From a virus, in the IMG/VR virus record IMGVR_UViG_3300031957_002612, positions 1 through 37,423 of that record: DNA of 37,423 bases. One strand, written 5' to 3'. The position numbers were made by a program, and so were the translations under genes. Under the pieces are notes generated by a model. It had not been told where the DNA came from. It ran no database searches and worked only from the letters and a program-made list of their open reading frames with translations. This document shows, one piece after another, positions 1 through 37,423 of this stretch; within the stretch, counting starts at the first letter, position 1; every line of letters begins with the position of its first letter.

Positions 1-91
1 GGCCCATGAATCCATCCAGGCCACGCTGCAGCCCGATGTACGCCTGCCTGATGCGATACTCAGACACCACCTCACCGGTTTTCATCCGCAG
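1..91. repeat. Terminal direct repeat, copy 1 (circular-assembly overlap)
   Basis: Bases 1-91 are identical to bases 37333-37423. A gene (355 down to 1, then 37332 down to 37220) reads without interruption across the join. The repeat is therefore best explained as the overlap of a circular or circularly permuted molecule rather than a biological terminal repeat. The unique genome would be 37,332 bp. Confidence 0.93.
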
Positions 92-355
92 GCTCAGTGG
101 GCCAGCTGCGTAAATGGTCTGGATGATTGGTTTCCTGTTCTCAAAAACAATCTTGCCTGATGTGTCTTTCAGGAACGCTCTGACTTGACCTTGAGTCATG
201 TTCAACTCAAACGCTCCATCCAGAGGGATGTTCTCCCCGTTGGCATCAATGATGCAGGAACACTCACCCCGCATCAGCATCCCCACCAGCGGGGGCCAGT
301 TCTCTCCCCCCTGGCAGTTGATGATCACATCCCGCTGCTCAGTTTTCCTGCTCAT
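1..355 (-). CDS. Hypothetical protein, 5' part of a gene that crosses the contig join
   Basis: Starts at ATG 355 with a strong Shine-Dalgarno GGAGGTGA just upstream (about 361-368) and begins MSRKTEQRDVIINCQGGE. The frame stays open to base 1 and continues in the same phase from 37332 down to a stop at 37220, giving 155 aa in total (468 nt). It overlaps the end of the preceding gene (stop at 339) by 17 nt. The protein is soluble, has no motif I recognise, and lies between an HNH endonuclease and the terminase genes, where small packaging or late-regulatory genes often sit. Function unknown. Its length and reading frame are secure only if the molecule is circular. Confidence 0.8.
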   Translation of the reverse strand, partial: MSRKTEQRDVIINCQGGENWPPLVGMLMRGECSCIIDANGENIPLDGAFELNMTQGQVRAFLKDTSGKIVFENRKPIIQTIYAAGPLSLRMKTGEVVSEYRIRQAYIGLQRGLDGFMG

Positions 356-581
356 CGTTCACCTCCGGTACCAGGACACCCTGATTGACATCCACCTGCC
401 TGATGGCCTGCACTCTCAGCCCATCCACATAGACCACTTTCAGCCCCGGTAGATGCTCATCAAAGCCACGCTTGATATTCTCCCACATCTGCGGCCTCAA
501 TGGCTTGTCTGATGATACTATCAGCACATCACCTTTTATGGGCTCTATCGCTTTCAATTCGATTGATACGGTATCAGGCAT
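339..581 (-). CDS. Small hypothetical protein with an LPG-[V/L]-x-V-[I/V]-[F/Y] motif
   Basis: 80 aa from ATG 581, overlapping the upstream gene (stop 574) by 8 nt, so translational coupling is likely. An earlier in-frame start at 653 lies deep inside the upstream gene and is less likely. The sequence DVLIVSSDKPLRPQMWENIK followed by HLPGLKVVYVDGL has alternating beta and alpha character. It resembles, over about 35 residues, the neighbouring 137-aa protein (VIISTTSQIP... then DLPGVDVIFIDG). The two therefore look like diverged paralogues. No function recognised; both lie between HNH and terminase genes. Confidence 0.7.
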   Translation of the reverse strand: MPDTVSIELKAIEPIKGDVLIVSSDKPLRPQMWENIKRGFDEHLPGLKVVYVDGLRVQAIRQVDVNQGVLVPEVNDEQEN

Positions 582-987
582 CATCCACCTCCTCATCAGT
601 GGCATCCAGATCAGACTGCTCAGCGTCCGGCTGGAACAGTTCAACAATCGCACGCGTCTGCTCCATCAGCTGATCTTTCAGATCGTTCATTTCCTCCAGA
701 TGCTCAATCCTCATTGCCAGCTGGTGGATCAGCTCCGTGCCGATGCTGCCCTCATCCGGCCCGCTCAGCTCACTGTGGCCATCGTTCACCGTGCAATCGT
801 TGCCGTTGCCATCAATGAAGATCACATCCACACCAGGCAGATCCTCCTGCACCAGATCCCCGATCCTCTGCATGGCCATGATCGGGATCTGGCTGGTGGT
901 GCTGATGATCACTTTATTTTTCAGCGCTGCTGAGACGATGGCAGCCAGCTGCCGTGAGAATGCTTTTTCATCCTGTTCCTGATTCAT
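574..987 (-). CDS. Hypothetical protein, acidic, paralogue of its downstream neighbour
   Basis: 137 aa from ATG 987, which overlaps the stop of the HNH gene as ATGA; this junction decides the start against longer in-frame options. Residues about 25-60 (KNKVIISTTSQIP through LPGVDVIFIDGNG) match the beta-alpha-beta pattern of the next gene product. The middle is helical with coiled-coil character (IHQLAMRIEHLEEMNDLKDQ) and the C-terminus is strongly acidic. No catalytic motif is visible and function is unknown. The position just before the packaging genes is conserved across this operon type, so a packaging-accessory role is possible but not shown. Confidence 0.72.
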   Translation of the reverse strand: MNQEQDEKAFSRQLAAIVSAALKNKVIISTTSQIPIMAMQRIGDLVQEDLPGVDVIFIDGNGNDCTVNDGHSELSGPDEGSIGTELIHQLAMRIEHLEEMNDLKDQLMEQTRAIVELFQPDAEQSDLDATDEEVDDA

Positions 988-1334
988 GCTTTCCGTTTCC
1001 TCTGATAGTTCTCTCTGCCGATGGCTGCCCCGTTCCGCCCTTCGGCTGTTTCCTTGGTTGTTTTGACACTGTGGCAGGGGATGCACAGCGATTGATGATT
1101 TTCGGGATCCCAAAAGCGGGGATCGTCCGGCCCCGTCACCGGCACGATGTGATCGGTCACCCGGGCAGGATCCCCGCATCCCACGCATTCAGGCTGCCTG
1201 GCCAGCCGGTTTCTGCTGTAGCGTGCCCACGTGCTGCCATAGCCCCGCTCTGTGGCAGTCTTCCGCTGCTGCTGCCTGATCTTGCGTCTGGGGGCACCCT
1301 GCGACCCATACCAGCGCCGGGCGCGTTTAGGCAT
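984..1334 (-). CDS. HNH endonuclease
   Basis: 116 aa from ATG 1334, overlapping the upstream stop at 1327. A very basic N-terminus (residues 1-45) is followed by a classic HNH/zinc core: C50-x2-C53, D61-H62-IVPV, N79-H80-QSL, then C84-x2-C87. The two CxxC pairs bind structural zinc, and H62 is the expected metal-activated general base. Small HNH proteins just upstream of terminase small subunit are common in HK97-type phages. In several of them the nuclease works with the terminase in specific cleavage of packaged DNA. On the circular map this gene lies two small genes and one join-spanning gene before TerS, which fits that role. A homing-type origin is the alternative. Confidence 0.9.
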   Translation of the reverse strand: MPKRARRWYGSQGAPRRKIRQQQRKTATERGYGSTWARYSRNRLARQPECVGCGDPARVTDHIVPVTGPDDPRFWDPENHQSLCIPCHSVKTTKETAEGRNGAAIGRENYQRKRKA

Positions 1335-1713
1335 CGGTAAACTGCACCCCTTCCACGCTGATTTCGATTTTCCCATAGGTCACCGTATTGGCAGCGTCTG
1401 AGGAAACGAATTTGAAAACCACCTCATACAGCCCGCATTCGGGAAACGAGGTGTGCGGAAACTGCACCGTAAAATTGTACCGCTTGCCGGCCACCGTGGT
1501 GATCGTATCACTCAGCACATCGGCCACGGTCAGCGCCTGATCCTGCACCACAAAGGCCCCGGTATCCACATTGCGGATCGAATAGCTGATGGCATCCAGA
1601 TCCTCTATCAGCAGTGGGGTTTCCTCCAGATCCTGCTCAATCACCAGGCCATGATACGTGCAGGCGCTCCCCTGGTAGGCTTCCCCGTTGAATCGTTCCG
1701 CCAGTGTGGCCAT
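1327..1713 (-). CDS. Putative tail-associated structural protein, Ig-like beta fold
   Basis: 128 aa from ATG 1713, two bases after the stop of the repeat protein gene. The composition is that of a beta-sandwich: short alternating strands such as YNFTVQFPHTSFPECGLYEVVFKFVSSD and a C-terminal YGKIEISVEGVQF. It contains no signal peptide or membrane segment. The pattern resembles BppU/Ig-like N-terminal domains of phage baseplate or fibre proteins, which often begin with text like this one. Its place at the end of a run of fibre and decoration genes supports a virion role. The exact function is not determinable from sequence alone. Confidence 0.65.
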   Translation of the reverse strand: MATLAERFNGEAYQGSACTYHGLVIEQDLEETPLLIEDLDAISYSIRNVDTGAFVVQDQALTVADVLSDTITTVAGKRYNFTVQFPHTSFPECGLYEVVFKFVSSDAANTVTYGKIEISVEGVQFTDA

Positions 1714-1715
1714 CG

Positions 1716-2624
1716 TTAAACCTCATTATTGAAAGTAAGTCTGCCACCGATCAGGCTGGTGCCCCTGGTGGCTGAGTTTGTTACCGACCTGGCCACCAGC
1801 GCCGCCTGCCGGTTGATAGTTTCGCCTTTGATGCGTCCCTGGCAGACCCGCTGTGCCTGCAGCTGATTGACAGCCAGCACATTCCAGATGTTCTCCGATC
1901 CCGTGAGCAGGGCACAGAACTGCGCCCGCCCCTCATAGATGCCTGGTGTGATCACATCCAGCTGCAGCACCAGTGGCACCCCTTCGATCACGCTGCCGGC
2001 CAGCAGCTCTGGTGGCTCCACTCCCAGCTGGATCACCAGCGGATCCACGCTGATGCTGACCCCCGCCTGCAGCTGGCCATCCACGCCCTGCAGTTGCAGA
2101 ATCAGGGGATCAGGCTGCACCAGACAGCCGGCAGCAGCCGTTCCCGTCTGAATCGATATTTCCAGCGGGATGGGAACAGCATCCACCACAGAGCCAGCCA
2201 GCAGCTCTGGTGGCTCCACTCCCAGTTCCAGAGCAACCGACACCGCAGCGATCACCGCCCCATTGATCACAGCCGGATCACGTTGCACCAGCTGCAGCAG
2301 CAGCGGATCAGGGGCCATCAGGCAGCCGGCAGCCATCGTTCCCGTCTGAACCGATAGTTCCAGCGGGATGGGATCAGGAGTCACCAGGCAGCCACTCAGC
2401 ACCGCTGGTGCCGTGAAACTCAGCTGCAGCCCCAGGGGCACCCCTTCGATCACGCTGCCCGCCTGCAGCTGGCCATCCACGTCCACCAGCTGCAGCTGCA
2501 GTGGATCCACGCTGATCACCGACCCATAGACGATTTCAGGCGCACTGATCCCCAGCTGGATCACCAGGGGATCTGGTGAATCAATCAGGGTATCAGAGCC
2601 AGCATCAATGAACAGTTGCAGCAT
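1716..2624 (-). CDS. Structural protein of ten 22-residue beta repeats
   Basis: 302 aa. Residues 18-237 form ten repeats of exactly 22 residues, each of the type [DV]-P-[L/I]-x-[L/I]-[Q/E]-L followed by a variable loop and A-G-x-[V/L]-I/x. There are no insertions between units. A C-terminal segment (238-302) is different and ends with GGRLTFNNEV. The repeat phase suggests a beta-solenoid or beta-prism rod. Short hydrophobic repeats of this general kind (LxLxL separated by P/A-rich loops) are seen in tail proteins of many phages, so a fibre or tail-decoration role is likely. The neighbours on both sides are structural. It has no enzymatic motif. Confidence 0.8.
   Translation of the reverse strand: MLQLFIDAGSDTLIDSPDPLVIQLGISAPEIVYGSVISVDPLQLQLVDVDGQLQAGSVIEGVPLGLQLSFTAPAVLSGCLVTPDPIPLELSVQTGTMAAGCLMAPDPLLLQLVQRDPAVINGAVIAAVSVALELGVEPPELLAGSVVDAVPIPLEISIQTGTAAAGCLVQPDPLILQLQGVDGQLQAGVSISVDPLVIQLGVEPPELLAGSVIEGVPLVLQLDVITPGIYEGRAQFCALLTGSENIWNVLAVNQLQAQRVCQGRIKGETINRQAALVARSVTNSATRGTSLIGGRLTFNNEV
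1914..2573 (-). repeat. Ten tandem 66-bp coding repeats
   Basis: The DNA encoding residues 18-237 has a strict 66-bp period. Some units are close copies; for example GVEPPELLAGS occurs twice, about 88 residues apart, and QTGTxAAGCL occurs twice. This indicates unit-by-unit duplication and possible copy-number variation. Confidence 0.85.
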
Positions 2625-2628
2625 AGGA

Positions 2629-3093
2629 TCAGATCAAATTAAACAGGCCATCGGCATTCACCTGGAACGCGAGGTTCCCGCCCCCCAGTACCTTGCTGAT
2701 GGCACCCCCGGAATCGGTATCAATCCAGGCCACCAGCGGATCATCAGCCGGCGTGGAATCGTCCCCGCCGATCTGCTCATAGATCAGAACGGCAATCACC
2801 GTATCACCGGCAGCCACGCTGTTTCCAAAATTCAGATCGTCATAATCGATCTCGGCCCGATCATTGGCATTATCCTGGCTCACTGCCGAATTCCCGAACG
2901 TCTGCCGGCTGTAGCCGGTCTGGCTGATCTCGTCGATGGTTGTGCCCAGAATATCGGCCAGAAACTCATCATCTGGATCGGGAGTGCCCGCGCTGCTGTC
3001 GCTGACCGCCAGCGCCCTCAGTGTGGAAGTAGTGAAACCCAGACTGCCGGCAGCCAGCCGCGCCTTGGCTTTGTTAAAAATGAAATTTGCCAT
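2629..3093 (-). CDS. Tail-associated virion protein
   Basis: 154 aa beginning MANFIFNKAKARLAAGSLGF, a start very typical of a widespread family of small phage virion proteins (MANxxYNKxKexLLxGxl type) linked to tail tips and fibres. The first 20 residues form a short amphipathic helix. The rest is beta-rich with an acidic middle and ends with a strand-turn-strand, NLAFQVNADGLFNLI. It overlaps the stop of the preceding gene by one base and precedes the repeat protein by 4 nt. No enzymatic residues are evident. The virion assignment rests on family resemblance and context. Confidence 0.7.
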   Translation of the reverse strand: MANFIFNKAKARLAAGSLGFTTSTLRALAVSDSSAGTPDPDDEFLADILGTTIDEISQTGYSRQTFGNSAVSQDNANDRAEIDYDDLNFGNSVAAGDTVIAVLIYEQIGGDDSTPADDPLVAWIDTDSGGAISKVLGGGNLAFQVNADGLFNLI

Positions 3094-4454
3094 TACTGTG
3101 AACGTGCCCCCAGAATTCTGATCACATCTCCCACCGCAGGCACTGCATCCAGTGGCCTCAACGGATCCAGCGTGATTTTTACATTGCCATTGGAATTGTT
3201 TATGGTTCCCTCTGAACTCAAAATGAAGTATTGGCCCGTGTTCGCGGGCGCTCCGGATGGATTGAACCAGGTAATGGTTTTGCCTTTCAGGGTATCATCA
3301 TCCTCATCCATCCCATCCGTCTCAAACTCGGTTTCCGTGCGCGTGAACGAACTATCTACCACGGTCAGCCGATCCACATACTGATGCACCTCCTGCACCG
3401 TCTGGGCAGCATCGGCCTGCCCGTTGATTTCGATCATGTCCACCGGCTGGGGCTCATATTCCAGCAGGCTGCTGGCCAGATTCTCAAATCCACCAGCCAC
3501 ATTATCCACCAGCTGCAGATCACCGTGGCGCCGGATCACTCCCCCTGTGCAGTCCGCATCAATGGTGATGATGCCCGCCCCATAAATATGCACCTTGGAT
3601 CCTGAATAGACCCGTTTCAGCCTCAGATCCCCATTCCAGCCCACAAACGTGGCTGTATTGCTGGGGAATGCGCCGGATCCCTGCAGATCGAAAATGGGGG
3701 GATTGCTCAGCTGAGTATCAGCACAGCACCGGTAAAATCGGCAGCTGCCTTTCAATTCATGCTCATTCCCGCTGGTAAAAATGCAGTCGATCAGCGTGAT
3801 GCCCACCGTTACATTCAGCAGGTTTATTTTGCAGTTGATCAGCGTGGTGGCACTTGTCGTAGATGATGAAACTGAAAATGATACCGTGGCATTTTTCACC
3901 ACTGCTCCGTTGATGGTTTCACCATTGGCATTAAATGAATAGTTTTCACCATCAAAACTGCAGTTCGCCGCGCTGCTGCTCAGTGAGAGATTAGAACCAT
4001 TCACCAGGTAAAATGATGTGTACCCCAGCAGATCGGCCACGGTTTTGGCATCAGCCCAGCTGGCCACGGGCTGGCAGGCTGTGCCATTGTGGCCCGGGGC
4101 AGTGCCCGCTGTGCCGTTCACAGTATCGATATAAACCACCCGCCCGGGATAGGCTGCTGCCAGCATGGCCTCTGCAGTGCCCGTTTCCACCAGCGTGAGC
4201 GTATCTGTGATATCGTACAGAATCACCTCCATGATGGCGATCACCTGGCCGGATTCCTTCACGTGCGCTCTGTGCAGCCCCGTGAGCGCTGTGCTGACTG
4301 TGACCGTATAAACCCCATCAATCGTGCCAGATTCGGAAAATGAGAGATCAGTGGCAGCAGCAGCACCATATCCCGATCCGCTGTAAGGATAGAAATCCAC
4401 AGTCAGATCCAGCCCCGGCTGATCCAGGTATATCACATCAGTATCCACTGCCAT
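3093..4454 (-). CDS. Putative tail fibre or baseplate protein with a beta-helix-like centre
   Basis: 453 aa. The N-terminal 90 residues read as an Ig-like/BppU-type domain (LDLTVDFYPYSGSG, then GVYTVTVSTALTGLHRAHVK). Residues about 105-320 are rich in short strands ending in N, C and G (SFDGENYSFNANGETINGAVVKNATVSFS, LINCKINLLNVTVGITLIDC), the look of a right-handed parallel beta helix as found in phage tailspikes. The C-terminal 120 residues are a separate acidic domain. The gene follows the 353-aa fibre gene by 3 nt. It probably attaches to the virion through the N-terminus and contacts the host surface. No glycosidase residues can be assigned. Confidence 0.65.
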   Translation of the reverse strand: MAVDTDVIYLDQPGLDLTVDFYPYSGSGYGAAAATDLSFSESGTIDGVYTVTVSTALTGLHRAHVKESGQVIAIMEVILYDITDTLTLVETGTAEAMLAAAYPGRVVYIDTVNGTAGTAPGHNGTACQPVASWADAKTVADLLGYTSFYLVNGSNLSLSSSAANCSFDGENYSFNANGETINGAVVKNATVSFSVSSSTTSATTLINCKINLLNVTVGITLIDCIFTSGNEHELKGSCRFYRCCADTQLSNPPIFDLQGSGAFPSNTATFVGWNGDLRLKRVYSGSKVHIYGAGIITIDADCTGGVIRRHGDLQLVDNVAGGFENLASSLLEYEPQPVDMIEINGQADAAQTVQEVHQYVDRLTVVDSSFTRTETEFETDGMDEDDDTLKGKTITWFNPSGAPANTGQYFILSSEGTINNSNGNVKITLDPLRPLDAVPAVGDVIRILGARSQ

Positions 4455-4457
4455 CGT

Positions 4458-5519
4458 TTAGAACCTTGAATCTGCCGTATATTGAAAGTAAGCCTGATTA
4501 CCGGCTGTGATGTTTCCCTGGCAATTCAGACCAAAGGCCATTTCCCCCAGATCATACGCCGATCCCGCTTGATTGGATTGGAAAACAGCGCTGGTGTTAT
4601 ACTGGCTGTATTGTCCGCTGCTGCCGTTCTGAGTGTTGTAAAGCGTGATCGTCGGTGTGCTCCGTTTCCTGACCTTGTAACCCCAGCCGGCTGCATACAG
4701 ATACACGCTGCTCACAGCCACTCCAGAACAGGATCCCACCCCCGTGGCTGTGCCTGGTACCGTTCCCAGATCATAGGATTTCTCATAATACCGCTGAGCC
4801 AGCTGCAGCTGCTGCTCAATATCCGGGGCATAAAACCCCAGATCCCGGCTGCCCGGATACAGCGCCACCTGTGCCAGCTGGAAATTATTGGCCACATTAT
4901 CACAGGCATTCACCTGGCTGGCTGTGGCATAGAAATCCCCTGTATTCCAGCTGCCGGCTGTGGTCTGGTACGTGGATCCACAGGCCAGCATAAATACAAT
5001 CTGAAAGCCGATCCCGTTGGATTGGTTCCACGTGCCCGCTGAGGGGCTGGCCGGGATGATCAGCGTGGCTTTCTCCCATGTGTCTGCCACCGCCTGGCTG
5101 TATTCCAGGATCAGGCTCCGATCAGCGCCCGCATTCCGGATGGCCACACAATAAACCCCTGTTTTTGTGTGCTTATGCCAGAAAGTGAGCACACAGGGCA
5201 CCTCATAACAGCGCAGCGCGTGAAAGCCCTCCACATAGCTGCTCACGCCACAATACTCACCGGCAGCAATGCTGGCATCCGCTGTGGTGCAGTCCAGTTT
5301 CAGGGATTTATATCCATCATACAGCCTGCCCGTGGCAGCGGGATGATCCGTGGCCTGGCTGCCGGTGTGCACCATGGCCCCGGATTTCAGATACTGGAAT
5401 CCATCAATCACATAATCAGCGTCAGCCATCGCCGCAAAGGATGTGCCCTCCTGCGCGATCAGGCATTGTGGATTCAGAATCAGATTTTCTACCGCTCTGC
5501 GCGGCTGGAAACGTGGCAT
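4458..5519 (-). CDS. Putative tail fibre / receptor-binding protein
   Basis: 353 aa. The first 200 residues resemble the jelly-roll, carbohydrate-binding-type N-terminal region of many phage fibre proteins (AVENLILNPQC, then FWHKHTKTGVYCVAIRN and LACGSTYQTTAGSWNTGDF). The segment DIEQQLQLAQRYYEKSYDLG is a near-signature of these fibre proteins, where LQLCQRYYxKS precedes a C-terminal beta domain. The C-terminal 110 residues are S/T/Y/N-rich strands. It is the first of five consecutive structural genes after the lysis region. A receptor-binding role is likely from family resemblance; the ligand is unknown. Confidence 0.75.
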   Translation of the reverse strand: MPRFQPRRAVENLILNPQCLIAQEGTSFAAMADADYVIDGFQYLKSGAMVHTGSQATDHPAATGRLYDGYKSLKLDCTTADASIAAGEYCGVSSYVEGFHALRCYEVPCVLTFWHKHTKTGVYCVAIRNAGADRSLILEYSQAVADTWEKATLIIPASPSAGTWNQSNGIGFQIVFMLACGSTYQTTAGSWNTGDFYATASQVNACDNVANNFQLAQVALYPGSRDLGFYAPDIEQQLQLAQRYYEKSYDLGTVPGTATGVGSCSGVAVSSVYLYAAGWGYKVRKRSTPTITLYNTQNGSSGQYSQYNTSAVFQSNQAGSAYDLGEMAFGLNCQGNITAGNQAYFQYTADSRF

Positions 5520-5528
5520 GGTGCGTGC

Positions 5529-5927
5529 TTATCCCAAAATAGACCAGTCAGCGGCAGCCTCATCCGCTTGCAGCTCATCCAGCAGCCCAATGATGGCATC
5601 CTCATGAGAGGCATCCAGCTCATCCCGCATCGATAGAAAGGCCACCTGCCGCTGCTGGCCTGTCAGTTTCAGGCCCTGTTCCCGTTCCGCTTTGCGAATG
5701 GCCTGCCACAGCCGCCGATCCCGATAGAACCCGGGCTGCTGCATCTGCTGCGCCACCCGCTCCCTGTTGGTATTGCTGGTGCAATTCATCAGCAGCTGGC
5801 TCAGCAGATCGAACACAGGCAGAATCAGCAGCCCCCAATCAAACTGCACCGCTGATTTTTCGGCTGCCAGATCCGCTGCGCGTCCTGTGATGTTCAAAAT
5901 GGCCTGATCTGCCATGGTATTGCTCAT
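5529..5927 (-). CDS. Hypothetical protein ending in DWSILG
   Basis: 132 aa from ATG 5927, 13 nt after the preceding stop; a longer in-frame start at 6083 would lie inside the upstream gene and is rejected. Residues about 30-48 (FDWGLLILPVFDLLSQLLM) form a hydrophobic stretch, and the remainder is charged and helical. The C-terminus AADWSILG echoes the WSLF motifs of the two preceding proteins. It lies between the putative lysis genes and the fibre genes. A membrane-proximal or lysis-accessory role is conceivable, but the function is unknown. Confidence 0.65.
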   Translation of the reverse strand: MSNTMADQAILNITGRAADLAAEKSAVQFDWGLLILPVFDLLSQLLMNCTSNTNRERVAQQMQQPGFYRDRRLWQAIRKAEREQGLKLTGQQRQVAFLSMRDELDASHEDAIIGLLDELQADEAAADWSILG

Positions 5928-5940
5928 GCGTGGTTTCCTT

Positions 5941-6687
5941 TCAATAGGGGCAGCGCCCGGATGGGCAGCCGCTGGAAAATATCCGGCGCCGCTTACGTGG
6001 TGCCTGGTAGATGGATTGCCTGCGTGGTGCCCGTGGCTGGGGATCCGGGCTGAAAGCCACATTGCCATCATGATGATCCCCATGCAGGCTGATCAGGCTG
6101 GCTCGGCTCTGCTGGTTTAGATACGTATCGGAAAACCGGCCCGCATGGATCCCATCACTCCGCAGATGCTCAATCAGCTGTGCCCGGGATGGGCTGGCGT
6201 TGCCGTTGATCTCCCAGTTGCGACCACCCACGGGATAGGCTGCCGGCTGTGTGCTGACCGTGGCCTGCTCCGCTCCCTTGCCGATTTTGAACTGCCGGCA
6301 GGCGCGGGGGTTGGTCTGCTCAAACTGTTTCAGGAACGCATCCAGATCATCACCGTACCTGTAGTAAGATTGGCCATCCTCCCCGTTCCAATGAATGCAG
6401 GGGAAATACCGGGGCCAGGCTGGGGGCGCCGGTTCGATCCAGCGGATCCCGGGCACTCCCTTGGTTTTGGCTTTCAGCCGATCACAGGCAGGGCAGCTGA
6501 ACTGATCCCCGGGGGGCAGGTTCTCAGCCAGGTACAGGCTCACCACCGGCCTGGCTGCCGGGGCTGCCTCCGTGGTGGCTTCGGCCAGCTCCGTGGGGAA
6601 CAAAGACCATTCCCCGGCCCGGATTGGTTCGGCCCGTGATGCATGCACCAGGCAGACGATCAGCAGCAGCTTGGAAAGTGCTTTCAT
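5941..6687 (-). CDS. Secreted thioredoxin-fold protein with CPAC centre
   Basis: 248 aa. Residues 1-19 form a good signal peptide (basic MKALSK, hydrophobic LLLIVCLV, cleavage after about ASRA). Residues about 47-125 look like a thioredoxin/glutaredoxin fold: VVSLYLAENL strand, redox pair C65-P-A-C68 at the head of a helix, then W-P-R-Y-F-P-C-I-H-W with a likely cis-proline, and a final helix DDLDAFLKQFEQ. The C-terminal 120 residues are basic and end CPSGRCPY, with two more cysteines. It acts outside the cytoplasm and may reduce or rearrange disulfides. It starts 4 nt after the C1 peptidase gene and shares a WSLFP motif with that peptidase. Confidence 0.75.
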   Translation of the reverse strand: MKALSKLLLIVCLVHASRAEPIRAGEWSLFPTELAEATTEAAPAARPVVSLYLAENLPPGDQFSCPACDRLKAKTKGVPGIRWIEPAPPAWPRYFPCIHWNGEDGQSYYRYGDDLDAFLKQFEQTNPRACRQFKIGKGAEQATVSTQPAAYPVGGRNWEINGNASPSRAQLIEHLRSDGIHAGRFSDTYLNQQSRASLISLHGDHHDGNVAFSPDPQPRAPRRQSIYQAPRKRRRIFSSGCPSGRCPY

Positions 6688-6691
6688 GGTT

Positions 6692-7489
6692 TCACCTGTT
6701 CTCCGGAAATAAAGACCAGTCCGTTTCCCGTGGCTTGGGGGTGGCCATGTCGGTCATCCCGATGGCTACCGTGTAATTATCCCTGAGCAGGCTGGACAGC
6801 TCCCGCTCAGACCACCGCCCATATCCCCGATCCCCCCAGCCGGTTCCCCAGCTGTTGGCATACACAAAATCAGAGCCATCGGTTTCACAGAGGCAGATGG
6901 CATGCCCACCGCCCCGGCCCCACCGCACGCCGATGCTGATGGCCCCCACGCCCGCATCCAGCCACTTCCGGCAGTCACCGATGGTGGTCATTCTGCGGAA
7001 TGTTTTTAGCTTGTAGGGCGCTCCGGCTGCATACTGCTCCGCAGTGATCTGCTGCGTGTAACCATTGCGGGGGTAGGGATACAGTTCCTCCGGGCAGACG
7101 CCCCTGGTGCGTGCCAGCTCGGCACCCCCGGCAATCGTCGATCCACGGTCACCCCGGATGCCATCGATCAGCTGCGTGCCCACGTATCCCATCCAGCGGC
7201 TCAGCTGCACCACCTGGCCACCCGTGGCCAGCCAGTATGCAATTTCCATGGCAGTGGTGAGAGAGTGCCCCTGGCAGGATCCCCAGCCGTTCTGATCTTC
7301 GATCCTGAGCCACGTGGATGGCTTGGCTACCGTCACCGGCATATCTTTGTATGCGGAATAGGTGAAATTCACGCCCCGGGGCAGGCTGTCAATCCACAGC
7401 CGGTTTCTCAGTTCGTCCTGGTACCGCCAGCCGGTTTTTTTCCCTTTGGGTACCAGGTCCGGGGTGATCTCTTTGATGGCTTGAATCAT
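6692..7489 (-). CDS. Papain-family (C1) cysteine peptidase, candidate lysis protease
   Basis: 265 aa with a full papain-type catalytic set: C72 in NGWGSCQGHS, H196 in GRGGGHAICL and N212 in YANSWGTGWGDRGYGRW, in the order Cys-His-Asn usual for C1. There is no signal peptide and no obvious propeptide beyond about 50 residues, so it would be made active or semi-active in the cytoplasm. It follows two holin-like genes and a membrane-anchored protein, and no muramidase, amidase or transglycosylase is recognisable elsewhere. By position it occupies the endolysin slot. C1 peptidases are known in bacteria and in some phages; the lysis role is my inference. The C-terminus ends TDWSLFPENR. Confidence 0.9.
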   Translation of the reverse strand: MIQAIKEITPDLVPKGKKTGWRYQDELRNRLWIDSLPRGVNFTYSAYKDMPVTVAKPSTWLRIEDQNGWGSCQGHSLTTAMEIAYWLATGGQVVQLSRWMGYVGTQLIDGIRGDRGSTIAGGAELARTRGVCPEELYPYPRNGYTQQITAEQYAAGAPYKLKTFRRMTTIGDCRKWLDAGVGAISIGVRWGRGGGHAICLCETDGSDFVYANSWGTGWGDRGYGRWSERELSSLLRDNYTVAIGMTDMATPKPRETDWSLFPENR

Positions 7490-8511
7490 CTGGCTGCCTC
7501 CAGTCCCTGAGAAATTTCCCGCATCCGCAGTATCAGCCCCGCTGGATCATCGCGCACCTGGAACAGCTGCTGCTGATGCCACTTGTCATAAGTGCCCCAC
7601 CGCTGGGCTGCATCCGTGGCCCCGGCAAAGATATCCCCGGCTGCCCGCTGGTATTCCTTCAGAATCTGCTGGGCTGACCAGCTGTTTTTTTCTGCCGAAT
7701 TGGCCACGGTCTGCAGCGTGGCGATCAGCAGGCTCAGTTCAGCCGGTTTGAAATCGGTCTGCTTGATTTCCTCATAGGCACGCCGTGCGGTTTCGGATGT
7801 GAAATCCGGCTGGGGCTCCGGTTCGGGATCAGGCTCTGGATCAGGTTGGGGCCCTGGCCCCGGTTCTGGCCCCGGCCCGGGATCGGGCTGCGGATCAGTG
7901 CCGGCCACCGTGATCGACCAGCGTGCCAGGTCGATGCCCTCCGTATTGCTGACCGCCAGAAACACCTGGTACACCCCGGGCACGCCCGTGATGCAGCATT
8001 TTTTCCCACCCTCAAAATCAAAATAGCTCAGTGATCCATCCGCAGCCGGGGGAAATACCTGCCAGGCATAATGCTCCCCCGTGCTGCTGGATGCATCCAG
8101 AATCAGCAGGTTACCGGATTTGCCCCCGGATGGCCCCACGATGCGTGCCACGGGGGGCAGCGTGATGCGCGGGGGATCATCGGCAGGATCATCGGCAGGA
8201 TCATCGGCAGGATCATCGGCAGGATCATCGGCTGCCGGCTGCCTGGTGAGCCCATACCACTGGGGATCCACCTGCGGTGCTGTCTCTGCCGGTTTCGTTT
8301 CCGGTTGCGTTTCCGGGGCTGCAGCGGGCAGCTGTGGCTGCTCTGCCGGCTGTTCTATCACCGGCGCTGGCTCATCGGTCTGCCCGTGCTGCAGCTCGGC
8401 ATACTTCTCCCCACCCAGAAAGACGATCAGGGCACTGAGAACCGTGATGATCAGGGTTTTAATTCTTTCGGTCTGCCACCAGGGCACTGCTGCTTTGTTG
8501 GATTGGATCAT
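7486..8511 (-). CDS. Membrane-anchored protein with PKD-like domain and low-complexity linkers
   Basis: 341 aa. Residues about 18-34 (KTLIITVLSALIVFLGG) are a single N-terminal membrane anchor that is not followed by a cleavage site. A P/A/E/Q-rich linker (45-90), ADDP repeats (94-113), a PKD-like beta sandwich (about 121-203), a second linker of PDPGPGPEP type (206-236) and a helical C-terminal domain (237-341) follow. The layout suits a protein spanning the periplasm and reaching the wall or outer membrane, like a unimolecular spanin or wall-binding tether. It overlaps the C1 peptidase start and follows the holin-like pair. The membrane topology is reasonably clear; the spanin-like role is an inference. 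Confidence 0.72.
   Translation of the reverse strand: MIQSNKAAVPWWQTERIKTLIITVLSALIVFLGGEKYAELQHGQTDEPAPVIEQPAEQPQLPAAAPETQPETKPAETAPQVDPQWYGLTRQPAADDPADDPADDPADDPADDPPRITLPPVARIVGPSGGKSGNLLILDASSSTGEHYAWQVFPPAADGSLSYFDFEGGKKCCITGVPGVYQVFLAVSNTEGIDLARWSITVAGTDPQPDPGPGPEPGPGPQPDPEPDPEPEPQPDFTSETARRAYEEIKQTDFKPAELSLLIATLQTVANSAEKNSWSAQQILKEYQRAAGDIFAGATDAAQRWGTYDKWHQQQLFQVRDDPAGLILRMREISQGLEAAR
8174..8233. repeat. Five tandem 12-bp repeats encoding ADDP units
   Basis: The unit GGATCATCGGCA on the plus strand is repeated five times; the last copy ends in T. On the coding strand it gives ADDP repeats in the PKD-like membrane protein. Perfect short tandem copies suggest slippage-prone length variation. 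Each unit carries one GATC. Confidence 0.95.
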
Positions 8512-8520
8512 ATTCCTGCC

Positions 8521-8763
8521 TTAGTTTGACTGCTGGTCGGTTTCGATTTCACGCGTGATGGCCTGGATCAGATTCCCCACCGAATAGGCCACCGCTGCCA
8601 GGTAGGGGATCCCCTCATTCACATCCAGCACCTGTGACAGATCAGTGGAAAACCAGATGCCTGTGACCATCGCCAGGCTGATGCCCAGCCGGATCAGGCT
8701 GCTGATCAGATCCTGCTTGGTGAATTTGTTTTTGGGTGCCGTGGGTGGTGAGAATAATTTCAT
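8521..8763 (-). CDS. Holin-like protein with two hydrophobic segments
   Basis: 80 aa. A short basic N-terminus (KNKFTKQD) precedes two hydrophobic helices, about residues 20-42 (LISSLIRLGISLAMVTGIWF) and 52-70 (GIPYLAAVAYSVGNLIQAI), joined by a short acidic turn, and then a charged tail REIETDQQSN. Size and topology match small class II-like holins. It overlaps the upstream membrane gene by 4 nt (ATGA) and precedes the anchored PKD-like gene, so these form one unit. A holin role is inferred from size, topology and place rather than from a recognised family signature. Confidence 0.65.
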   Translation of the reverse strand: MKLFSPPTAPKNKFTKQDLISSLIRLGISLAMVTGIWFSTDLSQVLDVNEGIPYLAAVAYSVGNLIQAITREIETDQQSN

Positions 8764-9137
8764 GATGCGGGGTGCCCCCTGTTGAGAATGATTTGGATCT
8801 GCTCTCCGTGCCGGATCGTGGTGCCTTTCAGCTGCTGCACATCGGCTGCCACCGTCTGGATGGCTTCGTGGATCACTCCATTTTCACGATCAATGCGATC
8901 ATGGATTTCCTGGTGTTCGTTGTCGTTATCCGTCCTGAGAACACTCAGCGCCTCTGCAATCGCCACCATGGCAGCTGCTGTGCCGGCTGTGTTGCGTTCC
9001 ACCTTGATGATATATTTCAGCGTCCAGGCTGCGATCAGCAGCACCATAGAAGTGATCCCGCCGATCAGAGTCATGCCCACCCCGACGATGGCTTTCCACT
9101 CATCCGGGCTCAGCTTGTCAAACATCCCTGTTTCCAT
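8760..9137 (-). CDS. Holin-like or holin-accessory membrane protein, XhlA-like layout
   Basis: 125 aa from ATG 9137 (METGMFDKLSPDEW). ATG 9125 is equally possible, while an in-frame ATG at 9152 abuts a terminator T-run and is less likely. One strong membrane helix lies at about residues 16-43 (GVGMTLIGGITSMVLLIAAWTL). The rest is a charged, coiled-coil-prone region (NEHQEIHDRIDRENGVIHEA, then DVQQLKGTTIRHGEQIQIIL). A membrane segment next to a coiled coil in a small protein beside a holin is typical of haemolysin XhlA-type accessories, though here the helix is N-terminal. It is the first gene after a terminator and so may head a separately expressed lysis/late transcript. Confidence 0.65.
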   Translation of the reverse strand: METGMFDKLSPDEWKAIVGVGMTLIGGITSMVLLIAAWTLKYIIKVERNTAGTAAAMVAIAEALSVLRTDNDNEHQEIHDRIDRENGVIHEAIQTVAADVQQLKGTTIRHGEQIQIILNRGHPAS

Positions 9138-9152
9138 ATTTCCACAGCGCAT

Positions 9153-9187
9153 AAAAAAAACAGCCTGGCAGTACCTTCCGGGCTGTT
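9153..9187 (-). terminator. Rho-independent terminator between early genes and lysis genes
   Basis: On the minus strand AACAGCC and GGCTGTT form a 7-bp stem around a 15-nt loop, followed at once by a run of T (9158-9153). It lies at the end of the early block and only about 15 nt before the likely start of the holin-like gene. Bases 9188-9313 hold nothing else I can assign. Confidence 0.75.
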
Positions 9188-9313
9188 ACGTAACAGCTCA
9201 GAAAATACCGCCAGACTGTTGGAATGCGTTCCCAGTCGTACCGCCCTGATCGGGCTGGCACTCATGCGGTTGAGGGAATCATAGGATCAGCGGGGTGCTG
9301 CTGTCAATCGGAT

Positions 9314-9538
9314 TCACTGGTACCCCTGGTATTCATAGAAGCCAGCCGGATGAATTTTGTATTCATGAAAGCGGGGTGGCCTGACCAGATCCTCTGGATA
9401 GTTCTCCCGGGGCACCCGGAATGGTTCAGGGATCAGAAAGCGGATCACGGGCACGCCCTGATTATTGACATTCCGCTGATCAGCCGGCCCGCCTCTCAGC
9501 GGGATGGAATCCGGCAGCCCTCTGAATGGTTTATTCAT
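9314..9538 (-). CDS. Small hypothetical protein, last gene of the early block
   Basis: 74 aa from ATG 9538, overlapping the previous stop (9531) by 8 nt. The protein is proline-, arginine- and tyrosine-rich (NKPFRGLPDSIPLRGG, then EPFRVPRENYPEDLVRPPRF and FYEYQGYQ) and likely mostly extended or disordered. No family is recognised. Coupling to the upstream gene and coding-like composition support it as real; it precedes a terminator at 9153-9187. An in-frame ATG further upstream lies inside the preceding gene. Confidence 0.55.
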   Translation of the reverse strand: MNKPFRGLPDSIPLRGGPADQRNVNNQGVPVIRFLIPEPFRVPRENYPEDLVRPPRFHEYKIHPAGFYEYQGYQ

Positions 9539-10163
9539 CGGGTTTCTCCGTGGGTGGTTTGATCCAGAACAGGCTGTGAAAGGCCACTGATGTTTCACTG
9601 CCTGCCTCATGGGCATGAAACGTCCTGTGGTACAGGTCAGCCCCCTCCGGCTGCTCCGGCAGTGACTTCAGATCAGCCGGATCCAGCAGCTCACACCGCT
9701 GCAGCCGTTCCAGATCCCGCTCATCCACAATGCATTCCTTGCACATCTTCACGCGCACGAATACCAGCGGATCAGATGGATTCCAGCTGTTCTGCCAGAC
9801 CTGCCCCCGGCACGCTTCTGCTGCCCGCGCCAGAGTCTCAGCCACTCCCGTGGTGGCTGCCGGCATGACTTTTTCTTTTAAGTGAATGCGGATTTCAAAC
9901 TGATCATCCACCTCATCAATCGACACATCAGACACCTCCCGGCCAGCCATGCCTAAGAGGTTCTGCAGACCCGCTGTTTCCAGTGGCACTCTCAGTTTTT
10001 TGGTTTCCGCCTGCTGCAGAATAAAACCGCGCGGGGGCTGTCTGGATTGCTCCAGATACTCCATGGTGATCTGCAGAGGCTGGCTGCTGCAATAGATCCA
10101 TTTTTCCGGTTTGATCGGCTGATTGCTCACGCCATATTTTTCACACTTTTCTGATTCACTCAT
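9531..10163 (-). CDS. Hypothetical protein with central beta-rich region
   Basis: 210 aa from ATG 10163, the A of which begins an ATGA overlap with the frame that ends at 10160. A GGAGAAACC ribosome-binding site precedes it. The N-terminus EKCEKYGVSNQPIKPEKWIY is followed by a region of short strands and helices (TTGVAETLARAAEACRGQVW), and two cysteines at MCKECIVDERD. The pattern FHAHEAGSETSVAFHSLFWI near the end is also strand-like. I do not recognise the family. It sits among early genes of unknown function. Confidence 0.75.
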   Translation of the reverse strand: MSESEKCEKYGVSNQPIKPEKWIYCSSQPLQITMEYLEQSRQPPRGFILQQAETKKLRVPLETAGLQNLLGMAGREVSDVSIDEVDDQFEIRIHLKEKVMPAATTGVAETLARAAEACRGQVWQNSWNPSDPLVFVRVKMCKECIVDERDLERLQRCELLDPADLKSLPEQPEGADLYHRTFHAHEAGSETSVAFHSLFWIKPPTEKPDE

Positions 10164-10491
10164 GAGGTTTCTCCTTCCGCTTTGATTGTAACAGGCCATC
10201 GATCAGATACCAGCAGCTCTAATAGAATCCGCTCGGATACCGACCGCAGACCACCGGCACCAGCCCCGGCCAGCATCGTACGATCAGCACCCGCACCACC
10301 AGGCTGCCCGCGCGGGGCCAGTCGTGCGGGATCGGTTCCCGTTCCTCTGCCTTGGACTCTGCCAGCGCCCGTTCCAGCTCCTGCACCAGCACCAGCTGCC
10401 TCAGCTGTTCTACCGCCTGCTGCAGTTGCGTCATGGATGGGCAGGGATCCCCCGTCCCCGGAAATCCAGAAATGATGATCACAGTTGCCAT
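10160..10491 (-). CDS. Small gene that appears frameshifted (two partial frames)
   Basis: From ATG 10491 the frame reads MATVIIISGFPGTGDPCP, then a helical segment (QLQQAVEQLRQLVLVQELER) and WPRAGSLVVRVLIV, but it degrades and stops at 10219. The -1 frame over the same bases continues sensibly as MLAGAGAGGLRSVSERILLELL and stops at 10160, where it forms ATGA with the next start, exactly as other gene pairs here do. The join of the two halves, near 10275-10285, would give a protein of about 110 aa. A sequencing indel, a recent mutation or an unusual frameshift are all possible. I see no slippery heptamer at the junction. Function unknown. Confidence 0.5.
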
Positions 10492-10521
10492 GCTGCACCT
10501 CTCCCGGTTCGATGCCCTCAA

Positions 10522-11061
10522 TCAGAAATCATCCAGATCCTCATCATCGCAATCATCACAGCCCTCCAGATGGCCCAGGCGCTGCAGCTGTTCGCAGACC
10601 TCTGATCCCCCGGCAATGCAGATGAATGCTTCGATCAGATCGGAACTGGACAGATCAGGCAGCACCCCCTGGCATTCCAGATGCTGCCGGAACTCATCCA
10701 GGGCTGTGCCCAGTTTCCGCCGATCGTCCTGCTCAATGGCATCCAGGATGGCGATGAACAGCAGGTTCGGTTTCCGGCTGGGATGGGCAGGGTAGACCTT
10801 GCGGCCCAGATGGAAATAGCTGGACTCGATCCAGTAACGTGTATCGGGGATATTCAGATACGTGCTTTTGCACCAGCGGGATCTGGCGCCCACCTTGTAC
10901 CAGATTTGTCTGTGTTCGATTCTGGCTGACCAGGCAGTGCCCGGCCCGCTGGCCCGATGCGTGGAACAGATCCAGGCTTTGATGCCGTTTTTAGAAACGG
11001 TCTGCACCGTGATATCCCGGCCCAGCAGCCGCCCCACTTTTCTCAGATCGTAAATCGTCAT
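10522..11061 (-). CDS. Hypothetical protein with acidic CDDCDDEDLDDF tail
   Basis: 179 aa from ATG 11061, an ATGA overlap with the upstream zinc-knuckle gene. Residues 1-70 are beta-like and basic with several Trp/Tyr (GTAWSARIEHRQIWYKVGAR). The middle has a helical segment (KPNLLFIAILDAIEQDDRRK) and the C-terminus is an acidic patch with two Cys. It contains no recognised motif. A nucleic-acid- or protein-binding adaptor is possible from composition only. It belongs to the early cluster of unknown small genes. Confidence 0.7.
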   Translation of the reverse strand: MTIYDLRKVGRLLGRDITVQTVSKNGIKAWICSTHRASGPGTAWSARIEHRQIWYKVGARSRWCKSTYLNIPDTRYWIESSYFHLGRKVYPAHPSRKPNLLFIAILDAIEQDDRRKLGTALDEFRQHLECQGVLPDLSSSDLIEAFICIAGGSEVCEQLQRLGHLEGCDDCDDEDLDDF

Positions 11062-11411
11062 CGTTCCTCCACGTCATAAACAGCCAAGCCGTGGGGCAGG
11101 TTTTTAATATGCTCCCACTCCCGGCAGACCTCACAGTCATCGACCACCTCACCACTCTGATCCACGCTCCCGCACGTTCGGCACCAGCCGGCAGCCGCGC
11201 GGCTCTGGATGCAGGCACCGCAGATATAATAATTCGCCTCAGTCACATCCTGCGGAATGTATGACAGCTGCACCCAGCTGCCCCCTGTGGGGCTGCTGCA
11301 GCGATCACAGGCCCCGTCAAACTCGCACCGCTCCAGACTGTGGAACGCAATAAAAGACCGCACACGCGCTGCCTCTGCGGATTCTGCCGGCTCTGGCTGA
11401 CTGATCATCAT
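11058..11411 (-). CDS. Zinc-knuckle protein, paralogue of the gene at 12446-12697
   Basis: 117 aa, or 116 from the second Met. Four CxxC pairs: C35-x2-C38, C64-x2-C67, C77-x2-C80 and C93-x2-C96, predicted to bind two zinc ions in treble-clef or ribbon folds. The segment YYICGACIQSRAAAGWCRTCG aligns closely with YYLCRACIVTWSAYGWCRGCG of the protein at 12446-12697, so the two are paralogues. It overlaps both neighbours by 4 nt. It is likely a small adaptor or nucleic-acid-binding protein; the target is unknown. Confidence 0.75.
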   Translation of the reverse strand: MMISQPEPAESAEAARVRSFIAFHSLERCEFDGACDRCSSPTGGSWVQLSYIPQDVTEANYYICGACIQSRAAAGWCRTCGSVDQSGEVVDDCEVCREWEHIKNLPHGLAVYDVEER

Positions 11412-12226
11412 TCCCCTTTCGTGCTGGTGATATCTCCCAGCTGCTGGAAATGGGTTTCCAATGTCTGCAGGCTGGCCATGGCTTCCCCGCTGATCATTCT
11501 GATCAGGTTCAGCTGGTTGGTGATGCTGGCCCCCTGCAGCTGCTCTAATGCGCGGACCGCTGCGCCGATTTTGGCCCCGTTGTATCTGCGGATATCCAGC
11601 CCGCTCTGCTCCTGGAACTCATCCACGGTCTGCTGCAGCCGTTCCCGGTTGCGTTTCTCCAGATCCAGTTTCTGCTCCAGCTGCATCCGGTTCAGGCTGC
11701 GCCCCTGTTTCAGTCCGTTCTGATAGCCCTGCTCCCGGGCATCATTGATCTGCCTGGTGCTGGGATCAGCCTGCACACAGCGCCGCATGATGGCTGCCAG
11801 GAACGCAAAGGAAACCGGCTCTGGTGTGCGGAGTGAGGCAGCTTTCCTGACCACCAGCCCACCGCCCCTGGGCTCCAGCAGTCCCCATTCCGCTGGCATC
11901 TCGGCCAGATCCACGATCCCCGGGGTGGCCACAATCCACCACCTGTGACAGTGCATCTGAAAGGCTGCGGATTTATTCAGATCATTCAATTCGTTTCGCC
12001 AGTCAGCTCTGCTGATTTTGATTTCAAAACCATTCAATTCAATATTCACACGCTTATCCCGCCAGCAGCCCATGGCCAGCGCGTCTGCCACGCGGCTCCG
12101 GTTGGTGGTGGTGCCGTTGGGTACCTGCTCCACAAACGCATATTTGGGCAGGCAGTATTTCTGCCTGAGCAGTGCCACCAGCTGATCAGAAGTAAATTTC
12201 GGTTTCTCCGTTTTGGCTTTGGCCAT
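11408..12226 (-). CDS. MmcB-like PD-(D/E)xK nuclease-fold protein with coiled coil
   Basis: 272 aa from ATG 12226, which shares its A with the previous stop (TGATG). The first 130 residues fit the MmcB-related DNA-repair/endonuclease-like fold: RVADALAMG with D48, then E68-I-K70 in FEIKISRADWRNEL, DLNKSAAFQMHCHRWWIVA and MPAEWGLLEPRG. D48, E68 and K70 are in the order of a PD-(D/E)xK active site. Residues about 185-225 are a charged coiled coil (MQLEQKLDLEKRNRERLQQT). It may act on phage or host DNA during replication or recombination. The family call is good; the activity is not demonstrated. Confidence 0.75.
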   Translation of the reverse strand: MAKAKTEKPKFTSDQLVALLRQKYCLPKYAFVEQVPNGTTTNRSRVADALAMGCWRDKRVNIELNGFEIKISRADWRNELNDLNKSAAFQMHCHRWWIVATPGIVDLAEMPAEWGLLEPRGGGLVVRKAASLRTPEPVSFAFLAAIMRRCVQADPSTRQINDAREQGYQNGLKQGRSLNRMQLEQKLDLEKRNRERLQQTVDEFQEQSGLDIRRYNGAKIGAAVRALEQLQGASITNQLNLIRMISGEAMASLQTLETHFQQLGDITSTKGE

Positions 12227-12441
12227 CAGGCTGACACCTCCTGCACCAGGGGCACCACCGTGGCGCGGACAAACGCCCGCCCCGATGATCTGCGGGCAGC
12301 GTCCAGGGCTTTCAGGGCTGCCTGGTTGCTGGTGAATTTCCACGCCTGCTCCCTGTCCACAGTCCGCCCGGGTTTTCCCTGCCACTCCCAGCCGGCCAGA
12401 TAGATCCCCGTTTCCAGTTCGACAATCAGAGTCTGATTCAT
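12226..12441 (-). CDS. Small hypothetical early protein
   Basis: 71 aa from ATG 12441 (MNQTLIVELETGIYLAGWEW), 4 nt after the preceding stop; an upstream in-frame start at 12486 lies inside the previous gene. The N-terminal half is a beta hairpin (LIVELETGIYLAGWEW) and the C-terminal half a helix (SNQAALKALDAARRSS) followed by a strand, giving a compact alpha/beta protein. Its stop shares a base with the start of the MmcB-like gene, so the two are likely translated together. No family recognised. Confidence 0.65.
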   Translation of the reverse strand: MNQTLIVELETGIYLAGWEWQGKPGRTVDREQAWKFTSNQAALKALDAARRSSGRAFVRATVVPLVQEVSA

Positions 12442-12445
12442 GCTT

Positions 12446-12697
12446 TCACTCCTCACAGTGTTCACAGTGTTCCACAATCGAGCCATCCCCCATATTCATT
12501 CCGCAGCCCCGGCACCAGCCATAGGCTGACCAGGTAACGATGCAGGCTCGGCACAGATAGTATTCATCCAGCTGGCCCGCATCGCCTTCCCCTCTCCAGA
12601 CCTCAGCCTGCTCTGTTTCGCACATGAAACAGACCGCACTGAAATCACAGTAGGTCAGCCCGTGATCCTCAATGTAACGCTCTGCATGGTCGCTCAT
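12446..12697 (-). CDS. Zinc-knuckle protein, paralogue of the gene at 11058-11411
   Basis: 83 aa from ATG 12697, ATGA with the ASCH gene stop. Nine cysteines include the pairs C23-C26, C49-C52, C62-C65 and C78-C81, the last three spaced as in the paralogue at 11058-11411. An acidic linker separates the first and second pairs. Two zinc ions are likely. The pair of paralogues flanks the MmcB-like gene and one small gene, suggesting local duplication within the early operon. Function unknown. Confidence 0.72.
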   Translation of the reverse strand: MSDHAERYIEDHGLTYCDFSAVCFMCETEQAEVWRGEGDAGQLDEYYLCRACIVTWSAYGWCRGCGMNMGDGSIVEHCEHCEE

Positions 12698-13161
12698 GGC
12701 TTCTCCAGTTCGTTCACCGGCTCCACCGGTTCCAGTTGGGCAAACATCCAATCCACCGAATTGATCAGCTCAGCGGGATCCCAGAGCCCCTGCTTGCCGT
12801 TCCAGGGGATGGGCTCTCTCAATCGCTGCACATCTTCCAGCACCCAGAGTGCCGGCCCCTCAGTATGCCTGTGGTGCGGGATCCAGTTGTGCTGTGGTGG
12901 CAGCTGGATTTTCTTTTCCCGGATCGATGGCAGGTGATAACAGGCCACCAGCTGAGCCAGCCCGACCACCGCCCCCATCGGCAGGGGGTGGGGCAGCTGG
13001 CCATCCCGGCGCACGTTCCAGGTTTTCAGCCAGTCTTTGTTTTTGCCCGCATGAATCAGCAGTGGCCCCCGGTAGTTCGTGGGCCAGCTCCGGTTTTCAA
13101 TCCGTTTCTGTCCGTTGCAGATCAGGCTGGCATAAGGCTGGCAGATCGTGAGCGCTTTCAT
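12694..13161 (-). CDS. ASCH-domain protein
   Basis: 155 aa. It starts MKALTICQPYASLICNGQKR, then IENRSWPTNYRGPLLIHAGK: the ASCH signature of a strand, an ALI/SLI helix, G-x-K-x-[IV]-E-N-R-x-[WR]-P and RGPLLIHA. A second block, MGAVVGLAQLVAC, and ALWVLEDVQRL complete the beta-barrel fold. ASCH proteins are PUA-like RNA-binding domains; some family members hydrolyse acylated cytidine. In phages they are common early genes of unclear role. It overlaps its neighbours by 4 nt each. The family is clear; the substrate is not. Confidence 0.9.
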   Translation of the reverse strand: MKALTICQPYASLICNGQKRIENRSWPTNYRGPLLIHAGKNKDWLKTWNVRRDGQLPHPLPMGAVVGLAQLVACYHLPSIREKKIQLPPQHNWIPHHRHTEGPALWVLEDVQRLREPIPWNGKQGLWDPAELINSVDWMFAQLEPVEPVNELEKP

Positions 13162-13538
13162 GCTGGCACCTCATCAGCGGGATACAGTTCAATCACCTTC
13201 ACATCCTGATTGAGTGGGGCTGCCCGCTCAAACACGCATTGAATCTCACTCTCTCCCAGAATCCTGCCGGCAGACAGCTGCACCGCCTGGTATCCGTAAT
13301 GCAACAGACGCCGATATTCCACCGGCAGAAACCACAGCCGCAGCTGTTCCAGACTGGTGCAGCCACAGCCTGTATGCGCGCCATAGAGGGCATTGTGATG
13401 CACCGGCCCCAGTTCCAGTGGCCAGGGTTTCAGCCTGGCATACTCTGCCTCTGGTCGATCCTCTACCCAGACTTTTGAGAACCCCGGTTTCCATGGTCCG
13501 CGCCCGTCTGCATCCTGAACACGATACACTGTAAACAT
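13158..13538 (-). CDS. Hypothetical protein starting MFTVYRVQDADGRGPWKPG
   Basis: 126 aa from ATG 13538, which shares its A with the stop of the 58-aa gene upstream (TGATG). An earlier in-frame start at 13613 would lie wholly inside that gene. The opening, FTVYRVQDADGRGPWKPGFS, resembles a group of small phage and prophage proteins that begin with a similar text. ALYGAHTGCGCTSLEQLRLWF and a helical segment follow. The last part, QDVKVIELYPADEVPA, is a strand. The role is unknown; an RES/ADP-ribosyl-transfer-like fold is only a guess from the opening strand and I do not claim it. Confidence 0.7.
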   Translation of the reverse strand: MFTVYRVQDADGRGPWKPGFSKVWVEDRPEAEYARLKPWPLELGPVHHNALYGAHTGCGCTSLEQLRLWFLPVEYRRLLHYGYQAVQLSAGRILGESEIQCVFERAAPLNQDVKVIELYPADEVPA

Positions 13539-13714
13539 CACTCCCCCCTTTCCCGTGGCTTCACATCGACTGCCGGTTTTTTGTTGCTGGTCAGCACCAG
13601 CAGCACCTTGCATTTATCGGGCAGCTCTCTCAGATCAATCTGGTACCGCCCCGGCTGATCGATGGTGATTTCCACCTGCTCTGATTCGTTGAATGTTTTG
13701 GTTACCTGGCCCAT
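13538..13714 (-). CDS. Small beta-type hypothetical protein (58 aa)
   Basis: 58 aa from ATG 13714, beginning MGQVTKTFNESEQVEITIDQ and continuing PGRYQIDLRELPDKC. It starts 7 nt after the upstream stop and its TGA overlaps the next ATG (TGATG), the junction style used throughout this operon. That, and a coding-like amino-acid pattern with alternating strands (QVEITI, RYQIDL, KVLLVLTS), support it despite its length. The C-terminus is basic (NKKPAVDVKPRERGE). No function recognised. Confidence 0.7.
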   Translation of the reverse strand: MGQVTKTFNESEQVEITIDQPGRYQIDLRELPDKCKVLLVLTSNKKPAVDVKPRERGE

Positions 13715-13721
13715 TTCAATT

Positions 13722-14261
13722 TCAATCCTTTAACTCAAAATGATGCAGCAGATCAGTGATCCAGGCTGCCCCGTGGTTGGCTTCCAGTTCCTGCAGCTGG
13801 CCATCCACCTGGCTGATCAGCCGGGGCAGCAGCGATACCGTGGGATGCTCCCGCTGCTGCTGCTCTGCCTGTCTGCGGATCAGGCACAATTCATAAAAGC
13901 GGGTTTCATCGGGAGTGCTGCGGGGCTGCCGTTCGGTCTGCAGCTGCAGATCCACCAGATCCCGTTTCAAGAGATGCGCCAGCCGCTCGGGATCAGTGTC
14001 CCGCTGATACCGCACTGACCGCCCCCGCCCGTGGGCCAGGTTATAAAACCGGCCCCCCCAGCAATACTGCTTGTTGGCAGCCACGATGAACCCCCGCAGA
14101 TCGGGATAGGCAAAGCACAGCCGTGGCTTGTCAATGTGCAGATCATCGGGCGCCCGCTCCCGGCCAGGCACCATCAGGCTCCTGATCAGGCAGTGGAACT
14201 CCGTGGGATCCAGCTGCTGCAGCTCCTGCATGATTTCGGATTGTGTGGCCGCGCGTTTCAT
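13722..14261 (-). CDS. Hypothetical mostly helical protein
   Basis: 179 aa from ATG 14261, ATGA with the HAD gene stop. The N-terminus (MKRAATQSEIMQELQQLDPT, then EFHCLIRSLMVPGRE) is helical. A middle block has aromatic strands (RLCFAYPDLRGFIVAANKQYCWGGRFYNLA), and the C-terminal half is Gln- and Glu-rich helix (YELCLIRRQAEQQQREHP). It has no recognisable catalytic motif. It lies between a nucleotidase-like gene and the 58-aa gene in the early operon. Function unknown. Confidence 0.7.
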   Translation of the reverse strand: MKRAATQSEIMQELQQLDPTEFHCLIRSLMVPGRERAPDDLHIDKPRLCFAYPDLRGFIVAANKQYCWGGRFYNLAHGRGRSVRYQRDTDPERLAHLLKRDLVDLQLQTERQPRSTPDETRFYELCLIRRQAEQQQREHPTVSLLPRLISQVDGQLQELEANHGAAWITDLLHHFELKD

Positions 14262-14824
14262 CGCATCACCTCCAGCTGCCTCAGTTCATTTTCGAGCCAG
14301 TCGATGCGGAGTGCCTGCCTGGCAATCTCATGGTTTTCATTCCAGGGCTGGGGGAACAGGATGGCAGTGCCACCCGCGGCCCGGAATGCCTGCACGTTCT
14401 GATCACTGTCATCGATCAGCAGCGTGCCCGGGTTGGCCAGCAGCTGTTTCTGGGGACTCATGGAAATACCCAGCTCGGGCAGATAGCGTTCGGCCCAAAG
14501 TTTTTTTCCCTGCCATTCCACCGCCGAAAATGCGGGGGCAGTCAGAATGGAGTGAGTACCACCACAGTGATCAATGATGAATCTCAATCCCAGAATCCAT
14601 TCATGGGGATCCAGATACGCCCACCAGTCCAGGCCCCCTCTACCGATGGCGTTGGTGATGGTTTCCGTGGAAACACACAGCGCGTGTTCCAGCTGGTATT
14701 CCCCTGCCGGCCAGTCCCGCACCGTGGTTTTCGGGCAGCGTCCCAGCAGCTGGCAGACACCGCCCACAAAATCCACATGCACGCCATCCAGATCCCAGAA
14801 TACATGCTTGATTTTCCGTTTCAT
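14258..14824 (-). CDS. HAD-family 5'(3')-deoxyribonucleotidase-like protein
   Basis: 188 aa from ATG 14824, with AAGGAG 5 nt upstream; a GTG at 14830 touches that site and is rejected. HAD motif I is FWDLDGVHVDF (DxDG with both Asp), a TAPAFS block follows an aromatic, Trp-rich cap insertion, and motif IV is LLIDDSDQNV. This layout matches the NT5C-type nucleotidases that many phages carry and that remove phosphate from deoxynucleoside monophosphates, adjusting dNTP pools. It sits next to a DNA methyltransferase and a replication-type gene, which suits nucleotide metabolism. Other HAD hydrolase activities remain possible. Confidence 0.85.
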   Translation of the reverse strand: MKRKIKHVFWDLDGVHVDFVGGVCQLLGRCPKTTVRDWPAGEYQLEHALCVSTETITNAIGRGGLDWWAYLDPHEWILGLRFIIDHCGGTHSILTAPAFSAVEWQGKKLWAERYLPELGISMSPQKQLLANPGTLLIDDSDQNVQAFRAAGGTAILFPQPWNENHEIARQALRIDWLENELRQLEVMR

Positions 14825-14833
14825 CGTCACTCC

Positions 14834-20518: not shown

Positions 20519-21475
20519 TCAGGCAGGGAACCTGAGAATATCGGGATCGTGATCGGGGGGATCCTGCGTCTGAAAGGCTGCCGGCTGGCTGGCATGCGTG
20601 GCCAGCTCTCTCAGATGCTCGGTCAGATTCGCATAGCTCCTGCGCGTGGTATCGATGCTGGAGTGACCCAGCATTTCCTGTGCAGCGCCGGGGCTCTGCT
20701 GGAACAGTCTGGATCCACAGGTAGACCGCAGCTGATGGAATGTCAGATGCTGTGCCCGGGGCAGTCCGGCTGCATCCTGGATGCTGTGCCAGTGCTGATA
20801 CAGAATCCGCACCCCCTTTGATTTGGGAAAGACCAGTTCCCGCTCTGACCAGATTTTCTGCAGATGCTCCACTGCCGTGGGATGCAGTGGCAGTACCCTG
20901 AGTTTCCCGGTTTTCTCGGCACGGAACTGGAACGCGTGATTGTCCAGATCCAGATCCTGCATCCGCAGATTGAACACATCGTTCCGCCTGAGCCCCGTAT
21001 TGAACAGGAACACCAGCAGCGCCTGCCACCAGGCACCGGCACCGAATTCGAAGCGGGGCCAGGTCGCCTCTGCTGCAGCCTGGTAGATGGCACCCAGCTC
21101 CGCATCTGTGGCCACGCGGGGCAGCTTCTCCGGTTCCCTGGCGCGGGGCACATACACAAAATCGGGAATGATGGCCAGTCCGCCCGGATTGGTTTTCCCT
21201 TTTGGGGCCAGCCGATTCAGAACGGCCATGATGTGCGCCCGGGCTTTGTTGAACGTGCTGGGGCTCAGCTGCTGCAGGAAAGCGGTTTTGAATTTGGTGA
21301 GTGTGAGATTGTTGATCTGCTGAATATCGGGATCGTCGGTCAGCGCCTCCCAATGGTCGAACACTTTTGCATATTCGTCCCTGGTGCGGGGCTTCAATTC
21401 TGACTGATCGTAATAAGCTAGATATGCCTGTCTGAGTGTGGTGGTTTTGTGGTTGTGTTTGATGGAATCGATCAT
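20519..21475 (-). CDS. int: Tyrosine site-specific integrase
   Basis: 318 aa from ATG 21475 with AGGAG about 9 nt upstream; a TTG at 21502 is in frame but less likely. An N-terminal SAM-like domain (TTTLRQAYLAYYDQSELKPR through ARAHIMAVLNRL) is followed by the catalytic domain. Catalytic residues appear as R163 in FNTGLRRNDV, K188 in AEKTGKLRVLPL, H247 and R250 in HQLRSTCGS, H271 in LGHSSIDTT and nucleophile Y281 in RRSYANL. It catalyses recombination between attP and host attB. The attP core lies about 0.75 kb away. A terminator follows. No excisionase is obvious nearby. Confidence 0.95.
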   Translation of the reverse strand: MIDSIKHNHKTTTLRQAYLAYYDQSELKPRTRDEYAKVFDHWEALTDDPDIQQINNLTLTKFKTAFLQQLSPSTFNKARAHIMAVLNRLAPKGKTNPGGLAIIPDFVYVPRAREPEKLPRVATDAELGAIYQAAAEATWPRFEFGAGAWWQALLVFLFNTGLRRNDVFNLRMQDLDLDNHAFQFRAEKTGKLRVLPLHPTAVEHLQKIWSERELVFPKSKGVRILYQHWHSIQDAAGLPRAQHLTFHQLRSTCGSRLFQQSPGAAQEMLGHSSIDTTRRSYANLTEHLRELATHASQPAAFQTQDPPDHDPDILRFPA

Positions 21476-21755
21476 CGATGCAGACTCCTGATAGTTGCTC
21501 AAACAGTGGGAACTGAGTGCCTGCTTGCAGTTCCTGCCTGTCCTTGATCCATCGTGCCTCCGTGTGAGCGTTGCCGGTTTGATCCTGTAACTGAATTAAA
21601 GACAAAAGGGTGCTTTGATCCACTCCCCAGACCATCCGATTTTCTGTCTTTGTCGTCAATCTAAAAACCAGCATCTCTCGGCCCGTCCATGATAAGCGCG
21701 TACAGTGGGCGCAATTTTCCCGATCATGTGTTTTTTTCAGGGGACGAAAAAGCGG

Positions 21756-21789
21756 GCTGGCTGACCATGCAGGCGCACGATCAGCCAGC
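21756..21789. terminator. Hairpin in the leader of the integrase gene
   Basis: GCTGGCTGA (21756-21764) and TCAGCCAGC (21781-21789) form a perfect 9-bp stem. On the minus strand CCGCTTTTT follows closely, so it can act as a terminator or attenuator for transcripts moving toward integrase. It lies about 280 nt before the integrase start. Confidence 0.5.
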
Positions 21790-21860
21790 GTTTATTTTCT
21801 GGAAAAGAAGAAGAAGCCCAGAACCCGCATTAAATCGACTCCCTAGATCGGCACACGCCA

Positions 21861-21909
21861 TACGAACAAGGCCGACCGTTACAAACGTAATGTGTTGAAC
21901 GTTCGCAAC
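21861..21909. promoter_or_regulatory. Cluster of TACGAAC/GAACGT-type motifs
   Basis: TACGAACA (21861-21868), the partly palindromic TTACAAACGTAA (21879-21890) and GTTGAAC-GTTCGCAAC with centre GAACGTTC (21894-21909) lie close together. All resemble TACGAACGTA at 22129-22138 and its inverse at 21961-21969. They could be arm-type integrase sites or repressor operators. Confidence 0.4.
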
Positions 21910-21960
21910 AGTCACGATCTGAAAGCCGATGAGACGGTTTTTAGAATGGCTTAGAAGCGG

Positions 21961-21979
21961 ACGTTCGTAGTTTTTGTGC
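21961..21979 (-). repeat. Long inverted repeat, left copy (GCACAAAAACTACGAACGT)
   Basis: Read on the minus strand, this 19-nt sequence matches GCACAAAAATACGAACGT at 22120-22137 on the plus strand, with one inserted base. It begins at the expected start of transcription of the 21987-22016 promoter. Arm-type recombination site or operator half. Confidence 0.6.
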
Positions 21980-21986
21980 GGGGATC

Positions 21987-22016
21987 ATTCTGCGCAGCGT
22001 TAAGGTACTTTGTCAA
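21987..22016 (-). promoter_or_regulatory. Candidate sigma70-type promoter toward integrase
   Basis: Minus strand: TTGACA (22016-22011), an 18-nt spacer, then CAGAAT (21992-21987). The -35 is perfect and the -10 matches TATAAT at four of six. The start would lie near 21980, within the inverted-repeat copy. It sits about 500 nt before the integrase start. Confidence 0.4.
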
Positions 22017-22032
22017 ATGAATTCGACAAAGT
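22007..22032. promoter_or_regulatory. Operator-like palindrome over the -35 box
   Basis: ACTTTGTC and GACAAAGT are exact inverted repeats separated by 10 bases, and the TTGACA hexamer falls inside the structure. This arrangement is typical of a dimeric repressor site blocking RNA polymerase. The regulator is not identified. Confidence 0.5.
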
Positions 22033-22056
22033 TTTCAGAAAAGAAATGAGATTGGG

Positions 22057-22094
22057 AAAAAGGGATACCGGACTTCGTATCCGGTATCCCTTTT
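22057..22094. terminator. Bidirectional rho-independent terminator
   Basis: AAAAAGGGATACCGGA and TCCGGTATCCCTTTT form a long stem with a 7-nt loop containing CTTCG, with A-run on one side and T-run on the other. It can stop minus-strand late transcripts before the integrase region and also plus-strand transcription. Confidence 0.85.
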
Positions 22095-22119
22095 GGATGG
22101 TGGCAGCGCGTGAGAATTT

Positions 22120-22137
22120 GCACAAAAATACGAACGT
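22120..22137 (+). repeat. Long inverted repeat, right copy (GCACAAAAATACGAACGT)
   Basis: Plus-strand partner of 21961-21979. The two copies face each other across the promoter, palindrome and bidirectional terminator, and this copy lies about 75 nt from the attP core. Confidence 0.6.
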
Positions 22138-22138
22138 A

Positions 22139-22165
22139 AACAGCACAGTTTGAGGCTGTTTTTTC
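22139..22165 (+). terminator. Short plus-strand terminator-like hairpin
   Basis: AACAGC and GCTGTT form a 6-bp stem around ACAGTTTGAG, followed by a TTTT run on the plus strand. It is weak and has no certain upstream plus-strand gene. Confidence 0.3.
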
Positions 22166-22212
22166 AATTTGTGTGACTCCTTACAAGCCACATTTCATCA
22201 CACGCCACCAAA

Positions 22213-22262
22213 GCGAGGCCGACGGGACTTGAACCCGCAACCCCCGGATCGACAGTCCGGGG
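22213..22262 (-). other. attP core: 3' part of a tRNA-Asp (GTC) gene
   Basis: Minus-strand reading gives CCGGA-CTGTCGA-TCCGG (anticodon arm, anticodon GTC), then GGGTT, the T-arm GCGGG-TTCAAGT-CCCGT, acceptor CGGCCTC and G. The 5' half that should follow beyond 22262 does not form a D-arm or acceptor, so this is not a whole tRNA. A tRNA 3' end near an integrase gene is the classic phage attachment core; insertion into attB would restore the host tRNA. A 9-bp inverted repeat, CAAGCCACA (22184-22192) and TGTGGCTTG (22283-22291), flanks it. Confidence 0.9.
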
Positions 22263-22288
22263 TATGTAAGCAAAATCAGCTGTGTGGC

Positions 22289-22316
22289 TTGCTCCTGATC
22301 TGATGGGTGGTACCAT
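22289..22316 (+). promoter_or_regulatory. Weak candidate promoter for the plus-strand gene
   Basis: TTGCTC, 16 bases, then TACCAT, ending about 53 nt before the start codon at 22370. Both hexamers deviate from consensus. It is offered only because the plus-strand gene must have a promoter close by. Confidence 0.25.
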
Positions 22317-22369
22317 GGAAACAGTTTTGCTCAACAGATTGAATCTATCGTTTTTTCAGGAGTGCTGTG

Positions 22370-22606
22370 ATGAAATTTCAAAACCCTGCGAATGGATATA
22401 CTGTGAAAGTATCCTCCCTCTGCTGGCTGTGGGTGCTGCTGTTTGGGGGCATCTATTTTGCCGTGAAAGGAGTCTGGCGCCACTTCATTGCCGGGATCCT
22501 GCTGGCCATCCCCACTGCCGGGATCAGCTGGCTGCTCTATCCGTTTTTTGCCAAAGGGATCATGAGGCATCATTATCTGAGCCAGGGCTGGCGCCGGATC
22601 GGTTGA
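22370..22606 (+). CDS. Small membrane protein, only plus-strand gene, next to attP
   Basis: 78 aa from ATG 22370 with AGGAG (22358-22362) seven bases upstream; a GTG codon at 22367 is in frame but less likely. MKFQNPANGYTVKVSSLCWL, then LLFGGIYFAVKGVWRHFIAG and ILLAIPTAGISWLLYPFFAK show two to three membrane segments and a basic tail (GIMRHHYLSQGWRR). Similar short proteins occur in many bacteria and prophages, but I know of no firm function. As an oppositely oriented gene beside the attachment site it is a likely lysogenic-conversion (moron) gene. Confidence 0.75.
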   Translation: MKFQNPANGYTVKVSSLCWLWVLLFGGIYFAVKGVWRHFIAGILLAIPTAGISWLLYPFFAKGIMRHHYLSQGWRRIG

Positions 22607-22892
22607 CCCGCTCATAATATTTTTTCACCAGCCAGCGGATCCCCGTGATCGTCGTCAACCAGCGGACCACTGTGCCACTGCCGGGGATGCAGGCATTCAT
22701 GCTCTGTTCACGCTGCGGACAACCACAGCCCCGGGGTTTCGCCCGGGGGGCATCCGGCCTGGACTCGGGATCGAAGGGGGGCAGCTCAAAACCCTGGCGC
22801 TCCCAGTGCTGCCGATAGACCAGAATGGCCTCTGTGCTGTGATGTGAGGCACCGCTGGCGATCAACCGTTGATGCTGGTTTAAAGGTTTCAT
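22560..22892 (-). CDS. Small hypothetical protein at the end of the structural operon
   Basis: 110 aa from ATG 22892, ATGA with the preceding stop. It has a short helical N-terminus with several His/Gln residues (NQHQRLIASGASHHSTEAIL), a middle CGCPQREQSMNAC, and a C-terminal WLVKKYYERVNR. The last 47 nt overlap the end of the plus-strand membrane gene, so the two genes converge tail-to-tail. Function unknown; its place at the end of the tail genes is the only clue. Confidence 0.65.
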   Translation of the reverse strand: MKPLNQHQRLIASGASHHSTEAILVYRQHWERQGFELPPFDPESRPDAPRAKPRGCGCPQREQSMNACIPGSGTVVRWLTTITGIRWLVKKYYERVNRSGASPGSDNDAS

Positions 22893-23965
22893 GAATCAGG
22901 CAGCTCATCCAGGCACTGCAGCCGGCAGATATTCCCATAAAATTCGTCAATGTCCCCCAGGTTTTTGCACAGAGGCACATCCATCATATTGGCATCACCG
23001 GCCAGGAAGACCCAGCCGGCCCCCTCTGCAGGATAGCGATTGCCAGCCATCACACAATTGGACGTGTCAGTGGTTCCCGTGCCGGGATCGTACACATAAG
23101 CAATCGTAGTGCTGCCGTTTTCGTTGACCTTGGATGCCCCACCGATGCCGAAAAAAAACACGTTCTGCGTGCCTTCGGTATCGTTAAAAAATGGATGGGT
23201 ATCATCGGCCACGATCGCGCCCACCTGGCAACCCACCACCAGATCATCCAACGTAAGATAGGCATCTCCTCCGATGGCTGCATAGAACGCATTCATCGCA
23301 TTGATTTCCTGCTGAGACATACAGGATGGGGCATTCTCTACCTCAGCAAAGACAACCACGGATCTGCCAGACTTGATGAATTCAATAATGGCATCTGTAT
23401 AACGGGGGGTGTTCCAGGTACAGATGGCATTGTCACCATCACAGCCGTTTGTACCAGCAGTCAGAAACAGAATATCGATATCGGATGCCAGCAGGGCATC
23501 GGCAAACGCGCGCTCGTAAGGTTCATATTGAAAGTAAGGATAACACTGGACGTTACAGGGGGGCAGGCATTCCAGGCTTTTCAGTTCCCACTGCAGCTCA
23601 TCCGTGGCATAGTTCCGCATGTACCGCGCGTAACCGGTTCGACAATACAAATCAGAGTAGGGCTCCACCAGGTTGCAGCCCACGTGATCATGCACGATGA
23701 TTTCCCGATCATCATTTTCCTTCGAGGCACTGCCCACGCCGTAATCATAGCCCACGATTCTGGCAGTGGCGCTGATGGGGGTTGTGCTGTCATCAATCGA
23801 CTTGATTTTTACCCGCACCTCTGAACCACCGGTTCCCCCGCCCGTGGGGAATTCATTGCGGTACCTGGCCCCGGTTTTCTGCATCCCCTCCAGCTTGCGC
23901 ACCGCATTCCTGGTGCGGATGAAATCCTGCTTTTTATTGAATCCGAATACTTTTTTTCTGGCCAC
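22889..23965 (-). CDS. Distal tail protein: duplicated N-terminal domain plus extra C-terminal domain
   Basis: 358 aa from GTG 23965 (VARKKVFGFNKKQDFIRTRN), the same start context as the paralogue before it. Residues 1-125 repeat the fold and many residues of the 134-aa neighbour, including GARxR, GGG, the VxDxxGCxL block, RxGYARxM and QWE. Residues about 126-358 are a separate alpha/beta domain (DILFLTAGTN, RSVVVFAEVENAP, AGWVFLAGDANMM) with the strand order of a glutamine-amidotransferase-like or flavodoxin-like fold and many Cys. Its catalytic residues cannot be assigned. Likely a tail-tip protein. Confidence 0.7.
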   Translation of the reverse strand: MARKKVFGFNKKQDFIRTRNAVRKLEGMQKTGARYRNEFPTGGGTGGSEVRVKIKSIDDSTTPISATARIVGYDYGVGSASKENDDREIIVHDHVGCNLVEPYSDLYCRTGYARYMRNYATDELQWELKSLECLPPCNVQCYPYFQYEPYERAFADALLASDIDILFLTAGTNGCDGDNAICTWNTPRYTDAIIEFIKSGRSVVVFAEVENAPSCMSQQEINAMNAFYAAIGGDAYLTLDDLVVGCQVGAIVADDTHPFFNDTEGTQNVFFFGIGGASKVNENGSTTIAYVYDPGTGTTDTSNCVMAGNRYPAEGAGWVFLAGDANMMDVPLCKNLGDIDEFYGNICRLQCLDELPDS

Positions 23966-23976
23966 GGTTCTCAGTC
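23900..23976. repeat. 77-bp near-identical repeat, copy 1
   Basis: Nearly identical to 24316-24392, with one mismatch seen (G/C in the start region). It covers the ribosome-binding region, GTG start and first 20 codons of the second paralogue. Confidence 0.9.
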
Positions 23977-24381
23977 CTACGGGGGGCAAATCTGGTTCAC
24001 TTCCCACTGCGCCGTTGAATCACCCACATCATGCATCAAACGGGCATAGCCCTGCTTGCCGATCAGGCTGGCCCCCTCTGACAGATAGCAGCCTGCTTTG
24101 TCGTAAACAGTCAGCTGGTTGCTCTCATCCTGCTGGGGCACTTTGGTCCGGTTCGAATCCGTGGCCAGCACGGTCACCACTGCTGATTTCGGGCTGGCTG
24201 CCGTATTCACGGAATCCACCTCAAAGCGGATTTCCACACCGCCGGCACGCCCGCCCCCCAGAGGATATTTCCTCCGGTTGCGGGCACCGGCACGATGCAT
24301 GGTTTCAATGGTTTTCACCGCATTCCTGGTGCGGATGAAATCCTGCTTTTTATTGAATCCGAATACTTTTTTTCTCGCCAC
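23977..24381 (-). CDS. Distal tail protein, short paralogue
   Basis: 134 aa from GTG 24381, chosen because the adjacent paralogue starts at the same codon in an identical context. ARKKVFGFNKKQDFIRTRNA opens the protein; a GGG-rich hinge, beta strands (GVEIRFEVDSVN) and the block QLTVYDKAGCYLSEGASLIG follow. It has only the domain that the next gene carries at its N-terminus. Likely a tail-tip or baseplate subunit by position between tape measure and the end of the structural block. Confidence 0.7.
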   Translation of the reverse strand: MARKKVFGFNKKQDFIRTRNAVKTIETMHRAGARNRRKYPLGGGRAGGVEIRFEVDSVNTAASPKSAVVTVLATDSNRTKVPQQDESNQLTVYDKAGCYLSEGASLIGKQGYARLMHDVGDSTAQWEVNQICPP

Positions 24382-24392
24382 GGTTCTCAGTC
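24316..24392. repeat. 77-bp near-identical repeat, copy 2
   Basis: Second copy, at the 5' end of the 134-aa paralogue, 416 bp away. It retains the same GTG start and leader. DNA identity is far higher than in the rest of the two genes, so a recent duplication or gene conversion is likely. Confidence 0.9.
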
Positions 24393-24755
24393 TTCCAGCA
24401 GAAGAAATTGCACGTTACAGGCTGCGCTATTCGCTCTCAGCTGCAGAGTGACACCGCTGGCGATCGGCAGCACCGCGGGATAGCCGGGCTTCAGTTTGGC
24501 GATGGCTTCAAATGAGGCAGAGACATCCTTGCCGATTTCGACATAGTTGGTATCGTCCAGGTTTCGCAGGATCAGAATGCCTGGTGTGGCAACGTCTCCC
24601 ACATCCAGATCCTCTGCCGTAGTGCCTACGTCGATCACCCCAGACAGTGCCCCCTGTGCCGCCTGATCCAATGACAGCTGGCCCATGTCCCAGCGATCCT
24701 TGAAATCACCATTCACCACGCGTGAATTGATCGTCAGTTTAATTTCATCAGCCAT
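24387..24755 (-). CDS. Distal tail structural protein
   Basis: 122 aa from ATG 24755 (MADEIKLTINSRVVNGDFKD), one base after the preceding stop; a longer frame from 24812 would lie mainly inside the previous gene. It is all beta, with strands such as TPGILILRNLDDTNYVEIGK and VLPIASGVTLQLRANSAACN. The pattern of IxLRNLD...YVEIG...F..LxPG......ASGVTLQ is that of a family of small phage virion proteins found downstream of tape measure genes. Function in assembly is not known precisely. Confidence 0.75.
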   Translation of the reverse strand: MADEIKLTINSRVVNGDFKDRWDMGQLSLDQAAQGALSGVIDVGTTAEDLDVGDVATPGILILRNLDDTNYVEIGKDVSASFEAIAKLKPGYPAVLPIASGVTLQLRANSAACNVQFLLLED

Positions 24756-24756
24756 C

Positions 24757-25647
24757 TTATGCCCCATCGATTCCAGGCAGATCCACAAAACTGATCTTGG
24801 GATAGCCTTCAAAGTCTAAGTAAATTGCATCAGCCGGGGTGGGATTCAGAATGGCAGCACCTGAGCCATTCAACAGCACCGGCTGTTTCACATCCTCATC
24901 ATCAATCTTGATCGGTTTTTTCACATCGTCCCCATCCACGGTTTCGATTTCATGCAGCCCCTGATCCAGCATTTTCAGTTTCCACGTTTCCTCCAGCACC
25001 GTGGCCAGATGCAGCTGGTAAGACAGTGTAAAATATTCATAGTCCCCCTCTGACTTGATATCACTGATGCGCAGCCCGGATACCTTGGCCACTTCTGCCG
25101 GGATGGGCACACCCCGGATTGTGAATGCATTGGCGTTGATCACATTCCGATGTGTCATGATCCAGGCAGGGATGCTGGTAACATCTTTCTCCACGCTGAT
25201 CACCCAGCGTGAAACCTCAATTTCAATCGGCGGATCTGGATAGTCCCCGGCAGAATTCAGCGTAGGTTCCCCGTTGATATCCCGATAGATGGGCAGCATG
25301 AATTCCGCTGAATCCCATTCAACCCGCGCTTTCCTCAGTGTGGGATCGGGCTCATTCTCCCGCTCTTTTTCCTCATCGGTCAGCGGTTCGGAACTCCACA
25401 GCAGCTGCCCTGTCCATTCGTGCCAACTCAGTGACTGTTCCAGGTTGATCTGCCTGAGAGTCATCAGGGGATTATCCGGATGCTGTGAAAAATAAGCGGG
25501 CAGCGCAGCACGAATTTCCGCCACAGTAGTGACCGTGGGGTGCGGATCACAGGTGACGCGGATGGGCTCCATCAGGGTTTCATTGATCAATCCCTGGTAG
25601 TTGCTGACCCTGCCGAAATCCTCTTTTCTATATTTCTTTACCGCCAT
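24757..25647 (-). CDS. Distal tail protein
   Basis: 296 aa, starting MAVKKYRKEDFGRVSNYQGL. It lies 9 nt after the tape measure stop, where a distal tail (Dit-like) or equivalent is usual. The text is mixed: an N-terminal helical region (TTVAEIRAALPAYFSQ), a central beta region (PIEIEVSRWVISVEKDVTSI and YFTLSYQLHLA) and an acidic C-terminal part. I recognise no specific Dit signature. A virion role is inferred from position. Confidence 0.65.
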   Translation of the reverse strand: MAVKKYRKEDFGRVSNYQGLINETLMEPIRVTCDPHPTVTTVAEIRAALPAYFSQHPDNPLMTLRQINLEQSLSWHEWTGQLLWSSEPLTDEEKERENEPDPTLRKARVEWDSAEFMLPIYRDINGEPTLNSAGDYPDPPIEIEVSRWVISVEKDVTSIPAWIMTHRNVINANAFTIRGVPIPAEVAKVSGLRISDIKSEGDYEYFTLSYQLHLATVLEETWKLKMLDQGLHEIETVDGDDVKKPIKIDDEDVKQPVLLNGSGAAILNPTPADAIYLDFEGYPKISFVDLPGIDGA

Positions 25648-25656
25648 CAGTATCCC

Positions 25657-27180
25657 TTAGAAATTCAGCCCCGCCATGGCAGCATCAGCCTGGTTCTGTT
25701 TCAGAATGTCTTTCACCTGGTTGACCGCTTTGGTCTGTTTTTTCTGTTCCTTCACCTGCTCCTTTTGCGCTTTCAAAATCTGCTCGTCCACTTTCTGGCC
25801 GGCCTGGTTGACGTTCCGCACGATGGATGAAACCGCCTCCCGGCTGAATTTCAGGGCTGCCCCAAATGATCCCGCCGATGCGGTTTTTTTATCCTTCACC
25901 TCATCGGCTTTGGCATCATCGGCACCCCCTTTGCGGGGCTCCGCTTTGGGGGCACTTTTCGCCCAGCCGGCTGCCTCCATGAATTCTTTCTGCCGTTGGA
26001 ATACCAGCTGGGCCAGCCCTTTTCTGATACCCTGTTCCATGTTCTTAACTTCATCAGCCAGTGCTGCCTCACCTGCATCAATGCCCCCATCACCAAACCA
26101 GCCGCGCAGCTTGTTAAATGTCTGCAGCCCTGCCAGCTGCATTTTCTTCATCTGCAGCGTGAAGATTTCGCCCATGTTGGAAAATCCATATTCCACCGTG
26201 GCCAGGAATTTCACGATCCCGATGGTGATATCCCGGAACGTGGATTCTGAATTGCCAAAGATGGTAGAGAACATCGTTCTCACAGCACCCAGCACCGTGC
26301 CGATCATGCCAAACAGGGCACCGAATGCAGAACGGGCTGTGCGGATCCAGACGGTCACCATGGCCAGCACGGGCTTGAGCGCGGAACGCACGCCCTGCAG
26401 GAACGTGATCGATCCACTCAGCATGCCCTTTAAATCGAAACCATCAACAAAGGCTTGAGAAATATCCTTGAGGATGAACAGTGCATTATCCTTGAGGGTT
26501 GACCAGATCCCGCCCAGCGTCTGGCTCTGTTTCTCCATGGCGTTCTCAAACAGTCCGCCCTCCTGCACCACGGATTCCAGTGCTGCCTGGATCTCACCCA
26601 GACCGATTTTCCCCGTGGATGCCAGGGATCTGATGGCGCTCTGGGGCTGGCCCATGACTTTGGCCAGTGCCTGATAGATGGGTACCCCTCTATCTGCCAG
26701 CCGGTTGACATCTCCCAGCGCAGCCACGCCCGAGGCTTTGACCTTGCCGTAGATATCCACGAAATCGGCAATGGGCTTCTGCGTGCCTGCAGCCAGGTCA
26801 CCGAGTGTTTTCATCAGCCCCATCACATCATCACCGGCCACACCGAAGGCCAGCAGCTGCTGTGCGCTTTCCTTCAGGCCCTGCAGCTGGAATGGTGTGG
26901 ATGCTGCAAAGGCTTCGATTTCACCCAGCAGTGATTTGGCCCGCTCGGCGGATCCCAGCATCGTGGTGAAAGCAACCTCTGCCTGCTCCGCAGAGGTTAC
27001 CATCTGCAGCCCCGCACCGACCGTGGCAGAGGCTGCCAGGGCAGTGAAGCCGACCACAGCAGCAGCCAGGCCACCCCGGATGAATCCGGCAAATGATCCC
27101 AGCTTGCTCTGTGACTGATCGAGGCCCTGGTTGAATTTCTTGGAATTCAATCCCAGACCAACTACCAGGTTGCCGAACAT
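25657..27180 (-). CDS. Tail tape measure protein
   Basis: 507 aa, with ATG 27180 overlapping the chaperone stop (ATGA). The N-terminal region (LGLNSKKFNQGLDQSQSKLG, then FIRGGLAAAVVGFTALAASA) and the section with TPFQLQGLKESAQQLLAFGV, DVNRLADRGVPIYQALAKVM and LESVVQEGGLFENAMEKQSQ are hallmark tape-measure sequences. Hydrophobic helices at about 245-305 may enter membranes during DNA ejection. The C-terminal 120 residues are charged and helical (KEQVKEQKKQTKAVNQ). By the usual 0.15 nm per residue rule the tail would be about 75 nm, short for a siphovirus; that is an estimate, not a measurement. Confidence 0.9.
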   Translation of the reverse strand: MFGNLVVGLGLNSKKFNQGLDQSQSKLGSFAGFIRGGLAAAVVGFTALAASATVGAGLQMVTSAEQAEVAFTTMLGSAERAKSLLGEIEAFAASTPFQLQGLKESAQQLLAFGVAGDDVMGLMKTLGDLAAGTQKPIADFVDIYGKVKASGVAALGDVNRLADRGVPIYQALAKVMGQPQSAIRSLASTGKIGLGEIQAALESVVQEGGLFENAMEKQSQTLGGIWSTLKDNALFILKDISQAFVDGFDLKGMLSGSITFLQGVRSALKPVLAMVTVWIRTARSAFGALFGMIGTVLGAVRTMFSTIFGNSESTFRDITIGIVKFLATVEYGFSNMGEIFTLQMKKMQLAGLQTFNKLRGWFGDGGIDAGEAALADEVKNMEQGIRKGLAQLVFQRQKEFMEAAGWAKSAPKAEPRKGGADDAKADEVKDKKTASAGSFGAALKFSREAVSSIVRNVNQAGQKVDEQILKAQKEQVKEQKKQTKAVNQVKDILKQNQADAAMAGLNF

Positions 27181-27916
27181 CAGGCCCCCCCATACCGGGG
27201 CAGTGAGCCCCCCAGATTGGCGATCATGGCAATGGTGCTTTCCACCGTGATTTCCTCCGCGCTCACTTCCCCATCCTGAAATTCTACTTCCGGGAACAGT
27301 TGCTTCAGATCAATCTCACGATCAGGATCCATCGACATGATTTCAGAAATCCCTTTCAACAGTTTCACGCACCTGGTATCTGCCTCAATCCGGCGCTGCT
27401 TATCTTTCACGTGAAAATAGGCAGCCCACTGGTGCAGTTCCGCAGGTGTCAGCAGCTCAAACAATTCAAAGACAGCAAACTCTCCACAGTGTTCCGCTAT
27501 TCGGCAGGCTGTGAATTCTCCGCTGTCTGTTTCGAGTTTCCCGCCGTATCCTCAACATTCGGAAGGTCAAACTTGGTGCCGTTCTGTTCTTCGATGGCTT
27601 TAAAAATGGCATCGATCACAGAGTTGCCCTGCTGGTTCAGTGCTTCCAGATCACCGACATCCAGGATTCTGGTGCCACTTTCATCCACCAGCGCCATCAC
27701 AATCAGCCGCTCGCGCTGCCGTTCAATCTGTTTAGGATCGGGATTGCCATCTTTGTCCAGCAGCGATTTCCGCCAGCGGCTGATCTCAATGGCTTTCAGG
27801 CTCTGGATCAGCACGTGGGAATCGTCTCCCTCTTTTTTGTCCAGCCAGGGCAGAGGCACTTTTTTGATTGTGCGTTCTCTCCGCTCCAGCAGTTGCTCCT
27901 TAGTCAGTAGTCCCAT
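27180..27916 (-). CDS. Tail assembly chaperone, -1 frameshift product (GT-like)
   Basis: The first 127 codons are shared with the short chaperone; a -1 slip at GGGAAAC (27542-27536) enters a frame open to 27180. The product is about 245 aa, with the added segment KLETDSGEFTACRIAEHCGE, then FAVFELFELLTPAELHQWAA and a helical, acidic C-terminus. The second frame has no good ATG start of its own (first option a TTG at 27464) and is open all the way from the slip site, both of which support fusion rather than a separate gene. In lambda-like phages this GT form binds tape measure and tail tube proteins during assembly. Confidence 0.85.
27497..27916 (-). CDS. Tail assembly chaperone, unshifted product (G-like)
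   Basis: 139 aa from ATG 27916. It begins MGLLTKEQLLERRERTIKKV and contains SHVLIQSLKAIEISRWRKSL, a charged middle and a C-terminal segment rich in Gln, Glu and Asn after the slip site (ETAENSQPAE). Size and place between tail tube and tape measure match the G protein of lambda and its relatives, which coats the tape measure protein during tail assembly. It is made in excess over the frameshifted form. Confidence 0.85.
   Translation of the reverse strand: MGLLTKEQLLERRERTIKKVPLPWLDKKEGDDSHVLIQSLKAIEISRWRKSLLDKDGNPDPKQIERQRERLIVMALVDESGTRILDVGDLEALNQQGNSVIDAIFKAIEEQNGTKFDLPNVEDTAGNSKQTAENSQPAE
27536..27542 (-). other. -1 frameshift slippery heptamer GGGAAAC
   Basis: In frame 0 the codons are GCG-GGA-AAC; a one-base slip gives GGG-AAA and continues CTC-GAA-ACA. 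This is X-XXY-YYZ form and differs only in the last base from the GGGAAAG of lambda G/GT. About 20 nt further on, CACAG and CTGTG flank a CCG/CGG stem, which might aid pausing. Confidence 0.85.
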
Positions 27917-27986
27917 GACAGTCCTTTAAAAAATAGTTGACTTGTAAAACAGTTTGTCGCACGTGGCAGAGACTCAGCCGGCTGGC

Positions 27987-28355
27987 TCAGTCTTCGGCCA
28001 TCTCGATTTCTTCTGCGGGCTCATCCAGCAGCTCGGCATCGGGATCATCTTTGGGCGCGGGCACGTCATAGCGGGGATCCCCCGTGGCCCGTCCGCTCAT
28101 GATTTTTTTGTGGGCTTTGTTCCACTTCAGCCACAGTTCCTCCGTGTACCCGGATGCCTCCCGGCATTCGTCGTCCAGCGGTTTGGCCTGGCCCGTCATC
28201 ACCAGTTTCCAGGCATTGGGATCATCCACCACCGTGCCGGCAGGGCAGGGAATGAACGGGGGCACCCGATAGCGGATCCCCAGTTTCTGTGCTTTCTCCC
28301 GCTCCCACTTGGGATTTTTTTGCAGGGCATCATCGACCACGATTTCACATTTCAC
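27987..28355 (-). CDS. Hypothetical protein in the tail block
   Basis: 122 aa from ATG 28355, 54 nt after the tail tube gene. It opens with a strand, KCEIVVDDALQKNPKWEREK, then a basic region and a P/G-rich central region (IRYRVPPFIPCPAGTVVDDP), an alpha-helical part and a strongly acidic tail (KDDPDAELLDEPAEEIEMAE). It contains no membrane segment. Its place between tail tube and chaperone suggests a minor tail or tail-assembly role. No family recognised. Confidence 0.65.
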   Translation of the reverse strand: MKCEIVVDDALQKNPKWEREKAQKLGIRYRVPPFIPCPAGTVVDDPNAWKLVMTGQAKPLDDECREASGYTEELWLKWNKAHKKIMSGRATGDPRYDVPAPKDDPDAELLDEPAEEIEMAED

Positions 28356-28409
28356 TTTTTCAGCTCCTTAAAAATAGATCACAGCCAGCAGCAGCTGCAG
28401 CAATACAGA

Positions 28410-28856
28410 TCAGGCAGAGGCTGCCCACGTCATCAGCGTGCGCAGGCCCAGCGTGAAACTGGCTTTGATGCCATCGTTCATGCGGAACGTCTGGTTAAAC
28501 GAAAGTTTCGTGGCCTCAAATGTTCCCGTCTGCCCCACGACTGAGGGATACACGATGGCCCCATCAATCAGCGCCGTTTCCCCGTTGGCAATCACCGGAT
28601 CAGCGATCGCATCCGTGATGATCTGGTGGCTGGCCAGTGTGGGATCATAGAACAACTCCCCATCCACGGACCCCGGGGTACTGTAGCCCGTTGGCACCTC
28701 AGAGATGCTGGGGCCAGTCTGGCTCAGATCCCGATCCTCAAATGCTTCTGTTTCGACGCCCGAGTGATCCAGGCTGATCAGCTGCCCGATGGGGGCCAGC
28801 ACACCACCGGCTGCCACAATCTGCAGCACGGTACCTTTGCAGGGAAATTTTGCCAT
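28410..28856 (-). CDS. Major tail tube protein
   Basis: 148 aa. MAKFPCKGTVLQIVAAGGVL, then IGQLISLDHSGVETEAFEDR and PGSVDGELFYDPTLASHQII fit the tail tube family, in which strands of a beta sandwich are interleaved with acidic loops and a conserved D-G-E-L-F-Y-D-P segment. The C-terminus (GIKASFTLGLRTLMTWAASA) closes the sandwich. It follows the tail terminator gene by 3 nt and precedes the chaperone block, the standard order in siphoviruses. It stacks as hexamers along the tape measure protein. Confidence 0.85.
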   Translation of the reverse strand: MAKFPCKGTVLQIVAAGGVLAPIGQLISLDHSGVETEAFEDRDLSQTGPSISEVPTGYSTPGSVDGELFYDPTLASHQIITDAIADPVIANGETALIDGAIVYPSVVGQTGTFEATKLSFNQTFRMNDGIKASFTLGLRTLMTWAASA

Positions 28857-28859
28857 GAT

Positions 28860-29273
28860 CTATGATCTCCAATATTGAAATAAAAAACTGATGGTTTCCG
28901 TGTGGAACTGTCTCCCGCTGGCATCGTCGGCTGCATCCACATCCTCATCCTCATCCTGCAGGATCGTGGCCAGAATGGTCACATCGTCCGCAGCTCCCGT
29001 GAAATCAGCGAATTCATCCAGAATGGTTTCTGCCAGATCGATGGCATCACCTTCATTCATGGCAATGCATTCCAGATCGATGAAAGCGGATTTCATATCA
29101 TCTTCATCACCGCCCCCCAGCGTGCCATAAGGATCCCGGCCCGTTTTGCGGATCACAACCGCGGGCAGTTCCTTCACGTTTTGGGGGATGCTGTTGACGA
29201 AAATTTTATTCGTAAGATTCGTGATGGCCGGTATGGCCAGCAGGGCTGCCTGGACTCCTGATTGAATGCTCAT
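28860..29273 (-). CDS. Tail terminator-like protein (DUF3168/gpU type)
   Basis: 137 aa, directly adjoining the previous stop. MSIQSGVQAALLAIPAITNL, then KIFVNSIPQNVKELPAVVIR and the later DLECIAMNEGDAIDLAETIL follow the pattern of tail terminators: a first helix, an I-x-P-x-x-x-x-x-x-P-A-V-V-I strand, a strand with conserved acidic residues, then a helix D-A-x-x-L-A-E-x-I-L-D. The acidic DEDEDVDAADDAS loop and FHTETISFLFQYW end close the fold. It caps the tail tube and joins it to the neck. Good match, though sequence divergence is high in this family. Confidence 0.75.
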   Translation of the reverse strand: MSIQSGVQAALLAIPAITNLTNKIFVNSIPQNVKELPAVVIRKTGRDPYGTLGGGDEDDMKSAFIDLECIAMNEGDAIDLAETILDEFADFTGAADDVTILATILQDEDEDVDAADDASGRQFHTETISFLFQYWRS

Positions 29274-29744
29274 CTATTTGGCTTCCTGCATAATGTCTTT
29301 TTTCAGTTCACTTGCGATTTTCGACCTGACTTTTTTCAGGTTGCTTTTCACCACCGGTTTGATGAAATCATTTTTCGGCATGCGTCCGGTTGACTTCCCT
29401 TTTTTCGTTTTGCGCTGCCTGGTACCCAAAATCACCAGGTGACCGTGAGGCGCCTGCTTGGCCATTTTTTTTCCCACGTTCATGCCCACGCGGCTGCCCG
29501 TGAAATATTTGTCTTCCCCTTTTTTGACTTTCTTGGATGATCTCCCGATGGCCTTTTTCAGATTCTTGGTTTTGCCAGTGGGGGCAGCTCGCTTGAGTGC
29601 CCGCACCAGGATCGTGATCCCTTTGCCCACTGCCCGCCTGGTGAGCTTCTTTCTGGTCTTCTTGTCCAGCGCCTCCATTTTTCGATCCAGCCGACGATCA
29701 CCGGTCAGATACGTTTCAAAAAATGAACCTGGTCTACTGGGCAT
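29274..29744 (-). CDS. HK97 gp10-like neck protein
   Basis: 156 aa from ATG 29744, overlapping the preceding stop by 11 nt. Strongly basic: DRRLDRKMEALDKKTRKKLT, then ALKRAAPTGKTKNLKKAIGR and KKMAKQAPHGHLVILGTRQR. The A-P-x-x-T-G-x-L-x-x-A pattern and a late H-x-x-x-x-x-x-G-T are hallmarks of HK97 gp10-like proteins, which join head and tail. It ends with an amphipathic helix, NLKKVRSKIASELKKDI. The extended run of Lys is unusual but consistent with contact to DNA or to an acidic partner. Confidence 0.85.
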   Translation of the reverse strand: MPSRPGSFFETYLTGDRRLDRKMEALDKKTRKKLTRRAVGKGITILVRALKRAAPTGKTKNLKKAIGRSSKKVKKGEDKYFTGSRVGMNVGKKMAKQAPHGHLVILGTRQRKTKKGKSTGRMPKNDFIKPVVKSNLKKVRSKIASELKKDIMQEAK

Positions 29745-30078
29745 ACACGGGCTCGGTTCTGGTTCCTACAATCACAGTCTGCCGCGCTTCGTTCTCATCT
29801 ACGGCGTACACAATTTCGTGAATCTTCCCTTCAAAGATCAGACGCATATCGGGAGTGATCTCCCTGGTGAGCCGGCTGCTGGACATCTTCCACACGTGGG
29901 ACACATCTGCCTGCGGTTGCTCCGCTGCAAAGTATTCCCGGCCCGTGGACGTTTTACAGTTCGCATAGGCTTTGCAGTGATCTTTCCAGTTGGCTGGATC
30001 ATCCAGATCGGTTTTGTTCAATGAATTCTTATTGTCATAAATGGGTTTCTGGATCCTGACGATTTTGTCAAACACCAT
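29734..30078 (-). CDS. Head-closure / neck protein
   Basis: 114 aa from ATG 30078 (MVFDKIVRIQKPIYDNKNSL), with GGGGGA four to nine bases upstream and 16 nt after the previous stop; a start at 30183 lies deep in the upstream gene and gives Cys/Trp-rich shadow text. Strand pattern and ending (TRTEPVYAQ) with a DMRLIFEGKIHEIVYAVDEN block match head-tail adaptor (gp16/SPP1-like) proteins: x-x-R-x-x-x-x-G-K-x-[F/H]-x-[I/V]. Seals the connector after packaging. The role is inferred from place plus pattern. Confidence 0.75.
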   Translation of the reverse strand: MVFDKIVRIQKPIYDNKNSLNKTDLDDPANWKDHCKAYANCKTSTGREYFAAEQPQADVSHVWKMSSSRLTREITPDMRLIFEGKIHEIVYAVDENEARQTVIVGTRTEPVYAQ

Positions 30079-30094
30079 GTTCCCCCGGCAGTTC

Positions 30095-30673
30095 TTAGGC
30101 ACTGATCTCCCTCCACTGATAGCGGCCCAGCATCCGATCCACATCAGGCAGCAGATCACAGCGCTTGAACTCCCCCTTCGCATACCACTTGATGGCGGTT
30201 TTCAATCCCTCCGGAATGGCAGCTGCTAAACCGTAGCCGGCCACAAACTCAACCTGCACCGCCTGTGGCTGGCAGCGGATGGCTGGCCATGTCTGCCCGT
30301 ATGCGGGCACAATCCGCCCCGGTTCGTTGTCGGTGTCCACCTGGTACAGTGAAGGGCTCAGCGTCTGTTCTGTGCCCGTCTCGTCGATGTAAGTGATCTC
30401 AGAGACGGATTGAATCGGGGGCTTCCGCAGTTCGATCACAGCGGGAAAGCGATCCAGGATCAGTTTCCACGTGGCTGTGATCAGCTGCCGGCACGTAATG
30501 GTTTCGATGTACTCGATGGCATCCCGCTGGAACTGCAGCAGCTCGGCATCAAATTCTGGATCGAACGTCTGACAGTAGGTCCGCAGATCCTCCGGGCACA
30601 CAATCTGCGCTGTGGCTGGTGCTGTCACCAGCCGGAATGATGAGTTGATTGTGTGCTGCAGAGGAAATGCCAT
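30095..30673 (-). CDS. Head-tail connector, gp6-like
   Basis: 192 aa from ATG 30673 (MAFPLQHTINSSFRLVTAPA); an in-frame TTG at 30691 is less likely. It continues with DLRTYCQTFDPEFDAELLQF, QRDAIEYIETITCRQLITAT and FVAGYGLAAAIPEGLKTAIK. These are typical of HK97 gp6/phiE125 gp8-type connectors: D/E-L-R-x-x-L...D-A-x-L...x-x-A-x-x-[Y/I]-I-E-x-x-[T/L]-x-R and F-x-A-G-Y-x-x-x-x-x-[I/V]-P. The N-terminal extension is slightly longer than usual. It forms a 12- or 13-mer ring below the portal. Confidence is high from pattern and place. Confidence 0.88.
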   Translation of the reverse strand: MAFPLQHTINSSFRLVTAPATAQIVCPEDLRTYCQTFDPEFDAELLQFQRDAIEYIETITCRQLITATWKLILDRFPAVIELRKPPIQSVSEITYIDETGTEQTLSPSLYQVDTDNEPGRIVPAYGQTWPAIRCQPQAVQVEFVAGYGLAAAIPEGLKTAIKWYAKGEFKRCDLLPDVDRMLGRYQWREISA

Positions 30674-30722
30674 TGAATGCCCCGGAATCAATCAGAGAGT
30701 GAGAGCAGACCCGTGAAACCGC

Positions 30723-30902
30723 TCAGCGGGTTTCGGTCTGTTCCTTCGGTTTCTTCGGCAGCTCGGGCACCGGTTTGGCACCACGTTCCTCCAGCAGCTG
30801 CTTGGCTTCTTTATCCGGCAGATCGATTTCATCACCTGGCTGATGCCTGATCTGGTCTTTCCCTTTGCCGGTACTCAAAAAACTGGTCAGAATAACTTTC
30901 AT
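30723..30902 (-). CDS. Small head-associated protein
   Basis: 59 aa from ATG 30902 with GGGAG upstream; an in-frame start at 30944 falls in a T-rich spacer. The sequence MKVILTSFLSTGKGKDQIRH, then GDEIDLPDKEAKQLLEERGA and a Pro/Lys-rich tail has the common pattern V-x-L-x-x-S-x-x...Y/x-x-x-G-D-x-[I/V]-x-[L]-P-D-x-E-A-x-x-L-[L/I]-x-x-G-x-A. Such proteins often follow the major capsid gene and are of unknown exact role. It may be a structural or scaffold accessory. Confidence 0.75.
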   Translation of the reverse strand: MKVILTSFLSTGKGKDQIRHQPGDEIDLPDKEAKQLLEERGAKPVPELPKKPKEQTETR

Positions 30903-30949
30903 CGTGGGGGCTCCCTTCGGAGTGATACAGAATAAATAAAGCAACAGAG

Positions 30950-30980
30950 AGCCAGCGGGATGATGGCCACCCCGCTGGCT
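30950..30980. terminator. Hairpin after the major capsid gene
   Basis: AGCCAGCGGG and CCCGCTGGCT form a perfect 10-bp stem with an 11-nt loop, followed on the minus strand by CTCTGTTGCTTTATTT. The T-run is weak, so it may act as an inefficient terminator or mRNA-stabilising end. Confidence 0.55.
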
Positions 30981-31002
30981 GAGAATCGGCAGCAGAATCA
31001 GA

Positions 31003-32409
31003 TCAGGCTGCAGCCTGTTTCAGATACTTGACGGGGGCAGTGCCCGCATCCAGCAGGTTCCCATCCTCACGGATGAAGGCAATGAAACCATCTTCATCCG
31101 TCATGCGGTACAGCTCCTGCAGCCGGTACATGCGGATCTGTCGCACGCGCCGGATCTTGTACTTGCTCAGCTGGCCAAACAGCACAGACCTGGCATCAGC
31201 CACCAGGCTGCTGGCCATGTCATTATTGATCTCCACTGTGTAACCCAGCAGGCGATCAGGCACGCCATCTTTCAGGCCAGGCTGCCAGAGATAATTCCCG
31301 TCTGAATCCTTGAGCTTGCGGATATACAGAATGGTATTATCGTGCATCATGAAACCAGCACCCGTGCGATAGGCCACATCAACAGAGTGAGGCAGCTCAA
31401 TCAGTTCATCCGTGGTGATGGCAGTCTGACCCGTGGCAGTCACACCCAGTGAGGCAGCTGTGACGATCCCCAGCGGTTCCGTGGTGCCCGCGCCCACCGT
31501 GTATTTCGTGTTGGTGATACGGCCCAGCCGCTCACCCAGCATGCCATACACATAGGGCAGCACGTTCACGGTTGAATCCTCCAGCAGTTCCTGGCTGACC
31601 TTGATCGGCTTGGAACTGAATTTGAAGGCACCGAAGGTAACCCGATCAAACGAGGGATCCACCTCTGACCCTGCGTCCGTGGCTTCCGCCAGGATGGCAC
31701 CGGTATTGCCGGTATCGTCGGCAGTCGGCCAGTGCAGCTGCTCACCGGTCTGGGTGGTCATCGTTTCGGCCACGCGTCGCATCGGACCGAAGAACAGCAT
31801 ATTCACTTCCAGCTGACTCAACACCGTGCTGCTGACCAGATCACCGCCATCCGCAGCGGTTCCCACGGTCATGCCACGCTGCTCAATCGCACGTGCCTCC
31901 TGTCGCATCCGCTGCAAGCGATACTGCTGGTGAACGTTCCCACCGGCCAGCTGCAGCTCAGAAATAACATTCGTAGCCGCACCATTCAGGCGCAGTTCCC
32001 CATGTCGCATGCCACACCGCTGCATTGCTTCGCGCTGCAGATCAGAGGCACGGGATTCACCCAGCAGCCAGCCCTGCATGGCCAGGGAACGGGTTTCATC
32101 CGTAATCGGATCATCACCCTGCGGGCTGGTGCTGTCACCGGTTGACCGCTGGTCATCCCGTCCAGGCACCACACCACCACGGGCAGAGCCCTGGAAATCT
32201 TCCAGGTCTTTCATCCGCTGGCTGATGGTTTCTTTTTCCTGCTCAGCATCGATCTGGGATCGTACCTGATCATATTCCTTGTTGACGGTTTCCCACTGCT
32301 TGGCCTGCTCAGCGTCCCGCCATTCCTTTTTTTCATTGAAGGCATCGCCCAGCTTCCGGATTTCCCCATACAGCTGAGTCTGTTTTTCTCTCAACTCTTT
32401 AAGTTTCAT
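31003..32409 (-). CDS. Major capsid protein, HK97 fold
   Basis: 468 aa from ATG 32409, with GGGAG upstream; an in-frame start at 32439 lies within a terminator stem and is rejected. Residues about 1-75 are a coiled coil (LREKQTQLYGEIRKLGDAFN through RSQIDAEQEKETISQRMKDL), the delta/scaffold domain cut by the prohead protease. Then come the HK97-fold elements: GDLVSSTVLSQLEVNMLFFG, PTADDTGNTGAILAEATDAG, SSKPIKVSQELLEDSTVNVL and FMMHDNTILYIRKLKDSDGN. The C-terminus FIREDGNLLDAGTAPVKYLK is also typical. Self-assembles into the icosahedral shell. Confidence 0.95.
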   Translation of the reverse strand: MKLKELREKQTQLYGEIRKLGDAFNEKKEWRDAEQAKQWETVNKEYDQVRSQIDAEQEKETISQRMKDLEDFQGSARGGVVPGRDDQRSTGDSTSPQGDDPITDETRSLAMQGWLLGESRASDLQREAMQRCGMRHGELRLNGAATNVISELQLAGGNVHQQYRLQRMRQEARAIEQRGMTVGTAADGGDLVSSTVLSQLEVNMLFFGPMRRVAETMTTQTGEQLHWPTADDTGNTGAILAEATDAGSEVDPSFDRVTFGAFKFSSKPIKVSQELLEDSTVNVLPYVYGMLGERLGRITNTKYTVGAGTTEPLGIVTAASLGVTATGQTAITTDELIELPHSVDVAYRTGAGFMMHDNTILYIRKLKDSDGNYLWQPGLKDGVPDRLLGYTVEINNDMASSLVADARSVLFGQLSKYKIRRVRQIRMYRLQELYRMTDEDGFIAFIREDGNLLDAGTAPVKYLKQAAA

Positions 32410-32437
32410 TGCATTGCTCCCGCTTTGTGACGGGCGC

Positions 32438-32495
32438 AAAAAAAACAGCCCATCAACAAAACCAAAAAATGGTGTTGTGATGGGCTGCCTTTTTT
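32438..32495. terminator. Bidirectional terminator between prohead protease and capsid genes
   Basis: Two arms, CAGCCCATCAACAAAACCA and TGGTGTTGTGATGGGCTG (32446-32464 and 32470-32487), form a long stem with a bulge. An A8 run precedes it and a T6 run follows on the plus strand, so it can work in both directions. On the minus strand the T8 run ends only 28 nt before the capsid start. Confidence 0.85.
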
Positions 32496-32533
32496 GAATG
32501 CTCGGCCCTCAAGATTGAATCAGATGGTGTAGC

Positions 32534-33193
32534 CTAGTCCTGCAGGCTCATCTGATGCAAGTCTATTTCTGCCAGGCGCTGGCAAATATTTACAGCTGCA
32601 GGATTCGTGCGGGCTTTCAGATACTCGGCTCTCAGCTCCTGTTCATTGGCACCAGCTGACCTGGTGTCCGCTGTGGTGGCCTGGTAGGCAGGATAAGTAA
32701 CCGGCCCCACATCACCCAGATCCAGATCCTCAATCTCTCTGATGGTGATTTCCTGGCCATCCCGCACCTCATCGATCCAGACCGCTTTGGTGGCGCGGAA
32801 CGCAAAGGAACTGCCGGGAACGTCCCCCCGCTGAATCGAGGTCACCGCATCCCGTCCGGGCTGCGTATCAGGCGCATCAATCTCATACCTGAGCCCGATA
32901 TCATCCACAAACAGCCGGCAGGTACTGGCACCCACGCGGCCCAGTAAGTTGCTCGGATCGTGATTGAACAGCGCCCGGGCATCGTGCCCCTCTCTCAGTG
33001 CCCGATCAAAGGCCCCCGGTTTAATGCGTTCCTCCAGCCAGTCGAACATCCGGTAAACGGTTCCCTCATCGTTGGGATTGTAGAACACCGCAGCATAACC
33101 CACGATCAGATCAGACTGCCCCTCCCGTTTCTCCACGCGGATTTTCGCGCCGGCTCTCTGCTCCGTGTAATGTGAATGCATAGCCTGAATCAT
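32534..33193 (-). CDS. Prohead maturation protease (HK97 family, U35)
   Basis: 219 aa. IVGYAAVFYNPNDEGTVYRM, then FDWLEERIKPGAFDRALREG and DARALFNHDPSNLLGRVGAS give the U35 signature with catalytic H78 in FNHDP. The nucleophile S128 or S129 is in GDVPGSSFAF, and a later ITIREIEDLDLGDVGPVTYP completes the domain with the conserved I-x-x-I/L-x-D-[L]-D-V-x-P-V-T-x-P-A-Y motif. The C-terminal 45 residues are an added helical tail. The protease removes the delta domain of the capsid protein before DNA packaging. Confidence 0.95.
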   Translation of the reverse strand: MIQAMHSHYTEQRAGAKIRVEKREGQSDLIVGYAAVFYNPNDEGTVYRMFDWLEERIKPGAFDRALREGHDARALFNHDPSNLLGRVGASTCRLFVDDIGLRYEIDAPDTQPGRDAVTSIQRGDVPGSSFAFRATKAVWIDEVRDGQEITIREIEDLDLGDVGPVTYPAYQATTADTRSAGANEQELRAEYLKARTNPAAVNICQRLAEIDLHQMSLQD

Positions 33194-33204
33194 TGAAAGA
33201 CTCC

Positions 33205-34857
33205 TTAGAATTCTGTTTCGATTTCGGCAGCCACCTGATCCACCACCTGCAGCAGATCCTGTGTGCCCGTGTTGTTGACGATTTCCGCCATCCTGGCAGC
33301 GATGGGATCTATGAAATCATCCGATCCCAGCAGCTGCTGTGCCTCCTGCCTGTGCTGCTGCAGGTTCCCATCGGACCATTCCAGGAACGCATTCCCGCCC
33401 CGCTGGGCTTTGTGCCTGGCCCGGGCAGTGATCCCGAATACCACGCGCCGCCTGAGTGCTGTGGTTGCGGCCGCTCTGCGGGCTGCCTGCTCAGCTGCCT
33501 CTGCCTCTGCGCGGTTCTGTTCCTCATCCTGATCCTGATTTTCTGGGGGATCCTGCTGCTCATTGTCCGGGGTTTCGTCGGGGCTGTCATCAGCTGCCCC
33601 CCGGGGTTTATCGTTCTCCCCCTTGTCCGCCCCGCCTGGTGACTTGGTTTTGTTGATCTCAATAAATTCATCACCGCCATCACGGGGATTCAAATTCTCT
33701 GCCTCCCGCGCCTCATTGGGATTGATGATCCCGTTGCGGATCTGGATGGCCTGCACCTGTGCCCGCTTGAGTGGGCTCATGGAGAGAATCGCCCTGGTGT
33801 TGAATTCAAAATACCGCCCCTTTTTTTCGTGCGGTTTGAGCAGCTTGCGCCGGCACTCACTGGTAATGCCAGTCATCCAGGGGCTCAGCGTGGTATCCAG
33901 GTACTGCTGGTTGCTTTCCTCTTTGGAATTGTAGCTGACCGAATCCGAGAGCCCCAGCCGGCTGGGGGCCAGGTTGAAATAGCGGGCAGCATCCCTGACC
34001 TGCCTTTCACTGGTTTCCAGCATCTGCCCTTCATTGGGGCTCATCGTGATTTTGTTGAACTTCACGCCATCCCTGAGAATAGCCCACTTGAACCAGTTGC
34101 CCTGGCCCGTGTTTTTTTTGATGAAACCCTGCTCAATATTTTTCACCGCCTTTTCATCCCGCGCCACGTGCGGGGGCAGTTCGATCACCCCGCCCGCCTG
34201 CATGCCGTTGGCAAAGTAAGAGGCAGCGAACCCCTGCGCCGCCAGTGCCACCCCGATGGTTTCCTTCATGTGCCTGAGCTTATCAATGCCGCTCATCCCG
34301 TCAAACGAAATCCCTTTCAGATGTAATACATCCTCCTGATCCATCAGATGCGGGCTGGGGGTTTCCCGGTCACCATAGACCACGGTTTGAAAGTACAGCC
34401 GTTTATTTATCCGCAGCGGAAACGTGCGATCTGGCAGCAGCGGGATGATCTCCAGCGGGGTGCCGTTATTGGCTCTGAGAATGTAAGCATACGCATTGTT
34501 ATAGATCAGGGCATGCACCAGCATCGTCCGCCAGAAATCAAACGCACTGTTTTCCTCGTTGGCTTCGTGCCGGCAGATATCATAGGCTGGATGGTTCTCA
34601 TCTTTCAGCCGGCTGCCGTTCTCTTTTTTAAACAGATCCAGGGGCAGCTTGGCGATATCACCGCTGATCTGTTCCACGCACTGCCACACCGCGCCGATGT
34701 TCAACACGTTGTTATAATTGACCCGCACCCCGGCTGCCGTATTCGCAGAGCCCAGATCATCAATCAGACCTTTCATGATATCGGCCTCTGTGATCGCGCG
34801 GGTTTCATCACCGCCCGCCATTCTGTGCCAGGCTGTTGAAATCAGCTCTCTGATCAT
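33205..34857 (-). CDS. Portal protein, HK97 family
   Basis: 550 aa. NYNNVLNIGAVWQCVEQISG, then IAKLPLDLFKKENGSRLKDE, PLEIIPLLPDRTFPLRINKR and DQEDVLHLKGISFDGMSGID through LAAQGFAASYFANGMQAGGV are the classical HK97 portal sequence. A GTGG-type D-G-V-K-F region (LRDGVKFNKITMSPNEGQML) and the RDAARYFNLAPSRLGLSDSV motif follow. The C-terminal about 120 residues are low-complexity, acidic and Gln/Glu-rich before an Ala/Arg-rich helical tail. It forms a dodecameric ring through which DNA enters. Confidence 0.95.
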   Translation of the reverse strand: MIRELISTAWHRMAGGDETRAITEADIMKGLIDDLGSANTAAGVRVNYNNVLNIGAVWQCVEQISGDIAKLPLDLFKKENGSRLKDENHPAYDICRHEANEENSAFDFWRTMLVHALIYNNAYAYILRANNGTPLEIIPLLPDRTFPLRINKRLYFQTVVYGDRETPSPHLMDQEDVLHLKGISFDGMSGIDKLRHMKETIGVALAAQGFAASYFANGMQAGGVIELPPHVARDEKAVKNIEQGFIKKNTGQGNWFKWAILRDGVKFNKITMSPNEGQMLETSERQVRDAARYFNLAPSRLGLSDSVSYNSKEESNQQYLDTTLSPWMTGITSECRRKLLKPHEKKGRYFEFNTRAILSMSPLKRAQVQAIQIRNGIINPNEAREAENLNPRDGGDEFIEINKTKSPGGADKGENDKPRGAADDSPDETPDNEQQDPPENQDQDEEQNRAEAEAAEQAARRAAATTALRRRVVFGITARARHKAQRGGNAFLEWSDGNLQQHRQEAQQLLGSDDFIDPIAARMAEIVNNTGTQDLLQVVDQVAAEIETEF

Positions 34858-36690
34858 TTACCCCATCTCCATTTCATTATCATGATAAAAGCTAGGTTCA
34901 CTCACATACCCAGCCACAGCACCGGCCAGAGCCATGATGGCTGCCTGGATCCCGTCAATTTTTTTCACATCGTTTGGTTTGGGTTTCACGGGCATCATCC
35001 GCCCACCTGCATCCCGCCTGGCTTTCACGTGGCCTGCCATCCAGTCCAGAACCGGATGCCCCCCATGCACAAGTTTTCCTGTTCTGATGCGTGCCTCAAA
35101 TTCATCACAGGGCTCAGCGTAGCTGGCCATATTCTGCTTGAAATCAATCCGGGGGATCCCCAGTCCGGGAGCCACTTCCTGGCCTTTTACATAGATGCCG
35201 ATTTCCAGTTCCTGAAAAAGTTTATTTGCATACGTGCCATCATAAATGAACTCCTGAATCTGGTAGATTTCAGCCAGATCCCTGATCTTGTCAGCGATGG
35301 CATCATAGTCGATCACATCTCCGGGAGTCAGCATCAGATGCCCTGATTTTTCCCACTCCAGAAACGGGGCTCTATCCTTGTTGGCATAGGCATAATCATG
35401 CGTCATCCAGAAAAACGGCAGCAGCGCATAAACATCATCATTCTCATTTTCATCTGACCAGGGGAAGGCCAGCACGATGGCGCTCATGTCCTGCGTTTTG
35501 GAGAGGTCACCCCCCAGCCAGCACATCTGCCCCTGCAGCTCTGATTCAATGCCCAGCCGGCAGCAGGCGTTCCACTTCACGGAATTGAGCCAGGGGCTGG
35601 CCCCCTTCTGCCAGATGTTCAGCCGGTACATCATGAACTGCAGCAGGTCCGTGATTTTCTGTTTTGATTCGTGGTAGTCATCCAGGAACTCATCCTCAAA
35701 GATGGTGTGCCCCCAGGCAGGGTTTGCCATGCGCCCATATTTAACCGGATCCTTTGCCAGCTGTTCAGCAGTCAGATCCTGCGGGGCTGCATAGGCCATG
35801 AACAGCAGGTTCTGCTGTTCGATCTTCCCGGCTGCCACCTGCTCTCCATGATCAAAACGGCCCTTGCCATAACTGTCTGGATCATCACCGGCTGTGGAAA
35901 CTTCGATGTGCAGGGGCTCACTCCGGCTGATGCCTGCGCGGTTGATGCGGTTGATCAGCACAGCCGGCACCACGTGGGTTTCATCCACCATCACAGATCC
36001 ATTGATGCCCTCAGTTGATCTGTGGTTTTCCCCGCTGAGAATGCTCCAGCTGCTCTCTGATTCTTCGTGCCAGAAATATCCTGTGGCCACGTTGATTTTA
36101 ATTTCAGTAGACAGCACGGGGCTTTTCCGAATCATCCGTTCTGCGTGCTTGTGCCCCAGTGACTTGGCTTGCTTTCCGTCCTTCGCTACGCTGAACAGGT
36201 TCTGCCCCTGCTCCCCATCACCGACGAAAAGATAACAGCCCCACGCTGCCTCCGTGGGTGTCTTCTTATTTTTTTTCGGCACCCAGATCGATGCCTTGCG
36301 GAATCTGCGGATCGGTCGATCATAGCGCTCTGAATATTTGGCCCAGCCGAATAGCCGCATCGTGGCTTCATACTGCCAGTCCACCTCATGGCCTTTTTTC
36401 CGGCACTCGATGTATTGTGCGGCCCGCTCGACAGCCAGGTCTGGATCATACTCATCGGGAATCGAGGGATCATAGCCATCCTCATCCGGTTTATAATTCT
36501 GGCATTCATGACAGCCCATCAGGCGCACCGGCTGCCCCGCGCGTTCCCCTTCATACAGGGTGCAGTTCCGCTCAATCCACCAGACGACATACCCGCCCAT
36601 TTCGACATCGAAATAACAGCCGTTTTCTGCTGCCAGTTCGTCTGATCGATTGAATGTCCAGTCTTTTGTGATCTGATCCCCTTGGATCAT
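34858..36690 (-). CDS. terL: Terminase large subunit
   Basis: 610 aa, ATGA with the TerS stop. The ATPase has a Walker A region WVPKKNKKTPTEA (136-148) and Walker B VMVDETH (233-239), then the motif III-type HIEVSTAGDD. The nuclease has GGDLSKTQDM with D395 and a downstream YDGTYANKLF, plus C-terminal D-G-I-Q-A-A-I-M-A-L-A. The family resembles HK97/phiC31 Terminase_1. The N-terminal 100 residues carry an unusual CHECQ zinc-like pair (C60, C63). The Walker A differs from the common G-K-S/T form in having K-K-T-P. It powers DNA packaging and makes the cuts. Confidence 0.95.
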   Translation of the reverse strand: MIQGDQITKDWTFNRSDELAAENGCYFDVEMGGYVVWWIERNCTLYEGERAGQPVRLMGCHECQNYKPDEDGYDPSIPDEYDPDLAVERAAQYIECRKKGHEVDWQYEATMRLFGWAKYSERYDRPIRRFRKASIWVPKKNKKTPTEAAWGCYLFVGDGEQGQNLFSVAKDGKQAKSLGHKHAERMIRKSPVLSTEIKINVATGYFWHEESESSWSILSGENHRSTEGINGSVMVDETHVVPAVLINRINRAGISRSEPLHIEVSTAGDDPDSYGKGRFDHGEQVAAGKIEQQNLLFMAYAAPQDLTAEQLAKDPVKYGRMANPAWGHTIFEDEFLDDYHESKQKITDLLQFMMYRLNIWQKGASPWLNSVKWNACCRLGIESELQGQMCWLGGDLSKTQDMSAIVLAFPWSDENENDDVYALLPFFWMTHDYAYANKDRAPFLEWEKSGHLMLTPGDVIDYDAIADKIRDLAEIYQIQEFIYDGTYANKLFQELEIGIYVKGQEVAPGLGIPRIDFKQNMASYAEPCDEFEARIRTGKLVHGGHPVLDWMAGHVKARRDAGGRMMPVKPKPNDVKKIDGIQAAIMALAGAVAGYVSEPSFYHDNEMEMG

Positions 36691-37133
36691 CTGACCCCCC
36701 GTTTCCGTTTCGGGATGCCTGTGTTCTTCGGCCTCTCGATGCGCAGGCTGGCACGGTCACTGGGAGAGAGCCCAAAGCGGGCAGCGACCCTGTTAAAATC
36801 ATTCCAGATCATTGATGAAATCCGTTCGTCTTTCATCATGTTTTTATCCAATCGTTTCCGGCTGAGAATCTTCTGATCCCACGCCATGCCCCTGGCATAC
36901 TGCCGGCACATCTGATTGAGCAGTGGGGAATCCAGCACGCTCACCACTCCCAGTTTTGTCAGCTGGGGAACAATCTGTTCCCAGAGTTTTTTTCCCATCT
37001 CTGGCAGATCATCATCGGGGATCGGTTCACCTTCGGCCTGGATTTCATCAGCGGGATCCCCGTGCCGATCGGCACGATGGGTGCCTTCCGCAATGTGCAG
37101 GCCCGTGGGCTTTTTTTTGCGTCCCCTGGCCAC
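36687..37133 (-). CDS. terS: Terminase small subunit, P27 family
   Basis: 148 aa from GTG 37133 (VARGRKKKPTGLHIAEGTHR), where the product then starts like other P27-type small subunits, ARGRKPKPTxLKxxEGxxR; GGGGG lies about eight bases upstream. A TTG at 37157 would add eight residues before that conserved start. The body has PDDDLPEMGKKLWEQIVPQL, FNRVAARFGLSPSDRASLRI and a basic C-terminus. It recognises the packaging site and loads DNA to TerL. Upstream lie about 85 bp without a gene. Confidence 0.88.
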   Translation of the reverse strand: MARGRKKKPTGLHIAEGTHRADRHGDPADEIQAEGEPIPDDDLPEMGKKLWEQIVPQLTKLGVVSVLDSPLLNQMCRQYARGMAWDQKILSRKRLDKNMMKDERISSMIWNDFNRVAARFGLSPSDRASLRIERPKNTGIPKRKRGVR

Positions 37134-37219
37134 CAGAAAAACCCCCAATTTTGACAAAAAAAATACGTGATGTGATGCGTGGTTTCTGAAAGTTGAAACC
37201 TATACAATTTGACCCCCTT

Positions 37220-37423
37220 TTATTGGCCCAGCTCCTCTAGGCCATGCATCAGCTGGGCCAGATCCTTTCCCAGACCGCCCCTGATCAAGTCTGAGAGCTT
37301 GTGGCAGGCTTTCCCACGCTCCAGCTGCAGCTGGCCCATGAATCCATCCAGGCCACGCTGCAGCCCGATGTACGCCTGCCTGATGCGATACTCAGACACC
37401 ACCTCACCGGTTTTCATCCGCAG
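37220..37423 (-). CDS. Hypothetical protein, 3' part of the gene that crosses the join
   Basis: This is the C-terminal part of the 155-aa protein that starts at ATG 355. Residues continue from the window start through QLQLERGKACHKLSDLIRG to a stop at 37220. An internal Met at 37417 could be mistaken for the start, but it is inside the longer frame and lacks the strong ribosome-binding site found at 355. The last 91 bases of this segment duplicate bases 1-91. After the stop come 86 bases without a gene before terminase small subunit. The tail is amphipathic and probably helical. Function unknown. Confidence 0.75.
   Translation of the reverse strand: MRMKTGEVVSEYRIRQAYIGLQRGLDGFMGQLQLERGKACHKLSDLIRGGLGKDLAQLMHGLEELGQ
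37333..37423. repeat. Terminal direct repeat, copy 2
   Basis: Exact second copy of bases 1-91. It should be trimmed before any length, coverage or gene-count statement, because both copies carry the same piece of one coding sequence. Confidence 0.93.

Follow-up and report, generated by a model that had tools for sequence, protein, structure and literature searches.

Tailed phages canonically carry holin-endolysin-spanin cassettes, such as S-R-Rz of lambda and Y-K-lysABC of P2. The cassette described here comes from a linear virus record of 37.4 kb, which was analysed over its whole length and is called the window below. It resembles the lambda and P2 cassettes in having small membrane proteins beside a soluble enzyme that lacks an export signal and predicted exported partners, and in lying in similar genome slots. 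It differs from them in its enzyme, which is assigned to the C1A peptidases, with no known peptidoglycan hydrolase found in the window, and in the partners of the module, which appear PKD/Ig-like and thioredoxin-like and include no recognised spanins.

Cysteine peptidases have been described as lysins of archaeal phages. PeiW and PeiP act against an unusual wall, with reducing agents favouring their activity, and use a Cys-His-Asp triad, as in transglutaminases, to cut the Ala-epsilon-Lys bond of methanogen pseudomurein (PMC4592898). The enzyme proposed here as a phage lysin is likewise a cysteine peptidase, whereas the triad conserved in its family is Cys-His-Asn. It also shares a papain-like topology and a catalytic cysteine with the CHAP and Amidase_5 endolysin domains (PMC8586454, PMC4126393), but unlike them it matches C1A enzymes (xylellain, cathepsins), having a Gln ahead of its Cys as well as an Asn-Ser-Trp motif. 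No description of phage exit from planctomycetes, the probable hosts, was found in the open literature searched; in a survey of viral lytic proteins from 2025 (PMC12596118), the main text contains 0 occurrences of 'planctomyc' and 0 of 'papain'.

The cassette and its C1A peptidase

All four genes within 6692-9137 lie on the minus strand, so that transcription would run from 9137 to 6692. To these we added the gene of the downstream secreted protein (Table 1). The gene of the anchored partner and that of the peptidase overlap by 4 bases. According to Pfam, the window also encodes an integrase, which would be in keeping with a temperate phage; a tRNA and Rfam search of the window gave no match.

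Table 1. Genes of the proposed lysis cassette and the adjoining secreted protein in the window
Feature	Position	Strand	Basis
Small protein, 125 aa, one hydrophobic segment then coiled-coil-like tail; holin candidate	8760..9137	-	Weak Pfam/PHROG matches
Hydrophobic protein, 80 aa; holin candidate	8521..8763	-	Size and hydrophobicity
Anchored partner: N-terminal hydrophobic stretch, PKD-like domain, Pro/Asp-rich linker, helical-looking C-terminal part	7486..8511	-	
C1A papain-family cysteine peptidase, proposed lysin; Q66, C72, H196, N212	6692..7489	-	Pfam, alignments, predicted fold
Secreted protein: signal-like N-terminus, CPAC segment, W..HL..LHxxxH domain, Arg-rich tail ending CPSGRCPY	5941..6687	-	

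The peptidase matched Pfam Peptidase_C1 with 30 bits (gathering score 20.7; E 7e-7). Its AlphaFold2 model (pLDDT 74.7, pTM 0.78) had its best Foldseek match, with an E value of 2.8e-11, to xylellain (PDB 3ois), a bacterial C1 peptidase from Xylella fastidiosa which is the nearest solved structure by both sequence and fold and for which we know of no lysis context. VIA-align superposed the model on 3ois with Z 21.9 and an rmsd of 3.0 over 214 residues. In an alignment of 23 rows, the window included, Q66, C72 and H196 were each present in 23/23 rows and N212 in 22/23, a broken copy being the sole exception. C72, H196 and N212 were invariant, and Q66 at least 90% conserved, in a 38-row alignment that takes one sequence per 90% cluster of subfamily II and omits L020, L023, L036 and L037. 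The window peptidase thus shows the C1A pattern of an oxyanion Gln six residues from the Cys, then His, then Asn, and by its active-site residues, profile and predicted fold it is a member of C1A (papain), with proteolysis itself predicted.

No hydrophobic segment was detected in the first 50 residues of the peptidase, so no signal peptide is predicted; among the peptidases of both subfamilies, a hydrophobic N-terminus was seen in 0/34. The preliminary description had proposed a C1 peptidase with C72/H196/N212 and no signal peptide, preceded by a membrane-tethered PKD protein, and both proposals agree with the Pfam score, the alignments and the N-terminus of the peptidase, and with the N-terminal hydrophobic stretch and PKD-like domain of 7486-8511.

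Recurrence of the peptidase and the probable host

The peptidase family was found in 23 IMG/VR contigs, with one match each (the broken copy, in G022, is in two pieces), and in 30 further IMG/VR contigs that form 13 clusters at 90%. In total, 54 virus records carry it, the window included, and the 53 others fall into two subfamilies with many near-identical members. Five C1 pairs gave dN/dS values of 0.07-0.15, which are rough as dS was high, while a sixth pair was saturated. Chance presence of the peptidase is ruled out by the 54 virus records together with dN/dS well under 1. A single-sequence scan of IMG/VR with the window peptidase found no relative. Searches by tblastn against 50,697 phage records gave either no match or weak ones (3 records at no more than 33% identity; one uncultured phage at 24%). 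None of the isolated phages had the peptidase at a similarity comparable to that of the IMG/VR relatives.

Relatives were also present in at least 14 of 392 Planctomycetota genomes, at most 7 candidates having been scored per genome. The surroundings were read in six of the 14: G356, G234 and G223 were read as prophages, G350 and G312 as chromosomal C1-thioredoxin loci, and the sixth as an ordinary C1 gene adjoining a lysyl-tRNA-synthetase-like gene. The peptidases of G223 and G350 are 35-36% identical to that of the window. An earlier view that the peptidase is absent from genomes, drawn from subfamily I patterns which retrieved no relative, was overturned by the prophages found in the later search. 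Since a Planctomycetota MAG terminase, among the matches listed, is 44% identical to the terminase of the window, the host of the window virus is probably a planctomycete, judging from these sequences.

The peptidase is absent from a further relative, G003, and from G005. In the corresponding region, no protease was recognised in G005, and G003 has a Trypsin_2 protease (E 1e-14), which found itself alone in a single-sequence scan reaching close relatives only. Other proteases that would enter a reading of lysis by proteolysis are this trypsin-like enzyme and an M10 matrixin three genes away from the module on two contigs of ~200 kb.

Exported partners and small membrane proteins

In subfamily I, a predicted exported partner lies directly upstream of the peptidase in 22/22 loci having upstream DNA, two pairs of which are near-duplicates; L023 was omitted, as its contig starts within the peptidase. 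Eighteen of these partners were assigned via a BLAST cluster, those of L024, L034 and L043 via alignment and that of L022 via frame reading. The gaps between partner and peptidase, measured in 21 loci, range from -64 to +35 nt. When both subfamilies are taken together, 30/32 upstream genes encode a hydrophobic N-terminus, the window's own partner not being among those counted, against a background of 92/977 genes in 17 records; in subfamily II, 4/13 upstream genes have lipobox-like N-termini.

The PKD part of 7486-8511 and the partner protein of L032 share 34% identity (E 6e-12). Foldseek of the partner model against the PDB gave no match at E <= 0.001, and its VIA matches were middling (7r5k with Z 8.6; the PKD structure 1wgo with Z 7.9; 2voc, 2dlx and 6dnl with Z 7.6). 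From these and the predicted order of elements, we read the partner as a PKD/Ig part plus a thioredoxin-like part. The latter had no significant sequence match in the PDB and none to the CxxC thioredoxins of the module (E 0.15), and it was found in 0/392 Planctomycetota genomes at 1e-3. As the only match known there, in G356/G234, is by eye, that search had no firm positive control, and the thioredoxin likeness of the partner is one seen by eye. The end of 7486-8511 found no match among the small proteins encoded upstream of subfamily II peptidases (E 0.067).

Could the peptidase instead work inside the cell, maturing proheads or tails or taking part in host takeover, and merely be located beside membrane genes? 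Phage proteases are commonly maturation enzymes, and the missing export signal would suit such a role. However, the window has its own prohead protease (32534-33193), on which ground head maturation was ruled out, and the regular coupling to an exported partner would be left unexplained. We therefore regard this explanation as highly improbable.

Small membrane proteins are concentrated around the peptidase: in 15 records they make up 31/115 of the genes within four of it versus 19/718 elsewhere, and none of 20,000 random centres gave a value as high. In the window, 8760-9137 matched the Pfam P21 holin at E 0.015 with 15.7 bits, below the cut-off of 26, a PHROG holin at E 0.19 and, weakly, phrog_1009 (E 0.038), to which no function is assigned and which also weakly matches a gene of L022 (E 0.0041). 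For 8521-8763 there was no Pfam match, and two weak PHROG matches (E 0.17 and 0.36) have no assigned function. Thus, of the two holin-like membrane proteins proposed at first, the small size and hydrophobicity stand, but no holin family of Pfam or PHROG was matched above cut-off, nor was any spanin family matched among the window genes. A holin or spanin identity of these proteins is not supported beyond size and hydrophobicity.

Exported and anchored partners would also be expected if the module acted on the envelope of a living host, in superinfection exclusion, surface remodelling or non-lytic particle release. A phage released without lysis has been reported for a planctomycete (PMC10945688), the integrase of the window would fit a temperate phage, and no phage structural genes are evident in the region of G350 that holds its C1 gene and CxxC thioredoxin gene. 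Against such a role, the peptidases have no export signal (0/34, as above) and are often found in the midst of late genes, together with several small membrane proteins, which makes it very unlikely in our view.

Genome position and exchange of the module

The module precedes the terminase in G356/G234 and L022; in L110, L114 and L125 it is flanked by head-tail completion genes on one side and tail genes on the other. These genes were named by eye, as were most terminase, portal, capsid and tail genes outside the window. We take the two slots to be the lysis positions of lambda and P2, respectively. The peptidases of L019 and L022 are 74% identical, while their terminases have no BLAST link at 1e-5; conversely, the terminases of the window and G004 are related (43%), while their peptidases fall into different subfamilies in a tree with long branches and unsettled bootstrap. 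These comparisons show that the module moves between phages with unlinked terminases.

In L133/L135, the module lies near baseplate-like genes (by eye), with an M10 matrixin carrying a PG_binding_1 domain three genes upstream. Such neighbours, and the position within the head-tail genes of L110/L114/L125, would suit an enzyme of the virion or of entry that breaks down surface proteins of the host during adsorption, with particle- or receptor-related partners; tail fibres often contain PKD and Ig-like domains. The signal-like hydrophobic N-termini of nearly all upstream partners, however, fit the envelope of the infected cell better than a particle, and the module is also found before terminases. 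This explanation is accordingly quite unlikely.

Search for a peptidoglycan hydrolase

As noted in the preliminary description, the window has no recognisable peptidoglycan hydrolase: none was found by Pfam in its 61 minus-strand ORFs (E <= 0.01, 21 families), a set outside which the edge ORF 2-355, the plus-strand ORFs and the shortest ORFs fall, and genes beyond this linear contig are possible. CHAP and NlpC/P60 had no match among those ORFs, and the pseudomurein endoisopeptidase family, which is represented in Pfam, was absent from the 21 families. Amidase_2, Phage_lysozyme, Peptidase_M15_4 and NLPC_P60 (PF01510, PF00959, PF13539 and PF00877) were each found in 0/46 virus records, comprising 22 of the 23 of subfamily I (G012 omitted), 21 of the 30 of subfamily II, the window, G003 and G005; as controls, the same four models matched in 6, 3, 1 and 9 of 14 genomes, respectively. 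The Pfam sets of related records, many of which are short and perhaps fragments, were made from ORFs of 85-460 aa of our own gene calling (76/77 ORFs plus one, 88/93 plus one and 71/97 plus two were scanned; G018 and G009+G017 were left out), and the families seen were the best 25 of 39 and the best 25 of 35.

A search with PF00112 was positive in 0/6 terminase-relative records, though G004 carries a C1 gene, and the C1 proteins L052:4227-4937, L098:342-1196 and L135:8025-8843 matched 0 Pfam families. As profile searches miss divergent C1 members, a divergent hydrolase could likewise be missed. One protein that is NlpC/P60-like by eye (L035:8699-9259) matched no Pfam family.

The secreted protein 5941-6687 had no relative in a single-sequence scan of IMG/VR; by hhalign it matched the products of six genes for secreted proteins that lie downstream of peptidases of subfamily II, with a probability of 95.7 and an E value of 8.4e-9. 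Its CPAC segment was read by eye as thioredoxin-like. Since even C1 members escape profiles, the actual lysin may be hidden in the module: the W..HL..LHxxxH domain, which is common to the window and the six subfamily II loci, the coiled-coil protein or the end of 7486-8511 would cut peptidoglycan, which the hosts possess (PMC4432640), and the peptidase would be an accessory that processes the lysin or clears a protein layer. We consider this unlikely, as the module shows no known muralytic signature and the peptidase is recognisable in every locus, albeit by construction of the search, with a complete catalytic site.

Proposed mechanism and significance

The exchangeable and conserved module, the clustering of small membrane proteins, the classic lysis slots, the enzyme without export signal beside predicted exported partners and the lack of any muralytic family found in these searches support the reading as a phage lysis cassette, in which a C1A papain-family peptidase is the cytoplasmic lysin released by holins. 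We put this reading, with lysis itself predicted, at slightly better than even (about 0.55). Weighing against it are the absence of the peptidase from G003 and G005, the lack of holin and spanin matches above cut-off, the lysozyme-sensitive peptidoglycan of planctomycetes, the shortness of many records, the divergent members that profile searches miss and the reported non-lytic release of a planctomycete phage. The holin-endolysin-spanin arrangement with a protease as the lysin, as first suggested, has therefore gained comparative support, while its holin and spanin assignments have not.

During late expression, the peptidase would build up in the cytoplasm until the inner membrane is opened by the two small membrane proteins encoded at 8521-9137. 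Once in the periplasm, the cysteine enzyme may be held, guided or kept reduced by its anchored PKD partner (7486-8511) and by the secreted protein 5941-6687. The peptidase would then cut peptide bonds of the envelope, either in proteins linking the outer membrane to the wall or in the peptide stems of peptidoglycan, and the cell would burst.

It had been suggested that such a lysin suits a host whose envelope depends on proteins. This is too simple, as sacculi of peptidoglycan in planctomycetes, the likely host phylum, are broken up by lysozyme, and the rationale of a host without peptidoglycan is ruled out by the same sacculi (PMC4432640). With lysozyme-sensitive peptidoglycan, a pure protease might not suffice; the peptidase would have to cleave peptide bonds within or near the peptidoglycan, or else weaken some layer or anchor made of protein by which lysis is held back. 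We propose only tentatively, and with more doubt than belief, that proteolysis is a common means of lysis among Planctomycetota phages. The lysin would be a C1A branch carried by phages and delivered through holin-like proteins, an exported PKD/thioredoxin-like partner would activate the catalytic cysteine outside the cytoplasm or keep it active there, and in relatives other proteases would replace or join the enzyme.

If the peptidase truly bursts cells, it would be a new type of phage lysis enzyme and, for walled bacteria, a class outside the peptidoglycan-hydrolase paradigm. Named genes and prophages are now provided for testing protease-based lysis. A lysin of this kind would run counter to the rule that walled bacteria are not lysed without a peptidoglycan hydrolase, and would suggest that planctomycete envelopes contain a protein component that bears load.

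Organisation of the window

The window is a linear virus record of 37.4 kb with 49 of its 50 genes, by our own gene calling, on the minus strand. In transcription order, the first block holds the small terminase, terminase, portal, prohead protease, HK97-type capsid, connector, tail and tape measure genes, and the second holds early genes with an integrase, a CsrA-like gene, a methylase and replication genes. The gene set with the C1 peptidase comes next, followed by more genes, including an HNH gene and a tail-fibre match.

Features of the window discussed in the text
Position	Strand	Feature	Remark
8760-9137	-	Holin-like/small membrane protein	Gene set
8521-8763	-	Holin-like/small membrane protein	Gene set
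7486-8511	-	Anchored PKD protein	Gene set
6692-7489	-	C1 peptidase	Gene set
5941-6687	-	Secreted W..HL..LHxxxH family member	Added to the set here; starts 4 bases past the peptidase gene end
4458-5519		Tail-fibre match	
16984-17208	-	CsrA-like regulator	Pfam CsrA, E 2.1e-22 (61-ORF set)
20519-21502	-	Probable tyrosine integrase	Phage_integrase, E 2.1e-23 (61-ORF set); related to L015:110-1009
23977-24381	-	Adjoins next gene	VARKKVFGFNKKQDFIRTRNAV near start
22889-24007	-	Adjoins previous gene	VARKKVFGFNKKQDFIRTRNAV near start

Given the probable integrase, the phage may be temperate. The CsrA match was assigned to its gene through likeness to ORFs of loci L009 and L012, CsrA-like by eye. The stretch common to the last two genes suggests a tandem duplication.

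The peptidase and its relatives in viruses

As the preliminary description had proposed, the peptidase is of the papain type (C1A by profile match, predicted model and conserved residues) and has no predicted signal peptide, its N-terminus being without a hydrophobic segment; it had no Pfam match to CHAP or NlpC/P60. The window terminase has relatives of 39–44% identity in six IMG/VR contigs, none of which was matched by Pfam Peptidase_C1 (PF00112). Nevertheless, one of the six, G004, carries a homologous C1 gene (30% identical), and thus the Pfam search alone overlooks such genes. Members gathered with alignments built up stepwise formed subfamily I (23 contigs; an N-terminal PPGKKTGCLPR-like motif and DQDGxGSC) and subfamily II (30 contigs in 13 clusters at 90%; GSCQGH), and the window peptidase falls in the latter in a tree with 100/99 support and long branches that call for caution.

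The module around the peptidase

In subfamily I, the gene preceding the peptidase, which it abuts or overlaps, encodes a partner with a signal-like N-terminus, found in all 22 loci having upstream DNA. Most partners combine a PKD/Ig-like domain with a proline-rich linker; a further domain has invariant Glu and Pro, lacks CxxC and shows its elements in thioredoxin order in a predicted model (pLDDT 87). In subfamily II, a small gene precedes the peptidase, with a clear hydrophobic N-terminus in 11/13 clusters, and the downstream ORF, picked by script, has a CxxGxC motif in 8/13; in 5/13 its N-terminus is hydrophobic (at least 1.6 over 19 residues). Six secreted proteins downstream of peptidases align over a W..HL..LHxxxH domain. 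CxxGxC with an Arg-rich tail also recurs in small secreted-looking proteins beside the peptidase (L012:9793-10155, L110:8882-9067, L128:8816-9019 and the end of the added window gene). Across 15 records the peptidase neighbourhood was enriched in small membrane proteins, the exceptions being G023 and G027, with none within four genes.

Search for muralytic genes

The earlier statement that the window has no recognised peptidoglycan hydrolase held, none of the 21 Pfam families of the 61 minus-strand ORFs scanned being muralytic. No muralytic family was present in the best 25 of 39 families for G013 and G004 (77 ORFs), in the best 25 of 35 for G223 and G020 (89 ORFs) or among the 16 for G003 and G005 (73 ORFs). 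Amidase_2, Phage_lysozyme, Peptidase_M15_4 and NLPC_P60, searched with positive controls included, gave no match in the 46 virus records covered, of which 44 carry C1 (up to 205 kb) and 2 lack it. A hidden hydrolase may still serve as the lysin, since the searches missed C1 members themselves and divergent hydrolases could likewise escape. One ORF of a C1-carrying phage, L035:8699-9262, is NlpC/P60-like by eye and had no Pfam match.

Slots and exchange

With genes named by eye, the module precedes the terminase in G356, G234 and L022 and follows it in L019. In L110, L114 and L125 it lies between the head-tail completion genes and those of the tail, in L133 and L135 it is close to baseplate-like genes, and in the window its place is upstream of the fibre gene. 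Terminases of the carriers compared split into four or more lineages that BLAST did not connect at 1e-5; a single 207-residue match joins the group of L022 to that of G223. L019 and L022 have peptidases 74% identical and unlinked terminases. The terminases of the window and G004 are of one lineage, and their peptidases come from different subfamilies. In G003, of the same lineage, the corresponding region encodes a trypsin-like protease whose N-terminus has a hydrophobic segment (L008:11212-12231, minus strand). The other enzymes seen at the module's place are proteases; none was recognised in G005. Lysis genes are exchanged in such a way between phages. On the L133 and L135 contigs (205 and 194 kb), a matrixin of family M10 that has a PG_binding_1 domain (E 1e-33) is encoded three genes upstream of the peptidase (L133:6301-7233, L135:6339-7250).

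Planctomycetota genomes

A pattern scan with subfamily I found no relative in GTDB genomes. The terminase-profile scan gave at least two confirmed matches, and among those listed were terminases from a Planctomycetota MAG (44% identical over residues 1-588) and Paenibacillus (24%). A C1 profile search of 392 Planctomycetota genomes at 1e-12 returned at least 14 matches and none in G029, the genome with the terminase relative. Two of the matches, in G356 and G234, have the appearance of prophages. They hold a small PIDIPNVPN-motif protein and a small exported protein whose VVTVTESS stretch resembles the partner's by eye, then the C1 gene and a membrane/coiled-coil protein, with terminase and portal following. 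The C1 gene of G223 (35% identical to the window peptidase) is also in a prophage, judging by its surroundings.

The G350 peptidase (36% identical) lies in surroundings of chromosomal appearance (38 kb listed), and in G350 and G312 the C1 gene has as neighbours a lipoprotein-like gene and one for a CxxC thioredoxin. These rows (L099/L100 and L087) have an ATPase-like gene next, and in G350 a GNAT-like gene also follows. They are perhaps a domesticated phage module.

Proposed role in lysis

The gene set fits a lysis cassette with a cytoplasmic C1 peptidase and holin-like proteins. This part of the preliminary reading is probable, with the hidden hydrolase and two other readings as alternatives: the module may have a role in entry, or particles may leave the host by non-lytic release, described for one planctomycete phage (PMC10945688; mentioned in PMC11361711). 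Among the open-access papers listed on planctomycete phages, their lysis, papain-type endolysins and pseudomurein lysins, none was recognised as describing a C1 lysin. PeiW and PeiP, lysins of archaeal phages, are likewise enzymes of the cysteine peptidase type and work better with reducing agents (PMC4592898); the parallel is functional, and their family is unrelated to the window peptidase.

In a lysis cassette, the holin-like proteins would let the peptidase out of the cytoplasm, and the freed enzyme would work alongside exported partners. Once it has left the cytoplasm, a cysteine protease may depend on a redox partner, and this may be why thioredoxin-like domains recur. As planctomycetes possess peptidoglycan (PMC4432640), the substrate would be either the peptide bonds of the wall or the proteins holding the envelope together.
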